From Eubacterium sp. (GTDB lineage: Bacteria; Bacillota; Clostridia; Oscillospirales; Acutalibacteraceae), in contig JAFUEH010000014.1 in the NCBI GenBank assembly GCA_017463985.1, forward strand, positions 1 to 64,000: a DNA stretch of 64,000 nt, read 5' to 3'. The position numbers were made by a program, and so were the translations under genes. Under the pieces are notes generated by a model. It was not told the origin of the DNA. It was given only the letters and a program-made list of their open reading frames with translations, and did no database searches. Positions 1 to 64,000 of this stretch are shown here, in pieces. The stretch's first letter is position 1. Each line of letters starts with the position of its first letter.

Positions 1-108
1 ATATCCTTGTTAATTTATGCCCAAAATTCGTAATATGAAAAATATTCATATTGCGAAATCAAACGAATTGTATTGTTTAGTCTATTAAATTTCAATCCCA
101 ATTTCAAA

Positions 109-150
109 AGCTGCCTCACTCCCGTGAGACAGCTCCTTTTTCTTTCTCTT
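109..150 (+). terminator. Rho-independent terminator
   Basis: AGCTGcCTCAC and GTGAGaCAGCT form an interrupted stem around a TCCC loop, followed by a T-rich run. It presumably ends a gene lying left of the window. No gene is seen between here and the tRNA. Confidence 0.75.
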
Positions 151-538
151 TGACAGAAGTAGCTTCCGCATGGAGGTAGGATATATGTTTTCTATTATTT
201 CATTTTTGCCCATTTTACCGCTTAGTAAAATGGGCTTTCAAAATTTTTATAATTTTTTTGCATTTTTCTGAACCTGTTCGGTGAAAATTGTATCTATTTA
301 TTGAGGGCAAGAAAAGGAGGGAATGCTTTGAAGGATAATTTATTTTGAATTAATACAAAAGACAATAACCGTGTTCACAAAATGAATTAAGTTTCTGTGT
401 GATATTATTAAACTTATTTATAATGTAATTAAGATTAAACATAATCATCATCAACTTTTCAGATAAATGAAGATAGCTATTATTAGCTAGCAATATCGTA
501 TTTCACGCTATCTTAATCGTGCGCAAAATTAAATTTAA
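151..538. other. AT-rich stretch without a gene
   Basis: No convincing coding region is visible. It is clearly more AT-rich than the rest of the window. An inverted repeat (AAGATAGC at 470-477, GCTATCTT at 507-514) sits just before the possible integrase relic. It is not followed by a T-run, so it is not an obvious terminator. Confidence 0.4.
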
Positions 539-622
539 ATGAAAATAATTTCTGATTTTGACAAAACAAATGTAAAAAAGTGGGATACAAAGTGGGATAC
601 ATTTTGGCGTAAAAATGGGTAA
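539..622 (+). pseudogene. Possible C-terminal relic of a tyrosine integrase
   Basis: A short open frame runs toward the 3' end of the tRNA-Lys gene and ends KKWDTKWDTFWRKNG before a stop at 620-622. The frame is closed by a stop just upstream of 539, so at most about 27 codons remain. Repeated WDT/GT-type tails are, from memory, seen at the ends of some Firmicutes phage-type integrases, and integrases often lie beside the tRNA they target. That assignment is an inference from position and a short low-complexity tail. It could also be chance coding in AT-rich DNA. Confidence 0.22.
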
Positions 623-670
623 AAACGGATAAAAAATCGTAAAAGAAGTCGCTTACAAAATCATAACAAA

Positions 671-712
671 AAAGCCCAGAAGCGTTGCAAATACAGCGTT
701 TTCGGGCTTTTT
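671..712 (-). terminator. Terminator of the tRNA-Lys unit
   Basis: Read on the minus strand, AAAGCCCGAAAACGC pairs imperfectly with GCGTTgCAACGCTTCTGGGC-type sequence and is followed by a TTTTTT run. It lies 5 bases past the CCA end of the tRNA. Confidence 0.65.
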
Positions 713-716
713 TAAC

Positions 717-792
717 TGGTGATCCACCGGGGATTCGAACCCCGGACACCTTGATTAAAAGTCAAGTGCTCTGCCACCTGAGCTAGTGGATC
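717..792 (-). tRNA. tRNA-Lys (anticodon UUU)
   Basis: The reverse strand gives a complete 76-base cloverleaf. The acceptor stem is GATCCAC/GTGGATC, the D-arm region is AGCTCAGGTGGCAGAGC, and the anticodon stem CTTGA/TCAAG closes the loop CTTTTAA. The T-arm is CCGGG-GTTCGAA-CCCGG, the discriminator base is A, and CCA is encoded. The anticodon TTT specifies lysine. It has its own promoter and terminator, and no other tRNA is nearby. Confidence 0.97.
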
Positions 793-841
793 ACATATTT
801 TATTAACGTTTTTACGGTGCTTTCTTCTTAGCACTTTGACA

Positions 842-870
842 AGTATACCACATCTTTCTAAGGATTGCAA
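842..870 (-). promoter_or_regulatory. Promoter of tRNA-Lys
   Basis: On the minus strand the -35 TTGCAA (865-870) and the -10 TATACT (842-847) are separated by exactly 17 bases. The -10 lies about 50 bases upstream of the tRNA 5' end. Confidence 0.7.
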
Positions 871-991
871 GAAAAAATTATGTTTAGCTGAAAGGATTTT
901 TCGGCTGATAATAAAATTCAAAAAATTTTACTCGATTTCATGAACCTGTGTATGCCAATTTGTATCGTATATATTGAAGGGAGGAGAAGCT

Positions 992-1072
992 TTGTACGAC
1001 GGTATGTTAATAACTGTCAGCATTACGTTATTCGCCCTATTGTGTACACAATGTAGTGTATTGTACAAATAA
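992..1072 (+). CDS. Possible 26-residue hydrophobic peptide (TTG start)
   Basis: A GGAGGAG ribosome site ends 5 bases before a TTG codon that opens a 26-codon frame. The peptide has one hydrophobic stretch (MLITVSITLFALLCTQC) and a short polar end. The size and pattern recall small holin-like or type I toxin peptides of Firmicutes, but no family was recognised with certainty. A perfect 14-bp palindrome (1039-1052) lies inside the frame, so the stretch may instead be regulatory DNA upstream of the polysaccharide locus. No -10/-35 pair was found directly upstream. Confidence 0.35.
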   Translation: MYDGMLITVSITLFALLCTQCSVLYK

Positions 1073-1114
1073 TAGACAGTTTATAAAATATGTTTACAAT
1101 TTTTTTACAAATGC

Positions 1115-1143
1115 TTGTGTTTTGCTTAATTATGTATTACAAT
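1115..1143 (+). promoter_or_regulatory. Promoter of the polysaccharide locus
   Basis: TTGTGT (1115-1120) and TACAAT (1138-1143) are 17 bases apart. Transcription would start about 20-25 bases before the first gene. The palindromes ATTGTGTACACAAT (1039-1052) and TTGTACAA (1061-1068) lie upstream and could bind a regulator. Confidence 0.55.
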
Positions 1144-1169
1144 AGACTGTAATCAATAATAGGAGTACT

Positions 1170-1997
1170 ATGTTTATGGACGATCTTACAAAAAACAAGG
1201 CATCGAACGAAGCAAAGTCCACCCCTTTTGAGGAAGTGGACGTTTTTGGTCTGATCATTATTTTGTTGAAAAAAGCGTGGTTGATCGTATTGATCGCGCT
1301 GCTGGTTTCCGCTTCCTTTGTGGCAGGAACAAAATTTTTGATAACGCCTACCTATCGCTCGAGCTTTACTGCGTATGTGAACAACAAAAGCCAGTTTAAC
1401 AATTCGCAGGACTCCCTGACGATGAGCGATATTTCAGCGGCAGAGCAGCTCGTGCGCGCTTATTCAAAAACGATAGAGAGCCGCGCTGTTCTCTCGGCGG
1501 CAGCTGCTGCGATTCGTTTGAACGATTCGTATGATGATATTGCTGCAAAAATCTCAACGGAGGTAGAAAACGAGACATTCATTATTACCGTCTATGTGGT
1601 GGATACCTCGCCGGAGGCGGCTTATGCGCTGGCACAGTCGATCGCAAATGTCGCGCCGAATATCATTGCGGATATTATTGAGGGCAGCTCAATGAACATT
1701 ATCGATATGCCGCAGAAACCGAATTCGATCTATAAACCGAGCTATATTAAAAACGGTGTTATCGGCTTCCTGCTCGGTGCGCTTGGCGCGGTTGCTTATA
1801 TCGTGATCAAGACGATGACGGATGATAAGGTGAAGAACGAAAGCGAGCTGGAGAGCCGGTTCTCGATTCCTGTTGTTGGCGTGATCCCCGATATGCTGGC
1901 GACGCCGAAGAGCACTAACAGCTATTACGATTACGAATATGCTTACAGAAGATCAGAGATAAAGAGATCAGGAGGCAACAATGGCAAAGAAAAGTAA
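1170..1997 (+). CDS. cpsC: Wzz/CpsC-type polysaccharide chain-length regulator
   Basis: Membrane co-polymerase of the CpsC/YveK family that works with the tyrosine kinase encoded next to it to set chain length in Wzy-dependent polysaccharide export. The 275 residues show the family layout: a membrane segment at about 30-56, an extracytoplasmic middle part, a proline-rich stretch (MPQKPNSIYKPS, about 179-190), a second membrane segment at about 194-214, and a short cytoplasmic tail. An AGGAG lies only 4 bases before the ATG at 1170, so the ATG at 1176 (third codon) is an equally good start. It overlaps the kinase gene by 17 bases, so the two are translationally coupled. Confidence 0.88.
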   Translation: MFMDDLTKNKASNEAKSTPFEEVDVFGLIIILLKKAWLIVLIALLVSASFVAGTKFLITPTYRSSFTAYVNNKSQFNNSQDSLTMSDISAAEQLVRAYSKTIESRAVLSAAAAAIRLNDSYDDIAAKISTEVENETFIITVYVVDTSPEAAYALAQSIANVAPNIIADIIEGSSMNIIDMPQKPNSIYKPSYIKNGVIGFLLGALGAVAYIVIKTMTDDKVKNESELESRFSIPVVGVIPDMLATPKSTNSYYDYEYAYRRSEIKRSGGNNGKEK

Positions 1998-2721
1998 AAC
2001 AACAGTTGATTTTGATTCAAAAAAAATGCTCCTGTCCAACAATTCCTCTTTTTCTGTACAGGAGGCATACAAAACGCTCAGAACGAATATTTCTTTCTCG
2101 CTTCCCGGCAATAACAGCAAGTGTATCGGCGTTACCAGCGCCAACAGAGGCGAGGGCAAAAGCTCTGTGGCAGTGAACCTGGCGATATCCTTTGCGCAGA
2201 TCAATAAAAAGGTCATCGTGCTTGATTGCGATATGCGTTTGCCGACGGTAGCTTCTAAGATCGGTATCGAGTCTAAGCCGGGTCTCAGCAACTTTTTGGT
2301 CGGCTCCTGCAGCCTCGACGATAAGATCATTAAACGCATTGAGGATAAAGGCATTGACGTATTCCCCTCCGGTAATATTCCGCCGGATCCCACGATGCTG
2401 CTGGAGTCAAAAATGATGGAGGAGCTGATGGAAGTCCTCAAAAAGCACTATGATTACATCATTATTGACCTGCCGCCGCTGATGCCGGTATCTGACGCTG
2501 CGATCTTGTCAAAGTATATTGACGGCTATCTGATCGTTGTGCGGCACGAAAAATCGGAAATGAGTAAAATTGAAGAGACCCTGCACCAGCTGGAGTTTGC
2601 TGATGCAAGGGTGATCGGCTTTGTCTATAACGGCAAGATACTGGAAAATCACTACCGCAAAAACAATAAATACTATTATGATTACGGCTATTATAAACGA
2701 AGCGCTAAAAAGAAGAAGTAA
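1981..2721 (+). CDS. cpsD: CpsD-type bacterial tyrosine autokinase
   Basis: Cytoplasmic BY-kinase that is activated by the CpsC partner, phosphorylates its own tyrosine cluster, and so cycles polymer assembly. It has a Walker A motif (GEGKSS, about residues 56-61), a Walker A' (VIVLDCDMR, about 77-85), a Walker B (IIIDLPP, about 159-165), and a C-terminal tyrosine cluster (NKYYYDYGYYK). The split CpsC/CpsD arrangement is the Gram-positive form. An AGGAGG sits 6 bases before the ATG. The only phosphatase in the locus is predicted to lie outside the membrane (23691-25058), so the usual cytoplasmic CpsB or Wzb phosphatase is not seen here. Confidence 0.92.
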   Translation: MAKKSKTTVDFDSKKMLLSNNSSFSVQEAYKTLRTNISFSLPGNNSKCIGVTSANRGEGKSSVAVNLAISFAQINKKVIVLDCDMRLPTVASKIGIESKPGLSNFLVGSCSLDDKIIKRIEDKGIDVFPSGNIPPDPTMLLESKMMEELMEVLKKHYDYIIIDLPPLMPVSDAAILSKYIDGYLIVVRHEKSEMSKIEETLHQLEFADARVIGFVYNGKILENHYRKNNKYYYDYGYYKRSAKKKK

Positions 2722-2748
2722 GTAACGATCAACAAATTGGAAGTAAAC

Positions 2749-3957
2749 ATGAAAAAAGACGTTCTGTTTTTATCTCAACATTTTTATCCTGAGCATAATT
2801 CCTCAGCGACGCTGCCGTTCGACGCCGCCAGGTATCTGGTGGAACAGGGTCTGACGGTCGGCGCGCTGTGCGGTTATCCTAAGGAATTCCTGATGGCGCA
2901 TCAGTCGGGCATTCCGAAAGGGGAAACGGTGGACGGTGTATCCATCAAAAGGCTGCGCTATCTACACGCGAACCGCCGTTCGGTGGTCGGCAGAGTGCTG
3001 AACTTTTTCTCCTTTTCCGCCGGTGTATTCTGCCATCTCCGTGAGTTGAAGAAGGCGGCGTGTGTAGTAGTGTATTCCAATCCGCCTGTACTGCCGCTGG
3101 CAGCAGTAGCGGCCAAAAAGCTGTTCCACACAAAAATCGTCTTTGTCTCCTACGATGTGTATCCGGAAACCGCTTATGCCGCCGGTACCTTCGGCGCAGG
3201 TCATCCGATCGCACGTGCTATGCGGACGGTCAACCGCTCACTCTTTAAGTGTTGTGACGCCGTTGTGGCGCTGTCGGAGGATATGAAAACGTTTTTACAT
3301 AAAAACAGAGCGATCCCTGCCGATCGTATCACGGTGATACCCAACTGGGCAAGCGAGGAGGACGAAATGCCGGAGGGCACGCCGCACAAAGCAGCGGAGC
3401 CGTTTACGGTCGCTTACCTTGGTAATATGGGCGTTGTGCAGGATATGAAAACCATGACGGACGCCTGCCGGCAGCTGCAGGACAGCGATGTTTGCTTTAG
3501 CTTTACCGGCCGCGGCTGCAAGCTAGAGGAGGTGCGGTGTGCAATCAGCGACTGTCGGAATGCAGAGATCAGCAACTTTTTGATCGGTGATGAGTTTATA
3601 CAGAAAATTGCACAGGCTTCTGTCTGCGTCGTTTCGTTAGAACCGGGACTGACAGGTCTTTGCGCTCCCAGTAAATATTATAGTTATCTTTGTGCCGGCA
3701 AACCGGTGATCTTTATCGGTGATTCGCAGAGCTGTCTGGCGCAGGATGTGATAGAGAATCGTATCGGCTATGTCGTTGAAAACGGCGACAGTCAGGCGCT
3801 TTGCGATTTGTTACTGCAGATGAAGCAAAACCCGCAGGAAACGGCGCTGATGGCACAGCGTGCGAAGGCGCTGTACGACGGACAATATGCAAAGCGTCAT
3901 GCGCTACAGCGGTATTTTGCCGTTGTTGACGCTATGCTGGACAGAGGTACGCCATGA
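2749..3957 (+). CDS. Glycosyltransferase family 4 (WbuB-like)
   Basis: GT-B fold glycosyltransferase, cytoplasmic or membrane-associated, that would add a sugar to the lipid-linked repeat unit. The N-terminal half begins VLFLSQHFYPEHNSSA, typical of WbuB/WcaI-type enzymes, some of which transfer N-acetylfucosamine. The C-terminal donor-binding half carries APSKYYSYLCAGKPVI. The ATG at 2749 is chosen because GGAAG lies 5-6 bases upstream; a TTG at 2737 is in frame but lacks a site. The 402 residues are the normal length. The stop overlaps the next gene (ATGA). Since capE/F/G are in the locus, a FucNAc transferase role is plausible but not proven. Confidence 0.85.
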   Translation: MKKDVLFLSQHFYPEHNSSATLPFDAARYLVEQGLTVGALCGYPKEFLMAHQSGIPKGETVDGVSIKRLRYLHANRRSVVGRVLNFFSFSAGVFCHLRELKKAACVVVYSNPPVLPLAAVAAKKLFHTKIVFVSYDVYPETAYAAGTFGAGHPIARAMRTVNRSLFKCCDAVVALSEDMKTFLHKNRAIPADRITVIPNWASEEDEMPEGTPHKAAEPFTVAYLGNMGVVQDMKTMTDACRQLQDSDVCFSFTGRGCKLEEVRCAISDCRNAEISNFLIGDEFIQKIAQASVCVVSLEPGLTGLCAPSKYYSYLCAGKPVIFIGDSQSCLAQDVIENRIGYVVENGDSQALCDLLLQMKQNPQETALMAQRAKALYDGQYAKRHALQRYFAVVDAMLDRGTP

Positions 3958-5207
3958 AGGTCTTCTTTATCAACGTCGTCTGCGGCGTCGGCAGTACCGG
4001 CAGAATGTGTACGGAAATAGCCGAAGCGCTGACAGGTGAGGGAAACGCTGTGGAGATCGCTTACGGACGTGGCGGAGTACCGGCGGATTATCGCGGAACG
4101 ATTTACCGTGTCGGTAACGTCGGTACACTGGCTGCTAACTTGATACGATCAAGACTGTTCGACGCCGAGGGTTTTGGCAACCGACGCGCTGCGGAGAAGC
4201 TGGTGGCAGAAATCAAGCGCTTTGCCCCCGATGTGATCCATCTGCACAACTTGCATGGCTATTACCTGAATGTACAGGTGCTGTTTGATTATTTAAAAGA
4301 ATTTCAAGGTGCGGTGATCTGGACGCTGCACGATTGCTGGGCGTTCACCGGTCACTGCGCGCATTATGACGCGCTGGGTTGTCAGCAATGGCAGCTACAT
4401 TGCCGTGAGTGTCCTGCGCTGCGTGAATATCCCGCCTGCTTACTGAGCGGTCGCGTCGATCGGAATTATACCGAAAAGCAGCGTTGCTTTTTGGGCGTTC
4501 CCGGAATGACGCTGGCAACGCCGTCTTATTGGCTGCAGGAGCAGGTAGCGCAGTCGTTTTTATCTGGTTATGACTGTCAGGTCATTCAAAATGGGATCGA
4601 TCACCGTAAGTTTTACCGTGACCAAAGTGAGACGGCAACCCTCAGGCGGCAGTATCACTGTGAACAAAAATACCTGCTTTTGGCGGTGGCCTATCAATGG
4701 GAGGCCAACAAGGGGCTGGAGGATTACATCCGTTTGGCAGCTCAGCTGCCTGATCGCTATCAGCTGGTGCTGGTCGGAACGGATAGCGCCGTGGCCGCTA
4801 AACTGCCTAAGAATATGATTGCGGTGCCGAGGACCGAAAATATAGCACAGCTCAGGGCATGGTATAATGCCGCTGATCTCTTTGTGAATTTTACCTATAA
4901 CGAAACGTTTTCGCTGGTCAATATTGAAGCGCTTGCCTGCGGCACGCCGGTGTTAACCTACCATACCGGCGGCAGTCCGGAATGTATTGACAGCACGTGC
5001 GGCGCTGATGTGGAAAAGGGAAACGTCTCCCTTGCGCTTAAGGAGATCATGCGTATCTGTGAGGAACGCCCGTTTTCTCCCGAAAGCTGTATGAAAAGAG
5101 CAGCGCTCTTTCGCTCCTCCCGACAGGTGAAGGCGTATATCGCGCTTTATCAGCAGGCGCTGGAGAGCCGTCGGCCTCAAGTGCCGGCAGCGGCGCTGTC
5201 ATCATAA
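3954..5207 (+). CDS. Glycosyltransferase family 4 (WcaC-like)
   Basis: GT-B glycosyltransferase with the features of colanic-acid WcaC-type enzymes: an N-terminal INVVCGVGSTGRM and a WTLHDCWAFTGHCAH block followed by several cysteines (about residues 122-165), then the donor domain with FNFTYNETFSLVNIEALAC (about 304-322) containing the conserved glutamates. The cysteine-rich insert is usual in this subfamily. It starts at an ATG that overlaps the previous stop by 4 bases, so it is co-translated. Donor and acceptor sugars cannot be read from sequence. Confidence 0.85.
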   Translation: MKVFFINVVCGVGSTGRMCTEIAEALTGEGNAVEIAYGRGGVPADYRGTIYRVGNVGTLAANLIRSRLFDAEGFGNRRAAEKLVAEIKRFAPDVIHLHNLHGYYLNVQVLFDYLKEFQGAVIWTLHDCWAFTGHCAHYDALGCQQWQLHCRECPALREYPACLLSGRVDRNYTEKQRCFLGVPGMTLATPSYWLQEQVAQSFLSGYDCQVIQNGIDHRKFYRDQSETATLRRQYHCEQKYLLLAVAYQWEANKGLEDYIRLAAQLPDRYQLVLVGTDSAVAAKLPKNMIAVPRTENIAQLRAWYNAADLFVNFTYNETFSLVNIEALACGTPVLTYHTGGSPECIDSTCGADVEKGNVSLALKEIMRICEERPFSPESCMKRAALFRSSRQVKAYIALYQQALESRRPQVPAAALSS

Positions 5208-5243
5208 AAACAACCGTTTTACCTATCAGTTAAGGACAAGCTT

Positions 5244-6440
5244 GTGAAAATCATATTTTTAACCTTAATGTATTCCGAAAAGCAGCTGCAACACGCATTT
5301 CGTTATTCTAAACGCGGCGTTCAGATGGCTGCGCATACGTTCCAATCGCGCTTGTGCCGCGGCTTGCGTGCGATCGAAGGCGCCTCGCTGAACGTGGTTT
5401 CCTGTGCGCCGGTCGGCAGCTTTCCGATGAATTATAAAAGATTACTGATCCCCGGTGAGAAAAGCGGAAACGATACGGCGGTCGGCTTTGTCGATCTCCC
5501 AAAGGTCAAGTATACGCTGCAGGAGCAGCTGCTCTATACAAGGGTAAAAGGAATGTTGCGTGAGGACGAGCCTGCCGTACTGTTGATTTATTCGTTGCAT
5601 TTGCCGTTTATGCGCGTGGCTGCCAAACTGAAGCAGCATTTTCCAAAACTGAAGGTCTGTCTGATCCAAACGGACGCCGTGCCGGGAGTCAACGATATGG
5701 AAAAGCGCATGACGAAGGAGGCGCACGAAAGAGGCCAAAAGCTCCTGCGCCTGTCAAGCTGCTGTGACGGTTATGTGATACTAACAGAGTATCTGCAAGA
5801 CGCTCTGCAGATCGGGAATCGACCGTATACAGTCGTGGAGGGCATCGCCGGCGAGGTTCCGAGCGTTACGCCTGCAACGCTGACGGCCAAAAACGCAGCG
5901 CAGCGCACCTTCTTTTATTCCGGTTCACTAAATTCAGCGTTTGGCTTTAATGTGCTGGCGCAGGCGTTTTTGCAGCTGGAGGACAAGCTCGTGATCTGTG
6001 GCGCCGGAGATTATCTGCCGCAGCTGCTTGAGGATATACGCAATAATCCGAAAAAGAATATTGAATATCTCGGCTATCTTACGCCGGAGGAGGTTTCAAA
6101 GCGCCGCTGTACTGCCGATTTTTTGATCAATCCGCGGCAGCCAAGCGGTACCTATACAAAATACAGCTTTCCTTCCAAAACGATGGAATACCTCGCCTCC
6201 GGTGTGCCGACGGTTATGTATCGGCTGGAGGGAATTCCGGCGGAATATGATGCATATCTGAATTATCTGACCGGCACTACTGCGCAGGAGATGGCTGACC
6301 AGCTGCGTCAGCTTTGCGCTGCTGATTATACGCCGCTCGCTGAAAAAGCGGCAGCCGGTAGGGAATTTGTGTTAAAAAATAAAAACGAATATGTACAGGC
6401 AAAGAAAATTTATGACCTGTTGAATGATTTGGTACAGTAA
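5244..6440 (+). CDS. Glycosyltransferase family 4/1
   Basis: A 398-residue GT-B-like glycosyltransferase of the polysaccharide locus. The C-terminal half has FYSGSLNSAFGF (donor-domain start, about residues 225-236), NIEYLGYLTPEEV, and KYSFPSKTMEYLASGVPTV (about 308-326), the nucleotide-sugar binding part. The N-terminal half is divergent. It starts at GTG, 7 bases behind AAGGA. Acceptor and linkage are unknown. Confidence 0.8.
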   Translation: MKIIFLTLMYSEKQLQHAFRYSKRGVQMAAHTFQSRLCRGLRAIEGASLNVVSCAPVGSFPMNYKRLLIPGEKSGNDTAVGFVDLPKVKYTLQEQLLYTRVKGMLREDEPAVLLIYSLHLPFMRVAAKLKQHFPKLKVCLIQTDAVPGVNDMEKRMTKEAHERGQKLLRLSSCCDGYVILTEYLQDALQIGNRPYTVVEGIAGEVPSVTPATLTAKNAAQRTFFYSGSLNSAFGFNVLAQAFLQLEDKLVICGAGDYLPQLLEDIRNNPKKNIEYLGYLTPEEVSKRRCTADFLINPRQPSGTYTKYSFPSKTMEYLASGVPTVMYRLEGIPAEYDAYLNYLTGTTAQEMADQLRQLCAADYTPLAEKAAAGREFVLKNKNEYVQAKKIYDLLNDLVQ

Positions 6441-6452
6441 AGGATCACCCGT

Positions 6453-7709
6453 GTGAAAAGGCTGTGTGTTAAACCGACTGTAAAACTGAATATCGATTCA
6501 CCGTTACTGTATCTGTTGATTGCGCTGTGCGGTATCAACTTTTTGGACGGCTACTTTTATTTGGCGTTTATTACCTTTTTTGCTGTCGTACTGCTGCGTA
6601 AGGGCAGGGTAGTAGTGTCCGGCAATCTGTTTTTGCTGCTCCTTTTCAGTCTGTCGATGATGCTGTTCGGGTTCAGCTACCTCTATCGGGTTAACGGCGT
6701 GAACGGCCTTTTGAAATGCTTTTTATATCCGATCAGCTTCTTTATCGGTGAAAATATGATGGAGCGCGATAAGGATAACGAGAAAAGAACGACGCATATC
6801 ATCCTCATCATCATCTTTTCGCTTGCTCTGCACGGTATATTGAATATGTTCAATAATTTTGTGACCGGCGGCAGCCAGCGTAACAGTATTGACTTTTGGA
6901 CGCAAAGCATTTCTGCGGCAACCCGTCAGGCGTGCTTGTTTGTACTGCTTTGCGGCGCCTTTTTCTGGTGCTTCTTCCTGCAGAAAAACCGATTTATTCA
7001 GGCCTTCTGTTTGCTGCTCGTGGCGGCCATGATGTATTACAACACGGTCATTATTGCCAGCCGAACGCTCATCATCCTGATTATTGTCGGTATTTTATTC
7101 CCGCTCCTGCTTTGCGTTTTAAACTTTTCCGGGGATAAAACGAATGCGCGGTATCGGGTGTTGCTGCGTGTCTTTTTAGCCGCAATCCTGATTTTGGCGC
7201 TGTATTTGGTCCTCTATTATACCAATGCGTTCGGGTTTAAACGACTCATCGACAGCAGTAACCTGATGGTGCGTATCCAGCAGGGCTTCTTCCGCGATAA
7301 GCGTAATGTGTCGCGCGCGATGTACCTGGAGCTGATGTGGAAATATCCGTTTGGCGGCAATTATCTCCGTGAGATCACCAACCGTTACGGCCACGATATT
7401 CTGCTGTCCGCTCTGAACACCGGCGGTATTCCGTCTGCGCTGATCTTGCTTGCTTTCCTGATTTCTTTTATTTATCAGACGGTGAAGCTTTATTTGATGA
7501 GAACCTATTCGTTCTCTTTCCGCGTACTGGTATTTACGCTGTATGCGACGGCTCTGATTCAGTTTGCACTGGAGCCGATCTTAGACGGTGAGCATTGGTT
7601 TTTTGGCTGTGTGCTGATATTTTCCGGTGCCGTCAATTATCTGATAAAGCATCCTGAGCATCAAAGCGGCACGGCTCGGCTTACAGAAACAGAAAGCGAT
7701 GAAGGATAA
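6453..7709 (+). CDS. wzy: Wzy-type polysaccharide polymerase (O-antigen ligase-like)
   Basis: Polytopic membrane protein of 418 residues with about 10-12 hydrophobic segments and a longer extracytoplasmic loop around residues 250-320 that contains several arginines, as in Wzy polymerases. It would join lipid-linked repeat units on the outer face of the membrane. Family members share little sequence, so the call rests on topology, length and position between the glycosyltransferases and a flippase. It starts at GTG with AAGGA 8 bases upstream. Confidence 0.75.
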   Translation: MKRLCVKPTVKLNIDSPLLYLLIALCGINFLDGYFYLAFITFFAVVLLRKGRVVVSGNLFLLLLFSLSMMLFGFSYLYRVNGVNGLLKCFLYPISFFIGENMMERDKDNEKRTTHIILIIIFSLALHGILNMFNNFVTGGSQRNSIDFWTQSISAATRQACLFVLLCGAFFWCFFLQKNRFIQAFCLLLVAAMMYYNTVIIASRTLIILIIVGILFPLLLCVLNFSGDKTNARYRVLLRVFLAAILILALYLVLYYTNAFGFKRLIDSSNLMVRIQQGFFRDKRNVSRAMYLELMWKYPFGGNYLREITNRYGHDILLSALNTGGIPSALILLAFLISFIYQTVKLYLMRTYSFSFRVLVFTLYATALIQFALEPILDGEHWFFGCVLIFSGAVNYLIKHPEHQSGTARLTETESDEG

Positions 7710-7712
7710 GGT

Positions 7713-8522
7713 ATGAACGAATTACAGCAATGTGAATTTGAGCTGCTGAAGGTGTTTACGGAGATCTGTGATCAGCTGCAGTTGCGCTATTTCCTAGTGT
7801 GCGGTACAGCGCTTGGCGCGGTAAAGTACCAGGGCTTTATCCCTTGGGACGACGATGTGGATGTGGCGCTCCTGCGCGAGGATTATGAGGTGTTTATCCG
7901 TGAGGCGCCGCGTCTGTTGCCGGAGCATATTTTCCTCCAAAATCATCAGACAGAACGTCAGTCTCCGATCATTTTCTCTAAGCTGCGCAATTCTAATACA
8001 ACGTATATTGAAAAAACCGCCGCTAAGCTGCCTGTTCATCATGGCGTCTACATTGATATTTTTCCGCTGGACGGTTATCCGGTAAAAAAAGCAGCCGCCC
8101 GTCGTTTTGAGCTGAAAAAGCTTTTGTATTCAAAAATACTAGTGGCGCTCTATATTCAGCCGACGCGCTTTAAAACGCTGCTGGCGATGCCGCTGCGTTT
8201 GCTTGGCGTCAGAAAATGGTATCCGTATATTACTGACCGCTATATCGCTTTAATTAAGAAATATCCGTGCGAAGGTTCAGCGCTGCTTTGTAATCACGGT
8301 AATTGGCAGGGCAAGCTGGAATATGCGCCGCGTGAGCAATATGGCGACGGTACGACTGCCAGCTTTGAGGGCTTGCGCGTTACAGTTCCTGAAAATTATG
8401 ATGCGTATCTAACGCAAAAATACGGCGATTGGCGCGCCGATTTACCCGAAAGTGAAAGAGTAGGGCATCATTACTTCGCTGTCTGCGACTTGGAAAAGCC
8501 TTACACTTACTATATTAATTAG
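7713..8522 (+). CDS. licD: LicD family phosphotransferase
   Basis: Cytoplasmic nucleotidyltransferase-fold enzyme of the LicD/fukutin family, which transfers phosphocholine or other phospho-alcohols to glycans. Signature segments are FLVCGTALGAVKYQGFIPWD followed by DDVDVAL (about residues 26-53), which holds the metal-binding acidic cluster, and VYIDIFPLDGYPV. The 269 residues are normal. No licC or choline kinase is seen in the window, so the transferred group is unknown. A phosphodiester glycosidase domain is encoded a few kb downstream, which fits a phosphodiester-substituted polymer. Confidence 0.88.
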   Translation: MNELQQCEFELLKVFTEICDQLQLRYFLVCGTALGAVKYQGFIPWDDDVDVALLREDYEVFIREAPRLLPEHIFLQNHQTERQSPIIFSKLRNSNTTYIEKTAAKLPVHHGVYIDIFPLDGYPVKKAAARRFELKKLLYSKILVALYIQPTRFKTLLAMPLRLLGVRKWYPYITDRYIALIKKYPCEGSALLCNHGNWQGKLEYAPREQYGDGTTASFEGLRVTVPENYDAYLTQKYGDWRADLPESERVGHHYFAVCDLEKPYTYYIN

Positions 8523-8583
8523 CTAATCTTATCATTATTAATTACACATTCTGCTTTATGCATTATGCATTACACATTTATGG
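8523..8583. repeat. AT-rich spacer with short direct repeats
   Basis: Contains ATTACACATT twice (about 8540 and 8570) and TATGCAT twice. Such degenerate ATGCAT-type repeats are common in intergenic DNA of Clostridia. No promoter was recognised. Confidence 0.4.
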
Positions 8584-9285
8584 TTGGGGGGCGATTTTAT
8601 CAATGCTTTGACTAACTGGCTGAAGGACGGTCGTCATGCGCTGATCGTGATATTGGTGATCGGCACGGTGTTCACCTATTGGTGGCTGTTGCAGTTCCGT
8701 GATCGGCTAAGGCTCAACGCTTTTACCGCTGTACCGGCCGCGCTGGTGCATACCGCCTTCGGCGTGCTTTGCGTCATGTCCTTCGCGGTACTGGAGGTGT
8801 GGGATATCTCCGCCTTTGGTAACCTGAGCATTTTCGGCGCTACTTTTTTCATGCCGATCCTGTTTTTTGCCTTTGCAAAGCTAGGGAAAAGAAGTGCTGC
8901 CGATGTGTTTGATATCGGCTGTGTGAGTATGCTGTTTACGCTGCTATGCTCGCGCTTTAACTGTCTGATCAGCGGCTGCTGCTACGGCATCAGCTTTTTC
9001 GGAAGCGACACCGTGCTTTGGCCGACCAGAGAGCTGGAGATCGCCTTTTACGCGGTACTGATCACGGTGCTTGCGATAAAAACAAAGAGAAATCAGAGCC
9101 GCGGCCGCAATTATCCGATCTATATGATCGCGTACGGCGTCTTTCGGTTCATTTTGGAATGGTTCCGCTTCTACGGCGGTAATTCGGTAATCCACCGCGC
9201 TCATATTTGGGCTGTGGTTTCACTCTGCCTTGGCCTGAGCATTCTGGCAGAGATAAATACAAAACAAAAGAAAGTTAGGAGTTGA
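8584..9285 (+). CDS. Prolipoprotein diacylglyceryl transferase-like membrane protein
   Basis: A 233-residue membrane protein with about seven hydrophobic segments. It has the Lgt-type core: [12 protein letters not shown] (about residues 122-133, the GCCYG variant seen in Lgt-like proteins of surface-polysaccharide loci), then [10 protein letters not shown], and [14 protein letters not shown] near the end. True Lgt transfers diacylglycerol from phosphatidylglycerol to lipobox cysteines; whether this copy acts on lipoproteins or on the glycan locus products is unknown. The start is uncertain: TTG at 8584 opens the frame but has no clear ribosome site, and the GGGGGG lies inside the frame. A housekeeping lgt probably exists elsewhere. 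Confidence 0.65.
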
Positions 9286-9289
9286 AATT

Positions 9290-12200
9290 ATGAATAGTGT
9301 CAAAAACGTAGCCCGCAGGTTTTTATCACTATCCCTGTCGCTGGTGATGGTATTATTGCTGATACCGTCGATGACCTTTACGGCCCTTGGCGCCGATGTG
9401 ACAGGCTTAACCGACAGCAATATTGTTCTGACCTCCTCCGGTTCAGGAACGTGGTCTGCTAACGGCAGAATGGTCAACGGTTCCGTTTCTGCTTCCGGCG
9501 GCTGTAACAGCAGTGCGCAAAGCGCGCAGCTTGTTATCAAGAACAATAAATCTACCACAGCAACACTTTCCTTCGCATATACCCTGACGCTTAACAGCGG
9601 TTCTGCCAGCATCGGCGGTACAGCTGTTACCGCGAACGGTACCTTCAGCCGCGAAATTGCTTCCGGCGGCAGCATCAATGTTTCTATTACCTCTGCAAAG
9701 GACGAAGGCAGTACGACTTCGATCGTACTCAGCGACATTTCGCTGCTTGCTAACGTGGATGCAAAGGTCACCTTTGCCGCTGCCGAGCACGGCTCCTATA
9801 CCGTGGACGGTACGGCCATCACCGCAGAAACAACGATCACGAAGAATTCTTCCGAGACCTTTTCGCTGGTTGCCACGCCGGCATCAGGCTATAAATTCTA
9901 CAGATGGCTCAACGTAACGGACAATACCTTTATCGGTACGACGTCGTCGCTGACAATCGGTTTTGATGCGGATCTTACCGTTAAGCCGTTATTCATTGCC
10001 AGCGCTACGCCTGTTTTCTCCGTATCCGGCGCAGAATTTCTTGATCTGAACGAGGCGATCACTTACGCTACCGATAACAGTAAGTCGACGATCGTGCTGG
10101 TAGAAAACGGTTCACTCAATGCAGGTACCTATACGATCCCGTCCGGTAAAACGCTGTTGATCCCGTTTGATGATGCGTATACTGTCTATACGACGACGCC
10201 GGAGGTGCTCTATAATTCCTATACGACGCCCAGCGCCTATCGAACACTGACCATGAAAAGCGGCGCTAAGATCGTGGTAGCGAACGGCGGTAAGCTCGCT
10301 GTACCGTCAAAGCTCAGTGCAAAGGGCACCAGTAGTGGCTCCTATAACGGTACGCCAACCGGAAAGCACGGCCGTATTACCATGGAAAGCGGCAGTAATA
10401 TTGAAGTCCAGAGCGGCGGCGGTCTGTATGTTTACGGCTACATCAGCGGCTCCGGTGCGGTTAGCGCACTCTCCGGTGCAACGGTCTATGAGGCCTTCCA
10501 GATCCGTTCTTGGCGCGGCGGCTCCGCTACGACCAGTATGATCAATAAAAAGGTCTTCCCGATGAACCAGTATTATGTGCAGAATATCGAAGCGCCGCTG
10601 ACGCTATATGCCGGCGCTACGGAAAAGGTGTATACCTCTGTGAACATGAGCAGCTCCTCTTATCCGACCTCTGCTACGTTCATCGGCTCCGGCGGTTTAT
10701 TTAACCCGACCTCCGGTTCGATTACAAAGCGCTTTGACGGTCCGAGCGACAGACTGATCATGGATATTAACGGTAACTTCACCATGAGCTCCATGTCCCT
10801 TAGCATCGCCGGTCAGAGCGTGAATACGAGCAATTTCGTATTGCCTATCAACAGTAATATTACGATCAATATCAACTCCGGTACAACGAATATCAATAAC
10901 GACGTTGCCTTCTTCCCGGGCGCTAAAGTAACGCTGGGCAGTAACGCACAGCTGTCGATCGGCAGTAGTGCCAACGTATATCTTTATGACAGCAGCGAGT
11001 GGGGCGCTTATGCCGCTTCCGGTTTAAATTTAGTCGTCGTTGGCTATTCTGCCGCTAACGGCACTACTGCGAAGCGCACTGCCGCCAGTCTGACGGACGC
11101 TGTTTTTGACATCAACGGCACCGTCAATATTAACGGTAAGCTGTACACGACTACCAGCGGTGCGGATATTACCTCGAGCCAAAAGACAGGCCGCGTGAAT
11201 TTCAAAACAGCGGCACCGGCTGATACCACGACCCAGCAGGTAACGCAAAGCGGCACCTCCATCACGTATGTTGATATTAAGGTCACCTCCGCTCAGCTGC
11301 ATAACGGCGACGGCTCTTATACTGCGACTGCCGGTTCTGCTGCTGACGATCTGTATACTTACAGTGCTAAGCAGAATAAGTGGATCAAGGGCGAGGAGGC
11401 CTCTGAAACCTATACCGTTACGTGGAAGAATGCTGACGGTACCGTACTGGAGACGGATACGGACGTCGCTGCCGGTACCGTACCGACTTATGACAGTGAG
11501 ACACCGACAAAGGCCGCTACCGCACAGTATTCCTATACCTTCAGCGGTTGGACGCCGACCGTTACCGCCGTGACCGGCGATATCACTTATACTGCCACCT
11601 TTACACAGACAGTTAACAGCTATACTGTTACATGGAAGAATGAGGACGGCACGGTGCTGGAAACTGATAATAACATTCCTTACGGAACCGTTCCGACTTA
11701 TGACGGCACGACACCGACCAAGGCAGCTACCGCACAGTATTCCTATACTTTCAGCGGTTGGACGCCGACCGTTACCGCCGTGACCGGCGACATTACCTAT
11801 ACTGCTACCTTTACGCAGACAGTTAACAGCTATACTGTTACGTGGAAAAATGAGGACGGCACGGTGCTGGAAACCGATAACAACGTTCCTTACGGAACCG
11901 TACCGACTTATGACGGCACAACACCGACCAAGGCTGCCATCGCACAGTATTCCTACACCTTCAGCGGCTGGACGCCGGAATTGACAGCTGTTACGGGCGA
12001 CTGTGAATATACGGCAACGTATACGGCTATCGCCCAGACAATCACTGTCAGCGGCAAGGTGCTGATTGCTTCCGACATCTCTGGTACAGCGACTGCTTAT
12101 GGTCTCCGCGGCGTAGTTGTTTATGCAGTTGACGGTGAAGGCAATGTAATTGCACAGACCGTTTCTAATGCAGAAGGCGATAAGGCAACTTGGGGTGATT

Positions 12201-12529
12201 ATACGCTTGAAGTTCCTGCCGGCACGACCCAATTGTATGTTGGTAATCCTGTAAAGGGTGCTGACAGCATTGTGAACAGAGGCTTTACCATTGCCGGTGA
12301 TGCTAATCTGACAGGCGCTGATGTAGCAGTTGTTATGTGTGATTACAACGATGATGGTGTTATTAACTCGACGGATAAGGGTAGATTTAATGACTCGGTA
12401 AGAGGTGAATATAGCATTTATGCTGATTTCAACCTTGACGGTGTTGTTAACCCAACAGATAAGGGTAGATTTAACGACTTGCTTAGAACCGGTGATAAAG
12501 GCGTTTCATATACTGAATTATCTTTTTGA
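9290..12529 (+). CDS. Large secreted repeat protein with C-terminal dockerin
   Basis: A 1079-residue exported protein. It has a signal peptide at 1-35 (KN...RRF, hydrophobic core, cut near TALGA), a Ser/Thr/Gly-rich beta-strand part, and an InlB/bacterial-repeat-like module around 158-245 (GYKFYRW). A long low-complexity beta-helix-like stretch follows. Next come three 70-residue copies starting [15 protein letters not shown] (about 708-917) and a beta-sandwich domain (about 918-1010, [12 protein letters not shown]). A two-loop type I dockerin closes it (about 1017-1065; [18 protein letters not shown] and [18 protein letters not shown]), with the Ca2+ ligands D-N-D-G-N-D intact. The dockerin predicts docking to a cohesin on the cell surface, but no cohesin gene is in the window. 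The last 160 residues are nearly the same as those of the next gene. The passenger function is not recognised. Confidence 0.85.
11411..12040 (+). repeat. Three tandem 210-bp coding repeats
   Basis: Copies start at 11411, 11621 and 11831 with an exact 210-base (70-codon) period and high DNA identity, particularly copies 2 and 3. Each encodes a beta-rich TVTWKN...FSGWTP unit of the listerial/InlB-repeat type. They are in frame inside the preceding gene. Confidence 0.9.
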
Positions 12530-12601
12530 TTTTTACTTTGCAAACGTTAATGCAATCACCTTTACTGTCGATAATAAACATATTATAAAAAGGAGAAAAT
12601 A

Positions 12602-15600
12602 ATGAAGCAAATACGTCGATTGCTATCTGTACTCCTGTCAATGCTTCTGCTGCTGAACGCTGTCTTTGCCGGTGGGCTGACAGCGCTGGCTGCAGAGGTG
12701 GATACAACAGATTACGAGGCGTTCCTGTCTAATCTTGAGGTGCTGGAAGGCTATGCCGCTGATTATGTGCAGAAAAATACGTCTGATAATACCACCCAGC
12801 TGGTCATCAACTACGTCAGGACAGGCGTGGATAAATATACAACCAGCTCCTGGGAAATTTTGGCCGGTGCTGAAAATAAAGACTTCACGCAATATGTTGC
12901 AACGCAGGATGCGCTTTACGGCACAACTGCCTCAGACCTGAAATCGCTCCATAATTTTCAGGTTCCGAACGGCGACGATGTTGACTTTGCACACATGTTC
13001 GGCAGCATGGACGTGGCCTATTATTCCACGGCACAGGGCGCCAGCGCCTCTTTAGTGCGTTCCCGTGCAGACCTTGCCAGCTGGGCCGGCGACGTCTGTG
13101 ACCTCGTCCTTATCTCCAGCCGTGATAAAACAATGGCTGCCGATGATGTCGAGACGCTGTCGCAGCTCATCTATGATAAATATCTCGGTGAGAATTATGA
13201 CTATGCCTTCGGACAGGATGATATTTACGGCGACCTTGACTCTTTCTATATTCTGGAGGAGCTGAAAAAAGGCGACCACACGATCAGCGAGATCATTCGC
13301 GATTATTTCACGGAGTCGCTGACGGACGAAGCGCGTGCAGATTATTTCCTGAAAAACCGCTTTGAGAGCGTTGTTTCTAAGAATGATATTCGTGCGCTCG
13401 TTTACAGAGCCTATATCAATAATTCCCTGATGTATACGCTGGAGTGCTCCCGTAGCCTGCAGTATAAAACAGATTTGCGTACGGCTTGTCTTTACGCTTT
13501 TGCCGATTATCTTTTCAATTTGGCTGGCGATCCCGATGCAGAGGATACCGTCGGTGAAGAGGAAGAAACACTGGCCGATAACGACTATTACTCTGTATTT
13601 TCCTCGACAACGACAAAGCTGGCGCCGGGTGTCAAGCAGGATGTCAAATACGCCCTGACAAAGGACAATAAGCAGATTGCCTATTATCTTGCTACGGTCG
13701 ATATCAACCGTGACGATGTCAATCTGTATGCCAACTACAATAATAATGACCCGACCTCGTGGGCGATGTCGCGTGTGACGGATCAGATGGCCGTGATTCA
13801 GGCTAAGCACTCCGATCCTGAGGATACTGAGAATTATATTGAAAATTATAATACGATCGTCGGTGTCAATGCGGATTTCTTTAATATGACTACCGGTAAG
13901 CCTACCGGTGTATTGGTGATGGACGGTGTGGAGTATGCACCGCATAATTACCGTGCAGACAGAGGCTTCTTTGCGCTGCTTAAGGACGGCACGCCGGTAA
14001 TCGGCTCCGGTACAGACTGGGACGAGATCAGAGACAATGTCCGTGAAGCTGTCGGCGGCAGCCTGGTGCTGATCAAGGACGGCGAACTGGTCAATCAGGG
14101 AACGGTTTCTGATTATTACGGTACCAGAGCGCCACGTACGGCGATCGGTGTTACCGCTGAGGGCAAGCTAGTGCTGATGGTGCTTGACGGCCGTCAGGAG
14201 CCATTCTCTGCCGGCGGTAATCTAGCCGAAATTGCACAGATCATGCTTGATGCCGGCTGTGTGGAAGCGATCAACCTGGACGGCGGCGGTTCTTCTACCT
14301 TTGCTGCAAAGCAGGAGGGCGCTGATGAAGTAACGATCGTGAACCGTCCTTCCGACGGCTATGAGCGTTCTGTCAGCTCCTCACTGGTCGTGGTTTCTAC
14401 TGCGGAGCCTTCCAATAAATTTGACCATCTGCTGATTGAAACAGAAACAGATTATCTGACGGTTGGCAGCTCCTTGGAGATGACGCTGAACGGTGTCAGC
14501 ACGACCGGCAATTCCGCTGAAATTCCGGAAGGCGCTACCTACCAGCTCGTGAATGATACGGTTGGTCACATCGATCAGGACGTATTCTATGCTGACCGTG
14601 AGGGTGAAACCGAGGTGCGTGTGGTTTACGACGGTGAAGTGATCGGCTCTAAAACGCTGTATGTTGTTACACCGGAGCGTGTGTTCTTTACCAAAACCAG
14701 TATGGATCTGATTTTTGGTGTCAGCACACCGTTACCGATCAGTGCTACTTACGGCGGCAATCCGGTCAAAATCAATGTCAATGATATTGATTTCAGCCTC
14801 AGCAACAGCGCTGCCGGTGTGTTTGACGGCTTTACCTTTACTGCTTCTGAGGATTGCGGCCTGAAAAATACCGTGATCTATGCGATGCTGAGCAGCAATT
14901 ACGATATTAAAGCGCAGCTGTCAGTTTCTATGTATGACGAGGGCGCAGCGATATTTGATTTTGATAACGCTATGTTCGGTGACAGGTTACTTGCTTGGAA
15001 CAGGGTAGTGGATAATGCGACAACGACCAATAATAAGGCGTACTATATTATTCAGAAGGGCGATATGCCTGCAGAATACACCTTTGCGATCGACGCAAGA
15101 GCGATTCCGTTCCCGCCGCAGCTGGCCAGCTTAGTAGGCATGGTTGCCGGTTCGGACGTCGAGGGTGTTACCCCGTGGAATATCCTGCTGCAGCTGGCGG
15201 AGCGTGTCAGCGCCATGACAGAGGTTACGGTTACTCTGCGCTTTGCTGAGGGGATTGATATTGACTATTCCAATATCGCGGTCGTCAACGATTATTTCTA
15301 TCTGAAATCAGCAACGATGGCAGAGAACGCCAATAACCTGATCATTAAAATCGGTTGGCGCAAGCAGAGTGAACCGATCGATGCTGAAACGGCTAACCCA
15401 ATCTGTATTCTGAGCGGTATCCGTGTCACGCCGACTGATGCTGCCGGTTGGAACGAGGAGGACAATACGCTAAACGTGGCGATGTCCGGTTCATTACATT
15501 ATGATATCGGTCTGCGCGCTTCTTCTCTGTACACGATGTCACAGGATCCGACGTTCCAGCAAACTTATGGTATCACTGACTATGTCAATCCTGACGATCC

Positions 15601-17635
15601 CAGCGATAAGGGCGGCTTTATGATGTACGATTTCCTTTCTATCGAGGATATCTTTACGCTCGACCGCAGCATGAAGCAGGGATGGCAGAATTTCAACGGC
15701 ACGCTATATTATTTTGAGGATAATCAGCCGCTTACCGGTGTTCATCAGCTCCCGAGCCTTGACGATCCGACAACGCTGATCTACTATAATTTAGGTGAGG
15801 ACGGCGCTAAGCACGAGCTGTATACCGGTTTGATTGAAGAGGACGGCAATGTCCGCTATGCGCTGCGCGGCGTGCTGCGCACCGGCTGGTTCGCTTACAA
15901 TACGGATAACTATTATTTCGATGAAAACGGCAATGCCCTGGACGGCGAGCAGGTAATTGACGGCTATCACTTCCTGTTTGAAAATCATATTTTAAAGGAA
16001 GGTCAGCTGATTCACACGAATCTCGGCACGATCTACCGCTGGGCGGACGGGTATCTGAGCCGCGCATGGTTTGAATATCAGGGCAACACTTATTATGTGA
16101 ATGAAAGCCGCTATCTGGAGACAGGTCTGACAATGATCTCACTGTCCAACAGCGGTTATAGTGTGCATCTGTTTGATGAAAACGGCGCGCTGCTGCACAC
16201 CTATACGGACGAAGGGCTTGTTTCTGACGGCGATCTGACCGTTTATGTAAAGGACGGCTTTGCCCAGTATCAAGGTCTTGTTCAGGACGATGAGGGTAAT
16301 ATCTACTATATCAACAGCGCCAAACGTGCCGTGAAGGATTGCGATTATCCGATCAGCGCCGCTAAAACGAACGGTATTTTGCCGGCCGATACGTATCATT
16401 TTGGTCCGGACGGCAAATTAGTGATCGATTTTTCAAAGAACGGTCTGTGCTTTGATGATGACGGTGAGATTCGATATTATGTTGACGGCTTAGCCCAATA
16501 TCAGGGCTTGGTGAAGGCTGACGACGGCAGTATTTACTATATCACCAGCCAAAAGAAGGCGGCAAAGAACTGTACTTGCACCGTATACTCCACCAAAACA
16601 AACGGTATTCTGACGCCGGGCACTTATGAATTCGGCCCGGACGGCAAGCTGGTGGTCGAGGAAGCGAAGAACGGTCTGTGCTTTGACGATGACGGCGAGA
16701 TCCGCTATTATGTTGACGGTGTTCCGCAGTATCAGGGTCTTGTACAGACAGAGGACGGCAGCATTTATTATATCAACAGTGCCAAGGTCGCTGTTAAGAA
16801 TCAGTCGAACATGGTCTATTCCACCAAAACGAACGGTATTCTGCCGCCCGGTACTTACGACTTCGGCCCCGACGGTAAGCTGATTGTTGAAGAGGTCAAG
16901 AACGGCCTTTCCTTTGACGATGACGGCGAGATCCGCTATTATGTTAACGGTGTGGCCCAGTATCAGGGCTTTGTACAGGATGAGGACGGCAACGTGTATT
17001 ACATTAACAGCGCTAAGACTGCTGTCAAAGACTGTGTTTACGCTGTCAATGCTTCCAAGGTTAACGGTATTCTTCCGTCCGGTACCTATCAGTTTGATGC
17101 CGACGGTAAGGTGGTTGGCGCGGTGAATAAAAAGACGATCACTGTCAGTGGTAAGGTCGTATTTGCAAAGGATGTTGAAGGCACTGCCACAAATTACGGA
17201 CTCCGCGGTGTTGTTGTTTATGCAGTTGACAAAAACGGCGAGATCATTGCGCAGACAACGACTTACAGTTCGGAGGAATACACAGCGGAGGAGAAGGCCA
17301 AGTTCGGCACCTTTACGCTGGAGGTTCCGACCGGTACGACGCAGCTTTGGGTCGGTGATCCCGAAAAGGGCGGCGATTGTATTGTGAACAGATCATTTAC
17401 GGTTGCCGGTACAAGAGACGTTACTGGTGCTGTTATTCCGGTCGTTTCCGGTGATTTCAATGACGACGGAGTTATTAACCCAACGGATAAGGGTAGATTT
17501 AATGACTCGTTAAGAGGTGAATATAGCATTTATGCTGATTTCAACCTTGACGGAGTTGTTAACTCAACAGATAAGGGTAGCTTTAATGACTTGCTTAGAA
17601 CTGGTACTGTTGAATATACTGATTTATCTTTTTAA
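12602..17635 (+). CDS. Giant secreted phosphodiester glycosidase with wall-binding-type repeats and dockerin
   Basis: A 1677-residue exported protein. It has a signal peptide (KQIRRLLSVLL..., cut near ALAAE, about residue 30) and an alpha-helical region to about 320. A NAGPA/DUF2233 phosphodiester glycosidase domain covers about 350-600, with VGVNADFFN, SDYYGTRAPRTAIGV and EAINLDGGGSSTF. Beta-rich domains extend to about 1020. Then come YYF/GW-type repeats (GWQNFNGTLYYFE) and four 77-residue repeats (about 1202-1509; DDDGEIRYYVDGVPQYQGLV). A beta-sandwich (ITVSGKVVFAKD) and a two-loop dockerin (about 1620-1665) end the protein. NAGPA relatives in Gram-positive exopolysaccharide loci are thought to act on sugar-1-phosphodiesters; with LicD in the same locus this suggests trimming of phosphodiester-linked groups on the polymer. 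A good AAAAGGAG lies before the ATG. Confidence 0.85.
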   Translation: MKQIRRLLSVLLSMLLLLNAVFAGGLTALAAEVDTTDYEAFLSNLEVLEGYAADYVQKNTSDNTTQLVINYVRTGVDKYTTSSWEILAGAENKDFTQYVATQDALYGTTASDLKSLHNFQVPNGDDVDFAHMFGSMDVAYYSTAQGASASLVRSRADLASWAGDVCDLVLISSRDKTMAADDVETLSQLIYDKYLGENYDYAFGQDDIYGDLDSFYILEELKKGDHTISEIIRDYFTESLTDEARADYFLKNRFESVVSKNDIRALVYRAYINNSLMYTLECSRSLQYKTDLRTACLYAFADYLFNLAGDPDAEDTVGEEEETLADNDYYSVFSSTTTKLAPGVKQDVKYALTKDNKQIAYYLATVDINRDDVNLYANYNNNDPTSWAMSRVTDQMAVIQAKHSDPEDTENYIENYNTIVGVNADFFNMTTGKPTGVLVMDGVEYAPHNYRADRGFFALLKDGTPVIGSGTDWDEIRDNVREAVGGSLVLIKDGELVNQGTVSDYYGTRAPRTAIGVTAEGKLVLMVLDGRQEPFSAGGNLAEIAQIMLDAGCVEAINLDGGGSSTFAAKQEGADEVTIVNRPSDGYERSVSSSLVVVSTAEPSNKFDHLLIETETDYLTVGSSLEMTLNGVSTTGNSAEIPEGATYQLVNDTVGHIDQDVFYADREGETEVRVVYDGEVIGSKTLYVVTPERVFFTKTSMDLIFGVSTPLPISATYGGNPVKINVNDIDFSLSNSAAGVFDGFTFTASEDCGLKNTVIYAMLSSNYDIKAQLSVSMYDEGAAIFDFDNAMFGDRLLAWNRVVDNATTTNNKAYYIIQKGDMPAEYTFAIDARAIPFPPQLASLVGMVAGSDVEGVTPWNILLQLAERVSAMTEVTVTLRFAEGIDIDYSNIAVVNDYFYLKSATMAENANNLIIKIGWRKQSEPIDAETANPICILSGIRVTPTDAAGWNEEDNTLNVAMSGSLHYDIGLRASSLYTMSQDPTFQQTYGITDYVNPDDPSDKGGFMMYDFLSIEDIFTLDRSMKQGWQNFNGTLYYFEDNQPLTGVHQLPSLDDPTTLIYYNLGEDGAKHELYTGLIEEDGNVRYALRGVLRTGWFAYNTDNYYFDENGNALDGEQVIDGYHFLFENHILKEGQLIHTNLGTIYRWADGYLSRAWFEYQGNTYYVNESRYLETGLTMISLSNSGYSVHLFDENGALLHTYTDEGLVSDGDLTVYVKDGFAQYQGLVQDDEGNIYYINSAKRAVKDCDYPISAAKTNGILPADTYHFGPDGKLVIDFSKNGLCFDDDGEIRYYVDGLAQYQGLVKADDGSIYYITSQKKAAKNCTCTVYSTKTNGILTPGTYEFGPDGKLVVEEAKNGLCFDDDGEIRYYVDGVPQYQGLVQTEDGSIYYINSAKVAVKNQSNMVYSTKTNGILPPGTYDFGPDGKLIVEEVKNGLSFDDDGEIRYYVNGVAQYQGFVQDEDGNVYYINSAKTAVKDCVYAVNASKVNGILPSGTYQFDADGKVVGAVNKKTITVSGKVVFAKDVEGTATNYGLRGVVVYAVDKNGEIIAQTTTYSSEEYTAEEKAKFGTFTLEVPTGTTQLWVGDPEKGGDCIVNRSFTVAGTRDVTGAVIPVVSGDFNDDGVINPTDKGRFNDSLRGEYSIYADFNLDGVVNSTDKGSFNDLLRTGTVEYTDLSF
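16205..17128 (+). repeat. Four tandem 231-bp coding repeats
   Basis: Units begin near 16205, 16436, 16667 and 16898 with a 231-base (77-codon) period. Each contains YYVDG.aQYQGlV..dGsIYYInSaK and TNGILp.gTY.FgPDGKLv. The first copy is the most divergent. The aromatic-Gly pattern resembles choline/glucan-binding repeats. Confidence 0.88.
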
Positions 17636-17667
17636 TTCCGTGTATTACAGGATGCTATACAATCTCT

Positions 17668-17785
17668 TGTGCTGTCGATAACAGAATACATAAAAAATGA
17701 AATTAATAATGAAGCAAATGCGTCGATTGATATCAGAGTTTCTGCTACAGCTTTGAGTTTGCCGGCGCATTTGGCCGGAATAAGA
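17668..17785 (+). pseudogene. Decayed 5' end of a third dockerin-type secreted gene
   Basis: The DNA matches the leader and first codons of the gene at 12602. CTGTCGATAA-A-ATA-TAAAAA is followed by ATGAAGCAAATGCGTCGATT (ATG at 17709), which reads MKQMRRLISEFLLQL and then stops at 17754. The distance from the upstream stop to this ATG (73 bases) equals that between the stop at 12529 and the ATG at 12602 (72 bases). The AGGAG ribosome site has mutated. It is therefore a relic of a third tandem paralogue, deleted after its signal-peptide region and now joined to the glycosyltransferase gene that follows. Confidence 0.75.
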
Positions 17786-17794
17786 CGATTAATT

Positions 17795-18964
17795 ATGAAA
17801 ATAGTTCACATTGCCGCCAGTATTCCGTATAACGATTACTGGGGTTATCAAGATAATTTATTACCGAAATATCAAATAAAATTGGGCCATGAGGTAACGC
17901 TGATCACCACGAACAGTATGCTCAAGGACGGCCGGCGTCACATTATTGACTGTGGCGAATACGATCTGAACGACGGTACGCATATCGTGCGTTTAGCCGT
18001 GAAAAAGTACCATCCCGCTGTCTGGACGTATATTAATGACCGACTGATCGGCCTGTATCCCGTGCTGTGTCGTGAAAAGCCTGATTTTATTTTCTTCCAC
18101 GGTATCTGCAGTATATCTATCACTGACGTGATCCGTTATAAAAAGAAGGTGAATCCTGCCTGCGTGATCGTGCAGGACAATCACCTGGATTACAATATCG
18201 GTCATAGCAGTACCGGCATTAAGAAAGTGATTTTGCAATCCTACTATCGCTTGATCAACCGTTATTCGATCCGTTACGTTAGTAAGGTATACGGCGTCAC
18301 ACCTTGGCGCAAGCTGTACGCTGAGGACTATTTCGGGATTCCGGCGGAGAAAACAGATGTCCTGATCATGGGAGCGGACGATGAAAAGATCGATTTTGCC
18401 CACCGTGATGAGATCCGTGTCCGTATCCGCAAGGAATACGGCGTTCAGGATGACGAATTTTTGGTGATCACCGGCGGTAAGTTGGACGCCAAAAAGGAAG
18501 TCCTTGCCTTAATGGAAGCGTGCCGTGAGCTGCCTCGGGTGCGGTTGCTGATCTTCGGCTGTGTGCTGCCGGATATTGAGGAGCGTTTTGAGGCATTGCT
18601 GGCGCAAAGCGAGAATGTTACGTTTATCGGCTGGCTCGACGCCGATCGGGTGTATGATTACTATTTTGCCGCCGATTTGGTAGCCTTCCCGGGACAGCAT
18701 TCTGTGCTGTGGGAGCAAGCCTGTGCAGCAAAGGTGCCTTGTCTGTTTGCGCGCTGGGACGGCATGGAACACGTCAATAACGGCGGTAACAGCGTTTTAG
18801 TGGACAAGATCGACAGTGATTCGCTGCGTGAGGAGATCCGGGCGCTCTGCTTCACAGACGCGTACCGAAAAATGCAGGAGATCGCCGCTTCACCGGCTAC
18901 CGATATTTATTTTTACAGCCATATTGCCGAAAAATCGCTGGAATGTGCGCCGAAGTCTAAATAG
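17795..18964 (+). CDS. Glycosyltransferase family 4
   Basis: A 389-residue GT-B glycosyltransferase. The N-terminal acceptor half starts MKIVHIAASIPYNDYWG, and the donor half begins with FLVITGGKLDAKKEV (about residues 221-235), followed by VTFIGWLDADRVYDYYFAAD and FPGQHSVLWEQACAAKVP (about 295-312). The ATG at 17795 is taken because the conserved domain begins there. Upstream in-frame codons belong to the decayed relic. The ribosome site is weak (GGAA about 12 bases upstream), perhaps because the relic was fused to this gene. It probably adds a sugar of the repeat unit. Confidence 0.82.
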   Translation: MKIVHIAASIPYNDYWGYQDNLLPKYQIKLGHEVTLITTNSMLKDGRRHIIDCGEYDLNDGTHIVRLAVKKYHPAVWTYINDRLIGLYPVLCREKPDFIFFHGICSISITDVIRYKKKVNPACVIVQDNHLDYNIGHSSTGIKKVILQSYYRLINRYSIRYVSKVYGVTPWRKLYAEDYFGIPAEKTDVLIMGADDEKIDFAHRDEIRVRIRKEYGVQDDEFLVITGGKLDAKKEVLALMEACRELPRVRLLIFGCVLPDIEERFEALLAQSENVTFIGWLDADRVYDYYFAADLVAFPGQHSVLWEQACAAKVPCLFARWDGMEHVNNGGNSVLVDKIDSDSLREEIRALCFTDAYRKMQEIAASPATDIYFYSHIAEKSLECAPKSK

Positions 18965-18965
18965 C

Positions 18966-20267
18966 ATGAAGCTTCATTTGAATTTTATTAAAAGTAAAGA
19001 AATTAAAAATGCATCGTGGATCATCGGGGAACAGGTATTTCAAATGCTTGTTTCCCTGATTCTCGGTGTGATTTCTGCACGCTATCTCGGCCCCGGACGT
19101 TACGGAGAGCTGAATTATACCGCCTCGTTTATTTCCTTTTTTACGGCGATCGCCAACCTTGGCATGGAAAACATCATCATTAAAAAGATGATCGCCTCTC
19201 CGGAGCGAGAGGGGGAGTATTTGGGGAGCGCGCTGGTTTACCGGCTGATTTCTTCAGTGCTATCCGGCTTGACGATCCTAGCGATCATTTATTTCTTGAA
19301 TCCTGAGGAAGAGATCAAGCTCCTGCTGGCGTCGTTACAGATATTGCAGCTTGTTTTTCAGGCTGGGTATATTTTTGACTGCTGGTTTCAGCGCTGGTTA
19401 AAAAGTAAATATGTGTCCATTGCTAAAATGCTGGCGTGCGTGATCGTGGCTGCGTACCGCATTTATATTTTAGTTACCACGAAAAGCATTGTATGGTTTG
19501 CGTTCACCAATTCATTGACCTATATCGTTGTCGCCGTTGTTTTATTCATTTTCTATTTTCGTCAGGGCGGCGGCCGCCTGTCCTTTAGTGTGCGCACGGG
19601 TAATGAATTGCTGAAGGAAAGCTATCATTTTATCATCAGCGGTTTGATGATCGCCGTTTACGGTCAGATGGATAAGATCATGATCGGCAAAATGATCGAC
19701 GATGCGCACGTTGGCTATTATACCACTGCCGCCGTTATCTGCGGTATGTGGACCTTTGTGCCGAATGCGATCATCAATTCCATGCGTCCCGGTATCATGG
19801 AGTGCAAGGAACGCGGTGAGGAGGAGCAATACCTGCTCAAGCTCAAGCAGCTATATTCTTTTCTGATATGGTTTTGTGTGCTGGCGTCAGCTGTGATCGC
19901 GCTCGCTGCACCGTTGGTGGTGAAGCTGCTTTACGGTGACGCATATCTCGGCAGCGTGTCCTCGCTGCGCATCCTGATTTGGCATGAGGTGTTTGCGATC
20001 CTCGGCACAGCACGCAATATCTGGATCGTCAGTGAAGATAAAAATAAATATGTGAAGTATCTGTTGCTGATCGGCGCTGTGCTGAATTTGATTTTGAATG
20101 CGCTATTGATTCCGGCGATCGGTATCGACGGTGCTTCGCTGGCCACTTTGATCACGCAATTTACGAACTGTGTGATTGCGCCGCTGTTCTTTAAGGAAAT
20201 ACGGGTGCATACCGCTATACTTTTTGATGCGTTTACGCTGAGATGGTATTTTAAACGAAAGAAGTAA
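18966..20267 (+). CDS. wzx: Wzx-type polysaccharide flippase (MOP superfamily)
   Basis: A 433-residue polytopic membrane protein with about 12-14 hydrophobic segments. It starts KLHLNFIKSKEIKNASWIIGE and has the RYLGPGRYGELNYTASF motif (about 44-60) that marks Wzx/RfbX flippases. It would flip undecaprenyl-linked repeat units across the membrane for the Wzy polymerase. The ATG is 1 base after the previous stop. Longer in-frame upstream codons overlap the neighbouring gene and lack family similarity. Confidence 0.9.
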   Translation: MKLHLNFIKSKEIKNASWIIGEQVFQMLVSLILGVISARYLGPGRYGELNYTASFISFFTAIANLGMENIIIKKMIASPEREGEYLGSALVYRLISSVLSGLTILAIIYFLNPEEEIKLLLASLQILQLVFQAGYIFDCWFQRWLKSKYVSIAKMLACVIVAAYRIYILVTTKSIVWFAFTNSLTYIVVAVVLFIFYFRQGGGRLSFSVRTGNELLKESYHFIISGLMIAVYGQMDKIMIGKMIDDAHVGYYTTAAVICGMWTFVPNAIINSMRPGIMECKERGEEEQYLLKLKQLYSFLIWFCVLASAVIALAAPLVVKLLYGDAYLGSVSSLRILIWHEVFAILGTARNIWIVSEDKNKYVKYLLLIGAVLNLILNALLIPAIGIDGASLATLITQFTNCVIAPLFFKEIRVHTAILFDAFTLRWYFKRKK

Positions 20268-20306
20268 TCAAACGCTTTTAAGCTTGTGATAAGAAAGGGG
20301 AGCCTT

Positions 20307-21491
20307 ATGCAAATTGCTGTTGCCGGCATTGGGTATGTCGGCTTGTCGATGGCGGTGCTGCTGTCAAAGCACAACCGCGTGGTTGCCTACGATATTGATT
20401 CCCGTAAAATTGAATTGATTAATCAGCGTGTATCACCGATCCGTGACGAGGATATCGAAGCTGCGTTTGCTACGCAGGAGCTGCAGTTAACGGCTACGGT
20501 GGATGCTGCACAGGCCTTTTCCGCAGCGGATTATATCATCATCGCAACGCCGACGGATTACGATGATGAAAAAAATTTCTTTGATACCTCGTCGGTGGAA
20601 AAAGTGATTGAGCAGGTGTCTGCCCTGAATCCAACCGCTGCGATCGTGATTAAATCGACGGTTCCCGTTGGCTTTACGCAGCGCCTGCAGCAGGCCAATC
20701 CTCAGATGCTCATCCTGTTCTCTCCTGAGTTTTTAAGAGAGGGCAAGGCGCTATACGATAATTTGCATCCCGGAAGGATCATCGTCGGCTATGCAGGGGA
20801 TGCGGAGGCAGCGAAGTCCTCCGCTGAACGCTTCGCCGCACTGCTGGAGCAGGAATCCCTGAACAGTGAAACACCCGTTTTGGTAATGCCCTCGTCAGAA
20901 GCAGAGGCGGTTAAGCTGTTTGCCAATACCTATCTCGCGCTTCGGGTCGGCTTCTTTAATGAGCTGGATACCTACGCAGCCGTCAGAGGGCTGGATTCCG
21001 CCGCGATCATTCAGGGTGTTTCGCTCGATCCGCGTATCGGTAATCATTACAATAATCCCTCCTTTGGCTATGGTGGTTACTGTCTGCCAAAGGATACAAA
21101 GCAGCTGCTTGCGAACTATGACACTGTGCCGCAAAACCTGATCTCTGCTACCGTAACGGCGAATCAGACGCGGATGGCGTTTATTGCGCAGGAGATGATT
21201 CAGCGCGGTGTGAAGCGCGTTGGCGCCTACCGGCTGACAATGAAAAGCAATAGCGATAACTTTCGTTACAGCTCTATCTTCGGCGTGATCAGGCAGCTGA
21301 CAGAGGCCGGTATTGAGGTCATCATTTATGAACCGCTGCTCGATACGAACGAGCTGCAGCATTGCCGTGTGGAGCCTTCCCTGGCTGCTTTCAAAGCGGA
21401 AAGTGAAGTGATTTTGGCCAACCGCTTTGCCGCTGAGCTGGAGGACGTGCGCGATAAGGTCTATACCAGAGACATATTTAACAGAGATTGA
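20307..21491 (+). CDS. ugd: UDP-glucose 6-dehydrogenase
   Basis: NAD+-dependent oxidation of UDP-glucose to UDP-glucuronate in the cytoplasm, supplying a uronic acid for the polymer. It has an N-terminal Rossmann motif (IAVAGIGYVGLSMAVLL), a STVPVGFT segment, SPEFLREGKA, and the catalytic cysteine in GYGGYCLPKDTKQLL (about residue 254). At 394 residues it matches the short Ugd form of enteric capsule loci. The ATG at 20307 is preceded by AAGGGGAG. A related substrate such as UDP-HexNAc cannot be excluded without alignment. Confidence 0.88.
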   Translation: MQIAVAGIGYVGLSMAVLLSKHNRVVAYDIDSRKIELINQRVSPIRDEDIEAAFATQELQLTATVDAAQAFSAADYIIIATPTDYDDEKNFFDTSSVEKVIEQVSALNPTAAIVIKSTVPVGFTQRLQQANPQMLILFSPEFLREGKALYDNLHPGRIIVGYAGDAEAAKSSAERFAALLEQESLNSETPVLVMPSSEAEAVKLFANTYLALRVGFFNELDTYAAVRGLDSAAIIQGVSLDPRIGNHYNNPSFGYGGYCLPKDTKQLLANYDTVPQNLISATVTANQTRMAFIAQEMIQRGVKRVGAYRLTMKSNSDNFRYSSIFGVIRQLTEAGIEVIIYEPLLDTNELQHCRVEPSLAAFKAESEVILANRFAAELEDVRDKVYTRDIFNRD

Positions 21492-21505
21492 TTGAGGATA
21501 ACTTC

Positions 21506-22537
21506 ATGGACTTTTTTACCGATAAAACACTGTTGATCACCGGCGGTACCGGCAGCTTTGGCAACGCGGTGCTCGAGCGGTTTATTCATTCGGATTTAGC
21601 TGAGATCCGTATATTTTCACGTGATGAAAAAAAGCAGGACGATATGCGTCATGCCATACAGCTGACGTATCCCGAAGAAGCGGATAAGGTGACCTTTTAC
21701 CTGGGTGATGTCCGCGATATCAGCTCCGTAAAAAATGCGATTCATGGCGTGAATTTTATCTTTCACGCTGCGGCGCTGAAGCAGGTTCCCTCCTGCGAAT
21801 TCTTCCCAATGGAAGCGGTGAAAACCAATGTGATCGGTACGGATAATGTGCTGTCTGCTGCGATTGAGGCAGGTGTGGAAACAGTTGTCTGTCTTTCTAC
21901 GGATAAGGCGGCGTATCCCGTTAATGCGATGGGAACCTCTAAGGCGATGATGGAAAAAGTTGTTGTCGCCCGCGCCAGGACGACGGATAAAACAAAAATC
22001 TGCTGCACGCGCTACGGTAATGTGATGTGCTCACGCGGTTCTGTGATACCGCTGTGGATCGAGCAGCTGAAAAGCGGTAAGCCGATCACCGTAACGGAGC
22101 CGCTTATGACGCGCTTTATCATGTCGCTGGAAGAGGCAGTTGACCTCGTGCTGTTTGCGTTTGAACACGGTGAAAGCGGCGATATTTTAGTTCAAAAGGC
22201 GCCTGCCTGTACGATCGATACGCTGGCCAAGGCTGTCTGCGGCCTGTTTTTTGCTGATACAGCGGCGGTGAAAACGATTGGTATCCGGCACGGCGAAAAG
22301 CTGTATGAAACGCTGCTGACGAATGAGGAATGTGCCGGTGCGATCGACCTCGGCAATTATTTCCGCGTACCGTGCGATAAGCGCAGCTTGAATTATGATA
22401 AGTATTATATCGACGGCGATGTGCGCCGCGTCCATCTTTCTGAGTTTAATTCGGGTAATACAGAGTTGCTGTCGGTGGAAGCAGTGCAGCAAAAGCTGCT
22501 GCAGCTTGCGTATATTCAAAACGAACTAAGGGGCTAA
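21506..22537 (+). CDS. capE: UDP-N-acetylglucosamine 4,6-dehydratase/5-epimerase (CapE type)
   Basis: First step of UDP-N-acetyl-L-fucosamine synthesis: converts UDP-GlcNAc to the 4-keto-6-deoxy-L-arabino (talose precursor) intermediate. Extended SDR with LLITGGTGSFGNAVL (residues 8-22), FHAAALKQVPSCEFFP (about 86-101) and the catalytic MGTSKAMMEK, in which Met replaces Tyr of the usual YxxxK, as known for the CapE/FlaA1 group. The ATG at 21506 follows GAGGA by 7 bases; a TTG at 21488 is less likely. 343 residues. It is followed by capF after 2 bases. Confidence 0.9.
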   Translation: MDFFTDKTLLITGGTGSFGNAVLERFIHSDLAEIRIFSRDEKKQDDMRHAIQLTYPEEADKVTFYLGDVRDISSVKNAIHGVNFIFHAAALKQVPSCEFFPMEAVKTNVIGTDNVLSAAIEAGVETVVCLSTDKAAYPVNAMGTSKAMMEKVVVARARTTDKTKICCTRYGNVMCSRGSVIPLWIEQLKSGKPITVTEPLMTRFIMSLEEAVDLVLFAFEHGESGDILVQKAPACTIDTLAKAVCGLFFADTAAVKTIGIRHGEKLYETLLTNEECAGAIDLGNYFRVPCDKRSLNYDKYYIDGDVRRVHLSEFNSGNTELLSVEAVQQKLLQLAYIQNELRG

Positions 22538-22539
22538 CT

Positions 22540-23688
22540 ATGCATATTTTGATTACCGGCGCCAACGGCTTTATCGGGCGTAACCTGACGGAGAATTTAA
22601 AAGCAGTCCGTGACGGGAAGCGCCACGTTACCGGCTTGACAGTTGAGCAGATCGATACCTTTGACATCACCGATACACCGGAGCAGCTGGCGGCTTATTG
22701 TCGGCGTGCTGATTTTGTATTTCATCTTGCCGGTGTGAACCGACCCCAAAATACGGCGGATTTCATGACGGGCAACCGTGACTGCCTGCAGTCTGTCCTG
22801 CAGCTCATGGAGGATTGCGGCAATACCTGTCCGGTCATGCTGTCCTCCTCGGTGCAGGCGGCGTTGGATAACCCTTATGGGGAAAGCAAAAGGGCAGGAG
22901 AGACGTTATTGTTTGATTACGCGCGGCGCACCGGCGCAAAAGCGCTGGTATATCGCTTTCCGAATGTTTTCGGAAAATGGTGCCGGCCGGATTATAACAG
23001 CGCTGTCGCCACCTTTTGTCATCATAAGGCGAACGACCTGCCGATCACGGTGAACGATCGCAATACTGTTCTGACGCTCGTTTATATCGACGATCTCGTT
23101 GACGAGCTGCTCCGTGCGCTCTTAGGGCGTGAAAGCAGGGATGGTGAGTACTGTACCGTTCCGAGAACGTATACCCAGTCGCTCGGCAGTATCGTTGATC
23201 TGTTACAGCAATTTAAAAACTTTGAGCAGCATCGTTATCCGATTCATTTCCCTGAGCACAGTTTTGAAAAGGCGCTGTTTTCAACCTATTTATCCTATCT
23301 CCCTCCGGAGAGGGCTGTGCTGGCGCTGCCATCCAGCGAGGATGCGCGCGGTTCTTTTACCGAGCTGGTGCATACACACTCCGGCGGTCAGTTCAGTGTA
23401 AATATTTCAAAGCCCGGTATCACGAAGGGACAGCACTGGCACAATACGAAATGGGAGCTGTTTATCGTGATCAAGGGCAGTGCCTTAATCAGACAGCGAA
23501 AGATCGGTACGGATGAGGTGCAGGAATACCGTGTCAGCGGCGAGAAACTGCAGGCGGTCTGTATGCTGCCGGGTTATACGCATAATCTCATTAACCTCAG
23601 CGAAACAGAGGAACTGATTACCTTGATGTGGGCTAACGAAAATTTTGACGCTGAGCGTCCTGATACTTATTTTGAACCGGTGGAGTAA
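22540..23688 (+). CDS. capF: Bifunctional reductase/epimerase CapF (UDP-FucNAc pathway)
   Basis: Second step of UDP-L-FucNAc synthesis. It has two domains: an N-terminal SDR reductase (ILITGANGFIGRNLTENL, Tyr-Lys in NPYGESKRAGE at about 108-118) and a C-terminal metal-binding cupin (about 265-375; KPGITKGQHWHNTKWELF with the histidines). The cupin catalyses C3 epimerisation before the reductase makes UDP-6-deoxy-talNAc. 382 residues, normal for the family. Its stop lies 2 bases before the phosphatase gene. Confidence 0.92.
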   Translation: MHILITGANGFIGRNLTENLKAVRDGKRHVTGLTVEQIDTFDITDTPEQLAAYCRRADFVFHLAGVNRPQNTADFMTGNRDCLQSVLQLMEDCGNTCPVMLSSSVQAALDNPYGESKRAGETLLFDYARRTGAKALVYRFPNVFGKWCRPDYNSAVATFCHHKANDLPITVNDRNTVLTLVYIDDLVDELLRALLGRESRDGEYCTVPRTYTQSLGSIVDLLQQFKNFEQHRYPIHFPEHSFEKALFSTYLSYLPPERAVLALPSSEDARGSFTELVHTHSGGQFSVNISKPGITKGQHWHNTKWELFIVIKGSALIRQRKIGTDEVQEYRVSGEKLQAVCMLPGYTHNLINLSETEELITLMWANENFDAERPDTYFEPVE

Positions 23689-23690
23689 TC

Positions 23691-25058
23691 ATGCCTAATA
23701 ATGATCTGAAAGAAGCGATCGTATCGGAAAACGTTACGCCGAATGACGGGCGCAGTGATGAGGCGGATGGCGCGGTGCATCATTCGCATCACCACCGCCA
23801 TCACAGTAAAGCCTATTACCGATACAGACGTAAAAAGCATAAAGTAAAGAAATTTATCAAAAAACATCCTGTGGCAGTATCCGTGACGGTCAGTGTGTTG
23901 GTGCTCGGTTTGCTGTCGGTGCTGCTTTGGCAGGGACTTTCCGGCCGTACAGCTGTCAGCGAAAGCGAGCTGTCCTCGGATATTACCGCGGAAAGCGTGA
24001 GCAATGACGCACAGCTTTCCCTCGTCTTGCCGGCGATCAGCGAGCCGCAGCTGTTGGTTAGAAGTGCTGTCAACGAGTACGCGAACAGTGAAGAGCTGCT
24101 GGACCTCAGCACACTGCTGGTCGGTATCGATAGCAAGGAGCGGCTGGATCAGGGGCTTTCGGTGACGTTGCCGTGCAGTATTACGTCCTTGCCAGCAGGT
24201 GTTTCCTTAGAAAGCTCGTCGGTCACAGTATCGGAAAATGCTGATTTTTCTGACGGCGTTACCTTTGAAAATGCGCTGGTCAATCAGTCAGTAACGCTTC
24301 GTTATTTAAAAACTGGCACGACCTACTATTACCGCGTGACAGCGACCCTTTCTAACGGCAGCAGCCTGAATAGCGAGGGTCAGTTCCAAACCGCCTCAAC
24401 GCCGCGGATTCTTTCCATTGACGGTATTGCCAATGTCCGCGATATCGGCGGCTGGAAAACTGCGGACGGAAAGCAGATCCGACAGGGCTTGCTTTATCGC
24501 GGCTCAGAGCTGGATGGCAGGTATGACGCGTCGCTTAAAATCACCGATTCCGGTATTGTGGACGTGCATAATTATTTGGGCATTGTGGCGGAGTTTGACT
24601 TGCGCAAGGCTTCCGGCGCACTGCCGCAGCAAAGCACCTTCGGTACGAATATCACTTATAATACCTACGCCATCCAGTATTACAACAGTATCTTTTCAAC
24701 TGCACAGCAACAGGAGCTTGGCCGCTTATTTTCAGATTTAGCGCAGGAAAGTAACTATCCGCTGTATATGCATTGTACCTACGGTCTGGACAGGACCGGC
24801 ACGGTCTGCTATCTGCTGGAGGCACTGCTCGGTCTCGACGATGTGGATTTAATTAAGGAGTACGAGCTTTCCGGCTTTTGTTATACGGATCAGTCCTTCC
24901 GCTCGCCGGATTCGGATTTTTCACTGTTTGTAAAGGAATTTCAAAACTTAGAGGGCAACACTACGCAGGAAAAAGCAGAGAACTATCTGCTGTCTTGCGG
25001 CGTTACCTCGGATGAACTGGCAAAAATTAAAGAGATTTTATTAGAGGATGCATCATGA
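23691..25058 (+). CDS. Membrane-anchored tyrosine phosphatase, active site predicted outside
   Basis: The N-terminus (1-60) is His- and Arg/Lys-rich (HHSHHHRHHS, KKFIKKHP) and is followed by one hydrophobic segment (about 61-83). By the positive-inside rule the remaining 370 residues lie outside the cell. They contain a fibronectin-like beta domain (about 140-230) and a tyrosine/dual-specificity phosphatase domain (about 235-440) with NVRDIGGW and the active-site loop HCTYGLDRTG (Cys362, Arg368), the C-x5-R signature. The gene sits between capF and capG and overlaps capG by 4 bases. Dephosphorylating the cytoplasmic CpsD would need the opposite topology, so the target may be extracellular phosphoprotein, phospholipid or a phospho-glycan. 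Confidence 0.8.
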   Translation: MPNNDLKEAIVSENVTPNDGRSDEADGAVHHSHHHRHHSKAYYRYRRKKHKVKKFIKKHPVAVSVTVSVLVLGLLSVLLWQGLSGRTAVSESELSSDITAESVSNDAQLSLVLPAISEPQLLVRSAVNEYANSEELLDLSTLLVGIDSKERLDQGLSVTLPCSITSLPAGVSLESSSVTVSENADFSDGVTFENALVNQSVTLRYLKTGTTYYYRVTATLSNGSSLNSEGQFQTASTPRILSIDGIANVRDIGGWKTADGKQIRQGLLYRGSELDGRYDASLKITDSGIVDVHNYLGIVAEFDLRKASGALPQQSTFGTNITYNTYAIQYYNSIFSTAQQQELGRLFSDLAQESNYPLYMHCTYGLDRTGTVCYLLEALLGLDDVDLIKEYELSGFCYTDQSFRSPDSDFSLFVKEFQNLEGNTTQEKAENYLLSCGVTSDELAKIKEILLEDAS

Positions 25059-26230
25059 ATACTGATTTTTCATCGATTACCTTTCAAAAGGACGGCAGAC
25101 TGAAGCTGCTGATCGTCGTCGGCACACGCCCCGAGATCATTCGCCTTTCTGAAATCATCAAAAAGTGCAGAACGTATTTTGACTGCCTGCTGGCGCATAC
25201 CGGCCAAAACTATGATTATAATCTGAACGGTGTTTTTTTTAAAGATTTATCGCTGGCAGCGCCGGACGTCTACCTGGATGCCGTGGGCGATGACCTCGGT
25301 GAAACCGTCGGCAACATCATAAACGCTTCCTATAAGCTGATGAAGGCGGTGGTGCCGGATGCCCTTATGGTATTAGGGGATACGAATTCCTGCCTGTGCG
25401 CGATCGCTGCCAAACGGCTGCATATTCCGATCTTCCACTTAGAAGCCGGTAACCGCTGTAAGGATGAATGTCTGCCGGAGGAAACGAACCGCCGTATTGT
25501 GGATATTATTTCTGACGTTAACTTGGCTTATTCCGAACAGGCGCGCGCTTATCTGCATGAGTGCGGTCTGCCAAAGGAACGCTGCTTTGTGACCGGCTCA
25601 CCGATGGCGGAGGTCCTTCATACACATCTTGACGCCATATTATCATCTGATATTTTAACGAGACTGTCGCTGCAGTCAAAGCAGTATCTGCTGCTCTCTG
25701 CACACCGTGAGGAGAATATTGATAATGAGGAAAATTTCATCAGCCTCTTTTCTGCTGTCAACCGTCTTGCCGAAAAATATCAGCTGCCGATTCTCTATTC
25801 CTGCCATCCGCGCTCGCTGAAATTCCTTGAAAAGCGCGGCTTTGCACTGCATCCGCTGGTGCGTGTTCATGAGCCTCTTGGCTTTATTGATTATAATAAG
25901 TTGCAGCTGGAGGCGTTTTGTGTGATCAGCGACAGCGGTACGCTACCGGAGGAAAGCAGTTTCTATACCTCTGTCGGTAAAGCTTTTCCGGCAGTCTGTA
26001 TCAGGACTTCTACCGAACGTCCGGAGGCGATGGAAAAGGGCGACTTTGTGATTGCCGGTATTGAAGCCGGCGGTGTTGAGCAAGCGGTTGCGGCAGCAGT
26101 CGCTATGACCGCGAACGGCGATAACGGTATTCCTGTTCCGTGTTATACAGAGCCTGTTGCGAATAAGGTTGTGAAAATCGTGCAAAGCTATACGCCGGTT
26201 GTGAACAAAATGGTATGGCGGAAATCATAA
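25055..26230 (+). CDS. capG: UDP-N-acetylglucosamine 2-epimerase family (CapG type)
   Basis: Final step of UDP-L-FucNAc synthesis: C2 epimerisation of UDP-6-deoxy-L-talNAc. Epimerase/GT-B fold with VVGTRPEIIRLSEII (about 21-35), HTGQNYDY, LEAGNRCKDECLPEETNRR (split around 131-149), SAHREENID and SDSGTLPEE (about 292-300). The 391 residues are normal. The RCKDECLPEETNR variant is the CapG/WbjD form rather than WecB's RT...PWPEEANR. It is the last gene of the locus, followed by a strong terminator. Confidence 0.9.
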   Translation: MNTDFSSITFQKDGRLKLLIVVGTRPEIIRLSEIIKKCRTYFDCLLAHTGQNYDYNLNGVFFKDLSLAAPDVYLDAVGDDLGETVGNIINASYKLMKAVVPDALMVLGDTNSCLCAIAAKRLHIPIFHLEAGNRCKDECLPEETNRRIVDIISDVNLAYSEQARAYLHECGLPKERCFVTGSPMAEVLHTHLDAILSSDILTRLSLQSKQYLLLSAHREENIDNEENFISLFSAVNRLAEKYQLPILYSCHPRSLKFLEKRGFALHPLVRVHEPLGFIDYNKLQLEAFCVISDSGTLPEESSFYTSVGKAFPAVCIRTSTERPEAMEKGDFVIAGIEAGGVEQAVAAAVAMTANGDNGIPVPCYTEPVANKVVKIVQSYTPVVNKMVWRKS

Positions 26231-26258
26231 GCCGTCAATCGATGAACGAATAAAAACT

Positions 26259-26305
26259 CCCTGTCAGAACGACGGTTTGTATGTCTTGACAGGGTTTTCT
26301 TTTTA
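26259..26305 (+). terminator. Terminator of the polysaccharide locus
   Basis: CCCTGTCA and TGACAGGG form an 8-bp stem around a 20-base loop, followed by TTTTCTTTTT. It lies 28 bases after the capG stop. Confidence 0.85.
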
Positions 26306-26337
26306 CAATATTTGCAATTTGTTCCACTATTTGTGCG

Positions 26338-26367
26338 TTGATTCTCCTTTTTGGGTGGTGTTATAAT
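26338..26367 (+). promoter_or_regulatory. Promoter of the CAP-domain gene
   Basis: TTGATT (26338-26343) and a consensus TATAAT (26362-26367) are 18 bases apart. The start codon lies about 30 bases downstream. Confidence 0.75.
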
Positions 26368-26396
26368 GAGCTCACTAAAGAAAAAGGAGTGATAAT

Positions 26397-27389
26397 ATGA
26401 CGAAATCCAAAAAGTCATTATCCGTAATTTTGTCATTAATGCTGCTGGTGAGCAGTCTCTTCTGCTTCCGCTTGCAGGCCTTCAGCGCAAGTTATAAAAC
26501 AGTGCAGGGAAGATTTAATGATACTTACGCTTCACAGGTGCTTACGCTGGTGAACGAACAGCGTAGCGCTTACGGTTTAAAAGCGTTGACCATGACTGCT
26601 TCCTTGACCGATGGCGCTATGCTGCGCGCCGCAGAAACAGCTGTCAGCTTTTCGCACACCAGACCAAACGGTGAGCAATGCTTTACTGCGTTTGAATGGA
26701 CAAAGGCTGCCGGTGAAAATATTGCCTACGGTCAGCGCACGCCAGAGCAGGTCATGAACGGCTGGATGAACTCCAGCGGACACCGCGCCAATATTTTAAG
26801 CAGTAATTTTACAACGATTGGTATCGGCTGCTTTGAATATAACGGTACGCTCTATTGGGCGCAAGCCTTTAGCGGCGGCAGCGGTACTTCGTATCGTCCG
26901 TCAGGTACGCGTTCGGTGACAGTCGATGTCAGCCTGACAGCCGGAGTGGAATCCGTTGTGAAGCTGGCAGAGAGTACAACACGGCAGTCGACTGCACCTG
27001 CACCGTCGACGGTAGCCCCCTCCGTGACGCAGCCAAAAACGACAGCACCGAATACAACAGGTCCCAAAACGACTGCGCTGAGAACAACTGTGCCGAGAAC
27101 AACGACTCCGAAAACAACGGCACCTAAAACGACGGCTCCTTCAACGACTAAAGGAACAACGTCCGGAACCAGCTCGCCGTCGCAACAGCCGACGGAGGAG
27201 GGAACAACCGCTGTTTCGCCATCAGTACCCGAAACGACAGCACCGGAAGATGCTTCAACGACGCAAAGCAAAACAACACAGCCGCGCAATAACGCCGGTG
27301 GAACGGAAAATGGCAAAAACACCAACGGCAATAAGGTGTCGCTGCTGCAACGAATTATTCAGTTTTTGAAATCCTTAATGACAAAATAG
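26397..27389 (+). CDS. Secreted CAP/SCP-domain protein with Thr/Pro-rich tail
   Basis: A 330-residue exported protein with a signal peptide (KSKKSLSVILSLMLLVSSL, cleaved near FSA, about residue 30). A CAP domain of the YkwD type (about 45-170) has LVNEQRSAYGL, FSHTRPNG, GENIAYG and SSGHRANILS, carrying the conserved His/Glu residues. From about 195 a low-complexity TTAPKTTAPKTT stretch, likely wall-spanning, leads to a short amphipathic end. Function of bacterial CAP proteins is largely unknown. It is a single-gene unit with its own promoter and terminator. Confidence 0.88.
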   Translation: MTKSKKSLSVILSLMLLVSSLFCFRLQAFSASYKTVQGRFNDTYASQVLTLVNEQRSAYGLKALTMTASLTDGAMLRAAETAVSFSHTRPNGEQCFTAFEWTKAAGENIAYGQRTPEQVMNGWMNSSGHRANILSSNFTTIGIGCFEYNGTLYWAQAFSGGSGTSYRPSGTRSVTVDVSLTAGVESVVKLAESTTRQSTAPAPSTVAPSVTQPKTTAPNTTGPKTTALRTTVPRTTTPKTTAPKTTAPSTTKGTTSGTSSPSQQPTEEGTTAVSPSVPETTAPEDASTTQSKTTQPRNNAGGTENGKNTNGNKVSLLQRIIQFLKSLMTK

Positions 27390-27393
27390 AAAA

Positions 27394-27427
27394 GAGCGTC
27401 TCAGCCATATTGGCTGAGGCGCTTCTT
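27394..27427. terminator. Bidirectional terminator
   Basis: GCGtCTCAGCC and GGCTGAGgCGC pair around ATATT. TTCTT follows on the plus strand and CTTTTCTATTTT on the minus strand, so it can end both the CAP gene and the convergent small membrane protein gene. Confidence 0.8.
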
Positions 27428-27429
27428 AA

Positions 27430-27720
27430 TTAAGCAGCAAGGTCATAATAATCTCTTTGAGCCTGCTCAAATTTGATCCGCTTCTGAAAGGTACGTGCTG
27501 CCTTCTTCGCTTTCCTTTCCTCACGCTTTCCCTTGAAGAACAGAAAGCCCATACTGACGGTAAAGTACAGCGCCAACTCACCGTAAAATAGCGTTCGCAT
27601 TCCGTCTGCCGTCAGGTTCTCGAACAGCTTGAACGGAAAGGCGATGGCGGCATAGCCGACGGCCAGTGACGTAACGGTTAATAAGATGAATTTTAATGCT
27701 TTTGTCCACTCCTTTTTCAT
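27430..27720 (-). CDS. Small membrane protein of unknown function
   Basis: A 96-residue protein with two hydrophobic segments (about 9-29 and 45-62), then a strongly basic tail (GKREERKAKKAARTFQKR) that should lie in the cytoplasm. No family was recognised. The ATG at 27720 is preferred because GGAGG lies 8 bases upstream; the ATG at 27726 is only 2 bases from it. It has its own promoter with an inverted repeat over it. Confidence 0.7.
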   Translation of the reverse strand: MKKEWTKALKFILLTVTSLAVGYAAIAFPFKLFENLTADGMRTLFYGELALYFTVSMGFLFFKGKREERKAKKAARTFQKRIKFEQAQRDYYDLAA

Positions 27721-27766
27721 TTTCATATCCTCCTGCTTGTGCGCAAAACGCGCTGCTTTTTTCTTA

Positions 27767-27802
27767 CAAATTCATTTTAAACGATGAATTTGCTGATTAC
27801 AA
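27767..27802 (-). promoter_or_regulatory. Promoter with overlapping inverted repeat
   Basis: On the minus strand TTGTAA (27797-27802) and TAAAAT (27774-27779) are 17 bases apart. A perfect 9-bp inverted repeat, CAAATTCAT (27767-27775) and ATGAATTTG (27784-27792), covers the -10, so a repressor operator is likely. Confidence 0.6.
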
Positions 27803-27847
27803 GAAGGAATGTTCGATAGTCCAAAAGTTGGGACAGAGAAGCAAATT

Positions 27848-29110
27848 TTAGCTCATTAATACCTGTTTTAATGCTTGTACCGCCTGCGGGATTGCTTCGA
27901 CCGAAACGGATGATGGCGCGATCGCCAGCTTGAGCAGACCGGACTGGTATTCCTTTACTTGAACAGAAATACCGTGCGCTTCAAAATCTGTCACGTTACC
28001 GCTATACGGTGCTGTCAGCTTGATTTGCAGTGCATTATCGCTGATAACGGCGCGGCATTCCGGCAGTTCCTTTCTGATTTCTTCATAAAACAGTTTTGTC
28101 TTTGTGGTGTAAAGCCGTCTGATTTTTCTCGTCTGCTTGCCGATATGGCCGTCGCGCAGATAGGCAGCCAAGGCGATCTGTTCCGTTTTGCTGGCTGTCT
28201 GTGCAAAGCGTTCAGTCTCCTGTGACAGCAGCGCAGCCAGTTCCTTTGTCAGTACCATAAAGCTGATGCGAATACCCGGTATCAATACGTTGGCAAATGA
28301 TCCCATATAGACCACGTTATTACCGCCTGACAGCGTATACAGAGACGGCGTCGGATGGGTATAACAGAAGTCGCTGTCATAATCATCCTCGATCACGAGG
28401 CTGCCGTTTGCTTCGCTGTAACGGACTAATTCATGCCGCCGCTTTAAGGGCATGACATCACCGTAAGAGGTCATGTGTGACGGCGATACGTAGATCACGT
28501 CCGCATCCTTATTCCTTGTCGTCACGCGGTAGCCGTAGTCCTCAAATAGCGCCATTCCCTGTGCAAAGGAGCTGTCCGGAAAGGATACGGTGCGTCGTTC
28601 TTTTTTTAGCAATGAACAGAGTATTTGCAGCAGCGCATGAACGCCTGCGCCGACGACAATGCGGTCCGGCGATGCTAATACGTTGCGTTTTTCGCTGATA
28701 TAGTCGCTCAGCGCTTCTCTTAAATCGTGTTCTCCCTTTACGTCGCTGTAGGATAATAGGCGGTCGCCTTGGCGCAAAGCACTTTTGATATATCGCTGCC
28801 ATAACGTAAGATCAAAGCTGTCGCGGTCGGCATCTCCGCTTTTTAAATCGTACAGTACTGTCGGCTTCGGCTCAGTGTCCGGCACTGCATCAATTGATTT
28901 TTGCACTGCCGCAACGTAGTATCCGCTGCGGTCTGCCGCTATAATATAACCGTCAGCCTGTAATTCGAAGTAGGCGTTCTGTACCGTCGTCATAGAAACG
29001 GAAAGGAGCGCCGCGCATTTTCTGACGGACGGGAGGCGTTCGCCGGCCTGCAGCTCTCCGCTGGCGATCAGCTTTTGATAATACCGATAAACGGCTAAAT
29101 ATTTTTTCAT
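27848..29110 (-). CDS. MocR/GntR-type regulator lacking the PLP lysine
   Basis: A 420-residue two-domain transcription factor. It has an N-terminal GntR winged helix (about 1-68; ERLPSVRKCAALLSVSMTTV) and a C-terminal fold-type I aminotransferase-like domain (about 85-420). Members such as PdxR and GabR bind PLP through a lysine in a GTFSK-type motif. Here the aligned segment is YMGSFANVLIPGIRISF with Asn274 in place of Lys, while the pyridine-N aspartate block IEDDYDSDF is kept. PLP may thus bind without a Schiff base, or the ligand differs. It is divergent from an ECF S-component gene, its likely target, and a palindrome over its own -10 suggests autoregulation. Confidence 0.87.
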   Translation of the reverse strand: MKKYLAVYRYYQKLIASGELQAGERLPSVRKCAALLSVSMTTVQNAYFELQADGYIIAADRSGYYVAAVQKSIDAVPDTEPKPTVLYDLKSGDADRDSFDLTLWQRYIKSALRQGDRLLSYSDVKGEHDLREALSDYISEKRNVLASPDRIVVGAGVHALLQILCSLLKKERRTVSFPDSSFAQGMALFEDYGYRVTTRNKDADVIYVSPSHMTSYGDVMPLKRRHELVRYSEANGSLVIEDDYDSDFCYTHPTPSLYTLSGGNNVVYMGSFANVLIPGIRISFMVLTKELAALLSQETERFAQTASKTEQIALAAYLRDGHIGKQTRKIRRLYTTKTKLFYEEIRKELPECRAVISDNALQIKLTAPYSGNVTDFEAHGISVQVKEYQSGLLKLAIAPSSVSVEAIPQAVQALKQVLMS

Positions 29111-29162
29111 AACTGTACCCTAAAAAATAATTAGTATTGTGTATTTTATTCAATACAGTGTT

Positions 29163-29191
29163 AGTATATACTGTTGATAAAGCAATTGCAA
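29163..29191 (-). promoter_or_regulatory. Promoter and candidate operator of the MocR gene
   Basis: On the minus strand TTGCAA (29186-29191) and TATACT (29163-29168) are 17 bases apart. The palindrome AGTATATACT (29163-29172) covers the -10, and ACAGT/ACTGT arms flank it. It lies between two divergent genes. Confidence 0.65.
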
Positions 29192-29226
29192 GAGCTTTCC
29201 AATTTTTAAGTGAAGGAAGTGTTGCT

Positions 29227-29736
29227 ATGAATAAAAAATTGAAGAAAACGGCAGTGACCGGTCTGTTTGCGGCGATGATATTTGTGTTAACGTTTTTGAT
29301 CAAAATACCGGCGCCGACCGGCTATGTCCATTTTGGCGACGCGCTGGTATATGCCTGCGCTATGATACTCGGCTCGCCGTGGGCGCTGATTGCGGCAGCG
29401 CTCGGTGAAGGACTGGCTGACATCGTAGGCGGTTATGTTGTCTATTTTCCGGCTACGGCTGTGGTCAAGCTACTGATTGCGCTCCCGTTCCTGTGGGCGG
29501 CTAAGCGTCAGAACGGACTTTTTTCTCTACGCACATCCTTGTTGACACTGCTCTCCGGTGCGATCAATATCGGCGGCTATTTTGTGGCGGACTTGATTAT
29601 TGATAAAAGTTATGCTATAGTAAATATTCCCGGTAATGTGGTGCAGGCGGTCGGCTCAGCGGTAATCTTTATTATCCTGGCGCTGGCGTTTGACCGAACC
29701 GGCGTGACGGAAAGAATCAAATCCCAATGGAGATAA
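29227..29736 (+). CDS. ECF transporter S component-like membrane protein
   Basis: A 169-residue membrane protein with about five to six hydrophobic segments. The first part (AVTGLFAAMIFVLTFLIKIP) and the VHFGDALVYACAMILGSPWA segment are typical of substrate-binding S components of energy-coupling factor vitamin transporters. The A/T modules would be encoded elsewhere. It starts at the ATG at 29227 behind GAAGGAAG. The divergent MocR-type regulator suggests a B6-like or amino-acid-derived substrate, which is inference only. The following radical SAM gene starts 2 bases after its stop, so they share an operon. Confidence 0.75.
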   Translation: MNKKLKKTAVTGLFAAMIFVLTFLIKIPAPTGYVHFGDALVYACAMILGSPWALIAAALGEGLADIVGGYVVYFPATAVVKLLIALPFLWAAKRQNGLFSLRTSLLTLLSGAINIGGYFVADLIIDKSYAIVNIPGNVVQAVGSAVIFIILALAFDRTGVTERIKSQWR

Positions 29737-29738
29737 CT

Positions 29739-30350
29739 ATGGCTGATATTATCTATTCGCTTGAGGGCGGAACTTATCTGAATATTACGAATCGGTGTCC
29801 GTGCAACTGTGCGTTCTGTATTCGCTCAAAGGGGGAGGCTGTCGGCAGCGCTAAACGCCTTTGGTTTGATGAAGAGCCGACCTTTGACGAGATCCGCAGT
29901 GCGATCGACGCTTATGATTTTTCTGATGTAGACGAAGCTGTATTTTGCGGTTACGGCGAGCCGACCTGTGCGCTGGAACTTCTGTTACAAACGGCAGCGT
30001 ATCTGAAAACCGTAAGGCCCTCGCTCCGCCTGCGGCTGAATACAAACGGCCTGTCCGATCTGATCAACGGCAAGCCGACAGCCGCTATGATCTGTCAGGC
30101 AATCGACATCATTTCTGTTTCTCTGAATGAAACAGACAGTGAAAAATATGACCGGATCACGCGTAACATCTATCCCGGCAAGGCCTTTGAAGCGATGCTG
30201 CAGTTTACGCGCGACTGCGTAGCGCAGGGGAATGAGGTCAGAATGACCGTCGTGGATGTGATTCCGCAAGAAGAAATACTGAAAGCCGAGAAGCTTTGCT
30301 CCGAGGTTGGCGCAAAGTTTATTGTGCGTTCCTTCGCCAGAGGCAGATAA
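29739..30350 (+). CDS. Radical SAM protein (TatD-associated type)
   Basis: A 203-residue small radical SAM protein. The CX3CX2C cluster motif is Cys20, Cys24 and Cys27 (RCPCNCAFC), with an extra Cys22 in between. GYGEPTCALE is the GGEP-like SAM-binding motif and RLNTNGL follows. It resembles the family often annotated as TatD-associated or TatD-linked radical SAM protein, though no tatD is nearby. The reaction is unknown. GGAGA lies 5 bases before the ATG. It overlaps nothing, and a new promoter starts 15 bases after its stop. Confidence 0.8.
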   Translation: MADIIYSLEGGTYLNITNRCPCNCAFCIRSKGEAVGSAKRLWFDEEPTFDEIRSAIDAYDFSDVDEAVFCGYGEPTCALELLLQTAAYLKTVRPSLRLRLNTNGLSDLINGKPTAAMICQAIDIISVSLNETDSEKYDRITRNIYPGKAFEAMLQFTRDCVAQGNEVRMTVVDVIPQEEILKAEKLCSEVGAKFIVRSFARGR

Positions 30351-30364
30351 TTTTTATTTTTCTA

Positions 30365-30393
30365 TTGACAAATGGACATAATAGGTATATATT
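30365..30393 (+). promoter_or_regulatory. Promoter of the iscS operon
   Basis: A consensus TTGACA (30365-30370) and TATATT (30388-30393) are 17 bases apart. Just downstream, CCTAgttagTAGG (30414-30426) lies inside a longer imperfect inverted repeat, a candidate site for an Fe-S sensing regulator. No iscR gene is in the window. Confidence 0.75.
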
Positions 30394-30458
30394 ACTTGAT
30401 GGATTAATTCCCACCTAGTTAGTAGGCGTAATTTATCAAAACCAAAGGAAGGGTACTT

Positions 30459-31640
30459 ATGACCATTTATGCTGATAATGCGGCGACGACAAGAATGTCT
30501 GACGCTGCCGTGAAAGCGATGCAGCCCCTGATGCAGGAGATTTACGGTAATCCGTCCTCCTTGCATCATGTCGGCCAAATCGCAAAGGAATATTTAGAGG
30601 ATGCACGTGAGCGCATTGCTAACTGCATCGGCGCTGCGCCGAACGAAATTTATTTTACTTCCGGCGGCAGCGAAGCTGACAATCAGGCGATCTTCACTGC
30701 AGCCAAGAACGGTGAACGCCGCGGCAAAAAGCATATTATTTCTTCTAAATTTGAGCATCATGCTGTGCTGCACGCTTTAGACCAGCTGAAAATGCAGGGC
30801 TTTGAGATCACCTTGCTGGATGTTTATAAAGAGGGCATCGTCAGGGTAGAGGACGTTGCGGCTGCGATCCGCGAGGATACGGCGCTTGTCACGATCATGA
30901 CCGCTAATAATGAGGTCGGTACGCTCCAGCCGATTGCAGAGATCGGTAAGCTTTGCAAGGAAAAGGGCGTTGTGTTCCATACGGACGCCGTACAGGCAGT
31001 CGGCCATATTCCGGTCAATGTAAAGGATATGAACGTCGATATGCTCTCCATTTCCGCGCATAAGTTCCACGGCCCGAAGGGCGTCGGCGTACTGTATTGC
31101 CGCAAGGGCATCCTGCTGCAAAACCTGATTCACGGCGGCGCACAGGAACGCAATAAGCGTGCCGGTACGGAAAATACAGCGGCGATCGCCGGCATGGCGG
31201 CTGCACTGGAAGAAGCGGTGGCTAATATGGATCAGAATGCCGCTTATATCGCTAAGCTGCGTGATAAAATCATCAACGGTGTACAGGATATCGAGCTTTC
31301 GTTCATCAACGGCGACCTGAAAAAGCGTCTCCCCGGCACGGTGAATATGTGCTTTGAGGGCATCGAGGGTGAAAGCCTTCTGTTGTTACTTGACCAGGAC
31401 GGTATCTGTGCTTCCTCCGGCTCGGCCTGCACGAGCGGCTCGCTGGATCCTTCGCACGTATTGCTGGCGATGGGTGTGCCGGTAGCCTTTGCGCACGGTA
31501 GCCTGCGTCTCTCCTTAAGCGAGTATAACACAGAGGAAGAGATCGACACCATCATCGAATCCATTCATAAGGTAGTTGTTTACCTTCGTTCCATTTCTCC
31601 GGTATGGGAAAGAATTCAGAAAGGCGAGGTTATTGAATAA
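30459..31640 (+). CDS. iscS: Cysteine desulfurase (IscS/NifS)
   Basis: PLP enzyme that takes sulfur from cysteine and hands it as persulfide to Fe-S scaffold and thiolation enzymes. 393 residues, class V aminotransferase fold: YADNAATTRMS at the start, SKFEHHAVLHAL, the PLP lysine in SISAHKFHGPKG (about residue 203), and the catalytic cysteine in SSGSACTSGS (about 324). AAGGAAGGG precedes the ATG. The stop overlaps the iscU start by 1 base. Its neighbours (scaffold, Fe-S enzyme NadA, MnmA) are all sulfur acceptors or Fe-S clients. Confidence 0.95.
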   Translation: MTIYADNAATTRMSDAAVKAMQPLMQEIYGNPSSLHHVGQIAKEYLEDARERIANCIGAAPNEIYFTSGGSEADNQAIFTAAKNGERRGKKHIISSKFEHHAVLHALDQLKMQGFEITLLDVYKEGIVRVEDVAAAIREDTALVTIMTANNEVGTLQPIAEIGKLCKEKGVVFHTDAVQAVGHIPVNVKDMNVDMLSISAHKFHGPKGVGVLYCRKGILLQNLIHGGAQERNKRAGTENTAAIAGMAAALEEAVANMDQNAAYIAKLRDKIINGVQDIELSFINGDLKKRLPGTVNMCFEGIEGESLLLLLDQDGICASSGSACTSGSLDPSHVLLAMGVPVAFAHGSLRLSLSEYNTEEEIDTIIESIHKVVVYLRSISPVWERIQKGEVIE

Positions 31641-32056
31641 TGGCATTATATTCTAAGAAAGTTATGGAGCATTTCACCAATCCTCAGAATGTCGGCAAGA
31701 TCGAAAATGCTGACGGCGTCGGTGAGGTTGGTAACGCCAAGTGCGGCGACATCATGAAAATTTATTTAAAGGTCAATGACGACGGTATTATCGAGGATGT
31801 TAAGTTCAATACCTTCGGTTGCGCGTCTGCTATTGCCTCCAGCTCAATGGCTACTTGCCTGATTAAGGGCAAGCATATCAGCGAAGCGATCGCGCTGTCT
31901 AATAAGGCAGTTGTGGAAGCGCTTGACGGTCTGCCGGCTGTTAAGATCCACTGCTCAGTTTTAGCAGAAGAGGCGATCAAGGAAGCTGTTAAGGACTATT
32001 ATGACCGTAAGGGTATCAAGTATGATCCTGAAACCTTAGCAGAAATTAAGGATTGA
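31640..32056 (+). CDS. iscU: Fe-S cluster scaffold IscU/NifU-like
   Basis: A 138-residue scaffold on which IscS-derived sulfur and iron are assembled. The three cluster cysteines are in NAKCGDIMK, FGCASAIASSS and IHCSVLAEEA, at the spacing of the NifU N-terminal/IscU type found in Clostridia. The C-terminal 20 residues are longer than in E. coli IscU. It starts on the A of the iscS stop codon, so it is coupled. Confidence 0.93.
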   Translation: MALYSKKVMEHFTNPQNVGKIENADGVGEVGNAKCGDIMKIYLKVNDDGIIEDVKFNTFGCASAIASSSMATCLIKGKHISEAIALSNKAVVEALDGLPAVKIHCSVLAEEAIKEAVKDYYDRKGIKYDPETLAEIKD

Positions 32057-32078
32057 TTTCACATTTTGAATAGGCTAT

Positions 32079-32106
32079 AATAGGCATTACTAACGTGATG
32101 CCTATT
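32079..32106 (+). terminator. Hairpin between iscU and nadA
   Basis: AATAGGCAT and ATGCCTATT form a perfect 9-bp stem with a 10-base loop. The following TATTTATAA is only weakly T-rich, so it may be a partial terminator or an mRNA-stability element that lowers nadA-mnmA expression. Confidence 0.5.
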
Positions 32107-32127
32107 ATTTATAACGGAGAAAAGGAT

Positions 32128-33042
32128 ATGTCTATCAGAGAAATTCAGGAAGAAATTCGCAGATTAAAGAAAGAAAACGATATTTGTATTCTGGCTCACT
32201 GCTATCAGGCGCCGGAAATTTTGGAGGTTGCCGACTTCACCGGCGACAGCTATGCGCTCGCCGTTAACGCAGCAAAGGTGCAGCATAAAACGGTACTGAT
32301 GTGCGGCGTACGCTTTATGGCGGAGACCTGCAAGATCCTTTCACCCGACAAAACCGTGCTGCTGTCTAATCCGGATGCGGGCTGTCCGATGGCGGAAATG
32401 ATGGACAAGGTGACGATCGAAGCCGTTAAGGAAATGTATCCCGACTATGCCGTGGTGGCGTACATCAATACCACCAGCGAGCTGAAAACGGTCTGCGACG
32501 TCTGCGTGACCTCTTCTTCGGCGTTGAAGATCTGCCGTCAGCTGACGTCGGATAAGATCCTATTTATTCCTGACTGTAATCTCGGAGACTGGATCGCTAA
32601 GCAGATCCCCGAAAAGGAATTTAAGCTGCTCAGCGGCGGCTGTCCAACGCACGCCCGTATGGGCTCTGAGGATGTTGAAAAGGCAAAAGCAGCCCATCCG
32701 AACGCGCTGCTGCTGGTGCATCCAGAATGTAAGCCGGAGGTTGCGGCTTATGCGGATTATATCGGCTCGACGACCGGTATTATGGACTATGCAAAAAAGA
32801 GTGACGCCAAGGAGTTCATTATTGGTACGGAGAATTCGATTGTGACGCATCTCCAGATGGCTTGCCCCGATAAGCGCTTTTACCCGCTGTCAAAGAGCTG
32901 TATCTGCGCTAATATGAAGGCGACAACGCTGATCGACGTGCTGCACTGCTGTCAGGGAACGGGCGGCGAGGTCATCGAGCTGGACGAGGATATTATGAAC
33001 GGCGCCAGACGGTGCATTGATAAAATGATCGAGCTGGGCTAA
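32128..33042 (+). CDS. nadA: Quinolinate synthase
   Basis: [4Fe-4S] enzyme condensing iminoaspartate with dihydroxyacetone phosphate to quinolinate in NAD synthesis. 304 residues, three-fold repeat architecture. Seen motifs are ILAHCYQAPEI (about 23-33), VLMCGVRFMAETCKIL, SNPDAGCPMA, HPEC and GTENSIVTHL, with cluster cysteines including those in CGVRF and near the end. The ATG at 32128 follows CGGAG by 8 bases; upstream in-frame codons overlap the hairpin. nadB and nadC are not nearby. Co-transcription with iscS fits its need for a cluster. Confidence 0.93.
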   Translation: MSIREIQEEIRRLKKENDICILAHCYQAPEILEVADFTGDSYALAVNAAKVQHKTVLMCGVRFMAETCKILSPDKTVLLSNPDAGCPMAEMMDKVTIEAVKEMYPDYAVVAYINTTSELKTVCDVCVTSSSALKICRQLTSDKILFIPDCNLGDWIAKQIPEKEFKLLSGGCPTHARMGSEDVEKAKAAHPNALLLVHPECKPEVAAYADYIGSTTGIMDYAKKSDAKEFIIGTENSIVTHLQMACPDKRFYPLSKSCICANMKATTLIDVLHCCQGTGGEVIELDEDIMNGARRCIDKMIELG

Positions 33043-33051
33043 TAAACGAAT

Positions 33052-34113
33052 ATGAGTAAGAAAGCAGTAATTGCCATGAGCGGCGGCGTGGATTCCAGTG
33101 TTGCCGCTTTTTTGATGAAGAAAAACGGCTTTGAGTGCATCGGCGCTACCATGAAGCTGTATGATAATGAGGATATCGGCGTCAGCAGTGAAAAGACCTG
33201 CTGTTCGCTGGACGATATTGAGGATGCGCGTAACGTGGCGCGTAAGCTCGATATGCCTTATTATGTTTTTAATTTCAAAGAGGATTTTGAAGATAAGGTC
33301 ATTCAGAAGTTTATAAAAACCTACGAGCAGGGCGGCACGCCGAATCCCTGCATTGACTGTAACCGCTTCTTAAAATTTGAAAAGCTGATGCAGCGCCGCG
33401 AGGAGCTGAAATTTGACTACGTTGTTACCGGTCACTATGCCGATATTGAATACAGGGACGGTCGGTATTATCTAAAAAAGGGGATCGATCTTTCTAAGGA
33501 TCAAAGCTATGTTCTGTATTCCTTAACGCAGGAGCAGCTGACTCATACACTGTTTCCACTGGGCAAGTATACGAAGGCGCAGATCCGCGAAATCGCAGCC
33601 CAGCAGGGCTTTATTAATGCCCATAAGCACGAAAGCCAGGATATTTGTTTTGTGCCGGACGGTGATTATGCCGCTTTTATTGAGCGTCATGAGCATAAAA
33701 CCTATCCGCCCGGTCCGTTCGTAGATCAGCAGGGGAACGTGGTCGGAACGCATCAGGGCATCATCCGTTATACGGTAGGCCAGCGTAAGGGACTCGGCTT
33801 AGCTGCCGGTCATCCTGTCTATGTGGTCAAAAAGGATATTGCAGCCAACACGGTTACCGTCGGGGGGAATCAGGATCTGCTGTCGTCGGAGCTTGCAGCG
33901 GCCGCTTTTAACTGGATTGCTCCGCAGCCGCAGCAGCCGATCCGCTGCTGTGCGAAAACGCGCTATAATATGCGTGAAGTGCCCTGCACGGCACAGTGCG
34001 AGGGCGATACCGTACGGGTCGTGTTTGATGAACCGGTGCGCGCCGTGACGGCAGGGCAGGCGGTCGTGCTCTATGACGGCGACTATGTGCTGGGCGGCGG
34101 AACGATTCTGTAA
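33052..34113 (+). CDS. mnmA: tRNA-specific 2-thiouridylase
   Basis: Adds sulfur to U34 of tRNA-Lys, -Glu and -Gln using a persulfide relayed from IscS. It has an N-terminal PP-loop (MSGGVDSSVAAFL), the catalytic cysteine pair region TPNPCIDCNRFLKFE (about 94-108) with a CxxC in place of the single cysteine of many homologues, and a second catalytic cysteine in ESQDICFVPDG (about 202). A C-terminal beta-barrel is present. 353 residues, normal length. It lies 9 bases after nadA with only a weak ribosome site, suggesting coupled translation. Confidence 0.94.
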   Translation: MSKKAVIAMSGGVDSSVAAFLMKKNGFECIGATMKLYDNEDIGVSSEKTCCSLDDIEDARNVARKLDMPYYVFNFKEDFEDKVIQKFIKTYEQGGTPNPCIDCNRFLKFEKLMQRREELKFDYVVTGHYADIEYRDGRYYLKKGIDLSKDQSYVLYSLTQEQLTHTLFPLGKYTKAQIREIAAQQGFINAHKHESQDICFVPDGDYAAFIERHEHKTYPPGPFVDQQGNVVGTHQGIIRYTVGQRKGLGLAAGHPVYVVKKDIAANTVTVGGNQDLLSSELAAAAFNWIAPQPQQPIRCCAKTRYNMREVPCTAQCEGDTVRVVFDEPVRAVTAGQAVVLYDGDYVLGGGTIL

Positions 34114-34204
34114 CATTTACCGAAACTTGATAATTGCGTCATAAAGAATTCACAATGTTATCAGTTTGTTAATGCTTCCGGCAAGCTTTCTTCATGAATT
34201 TGTG

Positions 34205-34291
34205 TTACCATGGCGGTATCAGTTGATGATGCGTTGCGGTGGAAGATAACATTGTCCCCAATCCGGAGTCGGACTTCATTTCTCTTTTCAT
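34205..34291 (-). CDS. Possible 28-residue peptide
   Basis: A GAGGAG ends 5 bases before the ATG of a 28-codon frame with sequence starting MKREMKSDSGLGTMLSS. The start region lies in the loop of a long stem that the 5' leader and the coding DNA would form. No family was recognised, and the frame may be chance inside a structured RNA. Confidence 0.25.
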   Translation of the reverse strand: MKREMKSDSGLGTMLSSTATHHQLIPPW

Positions 34292-34466
34292 TGTTTCTCC
34301 TCAAATCCGGTTATCTTTAAAAAGACTCCAATCCACCGCTGTTGTTTTAGACATATATAATCTGCTTGCATCGCACAATATATTGTGCATTGTGACTAAT
34401 TTTTGCCGCTATTATTCCTGTCAATAGACAAATATGAATAAATTATAAATTTTGATGCTTTTCCCC

Positions 34467-34495
34467 TTGATTTTGCAATGGAACAATGTTATAGT
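34467..34495 (+). promoter_or_regulatory. Promoter of the 49-residue acidic protein
   Basis: TTGATT (34467-34472) and TATAGT (34490-34495) are 17 bases apart, with a TG one base before the -10 (extended -10). Confidence 0.75.
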
Positions 34496-34525
34496 GTAGT
34501 TGATATATTTTGGAGGTAAGGCGTT

Positions 34526-34675
34526 ATGAGTAGATTCTATGCAGCTCCTGAAATTGAAATAAGAAAATACTATGCTGCGCAGGGCGTCTTTACCGATTCC
34601 GACCACGTAGGCGACGGTGACGATTACGACCTTGACGCAGTAGGTGATCCGTCAGACGATTTATTTGCAGATTAA
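34526..34675 (+). CDS. Small acidic protein of unknown function (49 aa)
   Basis: A TGGAGG lies 7-8 bases before the ATG. The product begins MSRFYAAPEIEIRKYYAAQG and ends in a strongly acidic tail rich in Asp and Gly (DGDDYDLDAVGD). Short proteins that begin Y-x-(A)P-x-(I/L)-E-(I/V) and have a variable polar tail occur widely in gut Clostridia and are usually unannotated; that comparison is from memory. The gene has its own promoter and terminator, so it is very probably real. No modification enzyme or transporter adjoins it. Confidence 0.72.
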   Translation: MSRFYAAPEIEIRKYYAAQGVFTDSDHVGDGDDYDLDAVGDPSDDLFAD

Positions 34676-34687
34676 TTTTATACCGTG

Positions 34688-34718
34688 AGCCGTTAGTCAT
34701 AACGGCTTTATTTTTTTG
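34688..34718 (+). terminator. Terminator after the acidic protein gene
   Basis: AGCCGTTA and TAACGGCT form an 8-bp stem around GTCA, followed by TTATTTTTTT. Confidence 0.9.
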
Positions 34719-34840
34719 TCTTTTGTTCAAATTGCATTAAATTCGTTTTGTAATAATTGTAATTTTTTTGATAAAAACTATTTATTTTATAAAAAGCTTC
34801 TGTTATAATAATTATAATTATGTAACAGGAGGGAATTGGC

Positions 34841-36145
34841 TTGAAATATTTAAAAGCGCTGCTTTGTCTTTTTGCTGTGTCCCTGCTGTTCTCCGGCTGC
34901 GGTATGACGATTTCGTCCTCAATCGACGATTTGATTTCACCGCTGGCGCCGTTTGGCGAAAATGCAGATATTAAATCGGCGCTGGACGCGTTTGCCCAAA
35001 ACGGCTATTCGCTCAAATCGCCGTCCGCCGGTGATTATGTTACTTCGTATAATTTTTATGACCTCAACGGGGACGGCGTGGACGAAGCCATCGCTTTTTA
35101 TGAACCGTCCGATAATCTTGGCAGCATTGACTTAGCTGTGATCGAAAAGATCGACGGCCGGTGGACCGTGGTGGAAAATATCCAGGGTGCCGGCACGGAG
35201 GTCAGCTCGCTGCACTTTGACGATCTTAACGGTGACGGCACGGTAGAAATATTTGTTTGCTGGGATGCCATCGCGAATTCCTCTAACCATGAGCTTTGCG
35301 TCTATCATTTTGAAGAATCAGAGGACGGCAAAGCGCTGGTGCCGCTGGAAAGTGCGATCACTGTCAATAATTATATTACGGCTGATTTTTTCAACGACGG
35401 CGAAAAGGAACTGCTCTTACTTGAGATCAGCACCGGCAATACCCAGTCTAATAAAGCGGAGCTATATTCGCTGGAGGATGACGGGCTGGTGCTGCTGGGA
35501 GATACAAAGCTGGATTCGCACGTTTCCTCTTATGTGCGGCTTTCGGTGGAAACAGCAGAGGACGTGATGCGAATCTACGCCGACGGCATGGGAACGGACG
35601 GTTCCTCGATGCTGACGGAAATCATTTATTGGTCCGACACGTATCACACGATTATATCACCGTTTTACAGCTATCTGACAGGCGTCAGTGAAGAAACAAA
35701 GCGAAGCCTGCCGGTGCCGAGTATAGACGTGAACGACGACGGCTTGATCGAGATTCCAATCGATTATCGGATGGCTGATGAAGAGGACGGTATTTCCATA
35801 TTTGACTGCCGTATCTTTAAACATTCCGTGCTGTTGCATTCGGATTATGTGCTGTACTGTGCGCGCGACGGCTATGTGCTGCGCCTTCCGGAGCCGCTCG
35901 TGAATCTAATCGTTTGCGATTATGACGATACCACTCATGAGCTGACGCTGATCGACAGCGATACAAAACAGCCTATCTGTTCGCTGATGCCGGTGCTGAA
36001 GGCGACTTACAGTGCCGATAAATATCCGAATTACAGCGTGATTCATGAAGAAAACGGCTATTGCTTCCTGGCCTTGCAGGGGAGCGACGGAGAGCTGGCG
36101 CTGTCACCGTCGGATTTAGAAAATATGATTAAGGTTATTGAATAA
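34841..36145 (+). CDS. Lipoprotein with FG-GAP/VCBS-like repeats, upstream of a two-component system
   Basis: A 434-residue predicted lipoprotein. It has a signal peptide with lipobox LFSGC (Cys20), then a beta-rich extracytoplasmic part with calcium-loop-like repeats (YDLNGDGVDEAIAFYE, FDDLNGDGTVEIFV, about residues 70-145). It starts at TTG, supported by AGGAGGG 7 bases upstream. The stop lies 13 bases before the response regulator gene, so it is likely an accessory sensor or a co-regulated surface protein of that system. No enzymatic motif was seen. Confidence 0.78.
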   Translation: MKYLKALLCLFAVSLLFSGCGMTISSSIDDLISPLAPFGENADIKSALDAFAQNGYSLKSPSAGDYVTSYNFYDLNGDGVDEAIAFYEPSDNLGSIDLAVIEKIDGRWTVVENIQGAGTEVSSLHFDDLNGDGTVEIFVCWDAIANSSNHELCVYHFEESEDGKALVPLESAITVNNYITADFFNDGEKELLLLEISTGNTQSNKAELYSLEDDGLVLLGDTKLDSHVSSYVRLSVETAEDVMRIYADGMGTDGSSMLTEIIYWSDTYHTIISPFYSYLTGVSEETKRSLPVPSIDVNDDGLIEIPIDYRMADEEDGISIFDCRIFKHSVLLHSDYVLYCARDGYVLRLPEPLVNLIVCDYDDTTHELTLIDSDTKQPICSLMPVLKATYSADKYPNYSVIHEENGYCFLALQGSDGELALSPSDLENMIKVIE

Positions 36146-36158
36146 CGGGGAGGATATT

Positions 36159-36872
36159 ATGAGAAAGGTTTTAGTTGCAGAGGACGAAGATTCTATTCGC
36201 GAGTTTATTGTTATCAATCTTACAAGAAGCGGCTATGAGGTAGAACAGGCGGAAAACGGCGCTGTTGCGCTGCAGAAGTTCCGCGAGGATCAGGCTGGCT
36301 TTGATGTGGCGATACTGGATATTATGATGCCTGAGGTGGACGGCTTGACTGTCTGTAAGGAGCTGCGCAGTGCTTCTGCCGATCTGGGTATTATTATGCT
36401 GAGCGCGAAAACGCAGGAGATGGATAAGGTAAGAGGCCTGTTTTCCGGCGCAGACGACTATGTTACGAAGCCGTTTTCACCCAGTGAGCTAATGGCCAGA
36501 GTAGACGCCGTCTATCGCCGTGTTGAAATGACGCGCGGCTTTAAGCGTGGAGATAATGCCGGCGACAGCATTGTACTCGATGAATTTGATCTGAATCTGC
36601 GTAACAGAACGCTGACCAAAAACGGTGCGATCATCGAACTGACGCAGGTGGAATTCCAGATCATTGAATATTTCTTTAAAAATCCGAACGCCGCGCTTTC
36701 CAGGACCGACATCCTCAAGCAGGTTTGGGGCGAAAATTATTTTGGCGATGAAAAGATCGTTGACGTGAATATTCGCCGTCTGCGTATGAAGATAGAAGAC
36801 AACCCGTCCAGCCCGAACCGCCTGGTGACGATTTGGGGACTCGGATATAAGTGGATTACCGACCGTCAGTAA
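36159..36872 (+). CDS. OmpR/PhoB-family response regulator
   Basis: A 237-residue regulator with a receiver domain (1-120; acidic pocket EDEDS, phospho-Asp in VAILDIMMPEVDG at about 53, Lys in DDYVTKPFSP) and a winged-helix DNA-binding domain (about 135-233; VDVNIRRLRMKI, WGLGYKW). GGGGAGG lies before the ATG at 36159. It is encoded between a lipoprotein and its histidine kinase. Targets are unknown. Confidence 0.92.
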   Translation: MRKVLVAEDEDSIREFIVINLTRSGYEVEQAENGAVALQKFREDQAGFDVAILDIMMPEVDGLTVCKELRSASADLGIIMLSAKTQEMDKVRGLFSGADDYVTKPFSPSELMARVDAVYRRVEMTRGFKRGDNAGDSIVLDEFDLNLRNRTLTKNGAIIELTQVEFQIIEYFFKNPNAALSRTDILKQVWGENYFGDEKIVDVNIRRLRMKIEDNPSSPNRLVTIWGLGYKWITDRQ

Positions 36873-36887
36873 GAAAGAAGATTATCT

Positions 36888-38414
36888 ATGCCGCAGGCTT
36901 CTGTTACCGATAAGGTGAAGTCAAAACTGAATAATGCAGGGCACCGTGTTAAGGGTGCTTCCGGCTGGCGCGTTACCGGTATTACAAGGCGCTGGCTTGT
37001 CAATATTATCGGCGTGATCGCGGCGATATTTATTGCAGTGCTGGTGCTCGGCTCGCTCGGGATTAAGCAGTATTATTACAGTACGGTCGAAAGCATCGTG
37101 CGTTCTGGCGCCTCGCAGTCCGCAGTAGATTATTTCCGCAATAATTTGGATAAGGGACTGTCGATCGAAGCCTCTGCTGCCGATTACGTGAATTCCTATT
37201 CCTATAAAAACCGTACCACGCTGTGGGTGATCGACAACGACAGCAACGTGCTGATGAGCTCTAACGGCTTTGAGATCGGTAAGCAGGATATGCCGGATTA
37301 TAACGAGGCAATGCAGTCCGCGGATGGCGACGCAAAGTTTATCGGCACGATCGATAACGGTGAAAAAATCATGGCCGTTACAAGGGCGATCACCAATAAG
37401 GACGGCGTGGAGGTCGGCGCGATCCGCGTCATGACAAATATCGATCGACTTGATAGCCAAATCTATACGCTTTGTCTGTTGATCGCCGGCGTACTGCTAC
37501 TGATTATGGGTATCATTATCTATTCTAACCGATTCTTTATTCGCTCAATCATTACGCCGGTCAAGGAAATCAACGACGCTACCAAGCTGATCGCCCAAGG
37601 CAATTTGGATGTCCGTATTGAAAAGAAATATAACGACGAGATCGGTGACCTGGCGGACAGTATTAATACCATGGCTACGGAAATTGCTGCCGCTGATAAA
37701 ATGAAAAATGATTTCATTTCTACCATTTCTCATGAGCTGCGCACGCCGCTGACCTCTATCAAGGGCTGGGGCGAAACGCTGACCTTCGGTAATCAGGATA
37801 ATGTCGACCCTGTGACGCGTAAGGGGCTGCAGATCATAGTCAGCGAGGCCGGCAGGCTCGAGGGCTTTGTGGAGGAGCTGCTGGATTTCTCGCGGCTGCA
37901 AAGCGGCCGTATGCAGCTCAGGCTGACGAAAACCGATATTTTGGCGGAGCTGGAGGAAACGGTGTTCAACTTTACCGAGCGCGCCATGCGTGAGGGTTAT
38001 ATTGTTAAATACAATATTCCGGAGCGTGCCTCCGTTGCTAACGCCGATCCGAATCGGCTCAAGCAGGTGTTCATGAATATCCTGGATAATGCGATGAAGT
38101 ATTCGCGACCAGGCTCGGTGATATTCGTGAAGGCGGAGTTCCTTAAAAAGGAGGAACAACCGTATGTTCAGATCAAGATCGTTGACCAAGGCTGCGGTAT
38201 TTCTGCCGAGGATCTGCCGCACGTCAAGGATAAATTTTATAAAGCCAATATGAGCGTTCGCGGCTCCGGTATCGGTTTGGCCGTTACCAGTGAGATCGTC
38301 AATTTACATCACGGCTCGCTGGACATCGACAGCATTGAGGGCAAGGGAACGCTGGTAACAATTACACTGCCGGTAGAGGAGCTTGGCGAGCCCGCTCCGC
38401 AACCGGCGCAGTAA
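36888..38414 (+). CDS. Sensor histidine kinase
   Basis: A 508-residue membrane kinase. It has a basic cytoplasmic N-terminus of about 35 residues, TM1 (about 38-60), an extracytoplasmic sensor of about 135 residues of Cache-like size, TM2 (about 195-216), and a HAMP linker. HisKA follows with the phospho-acceptor in FISTISHELRTPLTSIKGW (His about 285), then HATPase with the N box NILDNAMKYS and G boxes DQGCGIS and GSGIGLAV. It partners with the response regulator 15 bases upstream. The layout is like ResE/WalK-type sensors; the signal is unknown. Confidence 0.92.
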   Translation: MPQASVTDKVKSKLNNAGHRVKGASGWRVTGITRRWLVNIIGVIAAIFIAVLVLGSLGIKQYYYSTVESIVRSGASQSAVDYFRNNLDKGLSIEASAADYVNSYSYKNRTTLWVIDNDSNVLMSSNGFEIGKQDMPDYNEAMQSADGDAKFIGTIDNGEKIMAVTRAITNKDGVEVGAIRVMTNIDRLDSQIYTLCLLIAGVLLLIMGIIIYSNRFFIRSIITPVKEINDATKLIAQGNLDVRIEKKYNDEIGDLADSINTMATEIAAADKMKNDFISTISHELRTPLTSIKGWGETLTFGNQDNVDPVTRKGLQIIVSEAGRLEGFVEELLDFSRLQSGRMQLRLTKTDILAELEETVFNFTERAMREGYIVKYNIPERASVANADPNRLKQVFMNILDNAMKYSRPGSVIFVKAEFLKKEEQPYVQIKIVDQGCGISAEDLPHVKDKFYKANMSVRGSGIGLAVTSEIVNLHHGSLDIDSIEGKGTLVTITLPVEELGEPAPQPAQ

Positions 38415-38424
38415 GGAAATGCTT

Positions 38425-39402
38425 ATGTCTAAGAAAACGCATAAAACCTCTGTGGGCGGCCAGGCGCTGATTGAAGGCGTGATGATGCGCGGCCCAAAGG
38501 GAATGGCAACAGCCGTCAGAAAGCCTGACGGAGAAATTTTAACAGAATATCACGAGCAAAAACGGCTTGCTGATAAAAATAAGATTTTTGCTTTTCCGCT
38601 GGTGCGCGGTATCGTCGCCTTTGTGGAGTCCATGCTGACCGGCTATAAGGTGCTGATGTATTCGGCAGAGGTCTCCGGCATGGAGGATATTGAAGAAGCA
38701 GAAATGAGCAAATTTGAAAAATGGCTGACGGATAAGCTCGGTGATAAGCTGATGGGTATTATTACCGGTATTGCTTCCGTGCTCGGGTTTGCGCTGGCGT
38801 TCTACCTGTTTGCGGTGATGCCGACGCAGCTGTTCGGTTTGATCAACGCCCATACGGCGGCTAACCTGGAACCTTTTCAGGGACTTTTTGAGGGTATACT
38901 GAAAATCCTGATTTTTGTAACATATATGCTCTTGGTGTCTCAAATGAAGGATATTCGCCGTGTGTTCCAGTACCACGGCGCAGAGCATAAGTCGATCTGC
39001 TGTTATGAAAAAGGTCAGGAGCTGACGGTGGAGAACGTAAAAAAATGCACGCGTTTTCATCCTCGCTGCGGTACCTCCTTTATGTTCGTGATGCTGATAC
39101 TGAGCATTGCGGTAATGTCGCTGGTCTCATTTGTTGTGCCCTCTGAGTTTAAGCACGGCAAGCTGATGATGGTATGGGTACTGCTGAAAATTCTAATGGT
39201 GCCGATTATCATGGGACTTGGCTATGAATTTATCCGCTATGCCGGACGGCATGATAATGTGCTGGTGAAAATCTTATCGGCTCCCGGTTTATGGATGCAG
39301 CGCATTACGACAAAAGAGCCGGATGACGCGATCATCGAAGTCGGTATCGCTTCGCTGAAAGCTGTGATTACAGAAAATCCCGAGGACGATGAGATCAAGT
39401 AA
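38425..39402 (+). CDS. yqhQ: DUF1385 membrane protein (YqhQ family)
   Basis: A 325-residue membrane protein of the conserved YqhQ family. It has the N-terminal GGQALIEGVMMRGP motif, four to five hydrophobic segments, and YHGAEHKSICCYE with a HPRCGTSF motif (His/Cys cluster, about 186-220) that might bind metal. The biochemical role is not established. It starts at the ATG at 38425, 7 bases after AAGGAA. The stop overlaps prmC (TAATG), a common arrangement in Clostridia. Confidence 0.88.
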   Translation: MSKKTHKTSVGGQALIEGVMMRGPKGMATAVRKPDGEILTEYHEQKRLADKNKIFAFPLVRGIVAFVESMLTGYKVLMYSAEVSGMEDIEEAEMSKFEKWLTDKLGDKLMGIITGIASVLGFALAFYLFAVMPTQLFGLINAHTAANLEPFQGLFEGILKILIFVTYMLLVSQMKDIRRVFQYHGAEHKSICCYEKGQELTVENVKKCTRFHPRCGTSFMFVMLILSIAVMSLVSFVVPSEFKHGKLMMVWVLLKILMVPIIMGLGYEFIRYAGRHDNVLVKILSAPGLWMQRITTKEPDDAIIEVGIASLKAVITENPEDDEIK

Positions 39403-40220
39403 TGACGTTAAAAGAAGCTTACAGTTATTCCGTTCAGTTTTTGACGCGTAACGGCGTGGAGGAGGCTGACTTTAAAGCGCTGTGTCTGTGCTGCCACCTT
39501 ACCGGCATTACGAACAGTCAGTATGCCGCCCACCAGGCGGATGAGCTAATGCCCGGTCCTTTAGCCAAAATGCTTTGGCGCGTGAAGGAGGGCGAACCGC
39601 TGCAGTATGTGCTCGGCAGCTGGGATTTTTACGAAAGTGAATTTCAGGTCGGTCGCGGTGTATTGATTCCGCGGCCTGAAACAGAGGAGCTGGTAGCACT
39701 GGCTCTCAAAACAGCGGAGGCTTATGCTGCGCCGGTCGTGGTGGATCTTTGCGCCGGCTCCGGCTGTATCGGCGTCAGCATTGCCAAAAAGCGGCGCGAC
39801 AGCCGTGTCTTTTGCGTCGAAAAAAGCGCGGACGCCTTTGTTTATCTTGAGAAAAATGCGGCTTCGTGTGAGAACGTAACTGCCGTGTTGGGCGATCTGC
39901 GTGATGAACTACCCGTGCTGCCAGCCGATCTGCTGGTATCGAATCCGCCGTATATAAAAAGCGCTTTACTGCCGACGCTGCAAAAAGAGGTGCAGTACGA
40001 GCCGTTGATGGCGCTTGACGGCGGGAGCGACGGACTGGATTTTTACCGCTGGATCAATGCGCTGTGGGCGAAGCGGCTGAAGCCCGGCGGCGTGCTGCTG
40101 CTGGAGATCGGTGACGACCAGGGGAGCACGGTTCCGGCGCTGTTAACGAATTTTAAAGATATTGAGGTGCGCAAGGACCTTTACGGCAATGATCGAATGG
40201 TGCTGGCGTACGTGAAATAA
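39402..40220 (+). CDS. prmC: Peptide chain release factor N5-glutamine methyltransferase
   Basis: SAM-dependent methylation of the GGQ glutamine of RF1/RF2. 272 residues with an N-terminal helical domain, GRGVLIPRPETEEL (about 85-98), the SAM motif VVDLCAGSGCIGVSIA, and the catalytic SNPPYI (about 183-188). The GTP-like prfA partner is not beside it. Translation is coupled to yqhQ. Confidence 0.92.
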   Translation: MTLKEAYSYSVQFLTRNGVEEADFKALCLCCHLTGITNSQYAAHQADELMPGPLAKMLWRVKEGEPLQYVLGSWDFYESEFQVGRGVLIPRPETEELVALALKTAEAYAAPVVVDLCAGSGCIGVSIAKKRRDSRVFCVEKSADAFVYLEKNAASCENVTAVLGDLRDELPVLPADLLVSNPPYIKSALLPTLQKEVQYEPLMALDGGSDGLDFYRWINALWAKRLKPGGVLLLEIGDDQGSTVPALLTNFKDIEVRKDLYGNDRMVLAYVK

Positions 40221-40229
40221 GGAGCTTTT

Positions 40230-40910
40230 ATGTTATCGATTTTTAGCTATATGGCAAAAGGCCAGTACATGATGGCAATCATCGTGATTTTATCGCGCGC
40301 CTTCGTTGTGTTCTGCTGTCTGCCGCTGCATGAGCTGGCACACGGCTTAATGGCCAATAAGCTCGGTGATAATACCGCTAAGCTGCAGGGACGGCTGACA
40401 TTGAATCCGCTTGCGCATCTGAATCCGATCGGTACGGTGATGATCTTCCTTTTCGGTATCGGTTATGCGAAGCCTGTCAGCGTGAATGCGAATAATTTTA
40501 AGAACCCGAAGCGCGATATGGCGCTGACCGCGATCGCCGGTCCGCTGGCGAATATTGCACTGGCGTTTGTGTTTAATTTCTTTGCCTATCTGTTCTATGC
40601 TGTGCTGCCGATGAATGCGGTTACGTATGCAGTGACTTGGTTTTTCTTCTATGCGGCAGAGATCAATGCGGCGCTGGCTGTCTTTAACCTGTTGCCGATT
40701 CCGCCGCTTGACGGTTCCAAGGTACTCGCCGCGGTGCTGCCGTATAAGCAATATGTTAAATATATGCAGTATGAGCGTTATATCATGATCGGCCTGATGA
40801 TTTTACTGTTTACCGGTGTGTTGAACGGCGCGATCACGTTCCTGTCCGACGCACTGATGGCGTTGCTTTCAGTGATTCCACATCTTATTTTTGGAGTGTC
40901 CCTTTCATAA
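40230..40910 (+). CDS. Site-2 protease family (M50) zinc metallopeptidase
   Basis: A 226-residue membrane protein with about five to six hydrophobic segments. The zinc motif is HELAHG (about residues 32-37), and the second motif NLLPIPPLDGSKVL (about 150-163) supplies the third ligand Asp. It belongs to the short S2P group without PDZ or CBS domains. Such proteins cleave membrane-spanning substrates; the target is unknown. It overlaps scpA by one base, an order seen in many Clostridia. Confidence 0.9.
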   Translation: MLSIFSYMAKGQYMMAIIVILSRAFVVFCCLPLHELAHGLMANKLGDNTAKLQGRLTLNPLAHLNPIGTVMIFLFGIGYAKPVSVNANNFKNPKRDMALTAIAGPLANIALAFVFNFFAYLFYAVLPMNAVTYAVTWFFFYAAEINAALAVFNLLPIPPLDGSKVLAAVLPYKQYVKYMQYERYIMIGLMILLFTGVLNGAITFLSDALMALLSVIPHLIFGVSLS

Positions 40911-41659
40911 TGAGCGATTTAACCTATAAGCTGGAGGTGTTTGAAGGTCCGATGGACCTGCTGCTTCACCTCATCAGCAAGCATAAACTGAATATTAACG
41001 ACATTCTAATCGTCGAACTCGTGAACCAGTACCTCGATTATGTGAAACGGATGGAGGAAGAGGATTTCGACATCGCCGGTGATTTTTTGGAGATGGCGGC
41101 ACGTCTGATCTATATCAAAACCGTTTCGCTGCTGCCGAAGCATGAGGAGGCCGAGAAGCTGAAAAGAGAGCTGACCGGCGAGCTGATTGAATACCGTGAC
41201 TGTAAACTGATGGCGGAGAAGCTGTCCCATCAAACAGAGGGCTTTGGCCGCTATGTGCGCGCGCCGCAGGGCGGAATGGTCAATTATGATTATGAGCGTT
41301 TTCATGAGGGTGAGGAGCTGCTGAACGCCTATCTGAACGTCGCCGGTAAAGCGATGAGGCGCTTGCCGCCGCCGGTTGAAACGTTTAAGGCGATCGTAGC
41401 CAAGCGCTTTGTGAACGTTGCGTCAAAGGTAAGGATGGTTATGCGCCGTCTGTGGAGCGGAAAAAAAGTTGCGTTCCACACGCTGTTTGAAGGTGCGCAA
41501 AGTAAAAGCGACCTGGTCGCTACCTTCTTGGCGGTGCTGGAATTGGCGAAAACAAAACGGATTACGATTGAAGGCGATATGCACGATCCGACCGTGCAGA
41601 TGGTCAACGAGGCAGACGGCGCTGTCGTTGACGGTGAGGAGGTGACCGCTGATGCATAA
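40910..41659 (+). CDS. scpA: Segregation and condensation protein A
   Basis: Kleisin subunit that bridges the SMC dimer with ScpB during chromosome condensation. 249 residues: the N-terminal signature YKLEVFEGPMDLLLHLI contacts the SMC neck, and a winged-helix C-terminus binds the SMC head. It overlaps scpB by 8 bases. Confidence 0.95.
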   Translation: MSDLTYKLEVFEGPMDLLLHLISKHKLNINDILIVELVNQYLDYVKRMEEEDFDIAGDFLEMAARLIYIKTVSLLPKHEEAEKLKRELTGELIEYRDCKLMAEKLSHQTEGFGRYVRAPQGGMVNYDYERFHEGEELLNAYLNVAGKAMRRLPPPVETFKAIVAKRFVNVASKVRMVMRRLWSGKKVAFHTLFEGAQSKSDLVATFLAVLELAKTKRITIEGDMHDPTVQMVNEADGAVVDGEEVTADA

Positions 41660-42284
41660 TTCAACAGATAATATTTTAGCTTCTCTGGAGGCGATGCTGT
41701 TTGCTGCCGGTGATCCGGTAGAGGCGGTCAAGCTGGCAGAGGTGCTGGAGCTGGAACCGGAAACGGTTACAAAAATGCTCGGCCATCTCAGCGCGCTTTA
41801 CGACGAGCGCGGCTCGGGGCTGATGCTGATCAAAATTGATAATAAGTACCAGCTGTGTACGCGTGAAGCGTATAGTGAATCCGTCCGTAAGCTGCTGGAA
41901 ATCAAGAAGAACACGCCGCTTTCTAACGCTGCCTTTGAGGTGCTGGCGATCGTTGCGTATAATAAAACAGTTACGCGTGCCTTCATTGAACAGGTGAGAG
42001 GGGTGGATTGCTCCGGCTCGATTGCCTCACTGGTACAAAAAGGCCTGATAGAAGAAAAGGGCAGACTGGATCTGCCGGGCAGACCGCTGATCTACGGTAC
42101 GACCGATCGCTTTTTGCGCTGCTTCTCGCTCAACTCGCTTGAGGATCTGCCTGAGCTGCCGCGTACAGAGGAAGTGGAGCAGCTCAATAATGACAGTCAG
42201 ACTTCTTTATTTGATAACGAAAAACAGGATCAGGCTTCGAGCCTGCTGACGCCTGTCGACGGGGAGGTGGACGCGCAAGCATGA
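41652..42284 (+). CDS. scpB: Segregation and condensation protein B
   Basis: Kite subunit of the SMC-ScpAB complex. 210 residues, with two winged-helix domains (LASLEAMLFAAGDPV at the start; NAAFEVLAIVAYNKTVTRA and YGTTDRFLRCFSLNSLEDLP at about 145-165). The polar C-terminal 35 residues are variable as usual. It overlaps the following gene by 4 bases. Confidence 0.95.
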   Translation: MHNSTDNILASLEAMLFAAGDPVEAVKLAEVLELEPETVTKMLGHLSALYDERGSGLMLIKIDNKYQLCTREAYSESVRKLLEIKKNTPLSNAAFEVLAIVAYNKTVTRAFIEQVRGVDCSGSIASLVQKGLIEEKGRLDLPGRPLIYGTTDRFLRCFSLNSLEDLPELPRTEEVEQLNNDSQTSLFDNEKQDQASSLLTPVDGEVDAQA

Positions 42285-43078
42285 AGGTGTTTTTAATTAT
42301 TTTGGCAGTGATCGTGTTGCTGTTGGTGATTGTGCTGTCGCTGAGCGCTGAATTTACGATCATATTTGATAACGGGTGGACGACAAAGGTAAAGGTACTC
42401 TTTATCGAAAAGGACGTCAAGCTTTCCCAACTGCTGAGCTTCATCGTTCTTCCTGACAAGGCAGGCGCAGAGGCGGCCGAGGCTTCTAAGGAAAAAAAGA
42501 AGGCAAAGGCGGATGAGGATAAAAAAGAACCTGCCGCACCGAAAAAAGACGCTGACAAGCAGGAGCCGCCAAAGGAGCAGCCCTCCGAAGGCGATGGTGA
42601 TAAAAAAACGGCGGCTGAACCTCCTGAGGTGACATCGGTGGAAGAGGAAAAAGAATCCGATCAGCCAAAAAAGAAGCCAAAACCGAACTTTATCAAAAAG
42701 ATACTTGATGAGGACGGCGTTGTCGGTTTGATGCTGTTTTTGTCGAATGTGCTGCAAACTTTAAATTCTGCTGTAAATACTTTAATTAAGGGTTTGCATA
42801 TTTACTCATTATATGTTAAAATGATAATTGGCGGTGGCGATGCCGCTGATATCGGACAGAAATACGGCTCGATGTGCGGCTGGTATTATCCTTTGAAAGG
42901 CCTTATTCTGAACCAAATGCGTGTTGACAATTATGACGATTTGATTCAGCCTGATTTTATCGCACCGCGCAGCGAATATGAATTTCAGCTGATCGGCAGC
43001 CTGAGCGTAGGCGCGCTTGTGAAGGTGCTGCTCAAGGCCGGTAAGGTATTTGTAATTAATTATTTAAAGAATAAATAA
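42281..43078 (+). CDS. DUF2953 (YtfI-like) sporulation-associated protein
   Basis: A 265-residue protein with one N-terminal hydrophobic segment (residues 1-22), a long Lys/Glu/Ala/Pro-rich charged insert (about 60-135, low complexity), and a C-terminal domain ending YEFQLIGSLSVGALVKVL that identifies DUF2953. The gene pairs with gerW directly downstream, as in many spore formers. The function is unknown. The charged insert is much longer than in B. subtilis YtfI and looks disordered. Confidence 0.8.
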   Translation: MKVFLIILAVIVLLLVIVLSLSAEFTIIFDNGWTTKVKVLFIEKDVKLSQLLSFIVLPDKAGAEAAEASKEKKKAKADEDKKEPAAPKKDADKQEPPKEQPSEGDGDKKTAAEPPEVTSVEEEKESDQPKKKPKPNFIKKILDEDGVVGLMLFLSNVLQTLNSAVNTLIKGLHIYSLYVKMIIGGGDAADIGQKYGSMCGWYYPLKGLILNQMRVDNYDDLIQPDFIAPRSEYEFQLIGSLSVGALVKVLLKAGKVFVINYLKNK

Positions 43079-43092
43079 AGGAGAGGGTAATT

Positions 43093-43491
43093 ATGAAAGA
43101 AACTCCGGTTAACAAATTAATGGAAAGCACACTGCAAAGAATGAAGGATATGGTCGATACCTCTACGATCATCGGCGAGCCGATGGTGACAGGTAACACG
43201 ACCTTGATTCCGGTATCCAAGGTATCCTACGGCTTTACATCTGGTGGTACAGACCTTCCGTCTAAGCAGAATCAGGAGCTGTTCGGCGGTGCCGGCGGTG
43301 GCGGTATCTCTATTACCCCCGTTGCGTTTATCGTGATTGAAAACGGCAAGTGCAGAATGATGCAGATCAATAACTACACCTCTTCGGCTGACCGTGCGAT
43401 CGCTATGATTCCTGAGCTGGTAGATAAGCTCACGGAGCTCATCAATACAAAGAAGGACGATGATGCACCGGCGGAGGAAGCTGCTGAATAA
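43093..43491 (+). CDS. gerW: GerW/YtfJ family sporulation protein
   Basis: A 132-residue protein with the family's start (PVNKLMESTLQRMKDMVD), SKVSYGFTSGG and a Gly-rich GGAGGGGISITPVAFIVI centre. In Bacillus it is needed for normal spore germination. Its presence suggests an endospore-forming lineage, although non-sporulating relatives can keep it. GGAGAGGG lies before the ATG. Confidence 0.93.
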   Translation: MKETPVNKLMESTLQRMKDMVDTSTIIGEPMVTGNTTLIPVSKVSYGFTSGGTDLPSKQNQELFGGAGGGGISITPVAFIVIENGKCRMMQINNYTSSADRAIAMIPELVDKLTELINTKKDDDAPAEEAAE

Positions 43492-43505
43492 TTAAATAAT
43501 AATTT

Positions 43506-43541
43506 AATCACCTGCATACAATGATTGCGGGTGATTATTTT
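43506..43541 (+). terminator. Hairpin between gerW and the carboxypeptidase gene
   Basis: AATCACC(tGC) and (GCg)GGTGATT make a stem of about 10 bp followed by ATTTTGTTA. It contains the first possible start codons of the next gene, so it may act as a weak terminator or limit translation. Confidence 0.45.
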
Positions 43542-44574
43542 GTTACGGCGCGCTGTGATCATTATGTTTTGTTTGATGGAGGCCATTCCTGCGGTAGGAT
43601 CGATTGCTTCCGTGCCTGCGCTTTCGGCACAGTGCGCTGTCGTGATGGATATGACGACCGGCAGCGTGTTGCTGAGCAAAAACCAAAATCAGTCTGCGGC
43701 GATCGCTTCTACCACAAAAATCATGACCTGTCTGTTGGCGTGTGAGAGCGGCAGGCTGAATGAGACCGTTACCGTTGACCGTGAGATGCTGACGGGACTG
43801 GAGGGTACTTCCGTGAATTTGAAGCACGGAGATACCGTCCTGCTGTCCGATTTGGTCAAGGGTGCGCTGTTGGCCTCCGGCAACGACGCGGCGAATGCGA
43901 TCGCCTTTTATCTTGCCGGCAGTAAGGAAGCCTTTGCAGCGCTGATGAACCGGCGCGCAGCAGCGCTCGGTATGAAAAATACGCGGTTTGTGACGCCCTC
44001 CGGACTCGATGAAGGCGATCATCGTTCCACCGCGCTGGATATGGCGCTCCTTGCGTGTGCAGCGCTGAAGAATGAAACACTGGCGGCTGTCGCTGCGGAA
44101 AAATCGGATACCATCACCGTCAGCGGTGCGAAAAGAACACTGCTCAATCATAATAAGCTTCTGTCGCTGGACGACGGCTTTATCGGTCTGAAAACAGGGT
44201 ATACCAAAAAGGCAGGTCGCTGCTTAGTCAGCGCTTATCGCTATGAAGGTAACACGGTGATCTGCGTTACGCTGAATGCGCCGGATGATTGGAACGATCA
44301 TCTGAAGCTCGTCAGCTGGGTTAAGGAAGCCTATCAACCGATCAGCGGCGGAGAAACACTGTCGATTCCGCTGGTTGGCGCGGCGAAGGGCACAGTATCC
44401 GTCCGTTTTGCTTATGCTGTGACTGCCTGTGCCTCGCTTGTCATAAAGGTATATTATTATCCGTTTGCTTATGCGCCGGTCACTGCAGGCGAACCGCTTG
44501 GCTTTGCTGAAATCTATTGCGAAAACGTTTTGCTGCAACGCGTCGAGCTGACGGCTACGGAAAACAGTTCATAA
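43525..44574 (+). CDS. dacF: D-alanyl-D-alanine carboxypeptidase (DacF/PBP5 family)
   Basis: S11 serine peptidase that trims pentapeptides of peptidoglycan outside the membrane. It has a signal peptide with basic start (LLRRAVIIMFCLM), then the SxxK active site STTK (about residue 64), the SGN motif (ASGND, about 117) and KTG (LKTGYTKKAG, about 218), with a beta domain and a hydrophobic/amphipathic C-terminus. The start is uncertain: TTG at 43525, GTG at 43531 and TTG at 43540 all lie in or just after a hairpin and none has a good ribosome site. The 5' end should be treated as provisional. Confidence 0.88.
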   Translation: MRVIILLRRAVIIMFCLMEAIPAVGSIASVPALSAQCAVVMDMTTGSVLLSKNQNQSAAIASTTKIMTCLLACESGRLNETVTVDREMLTGLEGTSVNLKHGDTVLLSDLVKGALLASGNDAANAIAFYLAGSKEAFAALMNRRAAALGMKNTRFVTPSGLDEGDHRSTALDMALLACAALKNETLAAVAAEKSDTITVSGAKRTLLNHNKLLSLDDGFIGLKTGYTKKAGRCLVSAYRYEGNTVICVTLNAPDDWNDHLKLVSWVKEAYQPISGGETLSIPLVGAAKGTVSVRFAYAVTACASLVIKVYYYPFAYAPVTAGEPLGFAEIYCENVLLQRVELTATENSS

Positions 44575-44607
44575 TATCAAATATTGTATTGATTAAAAGG
44601 AAAACTT

Positions 44608-45360
44608 ATGGCTAATAAAAATGAAATAAGACTGCAAAAATTTATGGCGGAGCAGGGCGTTGACTCCCGCAGAAAGTGTGAAGAGCTAATTGCCGCCGGC
44701 AAGGTGCGTGTCAACGGTCACGTGGCGCAGCTCGGTGACAAGATCAATCCTTATAAGGATTTAGTCACCGTCGGTAAAAAGAAGCTCAATATGAATATCA
44801 AAAAGCGAAAAATGGTTTATATCATGCTGCATAAGCCGCGCGGCTATCTGACCACTGTGTCCGATGAACGCGGCAGAAAGACCGTGATGGATCTGCTGCC
44901 TGATATTCAGGAACGCGTGTATCCGGTCGGCAGGTTAGATAAGGACAGTGAAGGCTTGCTGATTTTGACGAACGACGGTTCCTTTACGCACGCCATGACG
45001 CATCCGTCTCATGAATTTGCAAAGGTCTACCGTGTGACTGTGCGGCCGGCTGTTACCGATGAAGCGCTGGATAAATTGCGTCACGGTCTCGAGCTGGACG
45101 GCAGAATGACTGCGCCGTGTGAGGTAACGGTTCTGACGCAGGAGGAAAATCGCGTGGTGCTGGAGTTTATTTTACATGAGGGCAGAAACCGCCAGATCCG
45201 CCGTATGTGCGAGGCGGTCGGTTTGGAGGTTGCACGACTGAAAAGAACGGCGGTGGGCTCGCTGAAGCTCGGTATGCTCGGACAGGGAAAATACCGTGAG
45301 CTTTCAGAGCAGGAGGTGAAAAAGCTGCTGCGTTCTGCCGGTCACCGTGAAAAAGCATAA
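44608..45360 (+). CDS. rluB: rRNA pseudouridine synthase (RluB/RsuA family)
   Basis: A 250-residue enzyme isomerising uridine in rRNA. It has an N-terminal S4 RNA-binding domain (RLQKFMAEQGVDSRRKCEEL), the catalytic motif VGRLDKDSEGLLILTND (Asp at about residue 112), and the HEGRNRQIRRM signature (about 190). AAAAGGAAAA precedes the ATG. It ends the gerW-dacF-rluB group and is followed by a strong terminator. Confidence 0.94.
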   Translation: MANKNEIRLQKFMAEQGVDSRRKCEELIAAGKVRVNGHVAQLGDKINPYKDLVTVGKKKLNMNIKKRKMVYIMLHKPRGYLTTVSDERGRKTVMDLLPDIQERVYPVGRLDKDSEGLLILTNDGSFTHAMTHPSHEFAKVYRVTVRPAVTDEALDKLRHGLELDGRMTAPCEVTVLTQEENRVVLEFILHEGRNRQIRRMCEAVGLEVARLKRTAVGSLKLGMLGQGKYRELSEQEVKKLLRSAGHREKA

Positions 45361-45371
45361 GAAATAGTAAA

Positions 45372-45398
45372 GGGGAGGCGAGCCTCTCCTTTTTATTT
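45372..45398 (+). terminator. Terminator after rluB
   Basis: GGGGAGGC and GCCTCTCC pair around GA, followed by TTTTTATTTTAT. Confidence 0.85.
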
Positions 45399-45423
45399 TA
45401 TATAAATTATTATCGATTAATTA

Positions 45424-45452
45424 TTGATATTGACTGCGCATCGTGTTAAAAT
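45424..45452 (+). promoter_or_regulatory. Promoter of the transcarboxylase operon
   Basis: TTGATA (45424-45429) and TAAAAT (45447-45452) are 17 bases apart. The first gene starts about 50 bases later. Confidence 0.7.
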
Positions 45453-45503
45453 CTAAATAGCAAAGTTTAATTTGTTGCAAGAACTCTTAGCGGAGGATTC
45501 AAA

Positions 45504-46787
45504 ATGAGTATATCTTTAACTGCGACGGAAGCGTATAAGCGCTTACAGCTGTTGTTTGACGACGGTGTTTTTACAGAGCTCGACAGCTTGATGAGCACCT
45601 CAGTGATCTGCGGTTACGGCACTGTCAACGGCGTAGAAGCTTATGCTTTTTCCGAAAATATTAACGACGGCAACGGCGGAATCGATGCCGCGCATTGTAA
45701 AAAAACAGAAAAGCTTTACACGTTAGCGGCAAAAACCGGTCGACCGGTTGTCGGAATCTATGATTCTGAAGGTCTCTCACTAACAGAGCCTTATGAAGCA
45801 ATGGGCGCTTACGGCGAAGTGTTGAAGGCGGCGGCTGATCTTTCAGGTGTGGTGCCGCAGCTCGCTTTGATTGCCGGTACCTGCGTCGGTACCTCGGCGT
45901 TGATGGCCGGCTTAGCGGATGTCGTTGTCTGTACCGAGTATGCCGATTACTATATCACTGCACCATCTGCCGTTTCAGCAAAGGAAAACGCTGCTGCCGG
46001 TACGGTCGATGTGCTGGCTGACAGCATCGAAACAGCGGTGGACAGCGTGAGATCGGTTTTGAGCCTGCTGCCCGAAAATAATCTTTCACCGGTGCCTGAA
46101 ACGCTCTATGATGCGCCGGTATCTGCCGATTATGGCACAGTGGCGGCCATTGCCGACGAAGGCTCTGCCGTTTTCCTGAAAGAGGCTTATGCGCCGGAAA
46201 CGGTAACGACGTTAGCGACGGTCGGCGGCAAAACTGTCGGCTTGATCTCACTGGGCAGTCAGGCTGTTACACCGGCTGCTGCTTATAAAGCGGAGGCGCT
46301 GGTGCGCCTGTGCGACGCTTATCAGATACCGATCATCACCTTGGCCGATACGGTAGGCTATGAAAAGGGAAGGGAAACTGCGCTGCTCAGTGCCATGACG
46401 CGTTTGACCTCTGCGTATACTGCTGCCACAACGCCAAAGATCAGCCTGATCACGGCGCAGTCTGTCGGCGGTGCATACATCGCTTTTGCCGGTAAGAGCG
46501 CGAATGCTGATATAACGCTGGCGTGGAATACGGCGGTCGTTTCGCCTTTGACGACGGAGGCAGCGGTTGCTTTCCTTTTCGGTAAACGTCTTGCGGACGG
46601 AGAAAACCGTGCCGCGCTTGAGGAGGAATATAAGACTGAGCACGCGTGTGCAGAGCGAGCGGCGGAATGCGGACAGGTTGACGCGGTAATCGCACCGGAA
46701 GAGACGCGCGCGCAGTTAATCGCTGTGCTGGAGCTGCTGAGCAGTAAACGGGAAACGACGCTGCCGCGTAAGCACACAGTGAAATAA
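45504..46787 (+). CDS. Divergent acyl-CoA carboxyltransferase (12S/MmdA-like) subunit
   Basis: A 427-residue protein with two crotonase-like halves, as in the 12S transcarboxylase and MmdA/PccB subunits. The first half has RPVVGIYDSEGLSLTE (usually GINDSGGARIQEG) and SGVVPQLALIAGTC. The second half has IPIITLADTVGYEKG (usually DVPGF-P-G) and QSVGGAYIAFAGKS, followed by WNTAVVSPLTTEAAVAFLF. It is about 80-90 residues shorter than classical subunits and the CoA-site glycines of the first half are partly lost. It would carry the carboxyl group between biotin and an acyl-CoA such as propionyl-CoA. It is followed by biotin carrier and 5S-type genes. AGCGGAGG precedes the ATG. Confidence 0.82.
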   Translation: MSISLTATEAYKRLQLLFDDGVFTELDSLMSTSVICGYGTVNGVEAYAFSENINDGNGGIDAAHCKKTEKLYTLAAKTGRPVVGIYDSEGLSLTEPYEAMGAYGEVLKAAADLSGVVPQLALIAGTCVGTSALMAGLADVVVCTEYADYYITAPSAVSAKENAAAGTVDVLADSIETAVDSVRSVLSLLPENNLSPVPETLYDAPVSADYGTVAAIADEGSAVFLKEAYAPETVTTLATVGGKTVGLISLGSQAVTPAAAYKAEALVRLCDAYQIPIITLADTVGYEKGRETALLSAMTRLTSAYTAATTPKISLITAQSVGGAYIAFAGKSANADITLAWNTAVVSPLTTEAAVAFLFGKRLADGENRAALEEEYKTEHACAERAAECGQVDAVIAPEETRAQLIAVLELLSSKRETTLPRKHTVK

Positions 46788-46800
46788 CGGAGGACATACC

Positions 46801-47160
46801 ATGAAGCAATATACGATTACAGTAAACGGTGTGGCGTATGACGTCACCGTAGAAGAAAATAACAACAATTCCGGCGCAGCACAGCCTGCTGCTGCCGCAC
46901 CGGTTGCAGCGCCGCCTGTCGCCAAAGCACCTGCTGCGGCAGCCGGCGGCGTGAAGGTAGAAGCGCCGATGCCCGGTAATGTGCTTGACATCAAGACGAC
47001 GGTAGGCGCAAAGGTGACCTCCGGTCAAACGCTGCTGATTTTAGAAGCGATGAAAATGGAGAACGAGATTGTCGCTCCTGCCGACGGTACCGTGGCTACG
47101 GTTAATGTCAATAAGGGCGATACCGTTGACGCCGGTCAGGTAATGATAACGCTGAACTGA
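46801..47160 (+). CDS. Biotin carboxyl carrier protein
   Basis: A 119-residue carrier. It has a short N-terminal association segment (KQYTITVNGVAYDVTVEE), an Ala/Pro linker (about 25-50), and a biotinyl domain with the acceptor lysine in LEAMKMENEIVAP (about residue 86). It is like the 1.3S subunit of transcarboxylase and the carriers of decarboxylase pumps. It shuttles the carboxyl group between the proteins encoded on either side. Confidence 0.95.
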   Translation: MKQYTITVNGVAYDVTVEENNNNSGAAQPAAAAPVAAPPVAKAPAAAAGGVKVEAPMPGNVLDIKTTVGAKVTSGQTLLILEAMKMENEIVAPADGTVATVNVNKGDTVDAGQVMITLN

Positions 47161-47170
47161 GAGGTGGAAG

Positions 47171-48568
47171 ATGGCAAGGGTTAAGATCACCGAAACGGTT
47201 TTGCGGGACGCGCATCAGTCGCTGATCGCTACGAGAATGAAAACAGAGGAATTTGCTGACATCCTGACGCAGCTTGACGCGATCGGCTTCCATTCGCTGG
47301 AATGTTGGGGCGGCGCCACCTTCGACGCGTGCCTTCGCTTTTTGGATGAAGACCCGTGGGAGCGTCTGCGCACGATCCGTAAGGCCTGTCCGAATACGAA
47401 GCTGCAAATGCTGTTCAGAGGTCAGAATATGCTCGGCTACCGTCATTACAGTGACGAGGTCGTGGATTATTTTGTGAAAAAGAGCATCGATAACGGTATT
47501 GATATTCTGCGTATTTTTGATGCGCTCAACGACGTGCGTAATTTACAGACAGCGATCATTGCCGCCAATAAGTACGGCGGTCATGTTCAGGCGGCTATTT
47601 CTTACACCACCGGTCCGGTATTTGATAACGACTATTACTGCCGCTATGCGAAGGAGCTGGAGGAGGCCGGGGCTGCGTCGATCTGTATTAAGGATATGGC
47701 GGGATTGCTGACGCCGTACGGCACCTACGATCTTGTGAAGGCCCTGAAGGAAACGGTGAGCGTTCCGATCCAGCTGCATTCCCACTACACCTCCGGCTTG
47801 GCCTCGATGGTACAGCTGAAGGGCGTTGAGGCAGGCGTTGATATCATCGATACCGCCATGTCTCCGCTCGCGCTCGGCACTTCGCATCCGGCGACGGAAT
47901 CCATGGTTGCCGCTTTGCAAGGCACGGAATACGATACCGGTCTCGATCTGAAAGCGCTGACGGAGATCCGTGATTTCTTCGACAAGCTGCGCCAAAAATA
48001 TTTGGCCGAAGGTTTGCTTGACCCGAAAATGCTTGGCGTTGACGCGAACACGCTGTTGTATCAGGTGCCCGGCGGTATGCTTTCTAACCTGAATTCACAG
48101 CTCAAACAGGCGCATAAGGAGGAGCTGCTCCCCGAGGTACTGGCAGAGGTACCGCGCGTCCGTAAGGATGCCGGTTATCCGCCGCTGGTAACGCCGTCAT
48201 CGCAGATCGTCGGCACACAGGCCGTGTTTAATATTATTACCGGTGAGCGCTATAAAACGGTGACGAAGGAATTTAAGGATCTGGTGGCCGGCAAGTACGG
48301 CAAAACGCCTTGCCCGATCGATCCTGCTTTCCAAAAACAGATTGTTGGCGATGAACCGGTGATTACTTGCCGTCCTGCCGATATGCTGACTGATACGCTG
48401 GAACAGTTCCGTAGCGAGATCTTAGAATTTTGCGAGTCGGATGAGGACGTGCTGTCGTATGCCCAATTCGGCCAGGTGGCCGTTCATTTCTTTGAAAAAC
48501 GCCGTGATAAGCAATACGGACTGGACAGTAAGCACGGCGACATTAAAAACAGAATTCACCCTGTCTGA
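47171..48568 (+). CDS. Oxaloacetate/pyruvate carboxyltransferase (5S/OadA-type) subunit
   Basis: A 465-residue HMGL-like TIM-barrel carboxyltransferase without a fused biotin domain. The motifs are ITETVLRDAHQSLIATRM (catalytic and metal Asp at the start), HSLECWGGATFDACLRFL, IKDMAGLL (carbamylated lysine region), and the metal histidines in LHSHYTSGLA (about 200). The conserved C-terminal domain (about 320-465) is present. It interconverts oxaloacetate and pyruvate with carboxybiotin. Since no membrane Oad beta subunit lies here, the operon looks like a soluble transcarboxylase rather than a sodium pump. Confidence 0.92.
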   Translation: MARVKITETVLRDAHQSLIATRMKTEEFADILTQLDAIGFHSLECWGGATFDACLRFLDEDPWERLRTIRKACPNTKLQMLFRGQNMLGYRHYSDEVVDYFVKKSIDNGIDILRIFDALNDVRNLQTAIIAANKYGGHVQAAISYTTGPVFDNDYYCRYAKELEEAGAASICIKDMAGLLTPYGTYDLVKALKETVSVPIQLHSHYTSGLASMVQLKGVEAGVDIIDTAMSPLALGTSHPATESMVAALQGTEYDTGLDLKALTEIRDFFDKLRQKYLAEGLLDPKMLGVDANTLLYQVPGGMLSNLNSQLKQAHKEELLPEVLAEVPRVRKDAGYPPLVTPSSQIVGTQAVFNIITGERYKTVTKEFKDLVAGKYGKTPCPIDPAFQKQIVGDEPVITCRPADMLTDTLEQFRSEILEFCESDEDVLSYAQFGQVAVHFFEKRRDKQYGLDSKHGDIKNRIHPV

Positions 48569-48588
48569 TAAATAAGGATGTGCTTTCT

Positions 48589-50087
48589 ATGAAAAAGACG
48601 TTTTCTGTTATCCTCAGCCTTTTGGTGTTAGCTGCGGCGTTTCTGCCGTCGCTTTATGCACTGGCGATCGTTCCCGGTGAAACGGAGGAAATTCCGCTCC
48701 TGCAAGAGGGAGATTTTGATCTGCCTACCGCCTCGGAATCACACTATGCATCGCTTGCCAATACAACGCAGACCGCGGTAGAGCAGGCGATCTATGAGGG
48801 AATGTTGAAGGCGGAAAGTCAAATATATATCGGCTCCTACGGTATTCCGACTGATGACGCCGGTGCGCTGCTGGCGAAGGTCGTGAATAATAATCCGGAT
48901 CTGTTCTTTGTCTCCAGTTCCTATTCGTATAACTACTATCCGTCTACCGGCAAGGTTGCTTATCTGTTTCCGTTTTATGCTATGACAGCCGATGAGATCG
49001 AGGCGGCGCAGGCAGTATTCAATCAGGGTGTTGCAGACGCGCTATCGTGTGTTGACAGCTCGATGAGCGACGTGCAGAAGGCGCTGACGCTGCATGATTA
49101 TATCTGCGATCTTGGGATTATCCGGTTTTGACCGGTACGGACGACAACGGTGCGACCGTCAGCCTTGATCAGGATATTTACCATTCTGCTTACGGCTTCT
49201 TTTATGACCGTCAGGTCGTTTGCGCCGGCTTTACGCTGGCGTACAGCTACCTGATGAATATGGTCGGCGTCGAGTGTACCTACGTCGGTTCCAGTACGAT
49301 GGGACATGCTTGGAATAAAGCAAAAATCGACGGTCACTGGTATAATATTGACCTAACGTTTGATAACTTCGACTATGACGGGTCGGGGTATAATACCTAC
49401 GGTTCGATGAAGCATCGCCACTTTTTGAAAAGTGATGCATATTTTGGAACGGAAGCCGGCAGCTTCCATTATAACGGTACGACTTACGACGACTGTACAG
49501 CCGATGATACGGCATTTGACGAAGCGTTTTGGGACGATGTGCAGTCCCGAATCTATACCGTGAACGGCGATTATTATTATCTTGATCCGTATTATAACGG
49601 CCGTTACAGTACCGTGACGCTGACGCGCCGCAGTGCCGACGGAACAGAGGAAGCGCTGTGCGACAGCTTCAGCGCCACACGCCTCGGTTTTTATGCATCC
49701 TCTACGGAAATTACCGACTCCGGCAGAACCATCCATAAAACGCTGTTTGACGAGGTGCTGGCGAAGCTGAGCTATCTTGACAACCGCTTCTATCTTTGCG
49801 CCGGTAATGCGATTTATTCCGTCACCCTTGACGGCAGACGGTTCTATATCTGTCCGCTGGACGCCAACGCGTGCGGCCTCGGCGTGAACGGGGAACACAA
49901 TCTTTTTTACCAGCTTTATACCGGCACCAAGACGGAAAACAGCCATATCGATGCGCTGGACAAGGTTGAATATTTCCGACAGCATATATCAACTGACGAA
50001 AGCGACAGCGATTACAATAACTATCCCGATATTAATTTGGACGGCTATGTGAATGCAAAAGACTATACATATATCATTCAAGCGTAA
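48589..50087 (+). pseudogene. Secreted transglutaminase-like protein with C-terminal dockerin half, frameshifted
   Basis: Two adjoining frames make one gene. The first (48589-49131) has a signal peptide (KKTFSVILSLLVLAAAFLP) and the lead-in to a transglutaminase-like domain (LTLHDYICDL). The second (from about 49113 on, in the -1 frame) continues with the catalytic VVCAGF, GHAWNKAKI and NIDLTFD (Cys-His-Asp). The shift lies near 49111-49119; re-reading one base joins them as HDYICDL-WDYPVLTG. No slippery heptamer is visible. The end carries one calcium loop (DINLDGYVNAKD), i.e. half a dockerin. Joined length would be about 499 residues. It may be a true pseudogene or an assembly error. The ATG at 48589 follows AAGGA by 10 bases. 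Confidence 0.75.
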
Positions 50088-50093
50088 AAACTG

Positions 50094-50122
50094 TTGACTG
50101 TTACCGTTGACAATGCTATAAT
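50094..50122 (+). promoter_or_regulatory. Promoter of the SDR gene
   Basis: TTGACT (50094-50099) and a consensus TATAAT (50117-50122) are 17 bases apart. Confidence 0.85.
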
Positions 50123-50136
50123 AAATGTGAAATAAA

Positions 50137-50152
50137 GTGAGCGACCGCTCAC
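50137..50152 (+). promoter_or_regulatory. Palindromic operator (TetR-like)
   Basis: GTGAGCG and CGCTCAC are perfect 7-bp arms around AC, placed about 10 bases after the expected transcription start. TGAGCGaccGCTCA-type sites are typical of TetR-family repressors. No such regulator is in the window. Confidence 0.6.
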
Positions 50153-50169
50153 GGTTTGGAGGTAAGTTT

Positions 50170-51189
50170 ATGAATGTTCTGATTTTCGGTGGTACCGGCC
50201 TGTTAGGTTCTGCTGCGGCGCAGATTTTTATTGACAGAGGTCATTCCGTTAAAACGATTGCGCTTCCGCCGCTTCCGGAGGGCGCTCCGATCCCGGAGGA
50301 AATGGAAATTTCTTTCGGTAACTTCCTGGAGCTGACGGACGAGGAGCTGGAGGCTGCCATGACCGGCGTAGACGCCTTTGTTTATGCTGCCGGCGTGGAT
50401 GAGCGTGTGGAATTTCCGGCACCGGTTTATGAGGCTTATAAGAAGTACAATATCGATCCGGTCGACAGATGCCTTGCGATGGCAAAGAAATGCGGCGTCA
50501 AGCGCTGTGTGGTGCTCGGCTCTTATTTTGCTTGGCTTGCTAAGGAACGTCCGGATATGAAGCTGTGCGAAAAGCATCCTTATATCCGTTCCAGGATCGA
50601 CCAGGAGGAGGTTGCTTTTAAGTATGCTGACGACGATATGGGCGTAGCCGTCCTGGAGCTGCCTTATATCTTTGGTACCCAGCCGGGCAGAAAGCCTGTT
50701 TGGGTCATTCTGATCGAACAGCTGCAGCGTTTTGAAAAAATGCCTGCTACTTTCTATCCCGCCGGCGGTACAGCCATGCTGACGGTGCGCCAGGTCGGTG
50801 AAGCGATCGTTGGTGCTGCGGAGCAGGTGAAGGGCGCCAGAGCTTACGGTATCTCTTGCTATAACCTTACTTGGAGAGAATTCCTGAAGATCGTTTACAG
50901 AGCGATGGACGGTATTCCGGACAGAAAGATCGTCGATATCCCGAAGTGGTCCTTTAAGGCCTTTGGTCTGCTGCTGCGTAAGGATTATAAGGAAAGAGGC
51001 ATTGAAAGCGGCATCGATCCGGTAGGTCTTGCGGATATTATGGGCATGAATTTGTTCATTCCGACGGACGATACCAAGGAGCTTGGCTGTACGCCTGACG
51101 ATATCGAAGCGTCTATCTTTGATTCCATCGCGCTGTCTAAGGCTTCCTTTGAGGGTAAGCAACAGCTGCTGGATATGAAGGGCGAATAA
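50170..51189 (+). CDS. NAD(P)-dependent epimerase/reductase (extended SDR)
   Basis: A 339-residue extended short-chain dehydrogenase fold protein: Rossmann motif VLIFGGTGLLGSAAAQIF, FVYAAGVDE, and a VVLGSYFAWLAKERP stretch where the catalytic Ser/Tyr would lie. The usual YxxxK is not evident (HPYIRSRIDQEE instead), so activity may be altered. It starts at the ATG at 50170 behind GGAGG. It is controlled by its own promoter with a palindromic operator, which suggests induction by a small molecule. Substrate unknown. Confidence 0.8.
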   Translation: MNVLIFGGTGLLGSAAAQIFIDRGHSVKTIALPPLPEGAPIPEEMEISFGNFLELTDEELEAAMTGVDAFVYAAGVDERVEFPAPVYEAYKKYNIDPVDRCLAMAKKCGVKRCVVLGSYFAWLAKERPDMKLCEKHPYIRSRIDQEEVAFKYADDDMGVAVLELPYIFGTQPGRKPVWVILIEQLQRFEKMPATFYPAGGTAMLTVRQVGEAIVGAAEQVKGARAYGISCYNLTWREFLKIVYRAMDGIPDRKIVDIPKWSFKAFGLLLRKDYKERGIESGIDPVGLADIMGMNLFIPTDDTKELGCTPDDIEASIFDSIALSKASFEGKQQLLDMKGE

Positions 51190-51223
51190 ATCGGTTTTTA
51201 TTATAAGATGATAAGTATAAAGA

Positions 51224-51252
51224 AAAGAGCAAGCATAAGGCTTGCTCTTTTT
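51224..51252. terminator. Bidirectional terminator
   Basis: AAAGAGCAAGC and GCTTGCTCTTT form an 11-bp stem around ATAAG. T-runs follow on both strands, so it can end the SDR gene and the minus-strand structured RNA. Confidence 0.88.
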
Positions 51253-51257
51253 CATAA

Positions 51258-51452
51258 ATCCGCACATCCGCCGACACTGAAGATAACCTGCCGTTATACG
51301 CAGGTGGGCTTCATCCCGTAAGCTTTGTGCTCCCAGCGTCCTGCACCGTCAAGGCGGAACAGGGAGGTCTGCATACCCACAGACGGAGCATGAATCCCGT
51401 TTCATTTATTGTTCGGGTTATTAAAGCGTCGGTTACCGTGATGCGCAGACAT
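51258..51452 (-). ncRNA. ssrS: 6S RNA-like structured RNA
   Basis: On the minus strand the ends pair as CTGCGCATC (51448-51440) with GATGTGCGG (51268-51260), with CCGAC/GTCGG just inside. A long distal hairpin is visible (CTCCC...GGGAG with GTTCCGCC/GGTGCAGGAC inside), and single-stranded stretches lie between. A closing stem, large internal bubble and distal arm of about 195 bases fit 6S RNA, which binds housekeeping RNA polymerase in stationary phase. The stretch has no open frame and ends in a terminator. The exact ends are approximate. The family was judged by eye and memory of related genomes, not by a covariance search. Confidence 0.62.
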
Positions 51453-51474
51453 TAATCTACTTTGTTCTTATTGT

Positions 51475-51792
51475 TTACTGCTCCGGCTCAAAATATTCAA
51501 CGTCGTATTTTTCTTCTACCATCGCCATTAATATATCAGAAACCTGTTCGTATTCCACGTCGTCCGCGATTTCTTCCAGGTACTCGTTGCCGTCCGCGTC
51601 CTCAACGACCTTCAGGATGATGACCTCAAAATCACCTTCAACGATTTCCTCAGCGTCGTCGCGGTATTCCGTAATGGCGACATAAACGGCGTCCTCCGTT
51701 TCGTAACGCTCCAGCAGTTCAAATTCTATTTCCCGTCCGTCATCGTCAGTAACGGAAATAATATCCGGCATATAAAGCTCGTCGTTATCCAT
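51475..51792 (-). CDS. DUF1292 (YrzB-like) acidic protein
   Basis: A 105-residue, very acidic protein: DIISVTDDDGREIEFELLER starts the DUF1292 domain, and YVAITEYRDDAEE follows. In Firmicutes such proteins (YrzB) usually lie in the yrrL-yrzB cluster; the function is unknown. The ATG at 51792 is 7 bases from AAGGAG; further upstream in-frame codons overlap the promoter. The 6S-like RNA lies just downstream on the same strand. Confidence 0.85.
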   Translation of the reverse strand: MDNDELYMPDIISVTDDDGREIEFELLERYETEDAVYVAITEYRDDAEEIVEGDFEVIILKVVEDADGNEYLEEIADDVEYEQVSDILMAMVEEKYDVEYFEPEQ

Positions 51793-51837
51793 ATTCCTTC
51801 TCCTTGTAAGCTTATTGCGATAGCGCTCAACACTTCT

Positions 51838-51866
51838 ATTATAGACTCCTTTCTCTATGAAGTCAA
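51838..51866 (-). promoter_or_regulatory. Promoter of the DUF1292 gene
   Basis: On the minus strand TTGACT (51861-51866) and TATAAT (51838-51843) are 17 bases apart. It is back to back with the promoter of the large structured RNA. Confidence 0.85.
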
Positions 51867-51934
51867 TAATATTCTTAAGAATTAGACACTTGTGCATTAT
51901 GATGAAAATATTTTAAAAAAGTGGAAAAAAGTTG

Positions 51935-51963
51935 TTGACAAATTACAAAAAGTATGCTATTAT
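51935..51963 (+). promoter_or_regulatory. Promoter of the large structured RNA
   Basis: A consensus TTGACA (51935-51940) and TATTAT (51958-51963) are 17 bases apart. This is one of the strongest promoters in the window, yet no normal gene follows. Confidence 0.88.
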
Positions 51964-52042
51964 CTAGTTGAACTTAGAGGTAAGCTCAAATAGAAAGAAT
52001 AGAAAGAGCTGCAGTTCAAATAAACAAAGGAGGGCTAATCCA

Positions 52043-52090
52043 ATGGGCAGTGAACCAAAGAATTTAGCCACCTGTACAGTATCTCAATAA
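52043..52090 (+). CDS. Mini-ORF 1 in the structured RNA (15 aa)
   Basis: AGGAGGG ends 8 bases before an ATG that opens MGSEPKNLATCTVSQ. The initiation signal is excellent but the product is tiny. Two further boxes give MDS (ATG at 52362) and MDNC (ATG at 52460), each with a well-spaced Shine-Dalgarno. Translation is unproven. Confidence 0.35.
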   Translation: MGSEPKNLATCTVSQ

Positions 52091-52475
52091 AATAACGGTC
52101 AGCTTAATCGACAGAGGTAAAACGGAATTACCTACGGATTAAATCTTGTGTAAGAAAAAAATAGTTATTGACAGGGTTGAGGCAGTACTTACAGGTGTAG
52201 AAAAGTGAATAATAAGGATATATAAGATTATTTTCCTGTCGGTAATCAGAGCCGATATAGCTCTATAAAAAAGTATCAGTTATTATAACACCAATTATTA
52301 AGGCAAGTCCGAATTTTTAGTGAGTACTTTAGAAAATCATCAATTATTCGAGGGAAATCCAATGGACAGTTAAAGCATATTGATGTTATATCAATGAACC
52401 AAGAAAACAAAATAAAATGAATTCAGTTTAACAATCCACAGAAAAACGGAGGATATCCGATGGACAATTGTTAAC

Positions 52476-52510
52476 GCTCCCAATCGTAAAGAAGGTTGGG
52501 AGCTTTTTTA
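52476..52510 (+). terminator. Terminator of the structured RNA
   Basis: GCTCCCAA and TTGGGAGC form a perfect 8-bp stem with a 12-base loop, followed by TTTTTTATT. The third SD-ATG box ends only 1 base before it. Confidence 0.92.
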
Positions 52511-52569
52511 TTGTCTATTGTTAATTGTAAATATTGCATGAATATTATTAACATTGTGTTAACAAACCC

Positions 52570-52598
52570 TTGACCTCTTCCTGACAGCTTTCTATAAT
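52570..52598 (+). promoter_or_regulatory. Promoter of the yicC-remA-gmk operon
   Basis: TTGACC (52570-52575) and TATAAT (52593-52598) are 17 bases apart. An inverted repeat TTAACAttgTGTTAA lies just upstream. Confidence 0.87.
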
Positions 52599-52626
52599 AA
52601 TTATAATCTACGATTGGAGGAGTGTT

Positions 52627-53505
52627 ATGATTAAATCCATGACCGGCTTCGGCAGAAGCATGAAAGAGCTTGACGGCTATGTGATCACGGTAGAGATCAA
52701 GTCCGTTAATCACCGTTATTTTGAATTTTCCTCACGTGTGCCGCGCCAGTACGGCTTTTTGGAGGAACGTCTGAAATCTTATATTAACGCTCAGGTGGCG
52801 CGCGGTAAGGTAGAGTGTTATGTCGGCATCGAAGCGCTGAATACCGACGCGGCTGATGTTGTGGTGAACCATACGCTCGCCGGCGCGTATATCCGTGCGC
52901 TGCAGGAGTTGAAGGAAACGTATCACCTTCAGGACGAGCTTAGTGCGATGGCTGTCAGCCGCTTTCCGGAGGTGCTGGTCGTTCGCAAGGCTGAGGAGGA
53001 CGAGGAACAGCTTTGGCTGGATGTGCGCGCTGTTTGTGATGAAGCGCTGGAAAAATTCGTTGCCATGCGTGCGCGTGAGGGCGCTAAGATGCGCGAGGAT
53101 GTCTATTCCCGCGGCCAGACGATTCTGGACTGCGTTGCGTTTATTGAAGAGCGTTCACCGCAGACGGTGAAGGAATATAACGATAAGCTGATCGAACGTG
53201 TGCATGAGCTGATCGGTGACGTGTCGCTCGACGAAGCGCGCATCATTCAGGAGGTTGCGATCTATGCCGATAAGGTAGCGGTGGCTGAGGAGACAGTTCG
53301 CCTGCGTTCGCATATTGAACAGCTCAATGACTTTATTAATGCCGATGAGCCTGTCGGCAGAAAGATGGACTTTTTAGTACAAGAGATCAACCGCGAAACC
53401 AATACGATCGGTTCTAAGGCGAACGACGTCGCCATTGCCCGTAAGGTAGTAGCCATGAAGGCTGAGGTTGAAAAGATCCGCGAACAGATTCAGAATATCG
53501 AGTAG
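52627..53505 (+). CDS. YicC/YloC family endoribonuclease
   Basis: A 292-residue protein of the YicC family, recently linked to RNA cleavage. It starts [20 protein letters not shown] with the conserved GFGR motif and VNHRYFEFS, and ends in the family signature [20 protein letters not shown] (about 253-272). GGAGGAG lies 5 bases before the ATG. It is the first gene of a conserved Gram-positive group with remA, gmk and rpoZ. Confidence 0.93.
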
Positions 53506-53513
53506 GAACCATT

Positions 53514-53756
53514 ATGAAGTTAGTGAATATCGGTTTTGGCAATCTTGTGAACGCGCAGCGTGTGATTTCCGTCGTATCGCCGGAATCTGCGCCGGTTAAG
53601 CGTATCGTACAGAAAAGTAAAGAAAAAGGAACCTTGATTGACGCGACGCACGGCAGAAAGACAATGAGCGTGATCATTACGGATTCCGATAATGTGATTC
53701 TCAGTTATCTGGAGCCTGCGGCAGTGCAGGAACGTTTTCTGAAGGAGGCGGACTGA
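53514..53756 (+). CDS. remA: RemA-like regulator (DUF370)
   Basis: An 80-residue protein: [20 protein letters not shown] and the Arg/Lys-rich [14 protein letters not shown] are the DUF370 signature. In Bacillus RemA is a ring-forming DNA-binding activator of matrix genes. Here it sits in the usual place between yicC and gmk. Given the large polysaccharide locus in the window, a role in matrix regulation is possible but is inference. It overlaps gmk by one base. Confidence 0.93.
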
Positions 53757-54352
53757 TGGCAAATAAGGGATTATTAGTAGTTTTGTCTGCGCCGAGCGGC
53801 TGCGGCAAGGATACTGTTTTTAGAGAGCTGCAAAAGCGGCGTGAGGATATTGTTGAGTCCGTTTCTGCCACGACGCGCGCACCGCGTGAGGGCGAGGTGG
53901 ACGGTGTGAATTATTTCTTCAAAACGGAGGAAGAATTCAAAAAGCTGCTGAATTCGCGTGGGCTGCTGGAATATACTGTTTATAACGGCTGCTATTACGG
54001 TACGCCTGTTGAGGGCGTCGATCGGGCAATTGCGGAGGGCAAGATCTGCTTTTTGATTATTGAGGTCGAGGGCGGTCAAAATATTATGCGCCTTCGTCCT
54101 GACTGCGTTTCTATCTTTTTGCTGCCGCCCAGCCTTGAAGTATTGGAGCAGCGCTTAAGAGGCAGAAAGACAGAAACAGAGGAATGTATTCAGCGCCGGC
54201 TGGAGGTAGCCGAATTTGAAATCGGCTATGCCGACCGGTATAAATATAACGTCGTGAACGACGATTTACAGAAGGCTGTTGACAAGGTGAACGCAATCCT
54301 TGAAAAAGAGCTTGCGATTCATAACAGAAATATCAATCTTGAAAATGATTAA
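53756..54352 (+). CDS. gmk: Guanylate kinase
   Basis: ATP-dependent phosphorylation of GMP to GDP. 198 residues with P-loop SAPSGCGKDTVFREL (the usual GPSGVGKGT is slightly varied), SATTRAPREGEVDGVNYFF for GMP binding, and IEVEGGQNI (usually D/E-V-Q-G). The family length fits. It is followed by rpoZ after 16 bases. Confidence 0.95.
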   Translation: MANKGLLVVLSAPSGCGKDTVFRELQKRREDIVESVSATTRAPREGEVDGVNYFFKTEEEFKKLLNSRGLLEYTVYNGCYYGTPVEGVDRAIAEGKICFLIIEVEGGQNIMRLRPDCVSIFLLPPSLEVLEQRLRGRKTETEECIQRRLEVAEFEIGYADRYKYNVVNDDLQKAVDKVNAILEKELAIHNRNINLEND

Positions 54353-54368
54353 TAAGGAGATAGAAAAA

Positions 54369-54572
54369 ATGTTTAATCCGGATTTAAAGAAGATGCTTGG
54401 TAATGTGAATTCCCGTTATTCACTGGTGATCGGTACCGCAAAGCGTGCCAGAGAGATCAGGGACGAAGCGATCGAAAATAAGGAGCAGATCGATGATAAG
54501 ACTGTTTCTAAGGCGATCGAAGAAATCTGTGACGGCAAATATGTGATCGAGGAGCCGGATGAGCTTAAATAA
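54369..54572 (+). CDS. rpoZ: RNA polymerase omega subunit
   Basis: A 67-residue protein with NVNSRYSLVIGTAKRAREI and the following KTVSKAIEEI segment, which is the omega fold that wraps the beta' C-terminus. The ATG at 54369 lies about 9 bases after AAGGAG; upstream in-frame codons overlap gmk. It overlaps priA by 14 bases. Confidence 0.93.
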   Translation: MFNPDLKKMLGNVNSRYSLVIGTAKRAREIRDEAIENKEQIDDKTVSKAIEEICDGKYVIEEPDELK

Positions 54573-56787
54573 TTTGGTGGCAACTGTAGCGGTTGATAAC
54601 ACCTTTTTTAGCTTTGATACGGATTACAGTTACCTGGTGCCGGAAACGCTGCAGCCGCTCATAACGGTCGGCAGTGCGGTCAAGGTGCCGTTTGGCAGAG
54701 GCAATACCGTTCGTGACGGTATCGTGGTTTCTCTTGATAGCGCTGCGCCTTCGCAGGAGATCAAGCCGATCAGCGCCGTCGGAGAGCAGGTGCTTACCGA
54801 CGAAATGGTTAAGCTCTCGCTATGGCTCAAGGAACGCTGCTTTTGTACGACGTACGATTGTTTGCGGCAAATGCTGCCGCGCGGCTACGGCAAGCTGAAA
54901 TCCAAGAGCGAGCGGATGGTCCGTCTGCTGACAGAGGACGAGGACGTGCTGTCGCGCTTAACACCGAAGCAGCAGCTGGTCGTATCGCTTTTGCTGGATG
55001 TTGGTGCGGCCGGTGCGAATGAGATCTGCGAATTTTGCAGCGTCGGTATGACGGTACTAAAAAATCTTGAAAAAAACGGTGTGGTTGCCTTCTTCCAAAA
55101 AGAAGTCTATCGCAACCCGTATCAGCTGAATACGTCGCCTCCGGAGCGTGATGCGATCACGCTCTCTGCGAAGCAAGAGCGCGCCTTTCAAACCCTTTCT
55201 GCGCTGCTGCCAGCCGGTGGTAATGCCTTGCTATACGGCGTGACCGGCAGCGGCAAAACGCAGGTATATCTAAAGCTGATCGATCAGGTGCTGGCGCAGG
55301 GAAAGGACGTGATCGTCCTGGTGCCGGAGATTGCGTTAACGCCGCAGGCGCTGTCTATTTTTCATCGCCGCTATGGGAATCAGGTGGCGGTGCTGCACAG
55401 CGGTCTGTCGCTTGGTGAACGTAATGATGAATATAAGCGTGCTGCGCGCGGCGAGGCAAAAATCGTGATCGGAACACGCTCGGCTGTGTTTGCGCCGCTG
55501 TCTGATCTTGGCCTGATCATCATGGACGAGGAGCAGGAGCATACGTATAAGAGCGAACGTACGCCGCGCTATCATGCAGCAGAGGTTGCTAAATTCAGGG
55601 CAAAGTATCACAAAGCCCTCTTTCTGATGGCTTCTGCCACGCCGAGCCTTTCTGCTTACAGTAACGCTTTAAAAGGGAATTATACCCTCTGTGAGCTGGA
55701 TGAACGCTACGGTGACGCGGTGCTGCCGGAGGTGATCGTTGTCGATATGAAGGCGGAAATGAAGCTGGGTAATCGGTCGCCTGTCAGTGCGCAGCTTCGG
55801 CAGCTTCTCAGCGAATGTATTGACGGCGGCAAGCAGGCGATCCTCCTCATCAATCGGCGCGGTTATAATACGTTCATTGCCTGCACGGAATGCGGCCATA
55901 TCGTAACGTGTCCTCATTGCTCGATATCCCTCACCTATCACAGCGTACAGAACCGTTTGGTTTGCCATTACTGCGGCTATAGCCAGCCGCTGGATAATAC
56001 CTGTCCGAGCTGCGGCAGTAATGCCGTGCGTTACAGCGGCTACGGAACGCAGCGTATCGAGGACGAGCTGTCAAGGCTGTTTCCTTCGGCGCGTATCCTA
56101 CGGATGGACGCCGATACCACGACGGCCAAATTTGCCCATCAGAAGCTGCTCGACGCGTTTGCTGACGGTGAATACGATATTCTTGTCGGTACGCAGATGG
56201 TAGCGAAAGGACTTGATTTTGATAATGTGACATTGGTCGGCGTTGTGAATGCGGACAATTCGTTGTATGACGAAAGCTATATGGCTTCGGAACGCTCCTT
56301 TGATCTGATCACGCAGGTGATCGGCAGGGCCGGCAGGCGTGGCGAAAAAGGCAAGGCCGTGATCCAGACTGTCAATCCTTACAACGAGGTAATCGAGCTG
56401 GCGGCAGAACAGGATTATAAAGGCTTTTATCAAAATGAGATCGGTATGCGCAAGCTGATGATCTATCCGCCGTACTGCGACCTGTTTTCGGTTTCCTTTA
56501 CCGGCGATGATGAAAATACGGTTGCGCTCTGTGCAAAGGCTTTCTTTGAGTTAATGGTCAAGCTCAATGCCGACGAATTCAGCGATGTGCGGCTGTTTGC
56601 ACTGGGACCTACGCCGGCAAAAATTGCTAAGCTGAATAACCAGTATCGTTACCGCTTGGCGCTTAAAACGAAAAATAACGCCCGTTCGCGTGCTATGCTG
56701 CGCGAGCTGGTGAAATTAATGAGTAAACAAAAGGATTATAAAACTGTCAGCCTCAGCGTTGACATTAATCCGAACGATATATCTTAG
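54559..56787 (+). CDS. priA: Primosomal protein N' (replication restart helicase)
   Basis: A 742-residue 3'-5' helicase that reloads the replisome at collapsed forks. It has an N-terminal 3'-DNA-binding domain (about 1-100), Walker A GVTGSGKTQVYL (about 226-237), DEEQEHTYK (Walker B variant, about 319), and a zinc-binding insert with four CxxC pairs (CTECGHIVTCPHC and CHYCGY...CPSCGS, about 438-495). The QVIGRAGRRGEKG helicase motif lies at about 588. All parts are complete. Confidence 0.96.
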   Translation: MSLNNLVATVAVDNTFFSFDTDYSYLVPETLQPLITVGSAVKVPFGRGNTVRDGIVVSLDSAAPSQEIKPISAVGEQVLTDEMVKLSLWLKERCFCTTYDCLRQMLPRGYGKLKSKSERMVRLLTEDEDVLSRLTPKQQLVVSLLLDVGAAGANEICEFCSVGMTVLKNLEKNGVVAFFQKEVYRNPYQLNTSPPERDAITLSAKQERAFQTLSALLPAGGNALLYGVTGSGKTQVYLKLIDQVLAQGKDVIVLVPEIALTPQALSIFHRRYGNQVAVLHSGLSLGERNDEYKRAARGEAKIVIGTRSAVFAPLSDLGLIIMDEEQEHTYKSERTPRYHAAEVAKFRAKYHKALFLMASATPSLSAYSNALKGNYTLCELDERYGDAVLPEVIVVDMKAEMKLGNRSPVSAQLRQLLSECIDGGKQAILLINRRGYNTFIACTECGHIVTCPHCSISLTYHSVQNRLVCHYCGYSQPLDNTCPSCGSNAVRYSGYGTQRIEDELSRLFPSARILRMDADTTTAKFAHQKLLDAFADGEYDILVGTQMVAKGLDFDNVTLVGVVNADNSLYDESYMASERSFDLITQVIGRAGRRGEKGKAVIQTVNPYNEVIELAAEQDYKGFYQNEIGMRKLMIYPPYCDLFSVSFTGDDENTVALCAKAFFELMVKLNADEFSDVRLFALGPTPAKIAKLNNQYRYRLALKTKNNARSRAMLRELVKLMSKQKDYKTVSLSVDINPNDIS

Positions 56788-56796
56788 GAGAATACT

Positions 56797-57252
56797 ATGG
56801 CACTCAGAAATGTTGTGAAGGTAGGCGATCCTGTTTTGAAGAAAAAGAGCAGGGTGGTTGAAAAATTTGATGACCGATTGGCTACGCTGATCGACGATAT
56901 GTTTGAAACGATGTACGACGCGAACGGCGTCGGCCTTGCCGCCGTGCAGGTCGGTATTTTAAAGCGCGTCGTCGTGATTGATGTGGGCGACGGACCGATG
57001 GAGCTCGTCAATCCTGAAATCACCCTGCAGGAAGGTGAACAGCGCGAATCGGAGGGCTGTTTGTCTGTGCCGGGAAAGTATGGCGTTACCTGCCGTCCTG
57101 CGAAGGTGCAGGTAAAAGCGCAGGACCGTCACGGAAAATGGAAGGTGTTCACCGGCGAAGGCCTGAAGGCGCGCTGTTTCTGCCATGAACTGGATCATCT
57201 TGAGGGCATTTTATTCACCTCCAAGGTCGTCGGGGAGCTGGTGCAGGAATGA
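56797..57252 (+). CDS. def: Peptide deformylase
   Basis: Metalloenzyme removing formyl from the N-terminal methionine of nascent proteins. 151 residues, with three motifs: [10 protein letters not shown] (about 46-55), [10 protein letters not shown] (metal Cys, about 90), and CHELDHLEG (HExxH, about 130-138). It is followed by fmt with a 4-base overlap, the usual pair. Confidence 0.96.
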
Positions 57253-58184
57253 GAATTGTATTCATGGGAACGCCTGATTTTGCCGTTCCTGCGCTGGAGG
57301 ATCTGCTCGCTTGCGGGCATGAGGTCGTCGGCGTATTTACGCAGCCCGATAAGCCTGTCGGCAGAAAGCAGGTGCTGACTCCGCCGCCGGTGAAGGTGTT
57401 GGCCGAGCGCTTTGGCCTGCCGGTCTATCAGCCTGAACGGTTGAAAAATTCCAACGCTGCTGCGGTGATACGCTCCCTGCAGCCGGAGGTGATCGTCGTC
57501 GTTGCCTACGGTAAAATATTACCGAAGGAAATATTAGAAGCCGCCCCGTTCGGCTGCATTAACGTGCATGCCTCGCTGCTGCCAAAATACCGCGGTGCTG
57601 CGCCAATTCAATGGGCGGTGTTGAACGGTGAAACGGAAACGGGCGTTTGTATTATGCAGATGGACGAAGGACTTGACACAGGCGACGTCTTGATTTGTGA
57701 AAAAACCGAGATCGGTATCAATGAAACGAGCGAAGCGCTGTTTGACCGCTTAGCCGCGCTCGGCGGCAGTGCGCTGCTGCGCGCGCTCGATCAGATAGAG
57801 AAGGGAACTGCCGTAGCCACGCCGCAGCCGCAAGGTGATTTCGGTTATGCAAAAATGATTACAAAGGCAATGAGTCCGATCGACTGGAACCGCTCTGCTC
57901 AGGAGATCCATAATCAGGTGCGCGGTCTGCAGTCCTGGCCGGTTGCGCTTACAACCTTGAACGGTGTGAAGCTGAAGATCCACACAACGCGGTTAACGGA
58001 GCTTACCGGCGGACAGCCCGGCGAGGTGATCGCGTCAGATCAGCAGCTTGTAGTATCCTGCGGCGACGGTCGTTGCCTGGCGATTACCGAGCTGCAGCTT
58101 GAGAGTAAAAAACGGCTTCCGGCAGAGGTCTTTTTGCGCGGCAATCCTGTGCCGGTGGGTACTGTATTAGGAGGTACATTATGA
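57249..58184 (+). CDS. fmt: Methionyl-tRNA formyltransferase
   Basis: Formylates initiator Met-tRNA with 10-formyl-THF. 311 residues: [15 protein letters not shown] at the start, [20 protein letters not shown] (about 107-126, catalytic Asn-His with the later Asp in [11 protein letters not shown]), and a C-terminal OB-like tRNA-binding domain. It overlaps the next gene by 4 bases. Confidence 0.96.
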
Positions 58185-58879
58185 TTTTCGGTTCCGGCTT
58201 GATTCCTGTTTTACTGTTCGCTATGATCTGTCAGTGGATGGTCAAGAGCAGATATAATAAATATTCCCGTGTCATGTCGCAAACCGGGATGACCGGTGCA
58301 GACGCGGCCTGGCGCTTGTTGCAGCTTAACGGCATTACGGATGTGAAAATTAAAAGGATTTCCGGTACGCTGACGGATCATTATGATCCAACGAATAAGG
58401 AAATCTGTCTTTCGGAGGGCGTCTTTGATTCACGCAGCATTGCCGCGATCGGTATTGCTTGTCATGAGGCCGGTCACGCCTGTCAGCACGCAGAGGGCTA
58501 TGCGCCGCTGCGCTTCAGGAACGCTGTCATTCCGATCACAAGAATCGGCTCCTGGCTGGGTATTCCGCTGTGCCTGATCGGTATCTATCTGGCTGATATA
58601 TCGCGCACCGCTTCCGATCTGGGACAGACGATCGCGCTGATTGGGCTAATTCTGTATCTGTTTGTCGCCTTTTTTCAGCTCGTAACGCTGCCGGTTGAAT
58701 TTAACGCCAGCCATCGCGCGCTAGCCACGATTCGTGCCAACAACTTTTTGATCGGCGCAGAATATGACGGCGCAAAAAAGGTGCTCACAGCGGCTGCATT
58801 GACGTATGTCGCTGCACTGCTGTCCTCGCTGCGTGTTGTGTTAATTTTATTACGGAATATGAGAAGGTTCAGCAGATGA
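58181..58879 (+). CDS. Zinc metallopeptidase, YugP family
   Basis: A 232-residue membrane protein with a hydrophobic N-terminus, an HExxH zinc motif (IACHEAGHACQHAEGY, about 95-110) and three further membrane segments. It belongs to the DUF/YugP group commonly found between fmt and rsmB in Clostridia. No substrate is known. It overlaps rsmB by 4 bases. Confidence 0.9.
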   Translation: MIFGSGLIPVLLFAMICQWMVKSRYNKYSRVMSQTGMTGADAAWRLLQLNGITDVKIKRISGTLTDHYDPTNKEICLSEGVFDSRSIAAIGIACHEAGHACQHAEGYAPLRFRNAVIPITRIGSWLGIPLCLIGIYLADISRTASDLGQTIALIGLILYLFVAFFQLVTLPVEFNASHRALATIRANNFLIGAEYDGAKKVLTAAALTYVAALLSSLRVVLILLRNMRRFSR

Positions 58880-60126
58880 TGAAATCCTCACGTTTAGCGG
58901 CTTTTGAAACTTTATATAAAATTTTTTACGACGCTGCCTATTCTAACCTGGCGTTGGATGCGGCGCTGCAGTCGATCGACAGTAAGGGTAAAGCTTTTAC
59001 GACCGGCTTGGTCTATGGTGTGACGGAACGGCGGCTGACGTTAGATTATCTGCTGTCGCCGTATCTCGACGGTAGGACGAAGCCAAAGGTGAAGGTGCTG
59101 CTGTATTTGGGCGCTTATCAGCTTTACTTTATGGATAAGGTTCCGAGCGCCGCTGCCATTAACGAAACCGTTAAGCTGGCGGATGAGATCGGCTGCGCCT
59201 ACTATAAGCGACTGATCAATGCCGTTTTGCATAAGGTGGATGCCAACCGTATTGACATTGACGCGATCGAGGATCTCAGCGTTCGTTATTCCTGTCCTCC
59301 GCATCTTATCCGGATGTGGCAAAAGATGTACGGCGAAGCGGCTGCGAAGCAGATATTGAGCGCCTCTGTCGGCCAACCGCCTGTCTTTGCGGTTCCGAAT
59401 CCGCTTTATGTAGATGCCGATGAGCTGCAGTATGAGCTGCTCGAGGAAGGCATTGCGTGTGAGGTTTGCGGTCCACTGGTGAAGCTGGCCTCAGCAGCCG
59501 GTTTGACGGCTACGAAGGCGTTTGAGCGCGGCCTCTTTCATGTAGAGGACAAAAGCGCGTACGAATGTGCCGCAGTGCTTGCGGTTCAGCCGGGCGAAAC
59601 GGTGCTCGATGTCTGTGCCGCTCCCGGAGGAAAAACCTTTACAGCTGCAGCGTTGATACATAACAGCGGTACCGTCTATGCCTGCGATTTATATCCGCAG
59701 CGCGTCGGGCTGATCGAACAGGGCGCTGTGCGCCTCGGTTTGCAAAATATTAAGACGATCGCACAGGATGCAACGGTATTTCATGACGGTCTGCCGCCGA
59801 TGGACGCGGTGCTTTGCGACGTACCGTGCTCCGGCTTCGGCATTATCAGAAGAAAACCGGAGATCAAGTATAAAGACTTAGACAGCATTAAGTCGCTGCC
59901 TGAAACGCAGCTGCAGATCCTCTCCGTTTCTGCTGCTTACCTTAAAACGAACGGCCGATTGGTTTATGCTACCTGTACGCTCAACCAACGTGAAAATGAA
60001 AAGGTCGTGTCACGCTTTTTAGCGGCGCATCCGCAATTTCGTTTATTATCGGAAAAAACGACGTTTCCGTCCGCTGAAGGAGGAGACGGGTTCTATTATG
60101 CATTGTTAACAAAGACTGATGACTGA
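58876..60126 (+). CDS. rsmB: 16S rRNA (cytosine-967-C5)-methyltransferase
   Basis: A 416-residue SAM-dependent rRNA methylase. An NusB-like RNA-binding domain (about 1-140) is followed by the Rossmann methylase with VLDVCAAPGGKTFTAA (about 238-253), the catalytic CDVPCSGFG (about 314-322) and VYATCTLNQREN (second cysteine, about 363-374). It overlaps rlmN by 8 bases. Confidence 0.95.
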   Translation: MMKSSRLAAFETLYKIFYDAAYSNLALDAALQSIDSKGKAFTTGLVYGVTERRLTLDYLLSPYLDGRTKPKVKVLLYLGAYQLYFMDKVPSAAAINETVKLADEIGCAYYKRLINAVLHKVDANRIDIDAIEDLSVRYSCPPHLIRMWQKMYGEAAAKQILSASVGQPPVFAVPNPLYVDADELQYELLEEGIACEVCGPLVKLASAAGLTATKAFERGLFHVEDKSAYECAAVLAVQPGETVLDVCAAPGGKTFTAAALIHNSGTVYACDLYPQRVGLIEQGAVRLGLQNIKTIAQDATVFHDGLPPMDAVLCDVPCSGFGIIRRKPEIKYKDLDSIKSLPETQLQILSVSAAYLKTNGRLVYATCTLNQRENEKVVSRFLAAHPQFRLLSEKTTFPSAEGGDGFYYALLTKTDD

Positions 60127-61147
60127 TATTAAATCCCTGACGCTATCACAACTGAATACGGTGCTGTCGCCGCTCGGTTTACCGCGCTTTCGGGCAAAGC
60201 AGATTTATCAGTGGCTGCACCAAAAGGGCGTCGCCTCGTTTGATGAAATGACGAACCTTTCTAAAGCCCTGCGCGAGGAGCTTTCACAAGCGTTTTATAT
60301 TCCTGTCTGTACGGTGGAGGAAAAATATGTTTCTCAGCTGGACGGAACCGTAAAATACCTCTTTCGTCTGCATGACGGCGAGTATATTGAAGCGGTCGTC
60401 ATGCAATATCACTACGGCTCGACGATCTGTATTTCCAGCCAGGTCGGCTGTAAAATGGGGTGCACCTTCTGCGCTTCAACGCTTGCCGGCTTCCAGCGAA
60501 ATCTTTTGCCTTCCGAAATGGAGGGACAGCTGCACGCAGCGCAGCGCGATCTCGGTATCCGCATTTCTCATGTCGTGCTGATGGGCATCGGTGAACCGCT
60601 TGATAACTACGATAATGTTATTCAATTTTTGAAAACGCTGAATGATGAAAACGGGCTGCATCTTTCCCTGAGAGACGTGACGCTGTCCACCTGCGGCATC
60701 GTACCGCGAATCTATGATCTGATCGAGGAAAACCTGCCGATCACGCTGACGCTTTCGCTGCACGCACCAAACGACCGTCTGCGTTCGGGGATGATGCCGG
60801 TCAATCAGCGATGGGGCGTTGAGGAGGCCATTGCCGCCTGCCGTGCGTATGCGGAAAAAACCTCTCGCCGTGTTTCGTTTGAATATACGCTGATCAGCGG
60901 CGTGAACGATACGCCGCAGTGCGCCGCTGAGCTTGCCGCTAAGCTGCGCGGATTTATCTGTCACGTCAACCTGATCCCTGTGAACGACGTGGAGGAACGC
61001 GGCAATGTTCGTTCCTCAGACGAAGCGGTCAAAAATTTTCAATCTGCCTTGAAAAAGCAAGGCATTAATGCTACAATAAGAAGAACACTTGGTAAAGATA
61101 TCCAGGCCTCCTGCGGTCAGCTCCGCAGAAGGAAACAGCAATCATAA
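60119..61147 (+). CDS. rlmN: 23S rRNA (A2503-C2)/tRNA methyltransferase, radical SAM
   Basis: A 342-residue enzyme with an N-terminal accessory domain, the radical SAM cluster GCKMGCTFCAS (about 117-127), a STLAGFQRNL turn, MGIGEPLDNYDNV (SAM motif, about 158-170), and the catalytic C-terminal cysteine in ASCGQL (about 331). Family length is normal. The prpC gene follows after 19 bases. Confidence 0.96.
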   Translation: MTDIKSLTLSQLNTVLSPLGLPRFRAKQIYQWLHQKGVASFDEMTNLSKALREELSQAFYIPVCTVEEKYVSQLDGTVKYLFRLHDGEYIEAVVMQYHYGSTICISSQVGCKMGCTFCASTLAGFQRNLLPSEMEGQLHAAQRDLGIRISHVVLMGIGEPLDNYDNVIQFLKTLNDENGLHLSLRDVTLSTCGIVPRIYDLIEENLPITLTLSLHAPNDRLRSGMMPVNQRWGVEEAIAACRAYAEKTSRRVSFEYTLISGVNDTPQCAAELAAKLRGFICHVNLIPVNDVEERGNVRSSDEAVKNFQSALKKQGINATIRRTLGKDIQASCGQLRRRKQQS

Positions 61148-61166
61148 CAAATTTCGGAGAATTCGG

Positions 61167-61895
61167 ATGAAAATTGTTGCCAAAACAGACAAAGGTAAAA
61201 TCAGAGAAAATAATCAGGACGCTTATGCTGTCGGTGAACTGCCGGGCGAGGTCGCTTGGGCGGTTGTTTGCGACGGAATGGGCGGCTACGCCGGCGGTGA
61301 CATCGCTTCTAAGCTGGCCGTAAAGGTGATATCAGAAAAGATCACCTCCTGTTATAATGAAAAAATGCGGGACTCCTCCATTAAAAATCTGCTTGATTCT
61401 GCCATCACCGCAGCGAATATCGAGGTCTACGATATGGCTTATGCACACGCTAAGCTGAGCGGCATGGGAACCACGGTGGTGTGCGCTATTGTGCGTGGGG
61501 ACGATGTTTATATCGCTTATGCCGGCGACAGCCGTGCGTATATTGCCACAAAGGAGGAGCTGCGCCAGATCACGACGGATCACAGCTTTGTGCAGGATCT
61601 TGTGAATAAGGGACAGCTGACGCCGGACGAGGCGGAGCATCATCCGAATAAAAATTATATCACCAGGGCAGTCGGCATCGAAAAGCAGATCGATGTGGAT
61701 TTTGTACAGGATGTTTTGCATGACGATGACGTGCTGATCTTATGTACAGACGGCCTTTCTAACTATGTTTCCCGCGAGGATCTTGTCAAGGATCTGAGCG
61801 ACGGTCAGTATTATGCTTTTGCTGATCGGCTGGTGAAGCGGGCAAACAGCAACGGCGGCGGCGATAATATTACGGTTGTCGCCATGGCAAAGTGA
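61167..61895 (+). CDS. prpC: PP2C-type Ser/Thr protein phosphatase
   Basis: A 242-residue Mg/Mn-dependent phosphatase that reverses PrkC signalling. It has the family start TDKGKIRENNQDAYAV (metal Asp), VCDGMGGYAGGDIAS, GMGTTVVCAIV, AYAGDSRAYI, LCTDGLSNYV and GGGDNITVV. The ATG at 61167 is taken because CGGAG lies upstream and the domain begins there; upstream in-frame codons overlap rlmN. It is paired with prkC as in most Firmicutes. Confidence 0.95.
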   Translation: MKIVAKTDKGKIRENNQDAYAVGELPGEVAWAVVCDGMGGYAGGDIASKLAVKVISEKITSCYNEKMRDSSIKNLLDSAITAANIEVYDMAYAHAKLSGMGTTVVCAIVRGDDVYIAYAGDSRAYIATKEELRQITTDHSFVQDLVNKGQLTPDEAEHHPNKNYITRAVGIEKQIDVDFVQDVLHDDDVLILCTDGLSNYVSREDLVKDLSDGQYYAFADRLVKRANSNGGGDNITVVAMAK

Positions 61896-61920
61896 ATGAC
61901 TATAGGAGCGGAAAAAGCGA

Positions 61921-63951
61921 ATGGATAATTATGTAGGAAAAAGACTGGACGGCAGATATGAGGTGCAGGAGATCGTCGGCGTCGGCGGTATGTCTGTTGT
62001 CTATAAAGCTTACGATAATGTGGATGACAGGATCGTTGCCGTTAAAATTCTGAAGGAAGAGTTTGCGGCGAACGAGGAGTTTAAGCGCCGCTTTAAAAAC
62101 GAATCTAAGGCGATCGCTTTGCTGTCGCATCCGAATATCGTAAAGGTTTACGACGTTAATTTCGGTGAGCGCCTCCAATATATCGTGATGGAATATATCG
62201 ACGGCATCACCTTGAAGGAATATATCAATAAGCAGGGAGCAATCACCTGGAACGACGCGCTGTATTTTATGACGCAGATCCTCGGCGCTGTGCAGCACGC
62301 ACACGATAAGGGCATCGTCCACCGTGATATTAAGCCGCAGAATATTATTCTGCTGTCGAACGGAAATATCAAGGTTACGGATTTCGGTATTGCCCGTTTT
62401 TCCCGCAGCGAAACAAGAACGCTGACGGAGCAGGCGATCGGCTCTGTTCATTATATCGCGCCGGAGCAGGCAAAGGGCGAGTACACCGACGAAAAGGCGG
62501 ATATCTACTCCCTCGGCGTCGTGCTGTATGAAATGCTTTCCGGTGGTGTGCCTTTTGAGGCCGACAGCGCTGTTTCCGTCGCCTTGATGCAGCTGCAGGC
62601 GGACGCGAAGCGCCTGACCGACATCAATCCGGACATTCCGCTCGGCTTGGAGCAGATTTGTGTACGCGCGATGCAAAAAAATCCGCTGGACCGTTATCAG
62701 ACGGCTACGGAAATGCTGCTGGATATTGAGGAAATTATTCGTAACCCGGCTACGACGTTCCACTATGCCGCTAAGGTCGATACCAACCCAACGAAGATCG
62801 TGCCGGTCGAGCATAAAAAGGCTGAGCCTGTTGCTGATGAAAACGGCGATGACAAGCAGGAGGAATATGAAGATCCTAACCGTAAAAAGAAGATCGTTAC
62901 TGCGGTGATCATCGGACTGATCGTATTAATCGCTGCAGCGGTGCTGTTGGTGCTGGGCGTGACGAACGGCTTCAATACAAAGACCTACAAGCTCGAGAAC
63001 TTTGTCGGTATGAATTATGACGAGCTCAAAACAGCGAACGATAACGGCGCTTATAAGTACGAGCTGATCCCCGAGTTTGAAAAGACGGACGAAGCCCTGC
63101 CCGGTACGGTGCTGTCTCAGTCGCCGGAGGCCGGTACGAAGGTGCTTGAAGGCACGCAGGTGACGTTAGTTGTCGCCACTTCTCAGGATGATATCAGCGT
63201 ACCGAATGTCTACCAGTATACTGAGGAGCAGGCGAAAACAAAGCTCCAGCAAGCAGGACTAGTGAATTTTAAAACCGTTGCGATGTCCTCGGAGGAGATT
63301 GCGGAAGGCAAGGTGATCTATACTGATCCGAAGGCCGGCTCCGTTACCTCTGCCGATAAGGAAATTACGCTGTATATTTCCTCCGGTCCGTCCACCACGG
63401 TGGTGCAGACGCTGACGATTCCGGATGTATACGGCCTGAAGCAGGAGGACGCCAAGCTCTTTATGGAAAAGCTGGGCTTCACGAACGTTACCTTTGTGAC
63501 GCAGGACAGCCCGATCGCTAAGGGCGTCGTGATTTCTCAGTCGCCTTCCGCTGGCGGTTCGGCACAAGCAAGCGACGCGATCAAGCTGATCATCTCTTCC
63601 GGTACTACTACCACGACGACGGTCAAGCAGGTACAGATCGCTGTCACCGTGCATCTGCCGAAGAAGGTCGATCAGGACGGTAATTACCTGACGGATACGA
63701 TGATCATCAAGATCGACGGCGATACACACACCTCTAAGATCGTTACGCTGGACGGCTCTGACGTCAGTGTTACCGTTTCCGGCGAGGGCGGAAAGTCGTT
63801 CTCCATCGGCGCTGCATTGGCCGGTACGGAAGCGGCGGAAACGAAATCGACGAACGGCGAGACGGATGAAAGCATAAGCTTTGATTTCTCCGCCTTCTCA
63901 TCAGACGAGCAGACGACGGTACCCGAGCCTGCCACCGATACTACCGAATAA
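61921..63951 (+). CDS. prkC: Membrane Ser/Thr kinase with PASTA domains
   Basis: A 676-residue kinase sensing peptidoglycan fragments/lipid II. The kinase domain (about 10-270) has VGVGGMSVVYKAYD, AVKILKEEF, IVHRDIKPQNIIL, VTDFGIARF and the activation segment AIGSVHYIAPEQ. One membrane segment follows (about 322-344), then three PASTA repeats (about 355-560; VPNVYQYTEEQAKTKLQQAG, split copies), then an extra C-terminal domain of about 110 residues with a beta-rich and Ser/Thr/Glu-rich tail that is not typical of B. subtilis PrkC. It is followed by a hairpin and probably by rsgA outside the window. Confidence 0.95.
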   Translation: MDNYVGKRLDGRYEVQEIVGVGGMSVVYKAYDNVDDRIVAVKILKEEFAANEEFKRRFKNESKAIALLSHPNIVKVYDVNFGERLQYIVMEYIDGITLKEYINKQGAITWNDALYFMTQILGAVQHAHDKGIVHRDIKPQNIILLSNGNIKVTDFGIARFSRSETRTLTEQAIGSVHYIAPEQAKGEYTDEKADIYSLGVVLYEMLSGGVPFEADSAVSVALMQLQADAKRLTDINPDIPLGLEQICVRAMQKNPLDRYQTATEMLLDIEEIIRNPATTFHYAAKVDTNPTKIVPVEHKKAEPVADENGDDKQEEYEDPNRKKKIVTAVIIGLIVLIAAAVLLVLGVTNGFNTKTYKLENFVGMNYDELKTANDNGAYKYELIPEFEKTDEALPGTVLSQSPEAGTKVLEGTQVTLVVATSQDDISVPNVYQYTEEQAKTKLQQAGLVNFKTVAMSSEEIAEGKVIYTDPKAGSVTSADKEITLYISSGPSTTVVQTLTIPDVYGLKQEDAKLFMEKLGFTNVTFVTQDSPIAKGVVISQSPSAGGSAQASDAIKLIISSGTTTTTTVKQVQIAVTVHLPKKVDQDGNYLTDTMIIKIDGDTHTSKIVTLDGSDVSVTVSGEGGKSFSIGAALAGTEAAETKSTNGETDESISFDFSAFSSDEQTTVPEPATDTTE

Positions 63952-63966
63952 GCTGAACGGATTATT

Positions 63967-63990
63967 GGGAGGGCGTCAGCCCTCCCGTGT
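63967..63990 (+). terminator. Hairpin after prkC
   Basis: GGGAGGGC and GCCCTCCC pair perfectly around GTCA. Only a weak T-run (GTGTTGTTAT) follows, so it may be a partial terminator before the next gene of the operon. Confidence 0.6.
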
Positions 63991-64000
63991 TGTTATAGGA

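Follow-up and report, generated by a model that had tools for sequence, protein, structure and literature searches.

Between a consensus promoter and an intrinsic terminator in the window (the whole stretch of 64,000 nucleotides analyzed here) lie ∼540 bases without an open reading frame of normal length. What kind of gene is this, and what could its transcript do? The earlier note had described a discrete, ordered RNA that may bind ribosomes at several sites, and sequence analysis supports that description. The sigma-70-type promoter (positions 51935 to 51963) reads TTGACA-17-TATTAT, matches the consensus at 11 of 12 positions, and carries a TG ahead of the −10 element. This extended −10 promoter and the A/T-rich stretch upstream of it together occupy 51905 to 51963 on the forward strand, with transcription predicted to start near 51970. 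The terminator (52476 to 52509, forward strand) consists of a hairpin at 52476 to 52503 followed by a T run. The putative RNA gene, from this start to the end of the terminator, thus covers 51970 to 52509 on the forward strand; with both signals matching their consensus, we infer that it is transcribed. It does not look like a protein-coding mRNA, as the longest widely conserved frame within it, ORF1, has only ∼15 codons. The minimum-energy fold of 51970 to 52512 (z = −2.76, with none of 100 shuffles as good) contains the claimed stem spanning ∼120 bases. A second copy of the promoter-region sequence is present in the same genome (G000:C26:136081-136144; 77% identity over 64 bases), possibly as the promoter of another abundant RNA.

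The note had also proposed membership in the large ornate RNAs, which a search with Infernal and Rfam did not bear out. A cmscan of the window RNA gave no Rfam match at gathering score and, at a relaxed E value, at most matches below the families' curated scores; over the RNA in 16 loci (the window's own included) and in 20 relatives, there was no Rfam match either. The covariance models of OLE, GOLLD, ROOL, and raiA matched neither the window nor these 16 loci and 20 relatives, and 6S RNA (RF00013) had no match over the RNA region itself. We therefore found no confident match to a known family, and the boxes described below do persist in relatives.

Within the genus, blastn returned matches in 48 of 80 genomes, and 45 of them are the RNA; the three loci dropped were two short promoter-like matches (L100, at a contig end, and L104) and a 23-base match elsewhere (L106). 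Forty-four of the 45 copies, the window's among them, formed an alignment (A2) from which a covariance model (R1) was built; L091 was left out because of Ns, here and in the analyses of box spacing and openness (60 RNAs), and a run of Ns likewise excluded L142 from the set of 61 transcripts. R1 recognized one copy per genome in 60 of the 80 genus genomes (44 of 51 high-quality ones), including 16 copies outside the training set. Among the seven high-quality genomes without an R1 match, G224 has a diverged copy, contigs of G217, G260, and G267 end within ∼110 nucleotides (nt) of the DUF1292 gene that normally precedes the RNA, and G223, G265, and G234 have no DUF1292 match either; thus, no clean absence has been demonstrated in the genus. 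In the middle three (loci L296, L297, and L299), breaks this close to the DUF1292 start give the impression that the RNA gene is difficult to assemble. Most of the longer blastn matches within the genus include the promoter-containing stretch at 51905 to 51963, and a promoter of the window type precedes all 45 blastn copies and, by script, 12 of the 16 further ones. A script located a terminator-like hairpin in 40 of 41 copies, in three cases (L055, L057, and L090) only beyond 650 bases, and the 3′ end of 53 of 61 transcripts carries it in the CTCC...GGAG form. In the wider family, R1 had matches in 7 genomes out of 300: five belong to the genus and the other two to sister genera, so that 3 of 135 genera are represented. 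Phages gave no blastn match to the window RNA, and viral contigs gave no match to one box pattern.

The most lasting feature of the RNA is an array in its 3′ part. As claimed, three ATGs in the window (52043, 52362, and 52460), each behind a Shine-Dalgarno sequence and immediately preceded by TCC(A/G), start frames that, with the ATG included, are 15, 3, and 4 codons long. The first frame is ORF1. Box 2 (52350 to 52373, forward strand) reads GAGGGAAATCCA followed by ATG GAC AGT TAA, with its ATG at 52362, and box 3 (52447 to 52474, forward strand) reads CGGAGGATATCCG followed by ATG GAC AAT TGT TAA, with its ATG at 52460; the latter frame ends two bases before the terminator, just ahead of it, as the note had said. 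With up to 3 mismatches allowed, the box pattern matches only these three places in 64 kb, compared with a mean of 0.28 in shuffles, none of which (0 of 100) reached three.

Relatives keep both the boxes and their micro-frames. When boxes were picked in the 3′ regions of 61 RNAs by a Shine-Dalgarno sequence and CC(A/G)ATG, blind to any stop, we obtained 138, with the consensus Shine-Dalgarno, (U/A)CC(A/G)AUG, stop. The first in-frame stop follows after one codon in 99 boxes, two in 28, three in 1, four in 7, five in 1, and 11 in 2, i.e., within four codons in 135 of 138. Dinucleotide shuffles yielded on average 2 (at most 7) Shine-Dalgarno-preceded ATGs that stop after one codon, versus the 99 observed. 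These 99 are two-codon minigenes in the usual sense (Shine-Dalgarno, AUG, one sense codon, and stop); the window's own boxes, with frames of 3 and 4 codons, are not. The immediate stop is TAA in 70, TAG in 20, and TGA in 9, and the second codon is TAC in 63 of the 138 boxes and GGC, CAC, TTC, GAC, AGA, or others in the rest. The +1 frame departs from neutrality: a stop is its third codon in 49 of 138 boxes, for the most part because in 45 of the 99 boxes with an immediate stop a second one lies four bases further (e.g., TAAGTAA and TAATTAG); the +2 frame has no comparable peak among the 138. Judging from the exchange of stop codons, the longer frames that still end in frame, and the second stop, selection appears to act on termination and not on a fixed RNA motif. 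At the level of sequence comparison, these data establish the RNA gene and its fold, the selected start codons, the in-frame stops, and their spacing, and the reading of the arrays as conserved and translated-looking is well supported.

Spacing within the arrays has a floor. Across 60 RNAs with one to four boxes each, none of 95 start-to-start distances is below 45 nt (least, 45; median, 53). When the first and last boxes of the 31 RNAs with at least three boxes were held fixed and the inner ones placed at random, an average of 27 distances fell below 45, and none of 2,000 simulations was free of them. Tandem duplication of units of about 50 to 56 nt (e.g., in L035) accounts for part of this regularity, so that some of the 95 distances depend on one another. 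In other genera, arrays that differ in sequence (G133, G037, and G024) have no distance below 49, and one pair outside the genus (L280) is 44 apart. On the simplest reading, the spacing would let neighboring boxes be occupied simultaneously.

Computation did not bear out two predictions of ribosome docking. The predicted openness of the boxes is no greater than that of the remaining 3′ region (unpaired probability, 0.40 versus 0.43), and their pairing with what we take to be the 16S tail, a sequence for which 7 genomes were searched without a match, does not exceed that of ordinary genes (mean, −10.4 versus −11.7 kcal/mol). An idea of “super-strong” 16S pairing was accordingly rejected, total pairing being no greater than in genes. 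The trailing UCC of the box is able to pair with GGA of the presumed tail, and CC at −3/−2 is uncommon at ordinary starts (1 of 51 window genes). A self-hairpin (GGU..ACC or GGA..UCC) that masks the Shine-Dalgarno sequence was also discarded: these positions do not covary, the observed values being close to expected ones.

Similar arrays occur beyond the genus, where the R1 core is no longer recognized. Of 150 family genomes, 128 yielded a DUF1292 gene, and 123 of these 128 fall outside the three genera in which R1 has matches; 85 upstream regions from the 123 were examined, and 83 were kept after two short ones were dropped. On the strand diverging from DUF1292, 29 of the 83 regions have at least one micro-ORF box, 12 of these have at least two, and 54 have none. 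The opposite strand of the same regions gave 4 with one box and none with two or more, and shuffled regions gave a mean of 0.2 (maximum, 2) with at least two. The richest array (L198 in G133) packs 12 boxes into ∼730 bases upstream of DUF1292; six open a start-stop frame and six keep GGTGAGTCC without an ATG, the two kinds partly alternating, suggesting that selection acts on docking rather than on the peptide. In G037, six boxes lie within ∼500 bases of the promoter, with little else.

A wider search of the order with an exact 16-base box pattern, again blind to stops, gave 25 matches in 16 of 295 genomes. In a second family (f26), all 13 matches in the 6 searched genomes of genera g162 and g172 stop within two codons, and the two loci examined in full have a divergent DUF1292 gene (Pfam). 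The remaining 12 matches, in 10 genomes, include one in G595 (also f26) that stops after 5 codons and one in G526 that stops after 1; these ten genomes look like background, since a reversed control pattern matches 6 genomes. A stricter pattern, which itself requires the stop, was run over 84,980 species genomes and returned 22 stretches: 19 titled as Clostridia or as a clostridial family or genus, two as “Firmicutes,” and one as “uncultured bacterium.” Merdimmobilis hominis, whose strain An559 has the array, is the one cultured carrier among the 19. Fifteen of the 22 contain a further micro-ORF, and 11 have DUF1292 divergently upstream.

The 5′ part forms a structured domain. Its conserved structured core, R1 (52083 to 52252, forward strand), scores 151.2 bits (E value, 7.2e−25) in the window, which is one of the 44 training sequences. 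A covariation test on relatives, suggested in the earlier note, gave strong results in this domain: in a structure written by hand on the 44 sequences of A2, 92.3% of cells are paired, and 28 of 35 pairs have changes on both sides. The covariation score is 0.429, versus 0.184 for shuffles and at most 0.090 when the structure is slid by 1 to 3 columns; the double changes are the safer evidence, since the structure was read off the same alignment, so that the slid controls favor it. A pseudoknot joins GACAGG (52170 to 52175) to CCTGTC within a hairpin loop (52235 to 52240), both on the forward strand; in the general form GNCAGG/CCUGNC, 97.6% of its cells are paired and all 6 pairs covary by changes on both sides in A2, five of them proposed independently by RNAalifold. 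ORF1 (52043 to 52090, forward strand; MGSEPKNLATCTVSQ*) opens at ATG 52043, and its 3′ end forms the 5′ strand of a long helix. Counted after the ATG, its length is 14 to 16 codons in 53 RNAs and 9 to 13 or 18 codons in the remaining 8 of the 61, and the peptide often retains EPxQT, with prolines encoded by CCA, CCT, and CCC.

The locus also has recurrent neighbors. A divergent DUF1292 gene (PF06949; 51475 to 51792, reverse strand, in the window) precedes the RNA in 59 of 61 loci, and in the other two, the RNA starts within ∼130 bases of a contig end. Behind DUF1292 and on its strand lies a 6S RNA (51253 to 51454, reverse strand; 44.7 bits, E value of 9.1e−8), which Rfam does not report by default because its score is below the gathering score of 46.4. 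At a relaxed threshold, 6S RNA stands behind DUF1292 in 15 of 20 relatives; at the curated one, it does so in 7 of 16 loci, 6 of them outside the genus, of which L256 and L279 have identical scores and may be one species. Such a neighbor would be in keeping with an RNA that helps shut down or store the translation machinery.

Our preferred reading, to which we assign a probability of about 0.45, is that the gene encodes a stable RNA whose function resides in the tandem array of start sites and which acts as a store of, or brake on, ribosomes. Ribosomes or initiation complexes would load side by side on the array, at a pitch of ∼45 nt or more. A loaded ribosome would produce no more than a very short peptide before stopping and could then reload, with the next box one ribosome's width away. 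Because loading occurs on frames that are mostly stopped after one or two codons, the RNA would occupy ribosomes while yielding no protein, and we infer a role in ribosome occupancy and titration. It might thus store or slow ribosomes as the neighboring 6S RNA occupies RNA polymerase. The structured 5′ domain and ORF1 probably set stability or timing, as a ribosome that reaches the stop of ORF1 would intrude into the long helix. With one to four boxes per genus RNA, few ribosomes would be held unless the RNA were very abundant. Two-codon frames do burden translation when overexpressed, according to PMC8708949.

Other explanations share some of this evidence. The micro-ORFs may serve to keep ribosomes on the 3′ part as a shield against nucleases or early termination, the functional element being the 5′ domain. 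Its strong covariation agrees with this, as does the precedent of a mini-ORF site known to protect an mRNA from RNase E (from a title cited in PMC8708949) and of a two-codon minigene proposed, in the same article, to stabilize txe mRNA. We consider this unlikely, however, since the 5′ domain is the less lasting part, with R1 confined to 3 of 135 genera while arrays are also present in other genera and in a second family, and since the boxes of G037 and G024 begin soon after the promoter. It is somewhat more doubtful that the product matters, be it fMet-dipeptides, the ORF1 peptide, or a basic peptide of 9 to 13 residues as a signal or ligand, or peptidyl-tRNA drop-off that depletes tRNA. The preference for TAC as the second codon, the EPxQT motif of ORF1 kept through different proline codons, and the basic peptide kept through synonymous and start-codon changes (see below) would suit such a role, and overexpressed two-codon minigenes are described as depleting tRNA in PMC8708949; on the other hand, second codons vary widely, the long middle frame occurs in only 25 RNAs by hand labels, and some boxes, in G133, have no start codon.

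Those same G133 boxes, a short motif repeated with or without ATG, would be expected of a sponge for an RNA-binding protein that recognizes GGU-N4-5-UCC, as in CsrB, with the start codons incidental. This is improbable: a protein motif leaves in-frame stops of three kinds unexplained, and CsrA itself was rejected as the partner, being found in 0 of 60 genus genomes by a search whose control was positive in Escherichia coli, Bacillus subtilis, and Thermotoga maritima. Least probable of all, in our estimate, is a cis-regulator, one that either attenuates the gene downstream or interferes transcriptionally with DUF1292 and 6S RNA. The conserved divergence from DUF1292 is in its favor, but the RNA is closed by a terminator in nearly all copies, and the gene beyond changes: of 61 loci, 20 have a mannitol dehydrogenase-like gene there, 3 a sigma factor gene, 1 yicC, and 37 another or an unassigned one.

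How does a ribosome-occupying array compare with known systems? Phage lambda bar is a two-codon minigene, and it, the LEE1/ler leader, and axe-txe mg2 share with the boxes a Shine-Dalgarno sequence, AUG, one sense codon, and a stop, a near-empty frame that is translated; here, several start-stop frames are instead arrayed in a seemingly free-standing RNA. The LEE1 and axe-txe minigenes act in cis on the gene that follows (PMC8708949), whereas the terminator after the array and the changing downstream gene would speak against such action here. Leader-peptide attenuators likewise have a short ORF that overlaps one strand of a long helix, as ORF1 does, but in our RNA a terminator follows and no downstream gene is constant. 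6S RNA binds RNA polymerase; although the RNA region gave no 6S match, the proposed logic, a start-site mimic that occupies a core machine, is the same, and the 6S gene lies near. Sponge RNAs of the CsrB/RsmY type carry many copies of one short binding box, whereas the boxes here hold reading frames, in genomes where CsrA was not found. OLE, GOLLD, ROOL, and raiA are likewise long, structured, and conserved bacterial RNAs; to our knowledge, they are not defined by start-stop boxes. Single, cis-acting two-codon minigenes are thus known, and free RNAs built from rows of them were not found in the literature searched, which did not extend to the supplementary lists of large RNA screens. The RNA core is possibly already among unnamed predictions, such as the 3161 candidates of PMC8040213.

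If ribosomes really dock on it, this would be a bacterial RNA that manages ribosome supply as 6S RNA manages RNA polymerase, in little-studied gut Clostridia, and its natural arrays of two-codon frames would make initiation, termination, and recycling directly accessible to study. Such RNAs matter for annotation too, as they are missed by gene finders that rely on a normal ORF, and Rfam 15 reports none of them.

Some boxes carry a longer middle frame of 9 to 13 codons that encodes a basic peptide (MLRKFIV..K; MKNRKPFNIKEIIM), retained despite synonymous and start-codon (ATG/TTG) changes. With the frames labeled by hand as present in 25 RNAs and absent from the rest, PF02482, a hibernation factor (HPF) family, is missing from 18 of 21 genomes with the long frame, versus 1 of 27 without it (Fisher's P of 3e−9, uncorrected for kinship). 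Judged by the well-supported branches of the DUF1292 tree, itself a weak one, the group with both traits requires no fewer than 4 changes, a count that rows of unknown HPF status may inflate. The association is striking though phylogenetically entangled, and it fits the shutdown or storage of the translation machinery. HPF loss as the general reason for the RNA is ruled out in the genus, where PF02482 is present in 38 of 60 genomes; the window's own genome encodes a PF02482 protein, and hibernation there thus need not depend on the RNA. Taken further, the preferred reading becomes a tentative proposal, which we hold with less confidence than the reading itself: a new class of bacterial regulatory RNA that serves as a ribosome decoy, built from tandem start-stop sites, and as the translational partner of 6S RNA, near which it is often encoded. 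It would buffer free ribosomes at growth transitions and, in lineages where HPF was lost, have gained a conserved basic micro-peptide in one box.

The gene next to the RNA in the window, yicC, was said by the note to have its own promoter, and a promoter-like site is indeed present at 52570 to 52598. A connection between yicC and the RNA was rejected: with flanks of up to ∼1.5 kb (less on short contigs), YicC adjoins the RNA in the window alone among 61 loci. The gene thus appears to be an accidental neighbor, the recurring partners being the divergent DUF1292 and the 6S RNA behind it. Near the RNA locus in L055, L056, L156, and L289, T-box leaders are found.
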